Below are positions 1 through 64,000 of a stretch of DNA of 64,000 bases, in pieces. The translations under genes and the position numbers were made by a program. Under the pieces are notes generated by a model, which saw only the letters and a program-made list of their open reading frames with translations, was not told the DNA's origin and ran no database searches. The DNA lies in assembly GCA_963920705.1 (NCBI GenBank), contig OY987227.1, forward strand, positions 7,667,602 to 7,731,601, given 5' to 3'. The stretch comes from Odiellus spinosus. Taxonomy: Eukaryota > Arthropoda > Arachnida > Opiliones > Phalangiidae. How positions within the stretch are numbered: position 1 is the stretch's first letter; each line of letters starts with the position of its first letter.

Positions 1-1740
1 CGATAAATACACCCCCTGTAAGAACGAACGAACGATAAATACACCCCCTGTAAGAACGAACGAACGATAAATACACCCCCTGTAAGAACGAACGAACGAT
101 AAATACACCCCCTGTAAGAACGAAAGAACGATAAATACAAACCCCTGTAAAAACGAACGAACGATAAATACACCCCCTGTAAAAACAAACGAACGACAAA
201 TACACCCCCTGTAAGAACGAACGAACGATAAAAACACCCATTGTAAGAACGAACGAACGATAAATACACCCCCTGTAAGAACGAACGAACGATAAATACA
301 CCCCATGTAAGAACGAACGAACGATAAATACACCCCCTGTAAGAACGAACGAACGATAAATACACCCCCTGTAAGAACGAACGAACGATAAATGCACCCC
401 CCGTAAGAACGAACGAACGATAAATGCACCCCCCGTAAGAACGAACGAACGATAAATGCACCCCCCGTAAGAACGAACGAACGATAAATGCACCCCCTGT
501 AAAAACGAACGAACGATAAATACACCCCCTGTAAAAACGAACGAACGATAAATACACCCCCTGTAAAAACGAACGAACGATTACACCCCCTGTAAAAACG
601 AACGAACGATAAATACACCCCCTGTTAAAACGAACGAACGATAAATACACCCCCTGTAAAAACGAGCGAACGATAAATACACCCCCTGTAAAAACGAACG
701 AACGATAAATACACCCCCTGTAAGAACGAACGAGCGATAAATACACCCCCTGTAAGAACGAACGAACGATAAATACACCCCCTGTAAAAACGAACGAACG
801 ATAAATACACCCCCTGTAAAAACGAACGAACGATAAATACACCCCCTGTAAAAACGAACGAACGTAAATACACCTCCTGTAAAACGAACGAACGATAAAT
901 ACACCCCCTGTAAAAACGAACGAACGATAAATACACCCCCTTTAAGAACGAACGAACGATAAATACACCCCCTGTAAGAACGAACGAACGATAAATACAC
1001 CCCCTGTAAGAACGAACGAACGATAAATGCACCCCCTGTAAGAACGAACGAACGATAAATGCACCACCTGTAAGAACGAACGAACGATAAATGCACCCCC
1101 TGTAAAAACGAACGAACGATAAATACACCCCCTGTAAAAACGAACGAACGATAAATACACCCCCTGTAAAAACGAACTAACGATAAATACACCCCCTGTA
1201 AAAACGAACGAACGATAAACACACCCCCTGTAAAAACAAACGAACGATAAATACACCCCCTGTTAAAACGAACGAACGATAAATACACCTCCTGTAAAAA
1301 CGAACGAACGATAAATACACCCCCTGTAAGAACGAACGAACGATAAATACACCCCCTGTAAGAACGAACGAACGATAAATACACCCCCTGTAAGAACGAA
1401 CGAACGATCAATACACCCACTGTAAGAACGAACGAACGATAAATACACCCCCTGTAAAAACGAACGAACGATAAATACACCCCCTGTAAGAACGAACGAA
1501 CGATAAATACACCCCCTGTAAGAAAGAACGAACGATAAATACACCCCCTGTAAGAACGAACGAACGTAAATACACCCCCTGTAAGAACGACCGAACGACA
1601 AATACACCCCTTGTAAGAACGAACGAACGATAAATACACCCCCTGTAAGAACGAACGAACGATAAATACACCCCCTGTAAGAACGAACGAACGATAAATA
1701 CACCCCCTGTAAGAACGAACGAACGATAAATACACCCCCT

Positions 1741-2360
1741 GTAAGAACGAACGAACGATAAATGCACCCCCTGTAAGAACGAACGAACAATAAATTCACC
1801 CCCTGTAAGAACGAACGAACGATAAATGCACCCCCTGTAAAAACGAACGAACGATAAATACACCCCCTGTAAAAACGAACGAACGATAAATACACCCCCT
1901 GTAAAAACGAACGAACGATAAATACACCCCCTGTAAAAACGAACGAACGATAAACACACCCCCTGTAAAAACGAACGAACGATAAATACACCCCCTGTTA
2001 AAACGAACGAACGATAAATACACCCCCTGTAAAAACGAACGAACGATAAATACACCCCCTGTAAAAACGAACGAACGATAAATACACCCCCTGTAAAAAC
2101 GAACGAACGATAAATGCACCCCCTGTAAGAACGAACGAACAATAAATTCACCCCCTGTAAGAACGAACGAACGATAAATGCACCCCCTGTAAAAACGAAC
2201 GAACGATAAATACACCCCCTGTAAAAACGAACGAACGATAAATACACCCCCTGTAAAAACGAACGAACGATAAATACACCCCCTGTAAAAACGAACGAAC
2301 GATAAACACACCCCCTGTAAAAACGAACGAACGATAAATACACCCCCTGTTAAAACGAAC
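1741..2360. repeat. 352-bp higher-order repeat in the 32-bp satellite
   Basis: The rare variant CAATAAATTC occurs at 1788 and again at 2140, and the variant GTTAAAAC at 1997 and 2349. Both spacings are 352 bp, which is 11 units of 32 bp. Variants between them also match in order. An 11-unit block was therefore tandemly duplicated after its monomers had diverged. Confidence 0.85.
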
Positions 2361-2639
2361 GAACGATAAATACACCCCCTGTAAGAACGAACGAACGATA
2401 AATACACCCCCTGTAAGAACGAACGAACGATAAATACACCCCCTGTAAAAACGAACGAACGATAAATACACCCCCTGTAAAAACGAACGAACGATAAATA
2501 CACCCCCTGTAAAAACGAACGAACGATAAATACACCCCCTGTAAGAACGAACGAACGAACGATAAATACACCCCCTGTAAGAACGAACGAACGATAAATA
2601 CACCCCCTGTAAGAACGAACGAACGATAAATACACCCCC

Positions 2640-3160
2640 TGTAAGAATGAACGAACGATAAATACACCCCCTGTAAGAACGAACGATAAATGCACCCCCT
2701 GTAAGAACGAACGAACGATAAATACACCTCCTGTAAGAACGAACGAACGATAAATACACCCCGTGTAAGAATGAACGAACGATAAATACACCCCCTGTAA
2801 GAACGAACGATAAATGCACCCCCTGTAAGAACGAACGAACGATAAATACACCCCCTGTAAGAACGAACGAACGATAAATACACCCCCTGTAAGAATGAAT
2901 GAACGATAAATACACCCCCTGTAAGAACGAACGATAAATGCACCCCCTGTAAGAACGAACGAACGATAAATACACCTCCTGTAAGAAAGAACGAACGATA
3001 AATACACCCCCTGTAAGAACGAACGATAAATGCACCCCCTGTAAGAACGAACGATAAATGCACCCCCTGTAAGAACGAACGAACGATAAATACACCTCCT
3101 GTAAGAACGAACGAACGATAAATACACCCCGTGTAAGAATGAACGAACGATAAATACACC
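2640..3160. repeat. 124-bp higher-order repeat with 28-bp short units
   Basis: The variant GTAAGAATGAA recurs with GAATG at 2645, 2769 and 2893, spaced 124 bp apart. This equals four units less 4 bp, because each block holds one shortened 28-bp unit with a TGCACC core. Further less regular copies, including CACCTCCTGT and CACCCCGTGT variants, continue to about 3160. Confidence 0.75.
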
Positions 3161-3289
3161 CCCTGTAAAAACGAACGAACAATACACCCCCTGTAAAAAC
3201 GAACGAACTATAATTACACCCCGTGTAAAAACGAACGAACGATAAATACACCCCCTGTAAGAACGAACGAACGATAAATACACCCCCTA

Positions 3290-4820
3290 TAAGAACGAAC
3301 GAACGATAAATACACCCCCTGTAAGAACGAACGAACGATAAATACACCCCCTGTAAGAACGAACGAACGATAAATACACCCCCTGTAAAAACGAACGAAC
3401 GATAAATACACCCCCTGTAAGAACGAACGAACGAACGATAAATACACCCCCTGTAAGAACGAACGAACGATAAATACACCCCCTGTAAGAACGAACGAAC
3501 GATAAATACACCCCCTGTAAAAACGAACGAACGATAAATACACCCCCTGTAAAAACGCACGAACGATAAATACACCCCCTGTAAAAACGAACGAACGATA
3601 AATACACCCCCTGTAAGAACGAACGAACGATAAATACACCCCCTGTAAGAACGAACGAACGATAAATACACCACCTGTAAAAACGACCGAACGATAAATA
3701 CACACCCTGTAAAATCGAACGAACGATAAATACACCCCCTGTAAGAACGAACGAACGATAAATACACCCCCTGTAAGAACGAACGAACGATAAATACACC
3801 CCCTGTAAGAACGAACGAACGATAAATACACCCCCTGTAAGAACGAACGAACGATAAATACACCCCCTGTAAGAACGAACGAACGATAAATACACCCCCT
3901 GTAAGAACTAACGAACGATAAATACACCCCCTGTAAGAACGAACGAACGATAAATACACCCCCTGTAAAAACGAACGAACGAACGATAAATACACCCCCT
4001 GTAAGAACGAACGAACGATAAATACACCCCCTGTAAGAACGAACGAACGATAAATACACCCCCTGTAAAAACGAACGAACGATAAATACACCCCCTGTAA
4101 AAACGCACGAACGATAAATACACCCCCTGTAAAAACGAACGAACGATAAATACACCCCCTGTAAGAACGAACGAACGATAAATACACCCCCTGTAAGAAC
4201 GAACGAACGATAAATACACCCCCTGTAAAAACGAACGAACGATAAATACACCCCCTGTAAGAACGAACGAACGAACGATAAATACACCCCCTGTAAGAAC
4301 GAACGAACGATAAATACACCCCCTGTAAGAACGAACGAACGATAAATACACCCCCTGTAAAAACGAACGAACGATAAATACACCCCCTGTAAAAACGCAC
4401 GAACGATAAATACACCCCCTGTAAAAACGAACGAACGATAAATACACCCCCTGTAAGAACGAACGAACGATAAATACACCCCCTGTAAGAACGAACGAAC
4501 GATAAATACACCACCTGTAAAAACGACCGAACGATAAATACACACCCTGTAAAATCGAACGAACGATAAATACACCCCCTGTAAGAACGAACGAACGATA
4601 AATACACCCCCTGTAAGAACGAACGAACGATAAATACACCCCCTGTAAGAACGAACGAACGATAAATACACCCCCTGTAAGAACGAACGAACGATAAATA
4701 CACCCCCTGTAAGAACGAACGAACGATAAATACACCCCCTGTAAGAACTAACGAACGATAAATACACCCCCTGTAAGAACGAACGAACGATAAATACACC
4801 CCCTGTAAAAACGAACGAAC
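3290..4820. repeat. 840-bp segmental duplication in the 32-bp satellite
   Basis: About 690 bp from 3290-3980 is repeated at 4130-4820 with an offset of exactly 840 bp. Private variants shared by both copies include GCACGAACG (3557 and 4397), CCACCTGTAA (3671 and 4511), AAAATCGAAC (3711 and 4551) and GAACTAACG (3905 and 4745). The offset is 26 units plus 8 bp, explained by two extra GAAC tetramers in the block. A partial third copy of the GCACGAACG marker sits at 4105, which points to repeated unequal exchange. Confidence 0.85.
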
Positions 4821-5335
4821 GATAAATACACCCGCTGTAAAAACGAACGAATGATAAATACACCCCCTGTAAAAACGAACGAACGATAAATACACCCCCT
4901 GTAAAAACGAACGAACGATAAATACACCCCCTGTAAAAACGAACGAACGATAAATACACCCCCTGTAAAAACGAACGAACGATAAATACACCCCCTGTAA
5001 AAACGAACGAACGATAATTACACCCCTTGTAAAAACGAACGAACGATAAATACACCCCTTGTAAGAACGAACGAACGATAAATACACCCCCTGTAAGAAC
5101 GAACGAACGATAAATACACCCCCTGTAAGAACGAACGAACGATAAATACACCCCCTGTAAGAACGAACGAACGATAAATACACCCCCTGTAAAAACGAAC
5201 GAACGATAAATACACCCCCTGTAAGAACGAACGAACGAACGATAAATACACCCCCTGTAAGAACGAACGAACGATAAATACACCCCCTGTAAGAACGAAC
5301 GAACGATAAATACACCCCCTGTAAGAACGAACGAT

Positions 5336-5584
5336 CGTTAAGTATAACTCCTGTAAAAATGAATGAACACCCCCTGTAAAAAAAATAAATAATAATTACA
5401 CCCCCTGTAAAAAAAATAATAAATACACCCCCTGTAAAAAAAATTATAAATACACCCCCTGTAAAAAAATAAATAATAAATACACCCCCTGTAAAAAAAA
5501 TAAATAATAAATACACCTCCTGTAAAAAAAATAAATAATAAATACACCCCCTGTAAAATAAATAATCAAAAATTTAACAAGGGG
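5336..5584. repeat. Degraded satellite transition zone
   Basis: The GAACGAAC part of the 32-bp unit is replaced by A-rich AAAAAAATAAATAA sequence while the ATAAATACACCCCCTGTAA core persists for about seven copies. The final stretch (5543-5584) runs from the core into AATAATCAAAAATTTAACAA and GGGGCACCCC. This is the reverse complement of the spacers found at 6735, 7485 and 8490. It links the 32-bp and 22-bp satellites. Confidence 0.85.
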
Positions 5585-6738
5585 CACCCCTTTTCTGAAA
5601 ATAAAACACCCCTTTTCTGAAAATAAAACACCCCTTTTCTGAAAATAAAACACCCCTTTTCTGAAAATAAAACACCCCTTTTTTGAAAATAAAACACCCC
5701 TTTTTTGAAAATAAAACACCCCTTTTTTGAAAATAAAACACCCCTTTTTTGAAAAGAAAACACCCCTTTTTTGAAAAGAAAACACCCCTTTTTTGAAAAT
5801 AAAACACCCCTTTTTTTAAAATAAAACACCCCTTTTTTTAAAATAAAACACCCCTTTTTTGAAATTAAAACACCCCTTTTTTGAAAATAAAACACTCCTT
5901 TTTTGAAAATAAAACACCCCTTTTTTTGGAAATAAAACACCCCTTTTTTGGAAAATTAAACACCCCTTTTTTGGAAAATTAAACACCCCTTTTTGGAAAA
6001 TAAAACACCCCTTTTTTGAAAATAATACACCCCTTTTTTGAAAATAATACACCCTTTTTTGAAAATGAACCACCCCTTTTTTAAAAATGAACCACCCCTT
6101 TTTTGAAAATAAAACACCCCTTTTTTGAAAATAAAACACCCCTTTTCTGAAAATAAAACACCCCTTTTTTGAAAATAAAACACCCCTTTTTTGAAAATAA
6201 AACACCCCTTTTTTGAAAATAAAACACTCCTTTTTTGAAAATGAAACACTCCTTTTTTGAAAATAAAACGTCCCTTTTTTGGAAAATAAAACGTCCCTTT
6301 TTTGGAAAATAAAACACCCCTTTTTTGAAAATAAAACACCCCTTTTTTGAAAATAAAACACCCCTTTTTTGAAAATAAAACACCCCTTTTTTGAAAATAA
6401 AACACCCCTTTTTTGAAAATAAAACGTCCCTTTTTTGAAAATAAAACACCTCTTTTTGGAAAATAAAACACCCATTTTTTAGAAAATAAAACACCCTTTT
6501 TTGAAAATGAACCACCCCTTTTTTTGAAAATAAACCACCCCTTTTTTTGAAAATAAACCACCCCTTTTTTGAATATAAAACACCCCTATTTTGAATATAA
6601 AACACCCCTTTTTTGAATATAAAACACCCCTTTTTTGAATATAAAACACCCCTTTTTTGAAAATTAAACACCCCTTTTTTGAAAATATAACACCCCTTTA
6701 TGAAAATAAAACACCCCTTTATGAAAATAAAACAGCCC
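5585..6738. repeat. 22-bp satellite array 1 (about 53 copies)
   Basis: The unit is CACCCCTTTTTTGAAAATAAAA with 20-23 bp length variants caused by T-run and A-run changes. Subtypes are ordered along the array: TTTTCTG at the left, GAAAAGAAAAC and AAATTAAAC blocks further in, then GAATATAAAAC near 6570-6660. Open minus-strand frames across this array follow from period and composition. The first array is bracketed by inverted spacer copies at 5543-5584 and 6735-6775. Confidence 0.95.
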
Positions 6739-6945
6739 TTGTATAATTTTTGATTATTTATTTACAGGGGGTGTATTTATTTTTTTTTACAGGAGGTACC
6801 ACTTTTAAAAATTTTGATTATTTACAGGGGGTGTATTTTTTTTTTTTTTTTTTTTTTTTACAAGGGGTACCCCCTGTAAAATTTTTGATTATTTATTTTA
6901 CAAGGGGTGTATTTATTTTTTTTAAAAGGGTAGCCCTTTTTTGGA
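6735..6945 (+). repeat. Hairpin spacer, about three degenerate copies
   Basis: The module reads CCCTTGTATAATTTTTGATT, then ATTTATTTACAGGGGGTGTA, a T-run and ACAAGGGGTACC. It repeats with starts near 6738, 6800 and 6878. The second copy has a run of about 25 T (6836-6859). Its ends are complementary, so each module can fold on itself. Its CAGGGGGTGTATTTA core is the reverse complement of the 32-bp satellite core. Confidence 0.85.
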
Positions 6946-7488
6946 AAATAAAACACCTCTTTTTGGAAAATAAAACACCCCTTTTTTGAAAATAAAACAC
7001 TCCTTTTTTGAAAATAAAACGTCCCTTTTTTGAAAATAAAACACCTCTTTTTGGAAAATAAAACACCCATTTTTTAGAAAATAAAACACCCTTTTTTGAA
7101 AATGAACCACCCCTTTTTTTGAAAATAAACCACCCTTTTTTTGAAAATGAACCACCCCTTTTTTTGAATATAAAACACCCCTTTTTTGAATATAAAACAC
7201 CCCTTTTTTGAATATAAAACACCCCTTTTTGAATATAAAACACCCCTTTTTTGAATATAAAACACCCCTTTTTTTAATATAAAACACCCCTTTTTTGAAA
7301 ATTAAACACCCCTTTTTTTGAAAATTAAACACCCCTTTTTTGAAAATAAAACACCCCTTTTTTGAAAATAAAACACCCTTTTTTGAAAATAAAACACCCC
7401 TTTTTTGAAAATAAAACACCCCTTTTTTAAAATAAAACACCCTTTTTTTGAAAATATAACACCCCTTTATGAAAATAAAACACCCCTT
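6945..7488. repeat. 22-bp satellite array 2 (about 25 copies)
   Basis: Same unit as array 1. The variant order around 7021-7120 (GTCCC, CACCTCTTTTTGG, CACCCATTTTTTAG, GAAAATGAACCACC) copies the order at 6425-6545, an offset of 596 bp. Both arrays end in GAAAATATAACACCCC, then CTTTATG, then the spacer. Array 2 plus its spacer is therefore a duplicate of the right half of array 1, with later local length change. Confidence 0.93.
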
Positions 7489-7636
7489 GTATAATTTTTG
7501 ATTATTTATTTTACAGGGGGTGTATTTATTTATTTTTTACAAGAGGTACCACTTTTAAAAATTTTGATTATTTATTTAACAAGGGGTGTATTTATTTTTT
7601 TTACAAGGGTAGCCCTTTTTGGAAAATTTAACACCC
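7485..7636 (+). repeat. Hairpin spacer, two copies
   Basis: Two copies of the spacer module (from about 7485 and 7547), with GATTATTTATTTTACAGGGG and CAAGAGGTACC or CAAGGGTAGCCC ends. They separate the 22-bp array from the 18-bp array. The order matches the spacer at 6735-6945, minus one module. Confidence 0.83.
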
Positions 7637-7639
7637 CTT

Positions 7640-8456
7640 TTTTGAAAATAAAATACCCTTTGAAAATAAAATACCCTTTGAAAATAAAATACCCTTTGAA
7701 AATAAAATACCCTTTGAAAATAAAATACCCTTTGAAAATAAAATACCCTTTGAAAATAAAATACCCTTTGAAAATAAAATACCCTTTGAAAATAAAATAC
7801 CCTTTGAAAATAAAATACCCTTTGAAAATAAAATACCCTTTGAAAATAAAATACCCTTTGAAAATAAAATACCCTTTGAAAATAAAATACCCTTTGAAAA
7901 TAAAATACCCTTTGAAAATAAAATACCCTTTGAAAATAAAATACCCTTTGAAAATAAAATACCCTTTGAAAATAAAATACCCTTTGAAAATAAGATACCC
8001 TTTGAAAATAAGATACCCTTTGAAAATAAAATACCCTTTGAAAATAAAATACCCTTTGAAAATAAAATACCCTTTGAAAATAAAATACCCTTTGAAAATA
8101 AAATACCCTTTGAAAATAAAATACCCTTTGAAAATAAAATACCCTTTGAAAATAAAATACCCTTTGAAAATAAAATACCCTTTGAAAATAAAATACCCTT
8201 TGAAAATAAAATACCCTTTGAAAATAAAATACCCTTTGAAAATAAAATACCCTTTGAAAATAAAATACCCTTTGAAAATAAAATACCCTTTGAAAATAAA
8301 ATACCCTTTGAAAATAAAATACCCTTTGAAAATAAAATACCCTTTGAAAATAAAATACCCTTTGAAAATAAAATACCCTTTGAAAATAAAATACCCTTTG
8401 AAAATAAAATACCCTTTGAAAATAAAATACCCTTTGAAAATAAAATACCCTTTAGT
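7640..8456. repeat. 18-bp satellite array (45 copies)
   Basis: The unit is ACCCTTTGAAAATAAAAT. The first CCC of the unit is at 7656 and the last at 8448, exactly 44 periods of 18 bp with no net indel. Only two single-base variants stand out, AAGATACCC near 7993 and 8011. The unit looks like the 22-bp unit with about 4 bp lost from the C/T run. The plus-strand frame reads as a KIKYPL hexapeptide repeat only because 18 is a multiple of 3. This is the most homogeneous array of the complex and so probably the youngest expansion. Confidence 0.97.
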
Positions 8457-8695
8457 TTAAAGGGGGTGTATTTATTTTTTTTACAAGGGGTACCCCTTGT
8501 AAAATTTTTGATTATTTATTTTACAGGGGGTGTATTTATTTTTTTACAAGGGGTACTCCATGTAAAATTTTTGATTATTTAGTTTAAAGGGGGTGTATTT
8601 ATTTTTTTTACAAGGGTACCCCTTGTAAAATGTTTGATTATTTATTTTACAGGGGGTGTATTTATTTATTTATTTTTTTACAAGGGGTACGCTTT
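8457..8695 (+). repeat. Hairpin spacer, three to four tandem modules
   Basis: Modules of about 69 bp contain TACCCCTTGTAAAATTTTTG, GATTATTTATTTTACAGGGG, GTGTATTTATTT and TTTACAAGGGGTAC. The copies join head to tail, so the end of one and the start of the next form palindromes. The one at 8479-8504 is a perfect 26-bp palindrome centred on a GGTACC KpnI site (half TTTTACAAGGGGT). The satellite complex ends here. Confidence 0.88.
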
Positions 8696-9075
8696 ATCCA
8701 GTTTACTTTCGTGATCAGTTTAATTTGAGATAAAAGGAGGCCAGCTTTATTCAACTCTGAACTATAAAGATGACGTTGACAATGTAGAGGTGAGTGTGCG
8801 AGACGACGCCTGAGAGTAAAAATGTCAAGAGTATTAAGTTTGTAGCGGGGAATTGGGTGGGCGGACGGTTGGGCGGATGGGTAGCTTTGTCCCTTCAATT
8901 TCCGGTGGAATTCCTATTGACTTTTCAATCGTTTTCCACCGCTCTCTATCTCTATCTTATATCTTTGCCTAACCAGTATTTATTCGTATGTTTCGGAAGT
9001 GGCAACGTTTAAATAGCTCCGATCTAGAACGTGGCTTGACCCTACAACTATAAACAACGTATACATATATAAAGG
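8696..9075. other. Single-copy sequence right of the satellite complex
   Basis: Composition changes abruptly to mixed sequence after the last spacer. It contains a G-rich stretch near 8846-8883 (TGGGTGGGCGGACGGTTGGG). Short open frames on both strands show no recognisable protein. No gene, RNA or repeat is supported. Confidence 0.5.
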
Positions 9076-9130
9076 TGGCTGGCGTTCATATAAGCATCCT
9101 CTAATGGCAAATAGTGCGGGCAAAAAGAAG
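9076..9130 (+). mobile_element. Fragment of MITE family C
   Basis: GGCTGGCGTTCATATAAGC, CCTCTAATGGCAAATAGT and GCGGGC match the left arm of the complete copy at 18426-18586 with several substitutions. The right arm is not clearly preserved; GACATCTAACGCCAC near 9167 may be a remnant. This is an old, decayed copy. Confidence 0.6.
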
Positions 9131-9827
9131 TAAATAAATATTATTATTTAAGCAAAATCAATCTTGACATCTAACGCCACTTCTAAAATCTTTTAACATA
9201 ATCTCTGGCCATGGTCTCTGAAGAACGTTGTACATTTTCTTGGCTCTCGTTCTTTGGAGTCCCTTTTGAATGGGGAAATAGAAGAAGGATTTAGACGATA
9301 TACTCACTCTTACACCCCCAACACCTCTCCTTTTTTCGTTTCATGCTCCTTGAAGGAAGCTTTTTGGGTGTTGGTTTGACGTGTTTATTTATATAAGGGG
9401 GGACCAAGGGACTGGAGAGAGGGAGGAAGCAACGGTCCACCTTGTCCTCTTGTCGAAAAACCTGTCACGAGACTTCACCCCGTATTCCAGGCAGCTTCAT
9501 CCGGAGTTTGCTTTACCTACGAATCTAACTCTAATAATATATATAAATTATACGTTAAGCCTTTTACGGGATGCAAAATCGTGGTGAAATAGAAATTTCT
9601 GATGTACAAGATGCCAAAACTGAGGTTTGCTTAATATAAATACAAATGGTTATATCTTAGATCGTAGGATTACACCATTGTTGTTAGATTATAAGTTTTA
9701 CAAATTTAGGAAACAAAATAGCTAATCGTAGTCGTACTAGGGTTACTGTCAATTACTGTTTTAAACGAAGCACGTACGCGGTGAACAAACACACATCCAC
9801 GAACAACGGACAAACATTTTAGTTCAT
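9131..9827. other. Single-copy sequence, nothing recognised
   Basis: Mixed AT-rich sequence. A purine-rich patch (GGGGGGACCAAGGGACTGG) lies near 9398-9416. Small open frames here have no recognisable domain. Confidence 0.4.
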
Positions 9828-10084
9828 TTTAGTTATCGGAATCGATTTAAACCGTTTCAAAACGTTTCGCTAGAGTCGTGTGAACGGGAAACCGTCTTTT
9901 CTCGTATCGATTTAATTATATTTCTCAAAACTGCTTCGGGCACCAATTTCGTACCGATAGATGAAGCTACAATAAATATATTTGCTTGAACACTCGACGC
10001 TTAAAACGGTTCCTGACGATTTGAATATCGGTTTGATTTTGCCGTTTCCAATCGATTAAGAAATGCTAGTGTGATAGTATAGCT
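9828..10084 (+). mobile_element. Decayed MITE, family F (old subtype)
   Basis: AATCGATTTAAACCGTTTCA, AAACGTTTCGC, TATTTCTCAAAACTGCTTCG and CACCAATTTCG align in order with the outer element at 47124-47553. The right end, GCTAGTGTGATAGTATAGCT, matches the family terminus GTAGTGTGAACGTAGCT. The left terminal repeat is lost. No coding content. Confidence 0.6.
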
Positions 10085-11814
10085 GTACTTCTAGATCGCG
10101 AAACGCCTTCTTGAACTAAAGCTCACTCGGAGAGGTAAAACTCTTATTTTGTAAAAATGGTGGTAAAAGTGGTTCTGTTTATTTCTTCGTTCTAAAAAGC
10201 TTATAAAACATTTTCTGTCGTAGAGCTTTTCAAATTTCGGAACTTTTTACAATCCGAAATATTTCACTTCCTTCGCCGGAAAAACCTTAAAGAAAAACCT
10301 TAAAATATAAAACAGACTTTCATCCTTTGTATCTTCCCTCGCGTATTGTTATATTTTTCTAGGGATTTCCAAAGAAGAAATGGCGCCTTGTTTTAAAAAC
10401 CTTATCCAAGCTAGCCGCGCCAATTTTATATTATTTTTTCGAGATGAAAGGAAATATCGAAAGAAAAGTCATTTCTTCGATCACGTTTAGATTTTTGACC
10501 CTATAGTATTTTTTTTTTTTTTTTTTTTTTTGGAGAAAGTAGTGGACCAATTCCCCGTCCGCCTTTTCTAGCGTCAAATTTTTAAAGTGTAGAAACGAGA
10601 CTTATAGCTTTGTAGGTCGGTTTATCGAAATACCCCGTTGTAAAGAAAGAGAGCACGTTTTCTCCTCTTCAAATGGGTGCCAAAAATCGTAGTAAACTAT
10701 TCAAATCAAAAACAAGATGGTCTTAGTGAAGTTAACCTTCACTCTCTCCAAGGGTACTAAAAAACAGGTTTTACCAGGAGTGCGCGAAATACCCGATTGT
10801 GACAAACCCGTAAACGTACCCGAAAATCGAAACTCATTACCCGCCTACCGGTAGGAGCTTACGCGATGCTTGAAAAAAAGTTATTGTATTTTAGTTCCCG
10901 CGAAAATGTTACACGATACGCTAAAAGGGTAATACGGATTTCAAAATGGCGCGAAATATAAATATCCACGTGTTTCTGTACGAATTTCAAAAATGCACAT
11001 TTCATTTAGGAACTAGAATACAGTGACGTTTTAAAAAAATGCTCATCGTCTCCAGCTAAATGAACCATACCGTGGCAAACCTAAATTTTTAAAAATCACG
11101 CCTTCTCTAGCTCTTAAATGATTTCGTTATATTTATCTCTTAAAACTTATGAATTTATTTAAATATTTAGGTCGATTAGTAATCGATCCAATGGGAATTC
11201 GGTCTCATTGGGATTTGATGGAATCGGTATATAACTATAGATACGCAATAAATAATAAAAGAGTATTAAGAAAAATATATTTTCGAGTTTGGCCGAGAGT
11301 TTAAAGTTTTATGGAAAGATGCCAAGTACTACAACCCCTGATCAATGTCCTCCTAAGCCTAGATTGGAATAACGGAGAAAAAAGGCGGTTCTCTATAGAA
11401 GATTATAACCCTGTCAATCTTGACGAATTTGAAATTGGAATTTAGTTTCGGTCGTCCGGGTTACTTTCCAAAATTAACAAAAAAAAATGTACTAAAGATG
11501 GCGAGAAGAAACTTGCGGAATTTTTTCAAGTTAAAATGATTGATCCCCTCTTTCAACAAAAAATATTTTTTTGCGACGATATTCTTCCGTCAACATAGTT
11601 TTTTCACTTTTTAAAATTATTAAAATATTTTATTTGCCATTTTTGGACCTTTTTGAAATAATTTTCGACCCCGTGAAATGTATTTTTGCACCTTTTTTAG
11701 ACACGCGTGACAAAGTGAATGTGACAAATGAAATGAAAATCATTATCTTGAGACGTTTTTTAACCGTCAGAGGTGTATTTATACTAAAGGCTTGACCATC
11801 TTGTTTTTATCTCG
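10085..11814. other. AT-rich single-copy sequence
   Basis: No gene is recognised. A poly-T tract of about 20 nt lies at 10510-10531. A small palindrome, CCTACCGGTAGG, sits near 10844. Open frames are short and without family resemblance. Confidence 0.4.
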
Positions 11815-12075
11815 TTAAAGGGAGATTATCGTTTAAATAGGCCTAATCCACCAGATTAATAAATTACATGTATTAAACTAGAAATAAATTTAGAACTTAC
11901 CCAGAAACTAGGCTTAAATTTATGGAATCATGAAAATCGATTTCTTCGCATTGATGGATCAGCATTAACCAATCGAACGATATTGGAAGTCTCATGGAGA
12001 TCTTGTCTTAACGATGTGCCTGTGCTCTATGGTCGATGATCCTTCAATCCGAAGAAACTCAGGATCTCCACGAAT
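11815..12075 (+). mobile_element. Truncated family A MITE (T2/Kolobok-like ends)
   Basis: The left end TTAAAGGGAGATTATCG is followed by GTTTAAATAGGCCTAATCC, TTAAACTAGAAATAAATTTA, GAACTTACCCAG and CATGGAGATC, matching complete copies at 17401-17798 and 28399-28779. AGGATCTCCACGAATCC begins the right arm, which then loses similarity. It lies about 150 bp left of the 21-bp satellite. Confidence 0.75.
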
Positions 12076-12219
12076 CCTGAAAAATATTGGAAAATATAGG
12101 AGGATTACTGAAATTATAAAAAATATTCATTTCATATTTGTAGTTTTTAAGCACCACATTAACAAGATGGTTAAGCAAATAGAAGAGCCACTTATCTTAA
12201 AGTTTAACCCAAATGCTGC

Positions 12220-15200
12220 TTCAATCCTCCGTTCAGCTGGCTAAACCCTCCGTTGAGCTGGCTAAACCCTCCGTTGAGCTGGCTAAACCCTCCGTTGAGC
12301 TGGCTAAACCCTCCGTTGAGCTGGCTAAACCCTCCGTTGAGCTGGCTAAACCCTCCGTTGAGTTGGCTAAACCCTCCGTTGAGCTGGCTAAACCCTCCGT
12401 TGAGCTGGCTAAACCCTCCGTTGAGCTGGCTAAACCCTCCGTTGAGCTGGCTAAACCCTCCGTTGAGCTGGCTAAACCCTCCGTTGAGTTGGCTAAACCC
12501 TCCGTTGAGCTGGCTAAACCCTCCGTTGAGCTGGCTAAACCCTCCGTTGAGCTGGCTAAACCCTCCGTTGAGCTGGCTAAACCCTCCGTTGAGCTGGCTA
12601 AACCCTCCGTTGAGCTGGCTAAACCCTCCGTTGAGCTGGCTAAACCCTCCGTTGAGCTGGCTAAACCCTCCGTTGAGCTGGCTAAACCCTCCGTTGAGCT
12701 GGCTAAACCCTCCGTTGAGCTGGCTAAACCCTCCGTTGAGCTGGCTAAACCCTCCGTTGAGCTGGCTAAACCCTCCGTTGAGCTGGCTAAACCCTCCGTT
12801 GAGCTGGCTAAACCCTCCGTTGAGCTGGCTAAACCCTCCGTTGAGCTGGCTAAACCCTCCGTTGAGCTGGCTAAACCCTCCGTTGAGCTGGCTAAACCCT
12901 CCGTTGAGCTGGCTAAACCCTCCGTTGAGCTGGCTAAACCCTCCGTTGAGCTGGCTAAAACCTCCGTTGAGCTGGCTAAAACCTCCGTTGAGCTGGCTAA
13001 AACCTCCGTTGAGCTGGCTAAACCCTCCGTTGAGCTGGCTAAACCCTCCGTTGAGCTGGCTAAACCCTCCGTTGAGCTGGCTAAACCCTCCGTTGAGCTG
13101 GCTAAACCCTCCGTTGAGCTGGCTAAACCCTCCGTTGAGCTGGCTAAACCCTCCGTTGAGCTGGCTAAACCCTCCGTTGAGCTGGCTAAACCCTCCGTTG
13201 AGCTGGCTAAACCCTCCGTTGAGCTGGCTAAACCCTCCGTTGAGCTGGCTAAACCCTCCGTTGAGCTGGCTAAACCCTCCGTTGAGCTGGCTAAACCCTC
13301 CGTTGAGCTGGCTAAACCCTCCGTTGAGCTGGCTAAACCCTCCGTTGAGCTGGCTAAACCCTCCGTTGAGCTGGCTAAACCCTCCGTTGAGCTGGCTAAA
13401 CCCTCCGTTGAGCTGGCTAAACCCTCCGTTGAGCTGGCTAAACCCTCCGTTGAGCTGGCTAAACCCTCCGTTGAGCTGGCTAAACCCTCCGTTGAGCTGG
13501 CTAAACCCTCCGTTGAGCTGGCTAAACCCTCCGTTGAGCTGGCTAAACCCTCCGTTGAGCTGGCTAAACCCTCCGTTGAGCTGGCTAAACCCTCCGTTGA
13601 GCTGGCTAAACCCTCCGTTGAGCTGGCTAAACCCTCCGTTGAGCTGGCTAAACCCTCCGTTGAGCTGGCTAAACCCTCCGTTGAGCTGGCTAAACCCTCC
13701 GTTGAGCTGGCTAAACCCTCCGTTGAGCTGGCTAAACCCTCCGTTGAGCTGGCTAAACCCTCCGTTGAGCTGGCTAAACCCTCCGTTGAGCTGGCTAAAC
13801 CCTCCGTTGAGCTGGCTAAACCCTCCGTTGAGCTGGCTAAACCCTCCGTTGAGCTGGCTAAACCCTCCGTTGAGCTGGCTAAACCCTCCGTTGAGCTGGC
13901 TAAACCCTCCGTTGAGCTGGCTAAACCCTCCGTTGAGCTGGCTAAACCCTCCGTTGAGCTGGCTAAACCCTCCGTTGAGCTGGCTAAACCCTCCGTTGAG
14001 CTGGCTAAACCCTCCGTTGAGCTGGCTAAACCCTCCGTTGAGCTGGCTAAACCCTCCGTTGAGCTGGCTAAACCCTCCGTTGAGCTGGCTAAACCCTCCG
14101 TTGAGCTGGCTAAACCCTCCGTTGAGCTGGCTAAACCCTCCGTTGAGCTGGCTAAACCCTCCGTTGAGCTGGCTAAACCCTCCGTTGAGCTGGCTAAACC
14201 CTCCGTTGAGCTGGCTAAACCCTCCGTTGAGCTGGCTAAACCCTCCGTTGAGCTGGCTAAACCCTCCGTTGAGCTGGCTAAACCCTCCGTTGAGCTGGCT
14301 AAACCCTCCGTTGAGCTGGCTAAACCCTCCGTTGAGCTGGCTAAACCCTCCGTTGAGCTGGCTAAACCCTCCGTTGAGCTGGCTAAACCCTCCGTTGAGC
14401 TGGCTAAACCCTCCGTTGAGCTGGCTAAACCCTCCGTTGAGCTGGCTAAACCCTCCGTTGAGCTGGCTAAACCCTCCGTTGAGCTGGCTAAACCCTCCGT
14501 TGAGCTGGCTAAACCCTCCGTTGAGCTGGCTAAACCCTCCGTTGAGCTGGCTAAACCCTCCGTTGAGCTGGCTAAACCCTCCGTTGAGCTGGCTAAACCC
14601 TCCGTTGAGCTGGCTAAACCCTCCGTTGAGCTGGCTAAACCCTCCGTTGAGCTGGCTAAACCCTCCGTTGAGCTGGCTAAACCCTCCGTTGAGCTGGCTA
14701 AACCCTTCGTTGAGCTGGCTAAACCCTCCGTTGAGCTGGCTAAACCCTCCGTTGAGCTGGCTGAAAAATCCGTTGAGCTGGCTAAACCCTCCGTTGAGCT
14801 GGCTGAAAAATCCGTTGAGCTGGCTGAAAAATCCGTTGAGCTGGCTGAAAAATCCGTTGAGCTGGCTGAAAAATCCGTTGAGCTGGCTGAAAAATCCGTT
14901 GAGCTGGCTGAAAAATCCGTTGAGCTGGCTGAAAAATCCGTTGAGCTGGCTGAAAAATCCGTTGAGCTGGCTGAAAAATCCGTTGAGCTGGCTGAAAAAT
15001 CCGTTGAGCTGGCTGAAAAATCCGTTGAGCTGGCTGAAAAATCCGTTGAGCTGGCTGAAAAATCCGTTGAGCTGGCTGAAAAATCCGTTGAGCTGGCTGA
15101 AAAATCCGTTGAGCTGGCTGAAAAATCCGTTGAGCTGGCTGAAAAATCCGTTGAGCTGGCTGAAAAATCCGTTGAGCTGGCTGAAAAATCCGTTGAGCTG

Positions 15201-15583
15201 GCTGAAAAATCCGTTGAGCTGGCTGAAAAATCCGTTGAGCTGGCTGAAAAATCCGTTGAGCTGGCTGAAAAATCCGTTGAGCTGGCTGAAAAATCCGTTG
15301 AGCTGGCTGAAAAATCCGTTGAGCTGGCTGAAAAAGCCGTTGAGCTGGCTGAAAAAGCCGTTGAGCTGGCTGAAAAAGCCGTTGAGCTGGCTGAAAAAGC
15401 CGTTGAGCTGGCTGAAAAAGCCGTTGAGCTGGCTGAAAAATCCGTTGAGCTGGCTGAAAAATCCGTTGAGCTGGCTGAAAAATCCGTTGAGCTGGCTGAA
15501 AAATCCGTTGAGCTGGCTGAAAAATCCGTTGAGCGGGCTGAAAAATCCGTTGAGCGGGCTGAAAAATCCGTTGAGCTGTCTCA
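12220..15583. repeat. 21-bp satellite array (160 copies, two subfamilies)
   Basis: The unit is GTTGAGCTGGCTAAACCCTCC. The first GTT is at 12231 and the last at 15570, exactly 159 periods of 21 bp, so there is no net indel in 3.3 kb. From 12231 to about 14760 the unit carries CTAAACCCTCC; from about 14762 it carries CTGAAAAATCC. One stray CTAAACCC unit sits at the junction (14780-14790). CTGAAAAAGCC variants form a block of five (15331-15430). Other variants are AAAACCTCC (three in a row near 12957-13010), GAGTTGGCT (12361 and 12487), CCCTTCG (14703) and GAGCGGGCT in the last copies. Frames stay open on both strands because 21 is a multiple of 3. Confidence 0.97.
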
Positions 15584-17400
15584 ACGCGACATTTAAACAA
15601 GGAATCGATAAAAAATATCGATGCTGATAGGTAAAATTGAGAAACAAATATTTTTTGACAGTTTTCTTATTTATTTTTCACATTTAATTAACACACTTAC
15701 CTATAGAGAATGTATACAAAACCCTGACATACCCCCAAATTAGGCTCACAGTTTTTCTTTTTTTTTTTTTTTTTTCTCGAAACATTGGACTGTAACGCGT
15801 CAAAATATTTTTTTTTTATCATCAGTTATACATTTTTACTTTCTCAATAGGTCCGTTTTATTTTTCTTAATTATAACGCCACTTTAGTTTGTATATTTTA
15901 TTATTTTTTATCTTTCTTCTTTTAATTAACAACATTTAGATTTGTCACTTCTTAGTATTGTTTTTTTTTTTTTTTTTTCTTTATATATTGACCACGGTTG
16001 ACTCGAGCGAGCTGGTCAGTTCGGTCCGGTTTTAAAGTTACATTCACACATTCACGCGCCTTACTTTTGGTCGCATTTTTCTTCGGAAGAAATTAGAAAT
16101 AAAGTCAACAAAACTACTAATAGTATATATCCATTTATCTGTCCTTTTTGTTGAATTTTAAGTGTTTTTTCACTTAAATTGATGTCCATTTTAATAATAT
16201 ATTTACTTTTATATATATATATATAATATAGTCTTTTTATATCAGTTTATCGAAGTTCATATATTACAAGTTTAGAGAAAATTATGTTATCGGACAAAAT
16301 GTTTTGAGATTTTTGTTTTGTTTTGTATATGCCACAAATTGTGCTCAAGAGCGGCTAATAAACTCGGGTTTCCTTTACTTTCGTCTCCCGCCAAAGTTTT
16401 TTATTTTTTTTTTTTTTTTTTTTTGATAATGTTTAATTTTTTTTCTTTATTTGGTCATTTTTTTAGACTTTTCTTATATTTGGAATGCTATTCAACCTCC
16501 TGGATTTTATAATTATTTAAAAATTTTAATTTTTCGCCGCTTTGTTTAGTTTGAATTCTTCGGTTCTTCGTCGCCAAATGGGAAAAGACCAGCTGAATAT
16601 ATTTCAAAACATTAATTTGAAAATGAAAGTTTAAAATAATTTTTTAAATTTCAGAATTTATATATAGACTTCAGCCAGAATATTTAAGAGAAAATATTGT
16701 CAATTTTCTAACACTTTTTTTTTTTCAAGTATCTGGCAGACGACTTTACCTATTCTAAAACTCGAAAAATATTTGAAATTTTCTTACGTATTTTAAGATA
16801 ATTTTGCGGGATTTTATATTTATTTATTTTGTCAAACAGCCTAATAGGTATTTAATTTTCTCTCGGGAAACATATTTTTAATAACACTTACTTTTTTTTT
16901 TAGTTTTTTTATATATACCTAATTATGATATTTTTCAATTTTTATGGTTTTTTTTTTTTAGATTTTTTTGTTATTAGAAAAAATAATTTTTAAAAGACTC
17001 GTGGCATTTTCGAATACGATCTTTCGCTTCGTATCATTAATTTTTAAACCTAAACAAAAATACGATATATCTACACTTAAATAGAACTCCACAGCTTTGT
17101 TGTATGTATTTATATTATTTACAATTTTATATCAAGAAAAATTAACGGCCTATGCAAATAAGAAAGGGTTGTTCGACTAATTCCAAAAATTATGGAATTA
17201 AAAATTAATATCAGAAAAAACAAAAATGATGGTTTTCAACTTAAAATTTAAATTTCATTAAAATAGCCTAAAGTATTAAAAAATATTATGACTTAGTTCT
17301 TTAAGCTAGAGGAGCCGATGAAAAATACAACTCCCAGATTATATCCGATACCCCTAGAAAATCGAGCCAGGATTTGTATGGCGAGGTTTCAAATTGTCCA
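15584..17400. other. AT-rich single-copy sequence with poly-T tracts
   Basis: Long T runs occur at 15753-15774, 15960-15979 and 16397-16423, and a TA run at 16214-16226. No target-site duplications were evident around them. No coding region is recognised. Confidence 0.45.
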
Positions 17401-17798
17401 TGGAGAATTTATTTTTATCAATTCATTATCGTTTAAATAGGCTGCCTAATCCGCAAATAAAAAGTTAACAAAACAAATATTAAACTAGAAATAAATTTAA
17501 AACTTACCCAGGAAATAGGCTTAGCGGTATCCATGGAGATCCTGAATTGTAAAGTTATCGACCAATGAGCAAAGGCCCGTCGTTTACGAGACTTACAATC
17601 AGGTTCGATTGGTCGCTAGACCTTATTCGCTAGGAAATTAGGATCTCCATGAATCCCGCTAAGCCTTTTTTCCAGGTAAGTTTAAAATTTATTTCTAGTT
17701 TAAAATTTGTTTATAAATTTTTTCTCTAGTGGATTAGGCATATTTAAACGATAAGAAATCGATAAAAAAGCATTTGTTAGGTTGCATTCTCCCTTTAA
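17401..17798. mobile_element. Family A MITE, nearly complete
   Basis: The right end reads TTAGGTTGCATTCTCCCTTTAA. The left arm (ATCGTTTAAATAGGC, TTAAACTAGAAATAAATTTA, AACTTACCCAGGAAATAGG, CTTAGCGG) and the right arm are long inverted repeats of about 130-150 bp. The centre contains GTTCGATTGGTCGCTAGAC, shared with the copy at 28399. The extreme left terminus has decayed. No open frame resembling a transposase. Confidence 0.82.
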
Positions 17799-18425
17799 GA
17801 GCTTGTAGACTGAAATAATTTATCATTTTTAAGAGTTTTTTCCACTAGGCAAAGCTAGTATTAGACCGTGAACGTCAGGGGTCCAGCTAATTCGTTATTA
17901 GGAATATATAGAAACTTGACAATCGCTGACAATGGACATCTTAACTGACCAAGTTGACAGTTGACCAATAAAGAGGGGATTGAATTAAATATGCCTGGGA
18001 AAGTATAAGTTCGGCTCCCTTGGCGTAATTAATATTTGTTTCTTTTGTTTTTAATCTTATCATTTGTTAGGGCTAATAAGGCGAAATTTAATGGATTACA
18101 TTTTAGGCTGACACTCGTAGTATTTCAGTTTTTTAGCGTTTTAATTCAGGCCATTGTATTTTTCGCGCGTGTATAATTTACATAAATTTACAATGAAGGC
18201 AAATATCGTGCTTCGAAATTTAAACTAAACTCCCCAGCAACGAGTGAAATATTACTAGGATTAGAATTTCGTATCGAATTTTACGAAAATTGAAAATATT
18301 CTCGAAAAGGTACGTTGGCCAATTTTAAGGGTTTTACGATTTATTTGATAAATTTTAAAATAAAAATTTTGGTTTTAAAAGTTTCTTACCTAATTCTAGA
18401 TGGCCATCTTAATCTTAGATAAAAA
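17799..18425. other. Single-copy sequence, nothing recognised
   Basis: AT-rich sequence between two MITEs. No gene, RNA or repeat structure is supported. Confidence 0.4.
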
Positions 18426-18586
18426 TTAATAACCAAACCTGGCGTTCATAAGCGACCTCTAACGGCAAATAGTTCGGGCGAAAGTAGGGAATAACGTGGC
18501 TGCTATGAAAAATATCAGAGAATAAGTGTGGTGTGCCAGTATTATTTGCCGTTAGAGGTCGCTTATGAACGTTTCGTTATTAATCT
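18426..18586. mobile_element. MITE family C, complete
   Basis: Nearly perfect inverted arms: GCGTTCATAAGCGACCTCTA plus ACGGCAAATA on the left (18443-18471), and the complement on the right (18542-18572). Weaker complementarity extends to ATTAATAAC and GTTATTAAT at the ends. Spacer of about 70 bp. The close arm match means recent origin or strong hairpin conservation. No coding capacity. Confidence 0.85.
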
Positions 18587-20785
18587 TCATCTATAAAGAT
18601 AGGTGCCCATTGTTAATAGTTCTAGACTAAATCGAGAAATGGTATTGAAAGGTTTAGTTGTTTCGTGAAATATTCCTTAAGTATACCCGAAAAAATTAAT
18701 TTTGTTTTCTCCAAAGTAACCCGGTTAGTTAAGATTTAGATGTTTTAGTAAAAATCGACGGATTAGGTCGGCGGTAACCCAACGAATCCGAAAATAAGAA
18801 TATAATAAATCAAATTTATCCGAGCTTTTAAGTCAATATTGTCAAAAACCTTTTCAACATGACATTTTCGATTAAACTCTAAAGCCCTTATTCGCGCGAT
18901 TCAATTTTATCAACCAATTAGTATTCATTCTCGAGCGAATACGATGAACTAAACCTTAGTACTCATTAATTTAATTTCCGGTTTACGAATTTTTAAGAGT
19001 TAATGTCGAAAATGTTTTAATTTTTTTTAATTTTCTGAGTCTTTCAGATTGTACGTTTTGACTGAATTGAAATTTGAATGTTAATAAGAATCCAGTTATT
19101 CCACCGGAGTTGCTGCTAAGAGGCAATGACGTCAATTGACTCGCCTATTGGTTTAAAAAAAGTCCCTGTATTCTTAATTTTTGTGAAAAAAAGTATTCAT
19201 AGGCTAAATTTAAAATTCATATAGTTATTCAAATTTTTCTCTGAAAGGAAATCCACCTTTCCTGTTTATCGTGTGTCAAATTTTCAGAGGAATTAAAATA
19301 AATGCTTTTGTTTCTTTTAAACCAATGCGGATGGCGTCATCGTTCCCTAAATAGCCCCTCCCAATGGCAAAACATGATTTTTAATAATTCAGGCAGTGTT
19401 TAAAGTTAAGCGTTATTTATTGTTTATAAATTTAAATTATTTTCTTCTCTATTTTGTAGTTGAAACAATTGAATCGCGCGAACATGTAGCGGTTAAATTA
19501 AATTTGCTGCTGAATTTATTCTTTTAAACTTAAGATTATGGTAATTTTTAATTAAGATACCTTTGAAATTGGTGGGGGATTTAAGTTCGGTTGAGCTGTC
19601 TTTTCCCCAGGTTATCGTGGAACTTACCGCGATTTCTTCTTCGATTACAAAAATTCACGAACGATTGTCACGCTGCTTTGTTGTGTTTTTATTTCCCATC
19701 CGATTGCTTATTCCTTACATGGACTCGATTTTCCGTTAATATAAATCGGAGAAAGCTTCTTTTCGTATTTTTTGTTTTTAATTTTTGGGTTGAATAAATT
19801 CCAAAGGGGTCAGAGTTGAACCGCGAGATGAGACAGAAAGGAGATGACGGGGCTCGAGATTCTCGAAGTTTCATTTTCAATTTTTTTTTCTTCTTCTTCT
19901 TCAATTTATAGAGTAAACATTTTACACCAGACGCACCCTGATCTGAAAGAATGAAAGAAAAAAAAAATTAATATCAACTCTAAAGTAGTTAATTTAATCT
20001 TGATTAAACAATTAGCAAAGTACCGAGAATAATTGTGTTTATTATAAGAGTAAAAAAGGTTACTAGACTTGTATTTAAACTTGTTTTAAAAGAAATTATA
20101 GAATTTTTTTATAGTATATTCAAACCTTTTAATTATTAACAGATCATAGAGAATAAGGTTACGAGTTAAGAGATACCTAATGACGTCACTAACAGTATTG
20201 GCGAATACTCCCATCCTTTCATTTTTTTTTAAAATCACGATCTTTGTAAAACCATGTCCTTAAGCACGTTCATTTCATACCCCTCCCGATGATGCCCTCA
20301 ACATCAACTAATAAGCCTGGGAAGCCAAATATCAAATTGGTTTTGGAGAGACGTCTAAGGCTAAGCCTTCATTTTGAAAAGAACTATTTTTAGATAGATG
20401 GTACTCGAAGTAATAAGGCGAAAAAAAAAAAAAAAGGTCTGCCGTCTCTCGAACGACGAAAATTCGCCAAGTCCCGCTATAGTCTAGCTCGAAAGACTCT
20501 CGAACAATGTAATAATTTTCGAATCGGGAAGATTCGAGAATGAATGAAAGATAGATAAGTCACGTTTAGAAGGTTGAGGATAAACCGAATTTCGCGTTCC
20601 ATACGTTCGCCATTTTAAATATATCGCACTTTTTTGCTCCGGTTCGCGAACAATGCATTTATTCGGCCAATATAAAATTGTATAAAGATGCCAGTTACGA
20701 ATATCATTTTCTTACAATGTTTTACAAGTAAAGATAATTTTATGGATATGAATCCAATAATATTCTCAAGCTGACAACATTTCTT
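18587..20785. other. AT-rich single-copy sequence
   Basis: No gene recognised. Short tracts include poly-A at 20421-20435 and CTTCTTCTTCTTC near 19890. Unassigned frames near 19591-19904 lack any recognisable domain. Confidence 0.4.
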
Positions 20786-21640
20786 ATATTATAATTTATT
20801 TCATAATTTTACCTTATTTAATGTTTTCAATATTCTATATTTTATAATTAAAGTTTTCAATATTATATATTTTATAATTAATGTTTTCAATATTATATAT
20901 TTTTTAATTAATTTTTTCAATATTATATATTTTATAATTAATGTTTTCAATATTATATATTTTATAATTAATGTTTTCAATATATTATATTTTATAATAT
21001 TTGTTTTCAATATATTATATTTTATAATATATGTTTTCAATATTATATTTTATAATATATGTTTTCAATATTATATTTTATAATATATGTTTTCAATATT
21101 ATATTTTATAATATATGTTTTCAATATTATATTTTATAATATATGTTTTCAATATTATATTTTATAATATATGTTTTCAATATTATATTTTATAATATAT
21201 GTTTTCAATATTATATTTTATAATATATGTTTTCAATATTATATTTTATAATATATGTTTTCAATATATTAGATATTATAATTAATAATATATTATATTT
21301 TATAATATATGTTTTCAATATATTAGATATTATAATTAATAATATATTATATTTTATAATATATGTTGTCAATATTCTATATTTTAAAATTAACGTTTTA
21401 AATATTTTATATTTTAAAATGAATGTTTCCAACAATTTTATAATTAATATAATTATTCATTAATATAATTATAATGAATGTTTTCAACATTTTATAATTA
21501 ATATAATTATAATGAATGTTTTCAACATTTTATAATATAATTATAATGAATGTTTTCAACATTTTATAATTAATATAATTATAATGAATGTTTTCAACAT
21601 TTTCTAATGCGTTTTCCAATATTTTATAATGTTTTCAAAA
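20786..21640. repeat. AT-rich minisatellite (28-30 and 38 bp units)
   Basis: Units of TTTTATAATTAATGTTTTCA plus ATATTATATA repeat at 30 bp in the left part. They become TTTTATAATATATGTTTTCA plus ATATTATA at exactly 28 bp from about 21030 to 21260 (GTTTTCAA at 21033, 21061 and 21089). After two longer hybrid units the array continues as roughly 38-bp AATGAATGTTTTCAACATT units to about 21610. Nearly pure A+T with many TATAAT palindromes. Frames seen here are not coding. Confidence 0.93.
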
Positions 21641-21699
21641 TGTTATAATAATTTTAACTATATTTTACAATAATTTCGACCATTTTCATAGAATTTAAA

Positions 21700-21897
21700 A
21701 GTAATTCTATATTTTCCTATAAATTCCTACATAAAATCGATGGAAAATATCATATTTTCCTATAAATTCTAACAAACATCGATGGAAAATATATTTTCCT
21801 ATAAATTCTTGCATAAATCGATGGAAAATATCATATTTTCCTATAAATTCTTGCATAAATCGATGGAAAATAACATATTTTCCTATAAATATTTGTT
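21700..21897. repeat. 42-bp minisatellite (four to five copies)
   Basis: The unit is TATTTTCCTATAAATTCTTG followed by CATAAATCGATGGAAAATATCA. CGATGG recurs at 21738, 21780, 21819 and 21861. TTTTCC and GGAAAA within each unit are complementary, so each copy can form a small hairpin. Confidence 0.9.
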
Positions 21898-22640
21898 TTT
21901 ATTATGATCACCCTATATACGACGGTTTAGTTTTGGTTTCGTTTTTATACCATTAAATTTATTCTATTTTTCCATATGTTAATTATCAAATTAATTTAGA
22001 CAATAAGACAATTCGAGAAGAAAATTACTACCTATTCTAATTTAATTGATCATGATGTAAAATAGAAAAAGAAATATTTTCTTTGTAATCTAGCTCTTTT
22101 TTCCAATAAACTCTTGATAGTTCACAGTCTATCGTCCAGGTGGCGCCAGAAGTTCCAGAAGGCGGCTCTATTAAGTACAATCCTCTTTACGATACCTTTC
22201 CGCCTTGGTATTATAAATTCTTAATGCTATTTTAGGTACGATACTACGAAAAAACTGTAAATTAGCCCCCAAAAACGTGCCCGAAAACTTAACTATTCAA
22301 ATAAACTAAACATATGAAACCCACAAAAACCCGCTGGGTAAGAAAAAAAATTGTTTTCGGAAGGAAGAACGCTATAGGTTTAATATCTTTCGCGCCTCGG
22401 TACGTAATGTTTATCCAGATCTAACCAGTCTTTCGACTGGTATCGTATATTATGACCAAAAAGGGGTTTGTTTTGCCGCTATAAAAAAAAAAAACTAACA
22501 GGAGAAAATAAACCCTGAATTAGAAACTAGACGAGTCTAGTCTGCTAAAACCAATTTAAAGGGCCAGTCTGTATTGAATTTAAAATTTTCAAGATTCGAG
22601 TCATAACATTTTAAATTGATTCTGTCACTGATTCCTAGTG
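21898..22640. other. Single-copy sequence, nothing recognised
   Basis: Mixed sequence with a short GC-richer patch (CAGGTGGCGCCAGAAGTTCC) near 22137-22156. No gene or RNA could be supported. Confidence 0.35.
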
Positions 22641-22681
22641 ATATCAGCTATCTTACAACTCCGCGCTAAAGAGATTGAGAT

Positions 22682-22840
22682 ACGCCTCCTCCCATACCCT
22701 CTATATCGTCGACAAATCGCGGGTTGATTCCAGCGCCATCTCTGAGTCGGTGACTATACTTTGATAGCGCCTCCCCTTTTCTACTCCAACTCGAAACTGA
22801 AGGTCACGTGTGTCACGAATTTAGAGAGATCGAACCTTTA
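22682..22840 (+). repeat. Interspersed repeat family D, fragment
   Basis: ATACCCTCTATATCGTCGAC, AAATCGCGG, CGCCATCTCTGAGTCGG and CTGAAGGTCACGTGTGTCAC match the right part of the copy at 57655-57905 in order. It is GC-richer than its surroundings. Class unknown. Confidence 0.72.
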
Positions 22841-23520
22841 TATCGAACTCTTGGTCTTTCCACCGATAACCCCCGGTATCGCAGGTGGCGCCTACTGTCT
22901 CTAGAAGTCACTTTCCCCTCCGAGTGATATTCAAACGAAAATTTAATAAGCATTTTAAACTAGGTTTAACAATTGAATTTATGGGAGACTTTGCCTTGAG
23001 CCGACAATTTTTTTCCCTTAACAAAATCTTGAAGGGACCACATGCAAACTCGGTACGTATACGTAATGATAATAATAACGTTTTAGCGGGGACCCACGGA
23101 CCGCCTGGGCTACGACCATAAAAACAGAGGCTGGATAAAAAACATTCATTCCCCAACTTTGCCTATATTTCATTTCAACCCCCAAATCTGGTCCCGGCGT
23201 TTATTTTTTCAACTTATTTTAGTTACAGCCGTTGGTTAAGGTTAAAGGCTGTTATATTATCTTTCTCGCTGCACGTATTTCGTTACAACCTTGAATGGGA
23301 CTTAAATTGTAATTGTTAACCAGACTATTCTATGGAAATATAGGTTTCTTATATGGTTGTTACGTGGTATTTTATTTGATCGTCTAATTTGCAAGAAGTT
23401 ACCCATACTGCTTTCATTAATTTGCGCCTATAGAGTTACCCTTTCAATAAAATATATAATTTGTGTGTAACTTGAATTTAACATGTGTCCAACCTGGTAA
23501 CTAAGTACTCTAGTTATTAT
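22841..23520. other. Single-copy sequence, nothing recognised
   Basis: Short frames on both strands near 22885-23156 have no recognisable family. No other structure seen. Confidence 0.35.
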
Positions 23521-23905
23521 TTGTATATTATATTATTCTGTATATTAATATATTTTATACATTATTATATTATTCTATGTATTATACTTTATATATTAAT
23601 ATATTTTATACATTATTATATTATTCTATGTATTATACTTTATATATTATTATATTATTCTATGTATTATACTTTATATATATTATTATATTATTCTATG
23701 TATTATACTTTATATATTATTATACTATTCTATATATTAATATACTATTTTATATATTATTATACTATTCTATATATTAATATACTATTTTATACATTAT
23801 TATATATTATTATATATTATTTTGTATATTATATTATTTCGTATATTATTATATTATTTTGTATATTAAATTACATATTCTATATATTATTAATTTATAA
23901 TTTCC
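23521..23905. repeat. AT-rich TATTA/TTATA repeat
   Basis: Irregular tandem copies of TTATTATATTATTCTATG and TATTATACTTTATATATTA, with ATATTTTATACATTATTATA variants. The longest frame here translates only Tyr/Ile/Leu-rich low-complexity sequence and is not considered coding. Confidence 0.9.
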
Positions 23906-24324
23906 ATCCATATATTTTCTGAAGTTTAAAGGAACAATCAAAATATTAGTCATACGTATGTGTAGGGGTGAAAATGTCAATTTATATTTCACATAGATTT
24001 CCGTATTTCTACATATATTATTTCCTTTCGTAGAAAACTAATTTTGTCAACACAATAGTTTTGCAACACCTAGGCCTAAATTAACGCGGTTCATTTTGTA
24101 TGGTAAATATTTAAACCCGGATTTATCAGAAATAGATTAGTCATTTAACCGGAAGAAATACTTAAAATGAAGGAACAATTACAACTAAATAAACGAAAAA
24201 ACATCAACAAGTCAAGGTCAATTAAGACCTATACTGTATGGGGTATTACCTACATTACTCAGATTACTTGGATTAATATATTAATGTATTTAATAGATAA
24301 AAATTATTAACAATACTTCTGTAT

Positions 24325-24757
24325 TTAAAGTTAGGCTGAAACTATTTTCGTAATTGCTATATTATTAAAAATCATTTTCGAAATTTTACACAGCTAGGTG
24401 TATGAAACTTGAAAAATGTCTAAAATATACGGATGCATTTTTTTCCGATACATGTCATAGATTGATTGTGGAACATAATGATAATTTTGATACGAAAGGT
24501 ACTTTTACGAAAAAGACAGCGCGAAAGCGACCTTATCACTGGTGCCACGCGACCGTAGTAATGACGTAGTATTGCTGGTAATTTTGTTTCAAAAATAGAA
24601 AGATGGCAATTATAAAATATGTATTTCAACTCTTGCTGTAATTTTTTATATGATATACATCTAATTATTATTTTGAATAGTTTTTTTAGTCTATTTCTGA
24701 AAATACTACCCAGAATCTAATTCGAGCTCGTAAAAAAGCATTAGAGCCTCACTTTAA
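24325..24757 (-). mobile_element. MITE family B, near full length
   Basis: The ends are TTAAAGTTAGGCTG (24325) and AGCCTCACTTTAA (ending 24757), i.e. TTAAAG-type inverted ends with TTAA at both termini. Internally AAAAGACAGCGCGAAAGCGA and CCTTATCACTGG match the other copies at 25134, 27443 and 40969. TATAAAATATGTATTTC and GCTGTAATTTTT match the complement of the 40969 copy. No transposase frame. Confidence 0.75.
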
Positions 24758-25133
24758 TTAACAAGAACCGGGGAAAATTTTTCTAACGAACGTGATATTT
24801 AACTTTTAGTTACTTTATAACGATCTGTACTTAATTTGTTTTATTTTTCTGTGGAAAATTGTCACCGCGGAGTTGGGTTGGTTTGTTTATTACGAATATA
24901 ACGAATACAAGGAATAAAATAAAGCGGTTGTTATTGAGAGAAGGGAAGTCTGATAAGTGTCCGATATCGTGCTCAAAGTGACTTTCTTGTTAATTTCATT
25001 TCTAAGTGTTATTAACCCGGAAACGTCAAAATCACGTTTATAAATAAAAATTAAATGTAATATACAGAAGATTAGATAATTTTTTCTTAATTCTAGGGGC
25101 CTTGATAAATTTTATCTCTCCAAAAAATAAACA

Positions 25134-25335
25134 TTAATGTGGCTATAAATCATAAGTATAATTTTTATATTCGTCGATTAAAAAATGTTTTACGAAAAAG
25201 ACCGCGCGAAAGCGACCTTATCACTAGCGTCAGAACGCGTGAGAATCAAATAGCCACGCGACCATTTTTTGTTGTAAAAATTATATAAAATACGTATTTT
25301 TACTGTCGCGGTAACATATGTATTGAATAAAGTGA
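25134..25335 (-). mobile_element. MITE family B, truncated
   Basis: ACGAAAAAGACCGCGCGAAA, GCGACCTTATCACTAGCG, AAAATACGTATTTTTACTG and CATATGTATTG match family B. A possible TTAATGTGGCT terminus is at 25134. The other end is replaced by AATAAAGTGATAGATTTTTG, which resembles the terminus of the nested element ending at 49773. Confidence 0.68.
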
Positions 25336-26265
25336 TAGATTTTTGGTAAAAAGGGCCGAATGGTTTTGTATTAATAAATATACAGTATATATATAAAAAT
25401 ACATATATTGTTGTTAAGACTTGGACGAATACTAGACATCACGTTATCATCGATAACAAAAGAGCTCTCTATTCAATTCAATATAAAGAATAAATAAATC
25501 TATATACAGTACCATATAGACTATACAAACAAATCATTTTTCGAGGTTCAATTTACTCTCGAGTGAAGATATACGATTTGGCCATAATTCGTGACACTTA
25601 TAATATTGGCGTTACGAGACTGAATACGAAAACATTGTTGTAACTAGAAAATATCCTGTAGATATCTAAACATTTGTACCCCTATCACTCTATTCATCGT
25701 AAAACCATGGAAAAATAAGTTATTCATTCGCGTATTAAGATTGAATTAAGAAATATTAAAAAGAGAAGAGAAATACCGATTTTAAATTATCCCATATTCC
25801 AGTCTTACACTCGTTACGTGGGAAAAAACGATATTTGTACGGGAAATAAGATAGAATGAAGAGAACTACGTAGAAAGTAGAACGACTTGGAATTTAAGTT
25901 TCAAATTTGAGCTCTATCGAGCTTTCACTTTCATTCGGTTTGATTTGGTGGACAGAAGGGGTTTGATAGGGAATCACGCGGATTGTGTCTCAAATGACGA
26001 GAGAGAAAAAAGGGCGTCCGTGGTTCTGCCAGGGGTAGAAATTGTTTTGGCTGTACATGTCAAAAGGAGATCAGTCTTGTGTGTGTGCCGCGTGTACTTA
26101 TAGGGAGAGTATAACAAAAGGAAAAAGAATTGAAACATTTAGACTAAATTAAAGTGTCACAGAAATCGATGCCGCCGAAAAGTGACGCCTGAGCAGTGAT
26201 ACAAAGAGCTTACACACTCCCCTCAATTCCAAACCCCGACAGACTTTTTATACGTTATATGATCG
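25336..26265. other. AT-rich single-copy sequence
   Basis: No gene or repeat is recognised. A GTGTGTGTGCCGCGTG patch lies near 26078. Frames are short. Confidence 0.35.
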
Positions 26266-26437
26266 AAGGGATAATGAAGCTACGTTTAAGTGTTTTCGTT
26301 CATAATTGTAAAATATTTTATAATATTTATGCTAATTTAGCTAATATGGTTTTATGATAATTTGATGTAAAAATGTCTGATTAACCTTGGTTTACACATA
26401 ACCATTTATAGTTAATGTTCTTTTTCACTGCGTAATC

Positions 26438-26958
26438 CAGGGCCGGATTAAGAGATATGGCGCCCGAGGTCAAACATTATACGCGACCCCTAATTTGAAA
26501 ATCCAACATTCATAATGACTTCACTCGGGGAAGACTTATTCATCACGTCACCTCAATAGCTTCGTGTTCAGAAATCATTTAAAATTCAATAACTAACGTC
26601 AATTTTTTCCAAATTTTAGTAAAATAATCCCTCGTATTGTTACGCGTATTTCTCCTTTAAACGACTCGGAGAAATACTATATCGCAAACAAATATTAACT
26701 ATACACGGGCTCTTCGCTAAAAGTTCAGGGTTTGCGATTTCTCCATGTCTACGGGCGGCTCAACTTTAATTAATCGGCGAGATACTTATAGGCTTAGTTA
26801 CAAATTAAAATGAAATATGGCTACATACGAATCGCCAAGTTTTATTAAATAAACCATAAGGTAGTTATGATTTGTGTATCACCAGATTTCTTAGGCGCCC
26901 CAATTTGGCTAGCGCCCGGGGCAGTTGTCCCTTCTGCCCACCCCTTAATCCGGCCCTG
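26438..26958. mobile_element. Non-autonomous hAT-like DNA transposon
   Basis: The terminal inverted repeat CAGGGCCGGATTAAG starts at 26438 and its complement CTTAATCCGGCCCTG ends at 26958, giving 521 bp. Sub-terminal GGCGCCC on the left and GGCGCCCC plus GCCCGGGGCAGTTGTCCC on the right are typical of hAT-related short elements. CAGGG termini are a known hAT feature. No 8-bp target duplication is visible (left flank GCGTAATC, right flank ATGGCATT), so a flank may have been altered by the adjacent GC-rich insertion. No transposase frame. Confidence 0.72.
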
Positions 26959-26967
26959 ATGGCATTG

Positions 26968-27443
26968 CATTATGGTCGCCTGGCCCCCTCCCCCCCCCCA
27001 CCTGTCCGTGCGCAGGGTGGGGGTAGTGTTCCATCCTTGTCGTGGTGAGGGGGCCTGAGTTCTAGGATCCGTCCTAGTTCCGCGAATTGGAACACGGCCG
27101 TCTCGCCCACATCCGGCCGACTCGCAGGGCCCGCACTGGGCCCTGGCAGCTCCCTCTGCCTTTGAGTCGGTCTTGTTGGGTCACGGTTACATTACGGAGG
27201 CCGTATGGCACTACTGTGTGGGTTCTGGTCGCCAAGCCATATACCTTTCCTTCTGCTGCCTTAGCCTCCTCACGTGTGTGCGGGAGCACTGGTCTGGGGT
27301 TCTTCGGTTCCCGCTGTTTGGCCTTGTTACCCGTTCCGGGCACGGTTTCGCGTGCGGCACTTTAGGGACAAATGATGCAGCCGCACGGATTGGCGGGGGT
27401 GTAGTGTACTAGTTTACGGAGCACCCCCTTAACAATCAAAACT
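26968..27443. mobile_element. GC-rich block, probable retroelement fragment
   Basis: About 475 bp of strikingly GC-rich sequence in an AT-rich setting, starting near a C-run (26987-26999). Imperfect GATGGCATTG (26958) and GATGGCTATTG (27444) flank it and may be a target duplication. It interrupts family B sequence on its right. Open frames on both strands here (79-92 codons) resemble no domain I know. The composition suggests a piece of a non-LTR retrotransposon or a structured RNA, but class is unproven. Confidence 0.4.
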
Positions 27444-27699
27444 GATGGCTATTGTAGAGACTACAGTTGATTCTCCCGCGTTCTGGTACCAGTGATAAGG
27501 TGTCGCTTCGCGCGGTCTTTTTCATAAAAGTACTTAATCCAGAAATTTCTACCTTTAGCACGTAAATTTACGATAAGAGTCAGAAATAAATTGCATCATA
27601 TATCGGAAAAAAATTACATATTCTTCTTTAGTTTCTTTAGTACGGGGCGTTTTAATTGTATGATAAAACTAAATACTCCCTAGGCCAGCCCCACTTTAA
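27443..27699 (+). mobile_element. MITE family B, right half
   Basis: GTAGAGACTACAGTTGATTC, ACCAGTGATAAGG, CGCGCGGTCTTTTTCATAAA, AGTACTTA, ATATCGGAAAAAAATTAC and TGATAAAACTAAA align in order with 41350-41642. It ends in CCCCACTTTAA (TTAA at 27696). The left half is absent, replaced by the GC-rich block. Confidence 0.72.
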
Positions 27700-27726
27700 G
27701 TATATATAGCTTCATTATCCCTTTAA

Positions 27727-28398
27727 AATAGCCTTTTTCTGGTAGGAGAGAAGGTAACGCACGTCAGGGTCTTAAAATTGAGACACACGCGCGACTGGTT
27801 CTCCCTTGAAACGGACACGCTTCTACAAATTTTATCGATTTGATTTTTTTATTTTAGTTTTATTTTTTTATTCTTTTTATTTTTTTAAGAAGGGGTTAAA
27901 GAGTATATGGGGAAGCTTGGCCCCCATTTTTCCAGATATATATATATTCTCGCGTGATTTTAATATTATTTAAATGAATAATAAATCGAAAAATCGGAAG
28001 TCTCGTAGACGGAACAACTTGAAAAATCCCTACTTCACCAACCAATATCGAACATGACTGGAGCCCCGCCCCTTTCCCATTTTCGAAACTCCCAGACTTG
28101 ACCGCGTGTCGGAAAAGAATAACACACCCATTTAAAGTTAGATTTAATATTACGGTTCAAGAAAAGACTACGAAAAATAATTTATTACACTACGAGAATT
28201 ATCGTGACGTATTAATCCGCGTCTACCTTCCATACGTTGCGAATAACGACTGAACAAATTTAAAAGTTACGTCTAATGATATTCCTCCTCTAGGCATGTA
28301 CATTGTAAAAATATTATCGTTTTGAAAGAGTATTCGAAACTTTGAATCATTTCTAAGGCCGTCTTCGCAAAACGGGAAAAATTTCAGATTTCCTCTCC
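27727..28398. other. Single-copy sequence, nothing recognised
   Basis: T-rich low-complexity sequence at 27845-27890 and a TATATATATA tract at 27937. No gene or RNA is supported. Confidence 0.35.
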
Positions 28399-28779
28399 TT
28401 AAAGGGAGAATGCAACTTAACAAGTGATTATTTTATCGATTCTTTATAGTTTAAACAGGCCTAATCTACTACTAAACAATTACAAGCAAATTTTTAACTA
28501 GAAATAAATTTAAATCTTACCGGGAAAATAGGCTTAGCGAGATTCATGGAGATCATGTAAGGCCAGTCGTTCACGCGAGATCTACACGAGACTTACAATC
28601 GCGTTCGATTGGTCGCTAGACTTCATATGCGCGAGGAAATCAGGATCTCCGTGAATCCAGCTAAGCCTATTTTCCGGCAAGTTTTAAATTTATTTCTAGT
28701 TTAATATTTGTAAATTATTTAAACCATAAGCAATCGATAAAAAAAAAATCACTACTCTTTAGGTTGCATTCTCCCTTAA
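28399..28779. mobile_element. Family A MITE, complete, with TTAA ends
   Basis: 381 bp. The left end TTAAAGGGAGAATGCAAC and right end GGTTGCATTCTCCCTTAA are complementary, with TTAA at each extremity acting as target-site duplication. The inverted arms extend about 150 bp, including TATCGATT, GTTTAAACAGGCCTAATC, AACTAGAAATAAATTTAAA, AAAATAGGCTTAGC and CATGGAGATC. The start fits the TTAAAGGRR terminus and TTAA duplication described for T2-type MITEs, which are linked to the Kolobok superfamily. No coding capacity. Confidence 0.88.
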
Positions 28780-29667
28780 ATTTTCGAAGCCAGCTTTAGA
28801 GCAAAACAATAAAAATGACGCGCGTTATGGTAGACCAAACAAACGCTCGATGAAAGGGGTTGAATTTTTAGAAAGTTAAAATGAATATTAAAGTGGTGGC
28901 GAAATCTCAAGAATGAAATTACACAATATTATTAGGATTAGTTATGACGAGAAAAAAATGGAAGTCTTTAAGAGCTTTGAAGCGTTCTCCACTAATATTT
29001 TGTACACCTGACCCCTTGAATTAAAAATTACAGTAAAACGAGAGTGGGTCCTAATTTCTTCAATAACTGGATAAAAATTCTAGTAAAATAAGTTACGAAA
29101 CTTATTTTTTATCATTCATATTCCCTTGAAAACAGGTGAGTAGAGCTAAAAATCAATATTTGTCATTAGAACGCGAAAACCTACGAGACGGACAAATAAG
29201 TGCTTTTAAATTTTATCAAGATAAAATTAAAAGTTTATAATTGCCTTTTGCCATAACAGCGCGCGTGTGTTAGTTACTGGAAATTTCACCACGATATATA
29301 GTTGCAATATATATATATGTATTTAATGGTCATAATATCTACACTGGAACTGGTTTCAGTGTAGCCTTTAATTTACACCATATACTTTGGAAAATAATAA
29401 AACGTATTACGAAGAGAACTGGTTTAGTTTTAAATATATTCCAATTTAAATAAAAATCACTCGGTCAAGGTTAAAAATAATAGCCCTTTGTAAAAAAGAT
29501 AAAAACCTTAAAAACGTGTTAACGCTTAATTAAAACTGGTTGGAAGATATTAAAAAATATTTATTAATCGTGATTAGGAGGACAATTAACCGCGGCCTTG
29601 AGATGATTTCTTTGATTTGTTAATTAACAATATATTTATACGAGGGAATCTAATTATAATTGGCAAT
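28780..29667. other. AT-rich single-copy sequence
   Basis: Nothing recognised beyond an ATATATATATATG tract at 29308-29320 and short AT-rich runs. Confidence 0.35.
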
Positions 29668-29807
29668 TTAAAGGGAAACTTGGGAGTTTAAATGGAACAG
29701 CGTTTGAATTTATTTTGGGAAAAACGTTTTCGAGAATTGTAATGTCCTAACATTAAAAGAATATAAATTTAAAATCTGTTCATTTTAAGCTCCAAGTTTC
29801 CCTTTAA
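29668..29807. mobile_element. MITE family A2, complete (140 bp)
   Basis: The left end TTAAAGGGAAACTTGGGAG and the right end CTCCAAGTTTCCCTTTAA form the terminal inverted repeats, with TTAA at each extremity. A sub-terminal ATGGAACAGCGTTTGAATTT matches the partial copy at the right window edge (63944 onward). The TTAAAGGRA start puts it in the same broad terminus class as family A. Confidence 0.8.
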
Positions 29808-30826
29808 GGATAAAATCAGTTAAAAATCAGTAATGAATTTGTGGAAAATTGGTGTTAATTGAAGTACACGATCTTATAAGAATGAAGAATCGCCCTTAAA
29901 TAACAAAACGGCTGATAGATAAGCTAGTTTATCTTCATTCAAACTCTTTGCCAAAAAAAAATCTACTCCCGCTTGCCAGATTTAAAATAGATTTTTCTAA
30001 GAAGTTATATAGAAGAACTCGTTGGAAAATATCCATTAGTCTCGATGTTATAATACGAGACTAATTTTAACATGTCTTTAAAATACTTTCGCTTAATTGA
30101 TGAGACAGACTAAACTTAAAATTTACTTAATTTATGGTATTAAAAATCAGATAAGGCTATAAATAATTCTAATACCGATTCGGAGCCTTACAAAAATTGT
30201 TTTTTAAATAGTTATCTCGAGAGGTAAATCTAGATACTGAAAAAGATAGTTAATATGTCTGGGTTCTTCTCAGAAATAGAGAAAACCGCAATCTAATCAA
30301 AATTGTAATTGCGTGGGTTTAAAATGCCCCCATAAAAATCCAAAAATAATCACATATTTCTTTTCGTGATTTGGGTTCTACTTTGAAAATTGAGTCTAAA
30401 AACTAACCTAACCTTTGTTGATTACTTGAAACTCAATCAATTGGATACTAATTGATGTAATAATTAATTAAAATGCAATGATAAAATCCATTTTACGCAT
30501 TGATCAGATACCAGATATATTGTGAAAATTAATTTCATTATTGTTCACGAAATTGTTAGTCAAAAATAAAGCTCGCAGGCGCTTATAGATAACCAAGAGA
30601 GTATGAAGAATAAACTTAATTTTAAAAAGAAAACATTAGGAAAGGTTTCCATTTATATTTTTTTGGCGATTGACAAAAAATGGCGATCATGATCATTAAA
30701 TGGGTAAAATTAATATGTAGATTCATATGGAAAATATAAAGGTAACTCTACTCAAAACGCTTCATCAAAGAGATTTATTCTTATTTGGACCAGCGGAATT
30801 TAAATTTAATTTCAACATTTAATTTT
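29808..30826. other. AT-rich single-copy sequence
   Basis: No gene, RNA or tandem repeat recognised. Confidence 0.35.
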
Positions 30827-30950
30827 GAATTCGCTGTACACCTGAGTTCACTGAATTCAGCTTTAAAAGCGCATTGATTTCGAGCTCTTATGAACTCTGA
30901 GTTCAGCTTTGATAGTGCATAGCGTTCAAAGCTTTTGTACACCCGAATTC
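30827..30950. repeat. Short inverted-repeat module with internal direct repeats
   Basis: GAATTCGCTGTACA (30827) and TGTACACCCGAATTC (30936-30950) form an inverted pair. Inside, GAGTTCACTGAATTCAGCTT and TGAACTCTGAGTTCAGCTT are direct repeats. Similar GAGTTCACTTAGTTCAGCTT sequence occurs in complement near 61266-61300. It may be a small MITE; no flanking duplication was found. Confidence 0.5.
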
Positions 30951-31580
30951 GCGAGTGTCTGCCCCCTCGGAAGAGCTCCACCCCTAACAAAACCCTTATT
31001 GGCTCTTTTGAATTGACGTTGCTGACGGGATTGATAAAATATTGTTGCCTAAGTTTTGCCTTTAATATTGCTAGCCCTTCGATTGCTCCATTCGAAAATT
31101 TAATAAAATGGTATAAATATCCAATTTATCAAGGAATAGGTTAAAAAAACACTTGATAAACGCATTAAAAAGGTCGGACCAAAGTAGAAAGTTGAAATTG
31201 AAACCGATTTAATGTGTTTACTGGAAATGATATTAGGGGGAAACAAAAATTTCATTCTAACAAAAAACTTTTAAAACTTGTAATACCGTATAATAAAAAA
31301 TGCACTCTCGCGGAAAATAGATGACTTTGAACACGCGAAAAATCGTTCAGATATAGAAATTACAAAGGCATGAGCGATGTAGAGACTTTTATAAGTTAGT
31401 TGGGGAAACACACTAACTCTCAAATTAGATATATTTATTTCCATATCAAAACATTATACCCCATTCAACATTAGTCATTCAACGTAAATAATGGAGGCAT
31501 TTAGAAGATTGTAAACTGATTAACTTTCCACTTATGACGTTTTGAACTGTGGCCCAATGAAATTCACTCATAATTGATTA
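30951..31580. other. Single-copy sequence, nothing recognised
   Basis: Short open frames near 30935-31144 have no recognisable domain. No repeat structure visible. Confidence 0.35.
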
Positions 31581-31738
31581 AGCTACGTTCACACTAGAGA
31601 GTTTGAAATCGGTTTCAAATCGTTTTGAATGTTCGAATCAACTTTTCTAGATAATATTTAAATATTTTGAGAAATTATCTTTACAATTGACCTCAAAATA
31701 TTACAATTGACCTTTCTAAAACGGTTTGAATCGTTGTA
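31581..31738 (+). mobile_element. MITE family F, right-truncated
   Basis: AGCTACGTTCACACTAGAGA, GTTTGAAATCGGTTTCAAAT, ATATTTTGAGAAATTATCTT, ACAATTGACC and CTTTCTAAAACGGTTTGAA match the intact copy at 47332-47496. The CTCTAGTGT right end is missing; the match fades after CGTTGTAATC. An ACAATTGACCTcAAAATATT segment is duplicated locally (31683 and 31704). Confidence 0.72.
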
Positions 31739-32392
31739 ATCAGACGGGTTCTTCCCAATTGATCGATTTTCAAACGATCGAATCATTTGAAATTCAATCC
31801 CTCGTACCTTAAAGCAAGAATCAATACGTAATCTCTCGTAAAGTTAATACCCATTGACATCAACTCCGACATAGAAACGAAATATCTTAAGAAAACAGTC
31901 AATATCACTTGGGAATGCAAAACACGGATATTTATAATGATAGCGTACGTATACCGAGTCTATAACGCTGCCAATTAACGTATAGTCTATAAGTTCCGAA
32001 AGGATTATATAGAAAATGTGTTTGCAGACAGCCCGTCGGCCGATGACTAACGAGAAAAGAGTATATAGTTCACGAGACAGTTGAAATTTTCAACGAAGAG
32101 AAAGCCGCGATACCCCTTTTTAGGGCTCCGCGTGATTTAGTATATGGTCGCTAGATCGATAGGACGATAGCTTCGATGGTACGGCGTAGTAAGACGGTTT
32201 AATGGAATGGCAGGTTTGCGGCAGTTTGCCTTGTTTGTTTTGGTACACGCCTATGGTGAGGCTCGAGACAAAAGAAACTCCCGTTTTTGAAGTAGACACG
32301 CAACACGACTCGATTCCGGTCTTGTCAAATTGATCTCGCGCCAAGTTGATATTATAGAAACGGAGGGGATTGGCTGGAAAATGTCACACGCC
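31739..32392. other. Single-copy sequence, nothing recognised
   Basis: Mixed composition. A small frame near 32120-32344 on the minus strand has no recognisable domain. Confidence 0.35.
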
Positions 32393-32560
32393 ACGTCATA
32401 GCTCGTGATATTGCTAGTTTAGCGCGCAATAATCTCTATTTTTTTTATTTCGCGCGCTAAAATTCTCATCTTCAAGAGCATAAGCACGGATGAAAACTTT
32501 AAACTGCGCGTGCTATAGTGCAGGAAACAGTCTCGAGTCACGTGGTTTCGTGACGACACA
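32393..32560 (+). repeat. Interspersed repeat family E, copy 1
   Basis: ACGTCATAGCTCGTGATATT, GCGCGCAATAATC, TTTCGCGCGCTAAAATTC and CACGTGGTTTCGTGACGACA correspond in reverse complement to 62876-63035. The inner GCGCGC segments are complementary to each other (GCGCGCAATA and TTTCGCGCGC). Class unknown. Confidence 0.6.
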
Positions 32561-32682
32561 GCAATGTCTCAAAAACGTGATCAAGACCACAATTTATTTT
32601 ATAATAAAATTTAATCACGAGAAATTGAAAAAAAATACCGAGGGTATATTGAAATACGCGTGACGTATGTTTTACTTTTAGA

Positions 32683-32803
32683 TACATAGAATAACGAAAG
32701 AAATCCGCTTACGAAATGAGGAGAAATCTTGTTATTGGATGGACCCAAAGTCATTTTAAATTTTGTTCAACTGGGAAACCCGATATCTTTCGTTATTCTA
32801 TGA
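32683..32803. repeat. Hairpin-forming inverted repeat
   Basis: CATAGAATAACGAAAGAAAT (32685) is complementary to ATATCTTTCGTTATTCTATG (ending 32802), with a spacer of about 75 bp. A related TTTTTCGTTATTCTACGGA is at 56695. It may be the core of a small MITE. Confidence 0.6.
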
Positions 32804-33470
32804 AATGAAAATTAAAACTTTTCTAAATTTCTAAGTGTTTAAAATTCGCGATCTTGGTGAGAGATTAATTTAACAAGGCCCGAATCGAGTCAGGATACGT
32901 GTCGACTTTAATGCGGGTACTAAATCATCCGACGTAATTCCCACCGCGAGGGGGAGCCACGAGTCAAATGAGAGAATGCAAAATGAGCTCCAAAGAAAGG
33001 TTTGCTATTTTTTTATCCGTAGGGAGGGTTTTCAGCTCGTATAAATGCTAAGATTACACATTTCTTGAGGGTAAAATGAATCGTAGGTATATATCTAGAA
33101 ATAAAAGGCGCTGGGATAGCCTTGGAAGATAGTGAAAACTCAGCTTGATTATTATGACTAGGGTTATAACTTTGAAAGCGACACGCAGTCTCTGGCTGCG
33201 TTTTGGCGTGTTTGGCAATTTTTCAAAGTTTTTTTTTTTTTTTTTTTTTTTTTTTCCTTTTTCCGTTTGTAATATACGTTACGTGTTACGTGTGGTAAAA
33301 TTTTACTTCTTTAAATGAGTTTATTTTAATATTATATAAGACGTTTTGGCCTCAAGCTGTCTGCTAAACAATTATATTCTTTAATTTAAAAACTAGACTT
33401 ATAATAAAAAAATATCTTTCTAGTTTTCTATCATTTAAAGTTACTTTATCTTTTATTTATCACGAAAACC
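32804..33470. other. Single-copy sequence with a long poly-T tract
   Basis: A T-run of about 25 nt lies at 33231-33256, the kind of signature left by a minus-strand retroposon tail. I could not find a flanking duplication. Otherwise nothing recognised. Confidence 0.4.
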
Positions 33471-33653
33471 AACTAGTCTTTGAATACCATTTTTATAATG
33501 GAAATCAATTGGTCTTTGAATATCATTTTTATCATGGAAACCAATTGGTCTTTGAATACCATTTTTATCATGGAAGCCAATTGGTCTTTGAATACCATTT
33601 TTATCATGGAAACCAATTGGTCTTCGAATTCCATTTTTATCACGCAAACCAAT
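33471..33653. repeat. 36-bp minisatellite, left block (about five copies)
   Basis: The unit is GGTCTTTGAATACCATTTTT followed by ATCATGGAAACCAATT. CCAATTGG joins successive units and is itself palindromic. Left-block units carry ATCATGGAA, against ATCACTAAA in the right block. Frames stay open since 36 is a multiple of 3; not regarded as coding. Confidence 0.93.
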
Positions 33654-33849
33654 CCACCACTTTGCTCTTCCATTGTGCGCATGCCCGCGCTCGAAACGCT
33701 TACTAGTGGCGAAAAAAAGAACGTTCACTTGGTGAGGCGCGCGTAGTATCCCGCGTATTACCCCATGCAGATTTTTTTCCCTGCCATTTTCACCAAGTGA
33801 AAGTTCGCCCTATGCCGCTATGGCGCCCCAAGTAATGGCTAAATGGTGT
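33654..33849. mobile_element. CACCA-ended hairpin element, copy 1 (196 bp)
   Basis: This element splits the 36-bp array at CCAAT|TGG. Its ends are CCACCACTTTGC and AAATGGTGT, imperfect inverted repeats. It contains CATGCCCGCGCTCGAAACGC, TTACTAGTGGCGAAAAAAAG, and an internal hairpin with stems TTCACTTGGTGA and TCACCAAGTGAA. The same element recurs at 41016-41200. AT at the junction appears on both sides (CCAAT before, ATTGG after), so the target duplication is about 2 bp. Confidence 0.85.
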
Positions 33850-34128
33850 ATTGGTCTTTGAATACCATTTTTATCACGCAAACCAATTGGTCTTTGAATA
33901 CCATTTTTATCACTAAAACCAATTGGTCTTTGAATACCATTTTTATCACTAAAACCAATTGGTCTTTGAATACCATTTTTATCACTAAAACCAATTGGTC
34001 TTTGAATACCATATTTATCACTAAAACCAATTGGTCTTTGAATACCATTTTTATCACTAAAACCAATTGGTCTTTGAATACCATTTTTATCACTAAAACC
34101 AATTGGTCTTTGAATACCGTTTTCTTTC
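33850..34128. repeat. 36-bp minisatellite, right block (about eight copies)
   Basis: GAATACCATTTTTATCACTA followed by AAACCAATTGGTCTTT repeats at exactly 36 bp with very few changes (one ATATTTATC variant near 34013). It continues the left block across the inserted element. The right block has mostly ATCACTAAA units and the left ATCATGGAA. Confidence 0.95.
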
Positions 34129-34169
34129 TTTTTTCTTTTTCCAAATATTGGCATTTAAATTTAAGTTTA

Positions 34170-34262
34170 TTTTGACGCGTCAACCCAAAGATGTAAAATT
34201 TTGAATATTTGATTTTTAATAGAAAGTAGAAGCTAAAAATATAATACGGAGGTTTTAGAAAA
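34170..34262 (+). mobile_element. MITE family B, small fragment
   Basis: GATGTAAAATTTTGAATATT followed by TGATTTTTAATAG and GCTAAAAATATAATAC matches 41560-41625 of the nearly complete copy. The TTAA terminus was not found. It directly follows the 36-bp array. Confidence 0.5.
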
Positions 34263-35469
34263 AAAATGGGTGCTGATGTAGCCTTGACTAAAGGGTTGGC
34301 CAAAAAAGGTGTAGACCGCTGATACGCTTTTAAAGTGAAAGTAAAGTTTAACCTAAATATAAGTTATCATAAAAATTACACGCAATCTTCGATAGTTCTA
34401 GGTTTATTTCCCGATAAGAGTTCGTCAAAAATGGCGGGAATTTCTCTGAATTGTTTTAGAAGCATGACATAGTATAAAATTAATAATATAAAGGATATAA
34501 ATTGACCTTTCTACTTTATTATTATTGAAAAATATCTTAAAATATTCAACGAATTACACACCATAAGGGGCATGGCAACGTTTGTATGAGAGCAAAAAGA
34601 GAGATGGTGCATTTCCCACCGCTGACCATGCGGTTAACACAATCTTTCATTGCAAACCATTGAATAATATAAATTAAACTAAAGATAAACCTTCGATAAA
34701 ATATTTTATCTTCCCTTTACGTAAAGACTAAGTTCGGCTTCCAATTCTAGGAAGTGAATTTATTTTTACGTTGGGGATATTTCCAAGTTTGATTACGTCA
34801 AGGACTTCAAGGTAACTCTAGGTGAAATCATTCGCATTACGCAACGCGCGGAGATCTTGGGATATCTCCTTTTTCATCGTCTCACGTTAAAGGGAAAATT
34901 AAGGTGGGATTCAGCTACGAACGTACTGCAATTTCAATCTGATACGCGTTCGGGAACGTTGGTATTAGACGGCGCGTGCCAATGGAGCTTTTAGAAGACT
35001 ATTTGGCTCCTACAAGAAGAATATTGAAAGCGTGCCAGTCTTCAATCGCGTGGAATAGCGCGGGAAGAAATAAAAATCACTATTAAGAGACTACGTAAGA
35101 AAATATATTTCCTCGGAGGTTCTAGGAGCGAGGGCGTGCGGGTAATCCCGACCTAAACATATAATATATAGAAAGGTGACCTAGAAATAAACACGATATA
35201 TATTTCTTGTTATATCCTACGTGTTTAAAACATTGGTGTTATGTCAAGAACACGGCTGTAAAGCTTATTTCATACATCCTAATTTAATTGCTTAATGTAA
35301 ATTAAGAGTTTCTATCGAACTCGAAGCATTGGACAAAATAAATAAGAGTAATTGCATTTCGGTGAACAGTCGAGAAAAATATGAAATTTTAGCTTGAAAT
35401 TAAATCAATCATGTCAAATATTTTTTACGTCTTTCCTTTCTCTTATTTTCTAAACTTAATTATGGTGGG
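34263..35469. other. Single-copy sequence, nothing recognised
   Basis: A possible TTAAAGGGAAAATTAAGG end (34886) has no partner in view. No gene or RNA is supported. Confidence 0.35.
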
Positions 35470-35985
35470 CAAATACTTGAGGTAAATTTAACGGTGTACC
35501 ATATGGTTACCAGTTATATCGCAAGGTAAATCTCTGGATATATCTGAACTATTAGGTGGGTAATTGCTTAAGGCACATGGTAATTATTAGGACATACATA
35601 AACTAAGGTGGATAATTACTTGTGATTATTCTTAGGATATATCTTAGTTTAAAACTGAGGACATAATTGTGGAGAACAATTACTTGTGGTAAATATTATA
35701 GGACATAATTGTGGACAACAATTACTTGTGGTAAATATTATAATACATAATTGTGAAGAACAATTACTTGTGGTAAATAATATAGGCCATAATTGTGGAG
35801 AACAATTACTTGTGGTAAATATTATAGGCCATAATTGTGGAGAACAATTACTTGTGGTAAATATTATAGGACTTAATTGCGTAGAACAATAACCTATGGT
35901 AAATATTATAGGACATAACTGTTCAGAACAATTACTTGTGGTAAATATTATAGGACAAAATTGTGGAGAACAATTCCCTTAAAAA
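35470..35985. repeat. 42-bp minisatellite with a degraded left edge
   Basis: From about 35655 the unit ACAATTACTTGTGGTAAATA followed by TTATAGGACATAATTGTGGAGA repeats at 42 bp, seven to eight times. Each unit contains ATAATTGT and ACAATTA, which can pair. Left of 35655 the same motifs (GGTAATTATTAGGACATA, GATAATTACTTGTGATTATT) are spaced irregularly, the decayed edge of an older array. Confidence 0.92.
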
Positions 35986-36080
35986 ATTATCTTAATTGGT
36001 TATGGTAAATAATTATGGCAAATTAAGGGCAAAATTTAACTAAGGTGTATACGAATTGAGTCATACCGGTTAGATAATAA

Positions 36081-36089
36081 AGTCAGATT

Positions 36090-36128
<39 letters not shown>

Positions 36129-36434
36129 CGGCGTGTAACGTAACGTCTTTACGCCCGGACAGCGGTCGCGATTGCGAACCAGGTATGGCGCCAAGGCGTA
36201 AGGCCTTGAGCAACTCAGTTATGGTAAGTAACTACGCAGGGATTAGGACTGGGAATTGCCCACGCGACGGAAGGAGATGGGAATGGGTAAGAGGAAGGAC
36301 CATTCCGTCGCGGACCATTCACAACACTCCCTATGGGCAAGGGACCTGCGATTCGAGCAGGACAACACCCAGACCTTGCCACTGAGACGCCAGTTTACAG
36401 GAGTACGCCACCACTCCCGGCAGTCAGATTAGTT
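36081..36434 (-). mobile_element. SINE-like retroposon, minus strand, 13-bp target duplication
   Basis: AGTCAGATTAGTT at 36081-36093 is repeated exactly at 36422-36434. Between them lie a 37-nt T-run (36092-36128) and about 293 bp of GC-rich sequence, i.e. a poly-A-tailed transcript integrated in reverse. Read on the minus strand it begins GCCGGGAGTGGTGGCGTACT and then CCTGTAA. Further in, CCTGCTCGAATCGCAGG (36361-36345) forms a stem around TCGAATC, like the B-box and T-arm of tRNA-derived promoters. These point to RNA polymerase III ancestry: the start recalls 7SL or Alu heads, the stem recalls tRNA. Assignment between them is uncertain. No coding frame of note. Confidence 0.85.
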
Positions 36435-38094
36435 ATTGAGGCAAAAGTAAAGAATGTTTTTTTTTTTTTTTGTTTTATTAAAAACAATTCGGTTCATGTC
36501 CTTGGAAGTTTTTAATGTAAAAAGTAAAAGTCTATTCCTCTTCCTCGGCTGAACATACTTTCCTGTTTCCCTTCCAAGAAACCAATTTAATTCCACGAAA
36601 AACCTGCCTATTATTAAAGGTGTACTATATATATGCGCGTAGAACGAATCCAAAAAGAAGATAGGAAAAAACGTTGTGCAAGGGATTTTTTCCAAAGAAT
36701 TTGAAAGATATAGCGCCGTAGCTCAATTTATATATTTTTAACGGTAAATAAATGGGCAGACTGTAAGGGTTGGCTCACGTTCGAAAAACTATATCGCGTT
36801 TATTTACAAGGGATAAGGAAATTAGGGTTCAAGAAATTGGTCTTAAACAATTTTTTGGCTAGAAAAATTGTTTAAAAAAAGAAAATTTTGTAAAAAACAT
36901 GAAGGTAATTATATAATTCTTAAAAACCATCCAATTAGCCAATCACGGAACAGGCTTAGTCACGTCAGCTTAAGTTGTCAAATGGCGACAAATCATTTAA
37001 TTCCAAGATATTAACTATAATAAAATCGCTTACCGAATAATTTTAGCTATTACAGTTAAAATGGTTAAATTAAACCTCTGAAAAGTTATTTCTGGTTTGA
37101 CATTTTTCGCTAAGCCTAATTCGGGACTGATTCCGTTTGAGGGCAAAGAAAGTTTGAGTGCGCGTGCTTTTGCGTTGCTGTGGTTTCACACCAATGGAGC
37201 ACGCGCCAATCATTAATTGGCTTCAACTTTAATGGTGATTGGCTAATTGAATTTCTTTGAAATTGAAATAGTTTAGAAATTGGTTTTATATATTTTGAGC
37301 GTTAATATTCATTCCAATGACCAAGTCCAATGAAATAATGAAGAATGCCATTTTAAAAACAGATTTCTTGGTCCCTTTAAGGGGAGAAAGAACATCTAAG
37401 GCGCGTGACTTTCAACAAACTTCTTACAGACCCATTTTGGAAAGCGTAACTCAAATAATAAACCCCAAAATAATCGAAGATACATATCAGACACGTTTTT
37501 TACCCCGTAGAAAGTACATTCCTTCGGGCGGGTAGAAATAAAAATGGATTTGTCTCGGGACGGCCTCAAAACTCATTGAAAATAAAGTTTAAATCAAGGT
37601 TTGCTATATTATAACGTGTCATAACTTACGCATTAAGTATAAGATTATTAAAAAATAATATTTATTAATTTATCAAAAATTGAACTTTTAAAACGTGAAT
37701 ATGCGGTTTCTTGTCTCGGTGACTTACAATCGATATTAAGGTTATTATTTACAAAAAGGTGTGGAGTTAACGTTAAAATTTCATGCTCATATTAAATTCG
37801 GTTTAAATTTTTTAAACCAAAAACCATTTGCATAGATAAAAATAAAAATATTTATAACATTTCCCGTGCGTATAAATATTTTATTTAGTTAATTAAAAAT
37901 AACACTTTACTTCAGTGACCATTTAAATATATAAACTCGATTACCTTTCATATACGCTCCATTTTTTCCACCGAATCAGCTTAATTTCCAGAGAAATCGC
38001 TAATCACGCGCACAAATCACGACTTTTTTGTTACTCAAAATTACGATTGTCTACGCGAAAAAAATATTGGTCATCCGTGGTCTACGTTCCATCT
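36435..38094. other. Single-copy sequence, nothing recognised
   Basis: Short frames only. GGTCCCTTTAAGGGGAG near 37370 resembles a TTAAAGG-type end without a partner. No gene or RNA supported. Confidence 0.35.
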
Positions 38095-38940
38095 TGTTTA
38101 TTACCCGGAGCTCAAAAAATACGTCCGTTCGCGACCAAATCCAAAGACAAAATGAAGAAAATACCACACTACCGACACGCGTGAAGACCGTGAGAAAACT
38201 GACCATAATTGATAATTAAAAAAAATACTTTTTAAAAAAATGATGCATTCAAAACCGAATTTCATCACCGGATGTAAAAAAATATTCCAAAGTCCATAGT
38301 TAAACTTCTTGACTAGAAAAATCATTATAAAATAGGTCTATTCTATTAACTCGATTCAAGGTTAGTAAAGAGACAGGTTAGGCAGATTCTGACGTCAGCC
38401 GGAAGTTACCTAGCGCGCAGCCATCTTCCAAATTCCTTTGACAATTGCTAGATGGCGGTTTATATTGTAATTACGGCGGGAATTTCAAACTAATATCCAA
38501 TATGCTGTTTCCAATGAACGTTGCCAGGTGGCACTTAGTAAGTCGATTGTCATATAGCGTAGGTAACGCTTTAACATACGTTTCACTATGATCAAGCATA
38601 AATTTCACTATATTATAATTTTTAAGCAGACGCCGGTCGTTCAGTTCAGTTCAGTTCGTGTTCCACTCAGTCGCTTGAGTCGGCTTGACCTTAATGCCAC
38701 CTGGCAACGTTCATTGGAAACAATATATTGGATATTAGTTTGAAATTCCCGCCGTAATTACAATATAAATCGCCATCTAGCAATTGTCAAAGAAATTTGG
38801 AAGATGGCTGCGCGCTAGGTAACTTCCGGCTGACGTCAGAATCTGCCTAACCTGTCTCTTTACTAACCTTGATTCGAGTAAGGAATTAACCGTTGATAGA
38901 TGACGTCAGTTCACCTTCTCTCTGGTATGGTTTAACTGTA
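38095..38940 (+). repeat. Interspersed repeat family G, copy 1, interrupted by a foldback element
   Basis: CCGGAGCTCAAAAAATACG, AAAATGAAGAAAAT, ACTACCGACACGCGT, TGACCATAATTGA, TTCCAAAGTCCATAGTT and TTGATAGATGACGTCAG occur in the same order at 53700-54030. Here the foldback element at 38355-38873 sits between GTCTATTCTATTAACTCGA and GTAAGGAATTAAC. Unit class unknown; no coding capacity seen. Confidence 0.75.
38351..38877. mobile_element. Foldback element with about 185-bp inverted arms
   Basis: The left arm (38355-38535) starts TTCAAGGTTAGTAAAGAG and includes CAGATTCTGACGTCAGCCGG, AAGTTACCTAGCGCGCAGCC, AATTGCTAGATGGCG and GAACGTTGCCAGGTGGCA. The right arm (38690-38873) is its near-perfect complement. 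The central spacer of about 155 bp holds TTCAGTTCAGTTCAGTTCG. TCGA on both sides (38351 and 38874) is a likely target duplication, since the homologous family G copy at 53950 reads AGCTCGAGTAG without the insert. A terminus-like CTGTTTACTAACCTTGATTC also occurs at 54203. Confidence 0.88.
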
Positions 38941-40968
38941 ATCGCAACTGGTTACGTGTTAATTGAGCTACATGCCTACGAAAGATAGCCTCGTGATTTT
39001 CTGGCCAAAAAGTTTAACTACGAGATTTGACGGCCCATTTTGCCTAATTATCAGAGTTACTCGGTCTACAGATACTATAGAATTGGGTTAAATATATCAA
39101 GAATGATAAGACTTAAGAATCTGAAGGTTAATTTTTAGCCTATATTTCGCCTTGATTTAATAAAAAACGAGTTTTAATAAATAATTACGGCATGCATCAT
39201 CACTGTGCTAAAAGTAAGGGCGTATAAAGGGCTTGGGGGAAGAGAAATCACGTGACGCGATAAACCCCACGCTAATCCAAGATAACTTTGTTTCTGAAAC
39301 AAACTTGATAAATAAATAGCACATAATAATTAATTTACTATAGGTATTAACTAAAATATATAATACAATGAAATTGCCTTATCCAAAATTCCAAAGTAGG
39401 ATTATAAGAAAAAAAAAAAAAAAACCTTTCAACGGTATTTCCTATAAGAAAAATAAAACATCTCCTTAGCGCCAGCTAGGGTCAATGTAGGTATAGATCG
39501 AGTAGCGAATTACCTCGACCACTGACGTCACGCGTCACTAGTGGCGCCTGGCGACTAAAATCCGCGGGAAAAAATATCCAATCGTAAATATAGAGGAAGA
39601 GGAATCGTAGGTTGTAAAGTATATATATTTTTGGCTTTAAGCGGGTTTTGGTGCAGCCAGGCATCCCTAGTCGTGGGTCAGCACTTTCTAACGAAGACTC
39701 TTAAAAAAACGGCGAAGTTGCCCCAGGACCTATGGAGCGCACTCTTTCATCCAGCAAATCCCTTTGGGCATATTGCATTTTTAACGAGAGTAAAATGGAA
39801 CCAAAAAACATTCTTATAGAGGTAGAATTTCAAAAAATTACGTCACTTTGGCGTTTGAGATGGTTATGGAATACTGTAGAGACGAATAAATCGAATTTGG
39901 ACAATTTTGGACAATTAACAAGAATGTTACCAGCTGCCAAAAATTATACAAAGTCAAGCCAAAAATTTGATTGTAATTTTTTAATTAATACAAAGTATTA
40001 TATTAAGTATGAATCAATTAAAAAAAATCATTCCTTGACAGACTTTATTCTCCCTTTAAATAAAACCCTTCTACGCGTCTCCATTCTCGGTATTTTCCCC
40101 TTAGAATGATCGCTCTTTTTCGGGACTCGATCTTTATATAATAACTGGGAGAACGCTAATATTTTCCTCGAAAATCCCCGGTTCTTCATTTGTAAGAATT
40201 CGTGGCGACGTACAAAAGACAGAGAAAGGGATTAAAACCTTTAAATATTAATTAGCGAAGCGCGCGTTCCGACTACTAGTCTTTTCATCGCGTTTCAAAT
40301 GATAGTTCGGAACTAGCGGCAAATAGACGACGAGGTTAAGAACTTGGATTACTAGTATTTACTTTCCAGTGGGTTTTTAATTCGTTGTTTCAATTTGAAA
40401 GAACAAACTTGGATGGAAAAAGGAAAGGAACCGGGCTTATAATGTCAAAAGGATAAAATCCCGGGAGATAGGGTAACCCATAAAAGGGAATGCAAATTAG
40501 ATTACCGCTCCGGGTCTCGGCAGAAGTCACTCGAATTAAATTAATTTCTAATTTCATTCCGGCTAAATCATTTTAGGGTCGATAATCGACCACGCGCCTT
40601 TTCAACGGCTTCTCTTCTCGAAAATTTAACGAGGTTAATAAAAGGTCGTTTTCCAACCAAGGGTCCTCTCCTCTTTAAATCGCTCCTCGATAGACCCCGG
40701 CTAGAGGACCTAGGGTTTTAAGCTATATCATATGTAGGGATTCTTTACAATTTTTTTTTCTTCTTCACTTTCTTCCGAACGTTCGCGAGATAATGGTACG
40801 ACGAGGCTTAAGAAGATTACATTCGCGCGAGTTTTTAAAAATAGAAACTTATTTTTCCCAGAAGGCCAGCCTTTTCTTAACACTCATTTCTTATATATAT
40901 TTTTTGGACAAGTATTTTGGAAACGAGAGAAACAAGTTGGGTAATTCATAAACCTAAAATCCTCTTTT
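38941..40968. other. Single-copy sequence with one unassigned open frame
   Basis: The longest ATG-initiated frame in non-repetitive plus-strand sequence is 39732-40109 (125 codons). It resembles no family I know, and a TTATTCTCCCTTTAAA repeat-like end lies within it, so I do not call it a gene. Poly-A at 39410-39425. Confidence 0.4.
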
Positions 40969-41642
40969 TTTAAAGTGAGATTGTCAAGGATTTTTCACGA
41001 ACTCCAAATGGAAATGCACCACTTTGCTCTTTCACTGTGCGCATGCCCGCGCTCGAAACGCTTACTAGTGGCGAAAAAAAAAAAAACGTTCACTTGGTGA
41101 GGCGCGTATTACCCATGCAGATTTTTTTCCCTGCCATTTTCACCAAGTGAAAGTTCGCCCTATGCCGCTATAGCGCCCCAAAGTAATGGCTAAATGGTGT
41201 ATTGAGTTACATTTTTGGAAAGATCATTAAAAAAAGGTTCAAAATATATATACATATGTCATAGATAAAAATTACAGCGATAGAGTAAAAATACGTATTT
41301 TATAATCAATATTTTAGTATTTTTTAAAATAAACACTGTCCGCAACTATGATCACGTGGCAATTGTAGAACCTACAGTTTATTCTAGCACGTTTTGGCAT
41401 CAATGATAAGGTCGATTTCGCGCGGTCTTTTTCGTAAAAGTACTTACATAACAGAAAGTACTTACATAACAGAAAGAAACTACGTCATATATCGAAAAAT
41501 AATTACCTATAGATTTTTTTGATATTTTCATTTAGAGCTTTCTTTAGAACACCTCAACTCCAAGGTATAAAATTTTGAATATTGCGTTTTGATAGTATAA
41601 TAAAACTAAAAATATAACCCATAAGCGAGAACCTCACTTTAA
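40969..41642 (+). mobile_element. MITE family B, complete, carrying an insertion
   Basis: The left end TTAAAGTGAGATTG and right end GAACCTCACTTTAA are complementary, with TTAA at both extremities. Without the 185-bp element at 41016-41200, the length is about 489 bp. Inner landmarks are ATATATATACATATGTCATA, AATACGTATTTTATAATC, GGCAATTGTAGAACCTACAG, CGCGCGGTCTTTTTCGTAAA and CTACGTCATATATCG. CTTACATAACAGAAAG is duplicated locally at 41441-41474. No transposase. Confidence 0.83.
41016..41200. mobile_element. CACCA-ended hairpin element, copy 2 (185 bp)
   Basis: Nearly identical to 33654-33849 (CATGCCCGCGCTCGAAACGC, TTCACTTGGTGAGGCGCG, TCACCAAGTGAAAGTTCGCC, GGCTAAATGGTGT), with a longer A-run and an 11-bp loss. 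It splits the family B element. The uninterrupted family B copy at 56467 reads CTAAATGAAAATTAAGTATA, where this one has CCAAATGGAAAT, then the insert, then ATTGAGTTACA. That gives an empty-site comparison and supports an AT duplication. Confidence 0.87.
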
Positions 41643-44526
41643 AAATAAAGTTAAATTCTTTGATAAAATATCCTATCATGGCTAAAAAACGGGAAGGAAA
41701 ATACCAAACAGTAGCCTTAATTCCTACCATATTATTTCAAACTAAGAAACCAATAAAATCTTAATACTCTTCGGAGTTTAAAATTGCAAAAACTGTTTTC
41801 ATCTACAGCTTTTTTTGGGGTGTCAGGGCGTGAGGGAGAGCGAAACAGAGGCTTTGAAAGATAGGATATAAAAAATAGTGTATCATATCCGGGAGCTGGA
41901 ATAAAATTTTCAAGTTCTTCGATATAACACCGAGACAAAAATCAATAAGGAGGCCTTGTTCTTTTTAAAATATAAAAATAAAAAAAAAAAAGAATGTAAA
42001 AGGAAATACTATTTCATTTTAAAAACCGCTTTCGAATCTCGTCGGATAAAAAGATATAAAGAATAAAGAAATATCTAAAGAAACTAAAATAGAGAAGAAG
42101 AAGCTTGTATAGAATCTCATCTTTATATTCAACAGAGGAAACTTAACCCCCCTCCACTCCCTTGTCCCCAACTCCGGGTCCATTCTACGGAAATACGCAT
42201 CATATCGTTATAAGTGCGTGTAGACTAAGGCCCGTTCACAAATAATTGGAAATAGTTATTCAAAGTTGGAAAATTAAACCCCAAAACTAATCCATACATT
42301 AGTTTTAAATTAGTTAAAGTGTAAAGTGTGTTAATTTTTTATTAATTATATTATTTGACTTAAAAAAAAAATCGATAAATATAATCATTTTTAAAAACCT
42401 TTAAATTAAACTCGAAACGCGTGAGTTTGAATTTCATGAATTTAATTTATTAGGTTTAATAAAGTAGAGGTTATAAAGTTTAGCAAGCGTTTTAAATTAA
42501 ATAAGTTTAGTTTCGTGAATTAAATTATTTCTAAGTGAAGGAAAATATCGATTCTAACAGCTGTAATCGCTATCAAAGAAGAACAAAGTAAGAAGAATTT
42601 CAGTAATTTTAAATATTTAGTTAAATATGAAATGAATTATAATTTTTAAAGCCCAACTTTGACTCGTAATATCTATGGTAAATAAATTTTGAACGTTTTT
42701 TAAAGATCTCACGTGAGAAATACGTGACAACATCACTTTAACTAATTTATTATTAATTATTTATATGTAAATATTTCTCGACAAATTTTTAGATTCAAGC
42801 TTGTTACGACGATGACTAATATAATATTTACACATTTGATATATTTTCACGCGTTAATGTATTTATAATATCGGCGCGCCACTTTCTCGAGATTGCTTTA
42901 CGGTTAAGTATAGTTAAAGTTTAATTATTTATACCCATTGACTTTACGATATTCATAAAAATACCACTTATAGATAATTAAGCTCGCTCGAAATGGCTAG
43001 ACGCCTTTAAAAGTGTTCCAACCTTCGCGCTTCGGCGTTCCGGGTAAAGCTCGTCTCCAGGGGTTGAAAATAAAATATTAAAACACCGATCTTGAAAAAA
43101 AATATTCGTCTCTCGATTTTTGTAAGCGGGCCAACGGTACTTTAACCATTTTTGGTATAAAAATATTGGAGAACTATTCCTATACTCCGGTATCTAATAA
43201 TATTTTCAATTCTATTCGCGGAATTTATTCAACGAGAGTCGAAGCCAGAGCTATAGGGCCAAAAGCGAAGCGGAAAAGGTGGGAGGAAGGTCGAAACCCC
43301 GAAGAATAAACGGATTTAGAAAAGGGCGCCTCCTCACCATCATTTATGCCAGAAAATGATTGTGGATTTTTTTTTCCAACACGAGTAACGGACGAAAAGG
43401 GAAAGGAGGAAGACATCCAATCAAAATGCGGAATCGCGGAAGCGGAAACCCCTCGTGGAAGCGAAAACGCCGTCGAGCGCCAACCAACGACAAATAAAAC
43501 TACACTCGAAACTCAATTCGGGTTTCCACAAGGATCAATCCTAGGCTAACCCTCTATTCGGATTCGTTTTATCGGGGATAAACGTTCGTAAAGCGATGAA
43601 AACTTGGACTGACTCTCGTAGCGTACGTTGTACCGGAAACCAAGCCGAATGAAGAGGAAGCCGAAGCGTAGTGATAGAAATTTACGGTTTGGCACCATCC
43701 AATTCATTCAATCTTAAATTGTGGATGAGCCTCGTATTAAGAACTATTTCGAATCAGCGAGTTTACAGCTCGTTTAAAGTTAGAACTCTATCTATCTCTA
43801 TAAGCGAACGAATCATAGGTTAAATGGGTTCCTGTAACTTCCGACGCGGTGTAAATTCGGATTGGAACAAACGATGGGAGACGCGTCAACGATTGAAATA
43901 TAATTCGGAATAACGTAGGGGAGGAAAGTTCATCTCGTCTTAAATATTCAATAGGTATCGAGTCGAGTCCCCCGTGTATTATTAAAGCTAAGCGTGATGG
44001 GATTATTTAACGGAATTCTAGGATTCTAAGGTGTAGCATCCTGAACTTGTTTCCATTCGCTAATATCTAAGCCGACGGTAGAGAGCGTTCGTCCCAGCTT
44101 GATCCAATTGTCCGCTAGGGGGATTTCTCGCTGGCGTCCGTCAGTCCTAATAAATTAGGCAAATTATACGGCAACAAGGGCGCTGCCCAAATTTGGATCT
44201 CTCTCTCTTCTCACCCCCACCCCTTTAACCTCTTTCGAGCTGTTAATTTCTCCCAATCTTCTTTGAAGATGTTTCCCACTCTAGTTATCCCATAATACGG
44301 ATTCACCAAAAAAACTTCTGGAGAAGTTTCTTGAACTTTCTCGACACTACATTGGGTTCTGGGAGCGTCAGAAATCAGGGTTGAACGGAAGTTGGACGAA
44401 TAGCAACGTACATATTATGATCAGGTCCGTTTGTAAACGTGTAAACAGATAAAGGATAGAAGTTACAATGTGAATTCTTAAGGGTCGGGGGGAATGGTTT
44501 GCAAACGTTTTGAAACGTCATTTAAA
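41643..44526. other. Single-copy sequence, nothing recognised
   Basis: AT-rich from 42200 to 43000, then CG-richer from 43200 to 44200. No frame has a recognisable domain. CG-rich pieces such as GAAGCGGAAACCCCTCGTGG near 43439 could be conserved noncoding or exonic, but nothing proves it. Confidence 0.35.
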
Positions 44527-44707
44527 CCGCGTTCACACTGAGATTTTGAAACAGTTTTTAACCGTTTTAGAAAGGTTTGATTGTAACAATTTCGGGCCGT
44601 CTGTTAAGATACTTGGTCTAAAGATGTAGTTATTTGCTTAAAAAGTTAATTTGAAGATTCAAAAACGGTATGGAAACTGTGATTGAAAGTCTCTAGTGTG
44701 AACGTAA
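44527..44707. mobile_element. MITE family F, complete but diverged
   Basis: The left end CCGCGTTCACACTGAGATTT and right end AAAGTCTCTAGTGTGAACGT are inverted repeats. The internal TTTTAACCGTTTTAGAAAGG and TTGTAACAATTTCGGGCCGT are divergent relative to the 47332 copy. 181 bp, no coding. Confidence 0.75.
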
Positions 44708-47123
44708 ATATGGTGAAGTCATCAATAACGTTCCGGTTATGACGTATTTCCTTCCCGACAGGCCATAATCTCAAATTATAAAAGCTCATAGTGGCAAAGG
44801 CATAACGAAATATATCTAGATAGAGAGAAATAATGCGTATATTTTTGGGTATTAAACCGTTTCTACACATTTAATAGTTTATAATCAATGTAATAAGAAA
44901 TAGTTACTGGCGCCATAACGTCCGCATTTTTCCTCGCGATTGAAAAACCACTCCAAGCCTAAGGAATCAATGTCAGGTAAATTTTGATGCTAGCAACCAA
45001 TCAGGGAAAAGAGCAAACGGTGAGATGGTTGACTCGCCTCCAGTTCGCCGAATGGGGTCTATGATCACGTAAGAATTTCCAGCCTATAACTTCTATCCTT
45101 TCTCGGTGTTACTAATATAGAGGACCAAAATTTGTCCACCAACTTAGAGATAATATAGTGAAAGGCGGGAGACTAAAGAGATACTAGTTACGACGTCGTT
45201 GAGTTTATCACTTTCCCTATGGGTCTTCTCTCAATCGTCCGAAAGTCATCAAAGGACGAACTTTACAGTATATCCGATAACCCTAAACCCATTTTAAGTT
45301 TCAGGATTTAAGCCTCGGCTAGTCTCGTAAGGTAAAGACGCGAGGCGATGTATATATTATTTACCAGCTTAGAAAGCGTCAGGATTTCTCGTAGTAAAAT
45401 TTGTTTTTAGTTGATAAAAGATACGGTTAACAAGGATGTTACTGAATATACCGCAAAACTGGCAAAGTTTTCATCTCGCGTAAGGGTAGGTTTCATTCGA
45501 TTTCTACGATTTGGTTTGAAGAGAAAAGGTCGGAATCCGTTGTTTCGTACTCGTTGCGAATATTTGAAATGATTTTGAGCTCAGATTTGTTACCAGGTTA
45601 CGGGAACCCAATGCTCTTTCACTCTATCTCCTCCGTGAACCGAAATCTGATTAAAGCTCGCCGCGTATATCAATTTGGCCAAGGCCTAGCTAGGCCTAGC
45701 GAGCGATAAAGGGGAGAAACTCGGGAAGATTTGAAAGCGTTTTGAATGAGGAAAGGAATGCCATTTTTGAAGTCTTTATCTCTAGGGGTGACGCCATTCC
45801 GAATTGCTGGAAATTAAAATGCACCCTGCTATTTTTCGAGTCAGTGATGATGAGAATTTTTTTGCAAGAGGATTCAACAGGAAAAAAAGTAAATAAATGA
45901 TATCGGAATTTTTAAAAGGGAAAATATGAGCTAAAAATGTGGCCCAGCTTTCTTGAAATTATTTTCAGAAATAATATTTCAGTGCACAATTTTTACCGCT
46001 TCATTAAATTCTAAAGTCTGTTTAGATTTGAATTTCAGTGTAGAGTAAATTGGGGCAAATCATATCAATTCAGCCTTCCACAAGGCTGATTTTCTTAACA
46101 TCGTCGAGCTATCATTCAAATTTCATAAAACTTAATTTAAACACCAAAGATTTGTCCAATAAAGGCGCTGTTAATTAATAACTGTTAATTAACGAGAAAC
46201 ACCCGATGAATTAAAATCGTCTTAATACCTGATTTTAAAACTTCTAATTTAATCATAATAATTCTTTACACGTCTTCGTTATCTCTTTAAAGGGAGGATG
46301 AATAAGAAAATGTTTCAAACCACGTGAACAAAATGATCCCGAACCAATGGAATGACATTTATTTTTTATATTTTACTCTAAATAAAAATAGTTATTTTTA
46401 ATATTTCGCTTACAAAAAACGTCGATTTAAAGGAGACCCGGATAGATGTTTTATACGAATGATGCACTTCAACCAAATATTAACACGACGACTGACTCGC
46501 CAATAATCCCATACATATATTTTGGAATGGAAAAGGGGTGTTAAAAGTATCAGCGAAATTCCTTGACAACTTAAGTTTGGGGATTTAATGAGAAGATATC
46601 ACGTTTTATGAGCCCCAAACCCCTTTGACCCATCCCTCCCCCCTTCCAGATTCGAAGAATCTTTGTTGCCACAGAAACCATTTAGAATTACTCGAAAGAA
46701 CCGTAACTCATAGAACTCAAAGAAGAATGTCACTTAATTTTTAAAACCTAAGCGACTTAAAAAAAAAAAAAAAACAAAACAAAAAAAAGGTAATTTCTTT
46801 CAAAAAAGTGTTGACACATTTTTTCGTATATCGTGTCTTGGAGCCAAAGGTATTTCAAAATTTGTTTTAAAATATACGTAGGATAAACTCCATCAGGCGC
46901 GATTCCAAAATGACTGAAAAAGAGCGTTTGGGGATTTGTACTGACAACGATAAACCTTATCTAGCAACAATTAAGGATTCATTAAGAGTTTTTTTTTCCA
47001 CTTTTTTTAATACTTAATGAAATATGTCTATAGAACGTTCACTGACTATGAGAAAATTGAGTCCCAGGTAGGGAGAAAAAGAATATGACGTAATCACCCG
47101 ATTTTCTCATCAAATTTCAGTTT
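44708..47123. other. Single-copy sequence, nothing recognised
   Basis: Contains a perfect 14-bp palindrome, GGCCTAGCTAGGCC (45683-45696), a possible orphan TTAAAGGGAGGATGAA end (46289), and an A-rich tract (46759-46788). No gene supported. Confidence 0.35.
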
Positions 47124-47553
47124 AGCCGCATTCATACTAGGCTTTGAAGTCGATTCAAACCCTTTCAAAACGTTTCAATGCAGTTTTTCTCGAACCGATT
47201 TCTCAAAATTGCTTAAGGAACCAGTTTCAAACGGATTCGGCTTCAATAACCCATGAAACTATCAAAAAATCCGTTTATGAAGAACTAGATAGCGTTTAAA
47301 AACTATTTCGAGCGATTTAAATAAGCTACGTTCACACTAGAGAGTTTGAAACCGTTTTCAAACTGTTTAGAATCTTCAAATCATCTCTTCATGATAATTA
47401 TATATTTTGAGAAGTTTTCTTTAGAGTTGACCTTACAATTTGACCTTTCTAAAACGGTTAGAAACGGTTTCAAAGTCTCTAGTGTCAACGCGGCTATAAA
47501 GGTTTAATTTTACGATTGGAAATCGATTTGGATATGGGTAGTGTGAACGTAGC
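47124..47553. mobile_element. MITE family F, old outer copy
   Basis: The left end AGCCGCATTCATACTAGGCT and right end GTAGTGTGAACGTAGCT are diverged inverted repeats. The interior TTCAAACCCTTTCAAAACGT and GATTTCTCAAAATTGCTTAA matches 9828-10084. It is interrupted at 47331 by a younger family F copy. Confidence 0.72.
47332..47496. mobile_element. MITE family F, young inner copy
   Basis: The left end AGCTACGTTCACACTAGAGA (47334) and right end TCTCTAGTGTCAACGCGGCT are inverted repeats. ATA flanks both sides (47331 and 47495), a likely 2-3 bp target duplication. 31581-31738 is its nearest relative here. No coding content. Confidence 0.82.
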
Positions 47554-48224
47554 TTTTGACTATCCACGAAACAAAACAAAGATACCGTTTTAAAAGAGAA
47601 AGCATCTTTCTCTAACTCGTCTTTAATTATAAGTTTTTCGTTCTTAAAGGGGGAAAAGGGTTATACGAAATTGGTCAAGCGTAACCTCAGAATACTTTTA
47701 GTCAAATAAAATACATACTTTCTACGACTCTTGACGAGGTTAATTCCATTCGAGATTTCAGCTGGCCCAAAGTTATCCTCCGTATCATTAAGATTTCCGA
47801 GAAATGGTCGGAATAATCGCGCTTCGAGCGTGCTGATATCTCGAGATGATTATTATTATAATTTATTCATCTTATTAGAGTGAATAAAGTAACGTTAGGG
47901 GAATGGGATATCTCGGCAAAATTAACGAGAGTGGAAAAAGAACCTCTCCTATCTCGTTTTCATTAACAATTATAATCCGAAATTATACAATTAACGAGGC
48001 GAGCAGCCAAAACTGTCATAATTGGGGGGGGGGGGTGTAAGTCTATATATATAGTATAGTTTTTCGATACACTCGACTAGGTTTTAACGTCTAGAAGGGC
48101 AAATATAATCTATCTACTACTTAAAGAGAGGGTGAAGATTTGAACTTTTTTATCTATCACTTATATACCGTGGAATAAAAATTGGGATTCCCAACTCTGC
48201 GGGATAATGTAAGGCTTAGCGAAG
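47554..48224. other. Single-copy sequence with a poly-G run
   Basis: A 13-nt G-run lies at 48025-48037, followed by TATATATAG. Nothing else recognised. Confidence 0.4.
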
Positions 48225-48455
48225 TTTGACCAGTCTTTGACTTTTCCCTGATCTTTTGACATACTTTACAAATTCCTAGATAATTTCCCAGAAGTTTCAG
48301 TATATAACCTTAGGCATATTTTTCAAATTCCTTGACTTTTCCCATACGTTTTGACATATTTTTCGAATTCCTTGATCTTTCCCATACTTTTTGACATATT
48401 TTTCAAATTCCTAGACTTTTCCTTGATCTTTTGGCATATTTTAAAAATTTATTTC
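48225..48455. repeat. 40-bp minisatellite (about five copies)
   Basis: The unit is TTGACATATTTTTCAAATTC followed by CTTGACTTTTCCCATACTTT. The GCATATT or ACATATT motif falls at 48313, 48353, 48393 and 48433, exactly 40 bp apart. An older copy near 48258 is offset by 55 bp. Confidence 0.88.
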
Positions 48456-49117
48456 CAGGTTTGAATGGTTTTCTCTGCAGACTCATGACAACCCCCGCTT
48501 TAAAAAAAAATAGCAAATTATGGCGGTATAAATTAGTAATTGGATTTCTGGGTAGCGCACTCTCCCTTTAATAGTGTATTAAGAAACCGGCATCTTTCTG
48601 GCGCTTAAATATATTCGGCCTTTAATCGCGCGAACGTAGATGACTCGAGAGAGAAAGAGAAAAGGTTATAGGAAAAAGAGCTAGGCTAGGATCTCAATTA
48701 AAGCCTCATTAGGCTTATAAACTTGTTAAAACAAAAATCGTGGATCCCAAAAACACTAATTACGTCTGACGGCGAGCAGACTCGACGGAGCCAGCGACTT
48801 CGAGGCTAAGACGCTCACCTCGGAGCGAACAAAACGAAGCCCACGCGGCCGAGGCTTATTTAATCAAGTTTCTCGACAAGAGAGAAAAGAATTATGAACT
48901 CTTAATTAAGTTTACAAGTTCAGCCTGGCAATTTTTACCTATCACATTCTATCAATTTAGACGCGGCGCGGCGCCCGAGAAAATAATAATATTACCAAAG
49001 TCTTAATAACGTCCGATTGAATTAGGTAAAAACCTTAATAGAGATTAAAACTACGCACCAAAATATAAATTGTCGCGGAGTCAACCAGGTATTCGTGAAT
49101 AAATATATAATGACATT
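48456..49117. other. Single-copy sequence with a CG-rich patch
   Basis: CGGCGAGCAGACTCGACGG, CGGAGCGAACAAAACG and CACGCGGCCGAGG (48769-48853) form a short CG-rich patch. ACTCTCCCTTTAA at 48559 resembles an orphan MITE end. No gene supported. Confidence 0.4.
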
Positions 49118-49773
49118 AGTCTATCACTTTATTCCATAAAAGCAAGAATCCATTCAGGTTCCATAAGAATATGGGAGGGCCGCGATTCAATAACCATCCT
49201 CCCAAACTTTGTAGCGAAAGTTCGTCCGCTTCGAATCGATTTTTCAAGTAAATCGCTCCTGAAATCTATTATTAACCCGCGCCACTAACGACCTTGACAT
49301 AATATTTTGGGAAATAAAAATAGAGCCGACCGAAAAAAGATCTAAGCGTACAAATGTTGCGAAAATTGCAGACGAACTTTTGTTAAAGTTTGGGAGGATG
49401 GTACCAGAGGCTAAAGCTATGCTCCCATATTCTTATGGAACCTAAATGGATTCTTGATAAAAGTAAACGTAAAGCAGCTTAATACTTTCAGCAAAGGTTC
49501 GGGTAAATGTACCGGCTGATTCTGATTCGAGACACTCTAGCGGCCGCAGACGGCGTAAATAGTGAACGGAGGAAGCGCCACTCTGCGGAGAAATTCAGCA
49601 ATTGGGAGGGAAGACAATATATACAAGCGCGTCCCGTCTAAATTCCGTCCATCCATGGGTGATGATTTTTTACTATTTTTAAGTGATGGGTTAGTACCTT
49701 TACATGTCCCTTTGCTGATAGTATTAGCTACGTACGGAGCGTTGTTTACTTTTATGGAATAAAGTGATAGACT
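49118..49773. mobile_element. Long-armed inverted-repeat element, interrupted
   Basis: The left arm (49118-49240) has AGTCTATCACTTTATTCCAT, AAGAATCCATTCAGG, TTCCATAAGAATATGGGAGG and CCATCCTCCCAAACTTTG. The right arm carries the complement in two pieces, 49370-49457 and 49753-49773. A second element fills the gap. Arms about 120 bp. The terminus ATAAAGTGATAGACTTTTG resembles sequence at 25322. No coding frame. Confidence 0.83.
49460..49752. mobile_element. TA-flanked MITE nested in the right arm
   Basis: The left end AAAGTAAACGTAAAGCAGCT and right end AGCGTTGTTTACTTT are inverted. TAATACTTTCAGCAAAGG pairs further in with CCTTTGCTGATAGTATTA. TA on both sides (49458 and 49753) is the likely target duplication, as in Tc1/mariner-type elements. 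293 bp; the two overlapping frames inside have no recognisable domain. Confidence 0.78.
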
Positions 49774-52324
49774 TTTGATAATGAAAATATTGGACCACAT
49801 GATTTACTTGTGATTGGACATATTGTCTTTCCTTTATTCCGACACATAGAGTGAGGAAAGCTCCACCAATCAAAGCCTAACAAACTTCATATCTTCTTGG
49901 CTCTTGTCATTGCTGACAGGAGTGGAAAATAAAACTTAAGGTTGCGATAGAAAATAAGATCACCTCTTTTCCTACCTCCCTCTCAAAAAAACAGGTGATC
50001 AGTGGACTATTAATGCAAAAATAGGCTTATGGTAATATTTGTCTCAAATATAAATAGAACCTTTCGTAATGGTATTAAGTTAAATTATTTAAGATGGTGA
50101 AACTTCATTTTTTTATCTACTAAGAATAAAAATACAACGACGAGCATAAATTTAAATCCAAGATTTCTTGACACGTGTAAGAAAATTTTGAGAATACCGG
50201 GCATTTCGTGTATATAGGAGAGATCCTAGGTTAACGCTTACTAAAATCTTAGGGTGAAAATACTAGAATGTTAGGAAGCCCTCCGCTTTTGTAGGAAAAA
50301 TCTCCAGGGGCCTGGAATGGCATTTCAAATATACAAGGAGAAGAATTGAGGCGCAGTCTTTTATCCCGGACGGCCGCCGCCGCCGCTTTTGAATCATTTT
50401 TATATTGGCCCCGAAACGAGTGACGTCCACATAGAGGATTGAAACGCGCGAAAGAAACCAGGAGTGGAAAAAAGAGCGGAAAAAAAGGTAGAGACCTCTC
50501 TTTTGTCAGGGGGGGGGGGGGTGTTACCACCTAGACGCGCGTAATAAATGTACAATGGGGACAAACACGTCCTCCTCCTCCCGCTTCAGTTGTTCAATAT
50601 GACAAAAAAAGACCACTACTTTAACGCGCGGACAATTCTGACGAATAAACTGAAAAGGAAGAAAGTTCAAAACATATATAATTCAATTTCATCTCGACCT
50701 GACAGCGTATACAAAGATCAGAGCCTTGTATATCCATACCTAAACAAATTCGAGATGAAAGGTATAGACAAACTTTGTTCACGCTAGCAAATTAAGGTGA
50801 AATACACAGTTACGTATATATGTATTCAAGATAAGTTTATTTTTATACCCTATGAGGTTTAAAATTGTGGTTTATTCACACACAATTACCAAAACCACAT
50901 AAATTCAAACTGATTGGGGTTTCTTCAATCTCAAAGACTCGGGCCCCTGTTCGTTCCGAACCGAGTTAATTTACCCCATCTCTATATTAGAACATATTAC
51001 ATCACTTATAGTTTCCATTTACAGTAAACTAAAACTGGTACGAACTGTATATTGTAGGTGGCCTTAAGGAACATAGGGTTAGGGTTTTCTTTTCAGAAGG
51101 TCGGACACCCCGATATAAAATCAAGCACAAGGTATATATTGTCAGTCAACGTAACCCGAGACTAAGAAAAGGGAGCTATAAGGGGTTTTCTACCATTAAA
51201 TAGTCGTTTTAGGTTACATTGATTCGAATATAGAAATTCTAGATTCAATAGGGATAAAATATTCGAAAATAAATATATTTTTCACTATAAGTTTATAGTA
51301 AATTTTTTGCCTAAATAAAGGTATAAAGCGAATGAATCGAATAACCATAGTCTACGCCTTCGCTAACGGTACAAACTTAAGATGAAAAAAATACTTAAAT
51401 TTAGACGAAAAAACATTTTCCACCATTTTTATATTAACGTATAAAGCCTGACTTTTTTTTACCGAATGAAAACTGCCGAGTTTACCCATGATGAATTTTC
51501 ATAGAAATTTATTTCCATAGAATTTTTTTTACCGTGATAAGAAAGCTTTCTACGATAACGGTGAGAAATATTAAAAAACTATTTAGCATTAAAATGGGCT
51601 TGAAAAATATACGTCGTACGTAAGAAAATGGCAAAATGCTAACAGCCAACCATATTTGGCTCGGCGGTTTTCGGGCGCAACGAAAACATTAATTAATTTT
51701 GATTTTGAAACGCTTTCATCCGAGCTAAGGGTGAATTGGTGGGAGGAGGTAGAAGTGGAAGCTTTAAAATAGGTCATACGAATCAATATATCAACGGGTT
51801 AAAACCTCGTATATAGCCATAGCTATCTCCATCAGTTTTCCTACAACATTTCCTCTTCTAAAGATAAATACAGATTGAGATAGAATCTTGTCAGTAACCA
51901 TAAAGTTTTAAGACCACACTATATCTCTTCCTTGTATAAAAAGAAAATTTATCGCCACACATTTGAAGGGATACTGCATATACCCATCAAACGCAAACAA
52001 GGTTAAAGGTCATATTTTGCACTCGAAAATTCACGAGACATTATTGTACGGAATACAGCTCAAGTCTACTGTTTTCCTAATTCTGTATATATTAAATTAT
52101 GGTGTGTCTGATGATGCACATATATTCGTGCCAGGAGCGCCTAGAACTGAATAGACCCGGGTTCAAGAGACGTAGAGACGGCGCAAATGTTGAATCACAG
52201 GCATTAATGACGTCATTTTAAAGCGTTTGCTATGACGTCAGAGATCTGCAACGATTCCCCGAGCGCCGGAAATGTAACATACTCAGTTTGACCCCTTCTA
52301 CGTTATTTATAAGTTCCGTTTATA
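49774..52324. other. Single-copy sequence, nothing recognised
   Basis: Includes a 12-nt G-run (50510-50521) and a GCCGCCGCCGCC run (50375-50387) inside an unassigned 93-codon minus-strand frame (50249-50530). The frame has an Ala run and no recognisable domain, so it is not called a gene. Confidence 0.4.
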
Positions 52325-52515
52325 GGGAGTCAGCAATGGAGACATTCATACGTAGGAGGTTTCTATCTCTCACATCGGTGCCATCCCCCTTAGAGAGGGA
52401 GTTACAGTATTCGCCCTTACAAGCGCTCCCCCAGTAAGGGGGTTCTATGACGTCAGGCTTTTTTCCCCTTGGCTCTTTGCTGTCTCCCTTATGTCGCCGA
52501 CATGTTGTTGACGAA
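52325..52515 (+). repeat. Interspersed repeat family D, copy 2
   Basis: GGGAGTCAGCAATGGAGACA, TTTCTATCTCTCACATCGGT, CCATCCCCCTTAGAGAGGG and TATGACGTCAGGCTTTTTTC align with 57660-57775. About 35 bp around 52410-52440 (CTCCCCCAGTAAGGGGG) is absent from the other copy. Class unknown. Confidence 0.75.
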
Positions 52516-53699
52516 CTGAACTCATATAGCCTTGAAGTTAACTGTCCATCTATAACATAGATTTGGTGTTCAGCCGTATACTGATACGCTATTTGTCGTG
52601 GTTACAAGGAATCCTTGAATAAATTAATCTAATCTATACCTTTAACAAGCCAGGTTGCGTTGTGTACTTTACGAGAAATGTGTATTTCCAAAAGGTTTTG
52701 ACCGTTACTTATCAAGATAATCATTCGTATTTCACTATCCCTTTAATATAAACAAACGCAGAGCCTCGCATGGTAGTTTTTAATTGAATAGAGCCTAGGA
52801 AGCTTAAGTTTCGAAGAATTCAATTCCCTTTTCAATGAAAATAAACGTTCCAAAGGTTTTTTTCGACTTTCTAGCCGCGCTAGCTCGCTCGTTCGGATAA
52901 AAGTTGACGTTTAAAAAAGAAAAGAAAATAAGAAGAAAAGCCTTATAGGCCTAAGAAACTAGAAGCGGAAAAACAAACTTAGAACTGCACTTCGCGGGTT
53001 TAAGTTTACAGCGAAGTTTACGGTTAAACCCTATAGCGTTTGACTGGTTTAAAAAGTAGGTTAGAAAATAGAGGATAGCCTAGGTACGCTGCGCAAATCG
53101 GGCATTGAACGAGCAAACGTTCGGGTGGTGGTAGTAATATTACTTTCTGCTGGGATTTCTTTGATCCTCAAAAGAAATAAAAGGAGAGAGAAGAGAAAAA
53201 AGATCAACTGAGATTCGTTCATTCTTTTTCCAGAGTCATTCGCGGTTCGCAATTCGCCCGAAACGAATAAGAAAGGTATTTCAAAATAGGGTTAGAAACG
53301 TCTACCTGATATTGGGGTTGTAATATATAGCTAGGAAAATCCAGATCGCTCTTAACGAGTCTAGTTGCTTTTCGGCGAAGAACTGAAGGCTTCGAAATAA
53401 AAAAAAAAAAAAAAAAAAAAAAACTCTTAAAGGAAAAGTTGTTCGCGTCCAATAAGTACCGGTATATAGTCCCATCACGAACAAATAAAAAAATATATAT
53501 CTACTACCCAAAAGTTCCTCATAGCCACGCAACAACCATTACGGTGGTAATGCTATCGTTAGTTGAAGTGGAAATAAAATAACACTATAGGAAAAAAAAA
53601 TCAAAAGATTCGGTGTAATTTTCCAAAAATTAAATAAAATACTGACCACAAACTTTAGGATCGGGGGAAAAACCTTGTAAAATTCATTCAATTTGGTTC
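52516..53699. other. Single-copy sequence with poly-A
   Basis: A run of 23 A at 53401-53423 with no flanking duplication found. The ATCCCTTTAATATAAAC end near 52738 is an orphan MITE-like terminus. Nothing else recognised. Confidence 0.4.
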
Positions 53700-54030
53700 A
53701 CTACACGGAGCTAAAAAATACGACCGATCACGACGAACCCCAAAGTTCCAAACATAAAATGAAGAAAATATGACACTACCGACACGCGTAGTGACTGAGA
53801 TAAATCTGACCATAATTGAAATTAAAAAATCTTTATTTCTTTTTTCTTTTTCAAAAATGGTGCATTTCATCGATCAATTGTTGTAAAAAATTATGTTCCA
53901 AAGTCCATAGTTCAACTTATTGTCTAAATAATCATGATACAATAAGTCTATTAGCTCGAGTAGAGATTAGATTTAAGCTTAAAGTTGATAGATGACGTCA
54001 GCCTACCTTCTCTCACGTGTTAAGCAGACT
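53700..54030 (+). repeat. Interspersed repeat family G, copy 2 (no foldback insert)
   Basis: CGGAGCTAAAAAATACGACC, AAAATGAAGAAAATATGACA, CTACCGACACGCGTAG, TTCCAAAGTCCATAGTTCAA and TTGATAGATGACGTCAGCCT match 38110-38345 plus 38880-38930. At the position of the foldback insertion it reads TTAGCTCGAGTAGAGATTAG, an empty-site version. Confidence 0.78.
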
Positions 54031-54194
54031 GCCAAGCCACGTGACTATTTGGGATCCGAGCTTGTTTATCAGAACGCGCCTACTGACTCCTTCAATACGG
54101 AATATACTTCTTCTGGCACCATCTATTATCATGTCAGCGCTCTGGAAATTAATCCCGGATTCAAAACAATCACGTAGCTTGCAGCAGAGTGGGC

Positions 54195-54225
54195 TTAAAA
54201 TGTCTGTTTACTAACCTTGATTCAC
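54195..54225. mobile_element. Foldback-element terminus, orphan
   Basis: TGTCTGTTTACTAACCTTGA followed by TTCACC nearly matches the right terminus of the foldback element at 38851-38877. No partner arm was found close by, so this is a solo end. Confidence 0.6.
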
Positions 54226-56109
54226 CGCGTAGGAAAAAACTAAATATCGAGACATTAAAAATATATTTAACTCTGAGCAGTTTTAATTAAAACTAAACTT
54301 TTTTAAAGATTAGTCAACAGAATGATGGTTCCACGTCGTCCTGAATTAACAGGAATTACAATGTAGGTAAGCGTATAGCTTCGTGGAACATTATCGATTG
54401 ATCATAAAACTTCAACACGCTCATGTCGACCGTACGACAAAAATAAGAAGCTTTATACCGCGCTATATATAGGGATAGAAACTTAAGAGGGGTTTAAGTA
54501 TCCCATTTTCGCCCGTAGATTCCCGCTCCCCTTATAGTTCGTTCATACTATTTGAAGCAACGCGATTTCAGGCAACGCTAAATAAAAACCAGCTCGCTAT
54601 CTCTTTATCTCTTGACGTATAAGTAAAGCATTATCACTATTGCTCGAGCTAAATCAGACTGCAGCGGGCGAAGTATAGGTATAGCCCCCAAGTAGAAGTT
54701 GATTTTTATTCGCCGAGGGCTTCATCAAGGGATATGGCCCGAGTCGCGTCGTACTAGCTACCGAGAGAGAGAGGCTGTCTACGGGAATTAACTCGGAGAG
54801 GTATCAAGACTGTCCAGATATCTCGACCACCGCTTTTTATTGATTTCGCGAAAGAAGACGGCTACCGAAAGATAGCGCTTCGGTCGGTCCATCGGGGGTC
54901 AAAGTGGGTTTGGGGTCGAGTTGGGAGCCAGACCTATAGAGAATGGGTCCGCGATTCGGACAATAACCCTCCTCCCAAGGACTCACTCGCTCGCTCGTTG
55001 GAAAAAGAAGAAGAGGAAATTCCCTGGTAATTAAGACTGGGTACGGAAATAGGTCTGGGAGATCTCTTATTTACTCCACGGCGGCCAGGGAGGTTTGGGG
55101 ATACGGATCGTTGCTTCGCGAACTCGCTCTCTAGAGCCGCTCTTCCTTCTGTACGCGATAAAAAGAGCCTGGTCCATAGAGACGATCTCAATAGGAGTCA
55201 ATCATCTTAAAAAAAGACCGACATCGTCCGTCCATCCCGTCGGGACCTGATAAAGGCTCTCGCTCGCGTAGTTAGCCAACTCATTAATGGAAAACAGAAT
55301 TTGAAAATAAATTATCTTTTAGTAATTATACGAACTGATATTTACTCTACATTTTCCAGGGGTAAGTAATAAATCCAATTCGAGGTAGAAATATAAAAAG
55401 GCTGACGTCATTTATTTGAGCTATTCAAAAAACGCGATTGGTTCGATTTTACGCCGCTACGCTGTTAGAGCTCCCCTCAATAATGGTTACTTATACTAAG
55501 AGGATTGTTGTTTTTAACTAAGAGAAAGAATTTCTCGGGGAAGCCAGGCCACCAATATCAAATGTCTGCCTCCATTAGAGTAGAAGGTTTCTCAAAACGA
55601 TCAGGGTTCGAGTACAAGATTTTTAAAATGAATTATCGAGGTTTTCCAGATGAGGCATATACTTTTGTTGAATTTTCCTAAGTATATTTTTACATTATTA
55701 AAGGTATTTTTAAAAGCAATATAATTTAAGAAACGTAGAACAATATGGCTGAAGATAATTAAGATTGAAAGCCTTGTTTTCATTAGCTATAAAAATCTAC
55801 CTTTTTTGATGTTTGCATCAGTTTTTTGACTTAAAATCATTTATTCCACGTTTGTAAATCGATATCTTCTCACCCTCCTAACTTGACAAAAAATTCATTT
55901 CTTATACTCAGAGTTTTGAAAAGGAACATATATCTCGTAGAAAACAATGTTTTCCAATGGGAATATTGATTCCTTTCAAGGATGTAACACTCGTTATATA
56001 AATATTTTTGGGATCACGTTTTTAAGTGTCCACGTTTTAGACACATTTTATCATCGAACGTGTTGCAGTTTCGTTCTAGAACGTCTAAACCATATAGTGA
56101 TCTACTAAA
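54226..56109. other. Single-copy sequence, CG-richer in the centre
   Basis: 54660-55260 is noticeably richer in CG and purine tracts than its surroundings. An 85-codon minus-strand frame (54934-55191) has no known domain. This could be a regulatory island or an exon, but I cannot support either. Confidence 0.35.
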
Positions 56110-56115
56110 ATCTTT

Positions 56116-56159
56116 CTCTGTCTCTCATTCACTCTCTCTCTGTCTCTCTCTCTCTCTTC
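56116..56159. repeat. TC-rich microsatellite
   Basis: CTCTGTCTCTCATTCACTCTC, then CTCTCTGTCTCTCTCTCTCT; an imperfect (TC)n run. Confidence 0.9.
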
Positions 56160-56466
56160 CCTGTTGAGATAAGACGTAAAGAGTAGGTTAGTACTTGGGG
56201 GAAATAACTATATATATATATTTATTCCCAACGCGACAAACTCTGGGCTTTTACTAGAATGTCGTAAAGACTCGGAAATTCCGCGAGGGAGATACCACCA
56301 TCCTAAAAACGCCACGCGGTAAGAGAGACGACGGGAAAACAGGAAAGAATGATGAGAGAAACGTAAAGGGCTAGTAAAACGCTACAATAAAGATTTTATT
56401 TTAAGATTACGCTTGTTCCCATAAAAAATACCAAATACGTTAAAATAGATCCAAAATAACTTATAT

Positions 56467-56660
56467 TTAAAGTAAGGCTTCACGAAATGTTCACGAACTC
56501 TAAATGAAAATTAAGTATAATTTTCGAAAAGATCGTTAAAAAACGATTCAAAATATATATACATATGTCATAGAACAGTAAAAATTAATATTTTATAATC
56601 CCCATTCTAGAAATATTTAAAATAAAAATTCTCCGCAATACTACGTAGTCATCACATAAA
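56467..56660 (+). mobile_element. MITE family B, left half (empty of the hairpin element)
   Basis: TTAAAGTAAGGCTTCACG, GTTCACGAACTCTAAATG, CAAAATATATATACATATGT and TATTTTATAATC match 40969-41330. It ends at CCGCAATACTACGTAGTCAT. It lacks the 185-bp insertion seen in the 40969 copy. Confidence 0.75.
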
Positions 56661-56807
56661 TTCTCCAATTTGAACCATTTTTGACTAAAATAGATTTTTC
56701 GTTATTCTACGGAAACATATTATAATGAAAAGCATTTAAAAACTATCTCTGGACGTTTTTACATTTCTACAGATTAAATTGACGATTCCATAAAGTCTGA
56801 CTATGTC

Positions 56808-56985
56808 CCAACCTTGAAAAATACTAATATCTTCCGTAGAAACGGGTTCTATTTAACGGCTATTTTTGATAGTTTCAAGGTTGGCAAACGTATAGAAAAT
56901 GCTATACTTTGAACCAACCTTGAAAAAACGCTAAATTTTCCATATAAAAGGGTGCTTTTTATCGGCTATTTTATCTGTTTCTACA
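56808..56985. repeat. 106-bp local duplication
   Basis: CCAACCTTGAAAAATACTAA and CTATTTTTGATAGTTTC at 56808 are followed 106 bp later by CCAACCTTGAAAAAACGCTA and CTATTTTATCTGTTTC. Diverged, two copies only. CAACCTTGAAA and TTTCAAGGTTG (56874-56884) can also pair. Confidence 0.65.
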
Positions 56986-57654
56986 TTATTGTATATGTTA
57001 CTTTATAAAACCATCTATTGGCATGTTTGGCGCGAAATCAATTTGGCAAACTGAGCTCGGAACGAGTGGCAGGTTGGGTATCTACTTTAAGTATCACTTT
57101 ACGAGTTCATCTCGAAACGCAGCGTGCGTCCGATCAGCCAACTCGAAACGCTCGGGAAGACTTAGTTGTTTTTTCATCATATATACGACGTTTTAACTCG
57201 CTAGTAAAAACGAACGGCCACAGGAAAATATAACAACATCCAACCGAGAGAGTGTCTCTCTCTACGGACGCGAACGGATAGAAGCGTTATCTCGTAACGC
57301 GTCCAATTTTTATGGCTTTCTCTATCCCACAACGCGGCCCGGATAGCGCCACTAAAAACTAAGTTTTATTTTTATTTTTAAAAGCGAGAAAACTCCCAGG
57401 GATTTAGAGGTTATTAGGTTTTACTCCGCGAGGTAGGAACTCGGAACATTTCGAATCAACTAAGAGAGATGGGGAAAAGGTGGTTAAAACTTTAGCTTAC
57501 ATCTCGCTCCTTGGTTTCGGTGTTTGAAGAGTAATGGCGATGTAGGGATGTTCATAGAGGGATCTTTTACTCGTGTTGGACACGAGAAGAAGTTCAAAAA
57601 TGTCCTTCAGACTACTGGTTTTCAACTCGAAAACCAGAGATTTTACAACGCTGC
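56986..57654. other. Single-copy sequence, nothing recognised
   Basis: Mixed composition. A short frame near 57018-57233 has no recognisable domain. Confidence 0.35.
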
Positions 57655-57905
57655 GCTGTAAGGAGTCGGCAAGGAAGACATTGAAACGTCATAGGCTTTT
57701 ATCTCTAACCTCAGTGTCATCCCCCTTAGTGAGGGAGTTACATGACGTCAGGCTTCCTTTTTCCCTTGGCTGTATGCAGTCTCCCTATAGAGATATTCCT
57801 CTTATTATACCCTCTACGTCGTCGACAAATCGCGGCGCCATCTCTGAGTCGGGGATAGTAATCACCTTTCACCCCACATCGAGATTGAAGGTCACGCTTG
57901 TGACG
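57655..57905 (+). repeat. Interspersed repeat family D, longest copy
   Basis: It joins the part shared with 52325-52515 (GGAGTCGGCAAGGAAGACAT, CATCCCCCTTAGTGAGGG, CATGACGTCAGGCTTCC) to the part shared with 22682-22840 (ATACCCTCTACGTCGTCGAC, AAATCGCGGCGCCATCTCTG, GAAGGTCACGCTTGTGACG). The family therefore spans at least 250 bp. A 120-codon frame overlaps it but the repeat nature makes coding unlikely. TCACGCTTGTGA at the end is a short hairpin. Confidence 0.78.
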
Positions 57906-58913
57906 CTCGCGTATTTCAAAAAGGCACAAATTTGAAATCTATCAACCCTTGGAAAACACGTATTTGGGGTCGATTATACATTTTAGTATAATCGACCCAT
58001 TTTGCAGGGTTGTAAGATCTCTGGCCCCAAACGTCGATTTGACCTAACCCGAGTAAACTGACCCTGGTCCTGAACTAGATACAATTTTCTTATACTTATA
58101 AGAAATATTTCGTCTATTTGGCGCGTGTTCTTACAACTATTATCACATTTTTTGTAGGTCGGTCGTCTTACAAAGAATCAATCTTATGTACCAGAAAGGT
58201 TACTAATTGAGAATGACGTATAAATGGCCCACGTTTTTGGCATTTCATTCCACTAACGGTGTATAATATCTTACAGGCGTTTTCCGTAAAAGTTCGTAGG
58301 GGAGGTTCGGTCTATAAATATATTTCGGTCATCGAGTGAGTATTCGGGACCCCTCGGAAAAAAAACCTCCTTGGCGTATAGTGAGCGTTGATAGAGTAGA
58401 CTTTTTACTGTCAAAAGAAAATGAATCGACTGGTCGATTGAAACGAAGAGCGAAACGGCGAACGATGCGGTGAAAAAAAAAAAAAAATACATGAAAAAGT
58501 ATAGACGATAGAGGGAGAGAAAAAAATGAGAACTAAAGCAAACTCGGGCCTCAGATTCCTTTTGGGAATCAAAATGGGATCTGTAAAACTAGGCTTTCAT
58601 TCATTCTTTCGTTTGACATCTAGTGACGTATGGCTAAAGGTCATACGGACTTACAGAGACATAAATTATCGCGAGTATCGAGGTACCCGCGTCGCACCCG
58701 ATCATACTACGCATTCCCAAACGTCCAAAAGCCATTTGAAAGAGAGGAAATGAACAACGCCAATTTACTAGGACATATATAACCTGGAACCAAAAATAAT
58801 ACTCGGGTGATAAAACCAGGTTTTGAACAGTCGGTTATTGTTAAAGATTAAGGACTAACTTCAAGAATACTTCGCTTTAGCAAAAACGATTGTTGTTATT
58901 GATCAATTGAGAA
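57906..58913. other. Single-copy sequence, nothing recognised
   Basis: A short A-run at 58473-58487. Small frames without recognisable domains. Confidence 0.35.
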
Positions 58914-59520
58914 ATAACTGATAGGACAACCATTCGGTTTTTGCAAAACACTAACTGATAGGACAAACATTCGGTTTTTGCAAAACACTAACTGATAGGA
59001 CAACCATTCGGTTTTTGCAAAACACTAACTGGGAAAGCAATTCGGTTTTTGCAAAACACTAACTGGGAAAGCAATTCGGTTTTTGCAAAACACTAACTTT
59101 GAAAGCAATTCGGTTTTTGCAAAACACTAACTGATAGGACAACCACTCGGTTTTTGCAAAACACTAACTGATAGGACAACCACTCGGTTTTTGCAAAGCA
59201 CTAACTGATAGGACAACCATTCGGTTTTTGCAAAACACTAACTGGGAAAGCAATTCGGTTTTTGCAAAACACTAACTGGGAAAGCAATTCGGTTTTTGCA
59301 AAACACTAACTGGGAAAGCAATTTGGTTTTTGCAAAACACTAACTGTGACAACAATCCGGTTTTTGCAAAACACTAACTGTGACAACAATCCGGTTTTTG
59401 CAAAACACTAACTGTGACAACAATCCGGTTTTTGCAAAACACTAACTGTGACAACAATCCGGTTTCTGCAAAACACTAACTGGGACAATTAAAAATTAAG
59501 TTTGGCAAAATACTGAGACA
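58914..59520. repeat. 34/37-bp minisatellite with a 213-bp higher-order unit
   Basis: All units share CGGTTTTTGCAAAACACTAA. Three variants differ in the rest: CTGATAGGACAACCATT (37 bp), CTGGGAAAGCAATT (34 bp) and CTGTGACAACAATC (34 bp). The order is 3x37, 3x34, 3x37, 3x34, then 4x34 of the third type and a degraded last unit. The 3+3 block is 213 bp: unit starts at 58916, 59129 and 59342 are exactly 213 apart. Confidence 0.93.
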
Positions 59521-61078
59521 ATAAATACTTTTGCTCAAGATATTCTGGGTTGCATCAGGCTATGAGAATGAATACAAAATGTTTAACATCAGCCAATTTC
59601 CGTTTCGCTATATAATAATCGAAAGAACCCTATAATATTAATCATATTGGAAACATTCAATTTGAAGGCCATTATCGCGATAATTGTAGCTAAAAAAAGA
59701 TTTGTAATGGTAGCGAAACTAACATTCCCATAAAGGCGTTAATTATTAAGACGTCTTCCGCCAAAATCAGCGATTTTCATTCAAGTCGACGTAAACGTAA
59801 GAAACTTTTACGAATAAAATCGATTACGCGAAGCGAAAAAACAAAGAAAGAGGAGAAATTTGAATATTAGAGCGTGCCATTGAGACATCGTAAAAGAAAA
59901 ATCTAACACACTTTTCCCCCTCATTCAATCTTGAAACTTTTTGAAATCTTTTAAAAACTTTTTCCGTGTACTTAAGCTTTTGTTCAAGAACAGTTTTGTT
60001 AAATAAAGAAAGTTGCGAGGCTGATTAAAGCCATAGTTAATCTTTTTTTTCTTTAAATAAAGATATAGAGTACAGATAGAAAATATAAATTTAAATTCTT
60101 GAAAAATTATTAAAGGGAGATTGAAGTGGAAAAATATTTTTTTATCTATTACGCATCTAAAATAAGACTTTTAAATAGTAAAATATTCAGCAAGTGTCTC
60201 TGAATTGTAATAAAAAGCTATAACCTTCGGAAATGAATTGAATTAAAAGAGACCCTTCGAATAATCAAAAGATTCCCCAACTTTGGCTTCGTAAAATATC
60301 CGCAACACGTGCTGTCGTATTCACGATTGTGCGCAAGATAATAATCAAGGTGATAGTGCCTCTTTAAAACTGATTCTCAGCCGGAATAAAAATTAATTAC
60401 GATGCTGTTTCGTAATTTTAATTATAATATGATAAAATATTTAAAATAAAGATACAGTGACGCGAATATTTTATAATTTCTTTCGATATTTTGTCTTAAA
60501 AATGTATCAATTTTTAGTCGGCCCATGTCCCCCTCAAGCCGCCTTCTTCGTAATTAATTCTTCGGTGTCACGGTTCTCACAAAAGGGTCCCTTCTCCCTT
60601 CTTGATTTTTTTCATCCTAATTTTGCATTGACGTTGATTAATGACGCTAGAGGCAGGCGGCGCCCTAAACGTACATCTTTCTTATTCTAGTCAACTTAAA
60701 ACGTAACACCCAACACGGGCTTGAACCATACAGCGACTAGGTTCCTCTCCACTAAAAACATAAGATGTCTGTCTCGAAGAAGACCAACAAATCCGAAGGC
60801 TAGTTCGCATTAAATTAAATTAAGATTTTTTTCTAATAGAAAAATTTTAATATTCGTGCCAAGGCTTAGCTGATCAATTTTAAAAAATAAACTGAATAAA
60901 ATGTAGGCTTAATGGGAGACGGGAAAGATAAGAGAAATTACGATATCACACCCCACATTCTTTAACGGTTTTGTTTCTAAGAATGTGGATAAAATTTGAT
61001 ATAAACTAATTTTATAAATTTTAAAAATACGTAATTATTTAGAACCTGAAACCACCAAGTTTCCTGTGAGTCTTATTT
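59521..61078. other. AT-rich single-copy sequence
   Basis: A TTAAAGGGAGATTGAAGTGG end (60111) has only a weak partner (GTGCCTCTTTAAAA near 60357). No gene supported. Confidence 0.35.
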
Positions 61079-61122
61079 GGTTCAACGTTGAACCTTTTTT
61101 TTAAATGGGTTCAATATTGAAC
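61079..61122. promoter_or_regulatory. Pair of GTTCAA palindromes
   Basis: GGTTCAACGTTGAACC (61079-61094) is a perfect 16-bp palindrome. GTTCAATATTGAAC (61109-61122) is a perfect 14-bp palindrome with the same half-site, 30 bp from first start to second start. Such pairs can be binding sites for dimeric factors, but they could also be debris of an inverted repeat. The identity of any binder is unknown. Confidence 0.35.
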
Positions 61123-61717
61123 ACCGGTTGATTGTTACGAGTCTGTTTTTGGGAATGAACCTTGATTGAAATTGGGAATGGTTCAAATCTGAACTCCCTG
61201 CTGAACCTTCTTAATTTACAGCGCGATGAGCTCAGCCTGAAATCAAAGTTCATAACTATAAAGTTCATAACTAAAAGCTGAACTAAGTGAACTCGAGAGT
61301 TTATTCCAACTTGGGCACCAGTAGTTAAATTATCTATTTGGTGTGTGTGATATAATACGAACGAGGCTTACAAGAAAGCGAGAGGGAAATGAAAGAAAGG
61401 AGCCAAGAGAAGGAAAAAAAATTGTGAGACTCTGGGTGTTCCGTTACAAGTACTTTGAGGTTTTTTAAGGCATCAATTAGTGTGGCGGCTTACGTGCCTA
61501 TTACTCGCATTATGCTAAAGTAGCGTAAACGTCCCACGACCGAACATATACCCAGCGCATGCGCAATACGTCTTTCTTTATTCCTTCTCAGAGTTCCTTT
61601 TTTTCGAGCCTTGAAGACGCTTCTATAGGGTGCTATACCAGAAAAACACCACGCCTTTTAAAGGCAGACTATAACGTATAAAACACATTAGAATTAAGAC
61701 TATTCTTCCTAATACGG
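61123..61717. other. Single-copy sequence, nothing recognised
   Basis: Contains more GTTCA/TGAAC motifs to about 61300, partly similar in complement to 30845-30920 (GAGTTCACTTAGTTCAGCTT). No gene supported. Confidence 0.35.
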
Positions 61718-61801
61718 ACCGCGTTCAGTCAAGCGTACCCCAGGGTCCGGTAGGTTACCGTTTAATTTATTTTCTCCAGTAGGCGTCACTGAACGCGGTG
61801 G
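61718..61801. repeat. Short inverted repeat (84 bp)
   Basis: ACCGCGTTCAGTCAAGCG (61719) is complementary to CGTCACTGAACGCGGTG (61784-61800) apart from two positions. The loop of about 48 bp includes CCCAGGGTCCGGTAGG. Possibly a small MITE or a structured element. Confidence 0.55.
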
Positions 61802-62875
61802 CTTACAGAGCTACACGATCGACTATATAGTGAGTCGACACAACGTGTTATTTCTCTATTCGAATTAATACAGCAATAGGCGGGGTACTGCCGATTTCAC
61901 ATTCTAAAATAATCTTTGTGCATAATACGCAAACATTTCTTTCCCAACATTTTGCAATTCGACCACAACAAAATAGTTTAGTTGGAATTTAATGGGAAAA
62001 AATAGGCCCGAACGATTATCCAAACCGATGACCAAAACCCCACAAAAAAAGGCTCTTTTAGCGAAGTTTCTGGTTGGAAGGGATTCAAGTGTAAAGGGAA
62101 ATTAATTTAAAAATCCAACTTAAAAAACTTGGTTTATCTTTCACTATCCCTTTACGCAGACCTCGGGCATAGTTCTTAAATATATCCCGTATATAATAAG
62201 TTAAAAATTATAGTAAAAGGGAGGAAATAAAAATGGCGGGAGATTTTAAGCCATAACTTAGCACCGACGCCCTCTACTACGAACAGCTATAGTATTACAT
62301 TAAGCCTTGGCTCTAGACCCGAACCCTATCGGTTCGTTCGCGAATAGTGTTACAATGTAGCCGTATCGTAGGCGAATTAATACGAAATACGAAACGCGAT
62401 AGAATATTAAAATAGTTCTACTAAAAAGTAAGTATAGCTCGTGATGTAAGGGTGAAGGGTCGTTATTACGACAAAAATTTCGGGGCAGGTTTTTTTCCGG
62501 GCTATTTAGCCCCTGAGTTATCGCGCGGTTGATGTCGACGGTGCAAAAAAAAGTGGTTTGCGATTTTAGCGAAATTGTGATGATTTTTCGCGTACTTTTT
62601 TCATATGACGCGAAAAAAAATGACACGCCCACTTTTTTACTAACACTACTTCGGCTATAACTCAGTTTTGGAAAAATGCCGCGAAGGAAAGCGAAAAAAT
62701 ATGAGGTTATTTAAATATAGGGTTAACGCTAACAGCAACTATTTTATGACCCGCCATTTATATTCGATGACGTAGCCTTTATTTGTGTCAAGGTTTTAAG
62801 TTTTTTGGGAGAAAAAAGTTTTAACTTCAAATAAATATTATTATAAAATAAATTGTGGGTTTGGAAGTTAAAATG
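61802..62875. other. Single-copy sequence, nothing recognised
   Basis: The ATG-less or weak 110-codon minus frame at 62300-62632 shows no recognisable domain. GTAAAGGGAAATTAA (62091) and ACTATCCCTTTACG (62144) may be ends of a tiny 65-bp element. Confidence 0.35.
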
Positions 62876-63035
62876 TTGCCTTGTCGTCACGAGATCACGT
62901 GATTCGACATTTAATCAAGGCTGCGCAATTTATCGTTTTTAATCATTGCACGTGATGATAAAGATTAAAATTTGGCGCGAGAAAAAAAAACGTTTCGCGC
63001 GCAAAGATAAAAATTTCACGAGCTATGACGTAATT
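62876..63035 (-). repeat. Interspersed repeat family E, copy 2
   Basis: TGTCGTCACGAGATCACGTG, CGTTTCGCGCGCAAAGATAA and TTTCACGAGCTATGACGT match the reverse complement of 32393-32560. The middle region (AAGGCTGCGCAATTTATCG, CACGTGATGATAAAG) is less conserved. Confidence 0.6.
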
Positions 63036-63943
63036 AAATAGCTATTTTTCTTTCAAAGCTCCTCCCCTTTTATAATATTCACGCGAATCTGAACTAAAGT
63101 TTTAACCTAACTAAATTGTTTTATGAGAAATAATTTAAAATTAAACAACACCGATTTTGAAACAGTTTAGGATTTAATATTTAATTCAAATATCTGAGAA
63201 TTTCATTTCTAAGAAGACAATTTCATAGCAAATTTAAATATATTTCTAATGGTTTCTTAGTAATATTTTCGAAAATGCTACTTATATTGTATTCGGAACT
63301 CAATTTTGAACGCGATGTTAAATGATTTATGTCACTAAAACTTAACCTTTTGAGTCAACAAATTCGCGAAAGGGTTTATCATTTTTATTTAAGGATCAAA
63401 CATCGAAGAAGAAAAAAGCAATTTAGGGTTAAGCGAATAGTTTTAAACAAAGGGGTTTTTTAAGAGAAGAGTAGCGAAAAAAATATATAATAAAAAGCTA
63501 AATAAAAGGAGAGACTAAATAACGGGGTCGATTCGAAGCTCGGGCTTTGCCGGCTTATTAGCTATCGGGAAAACGTCAAGCCTCTTTAAAAAGAAAGTTA
63601 TCATTTTCTGGGTCAACCTTAGATTAGGCAGAACTGCCTTTTCATATTATATAGATATTTCTTTAGTTTTTTCCTTTTTTTTATTTTCTTTCTTTCTTTC
63701 TTTAGAGAAGGATGGGAAAATGCTCGAGATTCGCTCGACCGAAGACTCGAACCAGAGAGAAAAGGACCCCCGAAAAAATAAAAGAAGAAAACTAATAGCG
63801 AGGCTAGAAAATACATTCCGCCTGATCGCGTCACCAACCCGCGCAATTCCAATCCCCAAACAAATAATCACTAGTATATAAACGACCAAAGAATAAGTAA
63901 GACACTACCTTTGCCCATGATAGAAAGCTATTTGTCAATATTA
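63036..63943. other. AT-rich single-copy sequence
   Basis: Contains a CTTTCTTTCTTTCTTT run (63688-63703). No gene supported. Confidence 0.35.
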
Positions 63944-64000
63944 ATTAAAGGGAAACATGGCGCTAAAAATGGAACAGCTTTTAATTTTATTTTCGGAATC
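63944..64000 (+). mobile_element. MITE family A2, cut by the window edge
   Basis: TTAAAGGGAAACATGGCGC followed by AAAATGGAACAGCTTTTAAT and TTTATTTTCGGAA matches the first 55 bp of the element at 29668-29807. The right part lies outside the window. Confidence 0.68.

Follow-up and report, generated by a model that had tools for sequence, protein, structure and literature searches.

A mirror-image locus of short tandem repeats in Odiellus spinosus and its relation to a 65-bp satellite superfamily

The three tandem arrays found in a stretch of 64,000 nucleotides of Odiellus spinosus DNA (contig OY987227.1, positions 7,667,602 to 7,731,601, here referred to as the window) make up one arm of a mirror-image locus of 17 kb with the order 18-22-32 | 32-22-18. 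The locus is probably a composite satellite locus derived from a superfamily with a unit of about 65 bp, in which an inverted duplication would have been followed by a blockwise divergence of the arms. New features are the concentric mirrored order, the single polarity of related loci and 18-mers consisting of a constant box and a variable linker.

The arrays of the window and the mirror

A sequence-only reading had described three arrays with periods of 32, 22 and 18 bp, a common core and transitional copies at 5336-5584. TRF and direct reading confirmed both periods and coordinates (Table 1), the core ATAAA(T)ACACCCC was found in the arrays, and the transitional copies are present. By TRF, period 32 was called at 1-5556 (174.7 copies, 94% matches), where direct reading identified 24-31-bp transitional units from 5366 on, period 22 spans 5585-7488 (86.4 copies, 85% matches), and 63-66-bp units were called at 6736-6930, 7482-7619 and 8451-8695. 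These inverted 65-bp units stand between the blocks, and elsewhere in the genome their joints are 26-bp palindromes. For exact-length units of the right arm, the mean divergence from the consensus is 2.7% for the 32-mer (n=209), 3.4% for the 22-mer (n=40) and 0.25% for the 18-mer, of which 42 of 44 units are identical. Scanning the window for Rfam families and tRNA genes gave no match.

Table 1. Features of the right arm in the window
Feature	Positions	Strand	Description
32-bp array	1..5336	+	ACACCCCCTGTAA[A/G]AACGAACGAACGATAAAT; right arm of the mirror; runs 3.2 kb past the left end of the window to C3:7,664,397
Tandem segmental duplication within the 32-bp array	3294..4822	+	689 bp exact, offset 840
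Transition zone	5337..5584	+	truncated 32-mer (TGAATGAACACCCC), then 24-31-bp units, then right half of the 65-bp unit, ending ...ACAAGGGG
22-bp array	5585..6732	+	CACCCCTTTTTTGAAAATAAAA; edge copies CACCCCTTTATGAAAATAAAA at 6689-6732
65-bp-type units amid 22-mers	6733..6930	-	core on the - strand; joined at the C tract
Second 22-bp block	6931..7481	+	repeats part of the variants of the first block
65-bp-type units	7482..7609	-	inside the 161-bp query 7480-7640
18-bp array	7641..8453	+	TACCCTTTGAAAATAAAA; 45.2 copies, 99% matches (TRF)
63-65-bp units, 3.5 copies	8451..8695	-	outer right edge of the locus; left edge without counterpart

The window truncates the locus, since the 32-mer array continues to the left (stretch L016) and is followed there by the entire series in inverted orientation. 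The full order is 18-22-(24-31)-32 | 32-(24-31)-22-18, with a hairpin centre (TTACA-CCCCC-TGTAA) at C3:7,664,397, just left of the window. At this centre 55 of 60 positions are complementary, and 56 of 60 at a second locus on C3 (6.78M); in two array stretches sampled away from the centre, 1 kb from this locus and 1.6 kb from L042, the highest value was 24 of 60. Folded as DNA, the genomic centre sequences give stems of 34 pairs (z -13.9) and 35 pairs (z -15.8). The two sequenced centres sit at different phases of the repeat unit.

In the left arm, homologous junctions were identified in inverted orientation, and junction J2 is identical at 63 of 68 columns between the arms. A truncated 32-mer, TGAA[CT]GAACACCCC, is present in three copies in the locus, each at a 32/24-31 boundary and with both arms represented; however, a J1-like truncated 32-mer also terminates the C3:6.78M locus, so that this truncation may recur by chance. 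The arms carry their own variants, such as G-type 22-mers on the left, are unequal in length, and match each other at 84-88% in the top BLAST rows. These differences and the second sequenced centre on C3 make it extremely improbable that the mirror is a palindromic chimera of the assembly, even though a near-identical inverted pair is present on C14 (L004/L005, 99.94% over 3.1 kb, 40 kb apart).

Unit lengths and kinship with the 65-bp unit

The 18-mer had been read as the 22-mer minus about 4 bp, and this step is visible in the blocks of the left arm. There, 46 units of the form GAAAATAAAA-GACCCCTTTTTT (two of them TTTTAT) are followed by 18 units of the form GAAAATAAAA-GACCCCGC, with a C->G change common to both. 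Block by block, ladders of 23->22->18 were identified in the left arm and of 17->18 at C4:5.96M. In the 18-mers, the GAAAATAAAA box of 10 bp is mostly constant and the remaining 8 bp vary from block to block. At block borders 38 linker substitutions were counted versus 15 in the box (p 8e-5), a figure which is biased because units were located via their box and excursions were counted twice. Units outside the stated lengths were dropped from the divergence, box/linker, network and permutation analyses. At junctions of 22-type units with core or 65-bp units, the switch falls at the C tract in eight of eight cases as judged by eye, of which perhaps four are independent; the 18/65 junction at 8451 falls outside the C tract.

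The unit of about 65 bp carries 14-bp inverted ends (TACCCCTTGTAAAA...TTTTACAAGGGG) and occurs genome-wide with palindromic joints; with the 161-bp query, relatives were identified on at least nine contigs (40 of 1383 candidates scored). With an HMM of this unit, E<1e-3 was reached by 210 of 261 rows in the right 32-mers, by 15 of 35 rows in the left 32-mers and by 20 of 27 rows in the left 24-31-bp zone. Together with shuffle tests (0/100) this ruled out chance low complexity as the source of the likeness among the 32-, 30- and 65-bp units. Membership of the three arrays in one superfamily was mostly upheld in that the 32-mer and the 24-31-bp units appear to derive from the 65-bp unit and the ladders connect the shorter lengths, but at the sequence level the 22-mer is weakly linked to the 65/32 units, and the case for this link is made by in-register junctions and by co-occurrence at other loci.

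Neither the 22- and 18-bp arrays (best E 3.0) nor the 17-mers of C4 (best E 0.056) gave a significant HMM row. For the 22-mer consensus, the number of dinucleotide shuffles out of 100 that did equally well was 2 against the 65-bp unit, 2 against the 32-mer and 5 against the 30-bp unit, while the 18-mer consensus was not significantly similar to the 65- and 32-bp units (19 and 54 of 100 shuffles as good). Control units of the region (21, 34, 32x and 26 bp) were unlike the 22-mer or the 65-bp unit, with 14 to 100 of 100 shuffles scoring equally well. Since two control pairs reached low values (4/100 for a 24-bp unit against the 65-bp unit, 1/100 for the L013 26-bp unit against the left 18-mer), values near 0.02 mean little. 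A 14-mer near C1:16.2M was not significantly related by the shuffle test.

The weak consensus similarity and the lack of an HMM match would be expected if 65/32 and 22/18 were two unrelated families, with a convergent C tract and A-rich tail, that came to be neighbours. By minimum distance, some permuted families also match the real closeness: 3/200 for the 18-mer and 2/200 for the 22-mer against the core set (n=59, unit length 15-36 bp, taken from C3, C5 and C7), and 7/200 and 9/200 against the C4 17-mers. However, by mean-minimum distance none of 200 permuted families was as close to the core as the 18- and 22-mers, under a lenient null which breaks homopolymer runs. In addition, the C4 17-mers differ from a core-type unit by a single edit (0/200 permuted families equal) and grade into 18-mers, and in-register junctions are present on two chromosomes. 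Separate origins are decidedly unlikely.

Related loci in the genome

Exact 28-nt matches to the 22-mer number 1663 and 1775 on the two strands, and those to a marker of a sister 32-mer (32') number 1566 and 985. The 32-mer GAACGAACG has 338 exact matches with heavily skewed strands (322/16); 301 of them were located, all at two C3 loci, and this unit looks specific to C3. For the exact 18-mer pattern, 55 matches were identified on C4 (C4:11,068,400-11,069,677), all in one direction, compared with 40 at the window locus.

These counts bear on the earlier proposal that stages of satellite birth lie side by side here, with the 32-, 22- and 18-mers on one path. Arrays that arose one from another in place and were caught as successive stages would account for the stepwise ladders in the left arm and on C4, for the near uniformity of the 18-bp array and for the C3 location of the GAACGAACG matches. 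However, birth in place is largely refuted for the 22-mer by the thousands of 22-mer and sister 32-mer matches elsewhere; the 18-mer is found on C4 as well, and a similar order is seen again on C1. In the monomer network, the path from the 32- to the 22-mer passes through 24-31-bp-type, C5, C4 and 18-bp units, and a linear 32->22->18 birth was ruled out by the genome-wide counts. Birth in place as such is highly improbable. Through the abundance of the 22-mer, the sister 32-mer and the 18-mer elsewhere, the independent closest relatives that the sequence-only reading had named as speaking against it were in part found. Related mirrored loci elsewhere in the genome look like a recurring architecture more than like three freshly born satellites.

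Co-occurrence at other loci, which had been expected, was seen in part: arrays lie together at three loci, but all three never do so there. C1:34.07M carries 32', 17- and 22-bp units, with the 22-mers outside the core and in the same polarity, as read at its edges alone; C4:5.96M carries 65-, 17- and 18-bp units; and C3:6.78M, the second mirror centre, carries 24-31- and 32-bp units, with no 22- or 18-mers in the portion read. At all four short-unit loci seen on both strands (window, C3:6.78M, C1:34.07M and C1:32.71M), the polarity is - on the left and + on the right, while at C5:9.0M only the + strand occurs among the matches listed. For C1:32.71M the mirrored arrangement comes from match coordinates alone, and that the two C1 loci are mirrored like the window locus is partly shown.

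This conservation of order and polarity would be explained if the loci were copies of one dispersed foldback-type element, the arms being giant terminal inverted repeats of graded-length tandem units that spread as a block. In Drosophila FB elements, the arms hold tandem repeats of graded length, and here too the arms are long, inverted and made up of tandem repeats. The outer-22/inner-core order is alike on C1 and C3, each of which holds several loci, and the 22-mer strands are near balance. The Tetris element likewise has inverted arms of tandem repeats, and its arm repeat can seed satellites (PMC4079207). Unlike in foldbacks, the arms abut directly at both centres read, with no middle domain, and the locus, of a kind measuring 13-17 kb, has unlike ends (18-mers on the left, 65-bp units on the right) and no flanking target-site duplication that was seen by eye at this one locus. 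In addition, the core units vary by locus (32 versus 17+32'), and the strands are unbalanced for the 32'-mer and the 32-mer. A dispersed foldback element is possible but unlikely.

Satellite-rich surroundings, dyad symmetry and 65-bp matches extending over about 100 kb on C1 could also point to a centromeric satellite at the edge of the C3 centromere. In the layered expansions of centromeric satellites, related repeat layers lie on both sides of a core, as they do here; unlike in those, the layers of this locus are inverted and differ in period. A centromeric satellite would have a single main locus on each chromosome, but the repeats occupy at least two distinct sites on C3 and more on C1, across many Mb, and a centromeric identity is very unlikely.

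Proposed history and precedents

For the composite origin from the 65-bp superfamily, we infer a direction of change, a fold-back step and slippage. Parts of the 65-bp unit would have been amplified into 24-31-bp units, one of which, once it had gained GAACGA-type repeats, would have given the 32-mer. An outer second branch would comprise the 17-, 22/23- and 18-mers, of which the 22/23- and 18-mers mostly retain the box. The inverted duplication may have arisen by fold-back or by template switching where the unit forms a short hairpin, leaving two diverging arms with the same junctions, which slippage and unequal exchange may have altered blockwise into arms with specific variants and unequal lengths.

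The closest precedents are the foldback elements and the macro-dyad satellites of Tribolium. The latter were described for T. madens, T. freemani and T. castaneum with an element of about 110 bp, and array-level mirror symmetry was reported there from Tribolium only (PMC13081366). As in these macro-dyads, subarrays of opposite orientation meet at an inversion point, two satellites stem from one element and transition zones are present (PMC13081366); multi-kb opposite subarrays about one inversion site were found at the window locus and at C3:6.78M. Unlike in Tribolium, the units here measure 17-65 bp, several families form a concentric stack, and the two sequenced centres differ instead of sharing a conserved inversion site (PMC13081366). 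C1 and C3 each carry several loci that lie apart. The locus looks like a case of array-level mirror symmetry outside Tribolium, and is a base-by-base record of changes in satellite unit length.

For the 65-bp unit itself, a likeness to MITE-derived satellites is seen in the inverted ends common to the 65-bp, 50-bp (C7) and 48-bp (C274) units, which differ in their interiors and are joined at TA (PMC12628747). The 26-bp palindrome had no match in the viral and prokaryotic contig sets. As a separate observation, a gag-like zinc knuckle under the Pfam cut-off was noticed in the C1/C7 array flank.

Since similar layers recur at other loci, it is testable whether order, polarity and the 10-bp box reflect mechanism, a mobile element or selection. 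A speculative and quite improbable view is that dyad symmetry itself is kept, in palindromic joints (26 bp, intact) at the level of the 65-bp unit and, with shorter units, in a whole array that is palindromic with the C-rich strand outward. Selection would in that case act on array structure together with a putative bound box, and the arrays might serve, for instance, in chromatin organisation or as a replication-fork site. A real 65-bp unit of C13 with both palindromic joints folds with a z of -7.8, and the 32-, 22- and 18-bp units with z values of -1.5, +1.6 and +1.2.

Structure of the mirror-image locus on contig C3

The window corresponds to C3:7,667,602-7,731,601, and its 32-, 22- and 18-bp arrays make up one side of a composite satellite of about 17 kb that is built as a mirror image; the left arm and centre lie just left of the window. 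The sequence-only reading had described 32-, 22- and 18-bp arrays at positions 1..8695, with transitional copies. This description is good at the sequence level. TRF and direct reading confirmed arrays and transitional copies and also identified 63-66-bp units between and after the three arrays, which had not been named as such. The left arm was read in L016 (10 kb left of the window), where the 32-mers switch to the window's orientation at position 6796.

Coordinates of satellite units and flanks (L-numbers are stretches read outside the window)
Feature	Position	Orientation, copies or likeness	Basis
18-bp units	L016 855-3258	inverted relative to window	reading
22-bp units	L016 3260-4798	inverted relative to window	reading
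24-31-bp then 32-bp units	L016 about 4800-6795	inverted relative to window	reading
21-bp satellite CCTCCGTTGAGCTGGCTAAAC	window 12226-15585	160 copies at 99%	TRF
36-bp-unit tandem array	window 33456-34123		TRF
34-bp-unit tandem array	window 58924-59488		TRF
24-bp satellite	L010 1063-8005 (C3:7.588-7.596M)	289 copies at 99%	
26-bp satellite TTTCGAAACGCGTGCCGAGTTTTTGT	L013 707-1483	30 copies	
50-bp tandem units	L038 1446-2297 (C7)	inverted ends as in 65-bp unit, interior different	
48-bp tandem units	L031 2093-7484 (C274)	inverted ends as in 65-bp unit, interior different	
Left flanks of 65-bp arrays	L019 4765-8176 (C1) vs L029 1598-3239 (C7)	~1.5 kb common, six pieces, 91-100%	

The centre at C3:7,664,397, TTTTTACA-CCCCC-TGTAAGAA, is an extended form of the small hairpin found in each unit. 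Here, 55/60 positions are complementary; in two sampled array stretches away from this centre, the best centres reach 24. Folding of its 77 real bases as DNA gave 34 pairs (z -13.9). The arms are unequal, with 32-mers extending ~8.5 kb to the right and 1.1-1.4 kb to the left. The junction from 24-31-bp units over half a 65-bp unit and GGGGCACCCC to 22/23-mers is identical between the arms in 63/68 columns, part of which is 65-bp-unit sequence common elsewhere. The border between 32-bp and 24-31-bp units carries a truncated 32-mer in both arms (3/3 occurrences within the locus); this alone is no proof of a shared arm history, because the locus at C3:6.78M (L045) also ends in a similar truncation. 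The two arms have a common history and diverged afterwards: the 22-mers are mostly GACCCC-type on the left and CACCCC-type on the right, and the best BLAST rows between the arms show 84-88% identity.

From the centre outward, the left arm consists of 13 23-mers, mixed 22- and 23-mers, 46 G-type 22-mers, 18 copies of GAAAATAAAA-GACCCCGC, then CACCCCGC, a disturbed stretch and CGCGCTTC types. Since a C->G change is present on both sides of the 22/18 border, the comparison suggests that the period changed within a single lineage. The right-arm 18-mer TACCCTTT differs from those of the left arm and matches C4. A recent duplication in the locus (689 bp exact at offset 840) was also identified. Divergence is 0.25% in the right 18-, 0.8% in the left 22-, 1.2% in the outer left 18-, 2.7% in the right 32-, 3.0% in the inner left 18-, 3.4% in the right 22- and 4.0% in the left 32-bp array. 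Array uniformity yields no clean order of ages, and short units may also be homogenised faster.

Mirrored and one-way arrays elsewhere

Exact patterns were counted over the genome (443 Mb, 286 contigs, with telomere-type CCTAA repeats suggestive of an insect) as two strand counts, with reversed-pattern controls of 0/0. The GAACGAACG 32-mer has 322 + 16 matches, 153 + 7 of them in the window locus and at least 100, among the matches listed, at C3:6.781-6.787M; a further 33 + 8 were read in L043 and L042 (C3:6.78M). Of its 338 matches, 301 were located, all on C3. The 22-mer occurs 1663 + 1775 times (14 + 6 in the window locus), and the GACACG marker of 32', a sister 32-mer, 1566 + 985 times; for both, the positions given are those among the matches listed. 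The 18-mer (95 + 0) has 40 matches in the window locus and 55 at C4:11.07M.

At C3:6.78M, the order is 24-31(-), 32(-), a centre at 6,781,335 (56/60 complementary; 35 pairs, z -15.8) and 32(+), with C3:6,781,501-6,788,500 known from the match list alone. At the ends read, 22- or 18-bp units are absent and the locus gives way to unlike DNA. C1:34.07M, read at its edges, has 22(-), two 32'(-) and two or three 17-18-mers(-) on the left, and 17-mers(+) (core-motif spacing of 17 in 19/24), 32'(+) and 22(+) on the right. Its arms share a CGACACGATAAAT junction (86/103 columns), and additional interleaved 32' and 22 blocks lie outside them. By match coordinates only, C1:32.71M has 7 markers of 32' on the minus strand followed by 11 on the plus strand, and a 22-mer begins on the base directly after a 32' marker. 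The minus-then-plus order was found at 4/4 mirrored loci, including the window locus. No mirror was seen at C4:11.07M (all plus, as far as seen) or C5:9.0M (plus only among the matches listed).

The local series of satellite births proposed in the sequence-only reading was not borne out, since the array parts and, as far as seen, the overall plan recur elsewhere. The observations are symmetry, shared junctions and uniform blocks whose units are set apart from those of other blocks by one or a few changes. In the proposed mechanism, fold-back at hairpins would produce inverted duplications, and slippage and unequal exchange would alter the blocks. Mirror satellites at the array level have been described for Tribolium, documented only there according to the authors in 2026 (PMC13081366). 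Foldback arms with tandem repeats can seed satellites (PMC4079207), and the birth of satellites from TEs and MITEs has been reviewed (PMC12628747). In the parts of these three papers covered by a limited literature search, no case was found of multiple satellite families stacked concentrically as a mirror image across several loci.

At C4:5.96M, irregular 13-18-mers, 17-mers TACGCCCCTTGGAAAAA, 18-mers CACGCTTT and outermost CACCCTTT follow outward from 65-bp units. C4:11.07M, with both ends read (L040, L041), is a long 18-mer ladder of homogeneous blocks, in which eight different 8-bp linkers stand beside a mostly constant GAAAATAAAA. Over these loci and the window locus together, the exact box GAAAATAAAA was found in 14/18 repeated 18-mer types, with 14 different 8-bp linkers, a count in which unit detection favours the box. 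The C4:11.07M ladder ends near a relic GGGGTACCCC palindrome.

Relatedness of the unit families

Relatives of the 65-bp unit were identified on at least nine contigs (40 of 1383 candidates scored). Their arrays occur in both polarities (C14: L005 plus, L004 minus), and polarity flips twice at C1:16.19M. L004 (C14:19.012M) and L005 (C14:18.972M) carry inverted 3.1-kb 65-bp-type arrays, 40 kb apart with 99.94% identity, which represent either a very recent inverted duplication or an assembly artefact.

A 65-position HMM built from 71 units of other loci detected (E<1e-3) 210/261 rows of right 32-mers, 15/35 of left 32-mers and 20/27 of the left 24-31-bp zone, and zero rows in the 22- or 18-bp arrays. 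Consensus shuffles were as good in 0/100 each for 32-65, 30-65, 18-22, C4 18-22 and C4 17-65, in 2/100 for 22-65 and 22-32, 5/100 for 22-30, 19/100 for 18-65 and 54/100 for 18-32, with two unrelated control pairs reaching 1/100 and 4/100. The five paths examined through a network built from 201 unit types needed at most 4 edits per step, but the 32-to-22 path passed via C5 units, C4 units and left-arm 18-mers. When the 18- and 22-mers were compared with 59 core-type units (15-36 bp), permuted families were as close by mean-minimum distance in 0/200 for both 18 and 22, and by minimum distance in 3/200 (18) and 2/200 (22). Together, shuffles, HMM, network and permuted families indicate, by sequence comparison, that the 32/24-31/65 units are one family and the 22/18 units another chain. 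Their union into the single superfamily of the sequence-only reading is likely, mainly by register and co-occurrence.

Neighbouring satellites and flanks

The L010 24-bp satellite, left of the locus, is not similar to the 22-mer (29/100 shuffles as good); compared to the 65-bp unit, 4/100 were as good. For the L013 26-bp satellite and the left 18-mer, the value was 1/100. The flank shared by the C1 and C7 65-bp arrays contains a minus-strand ORF in which a gag-type zinc knuckle scores weakly (E 0.006, under the cut-off). Both arrays may thus border on the end of a retroelement. Short copies similar to the 21-bp satellite of the window were found in L012 and L013, left of the locus.
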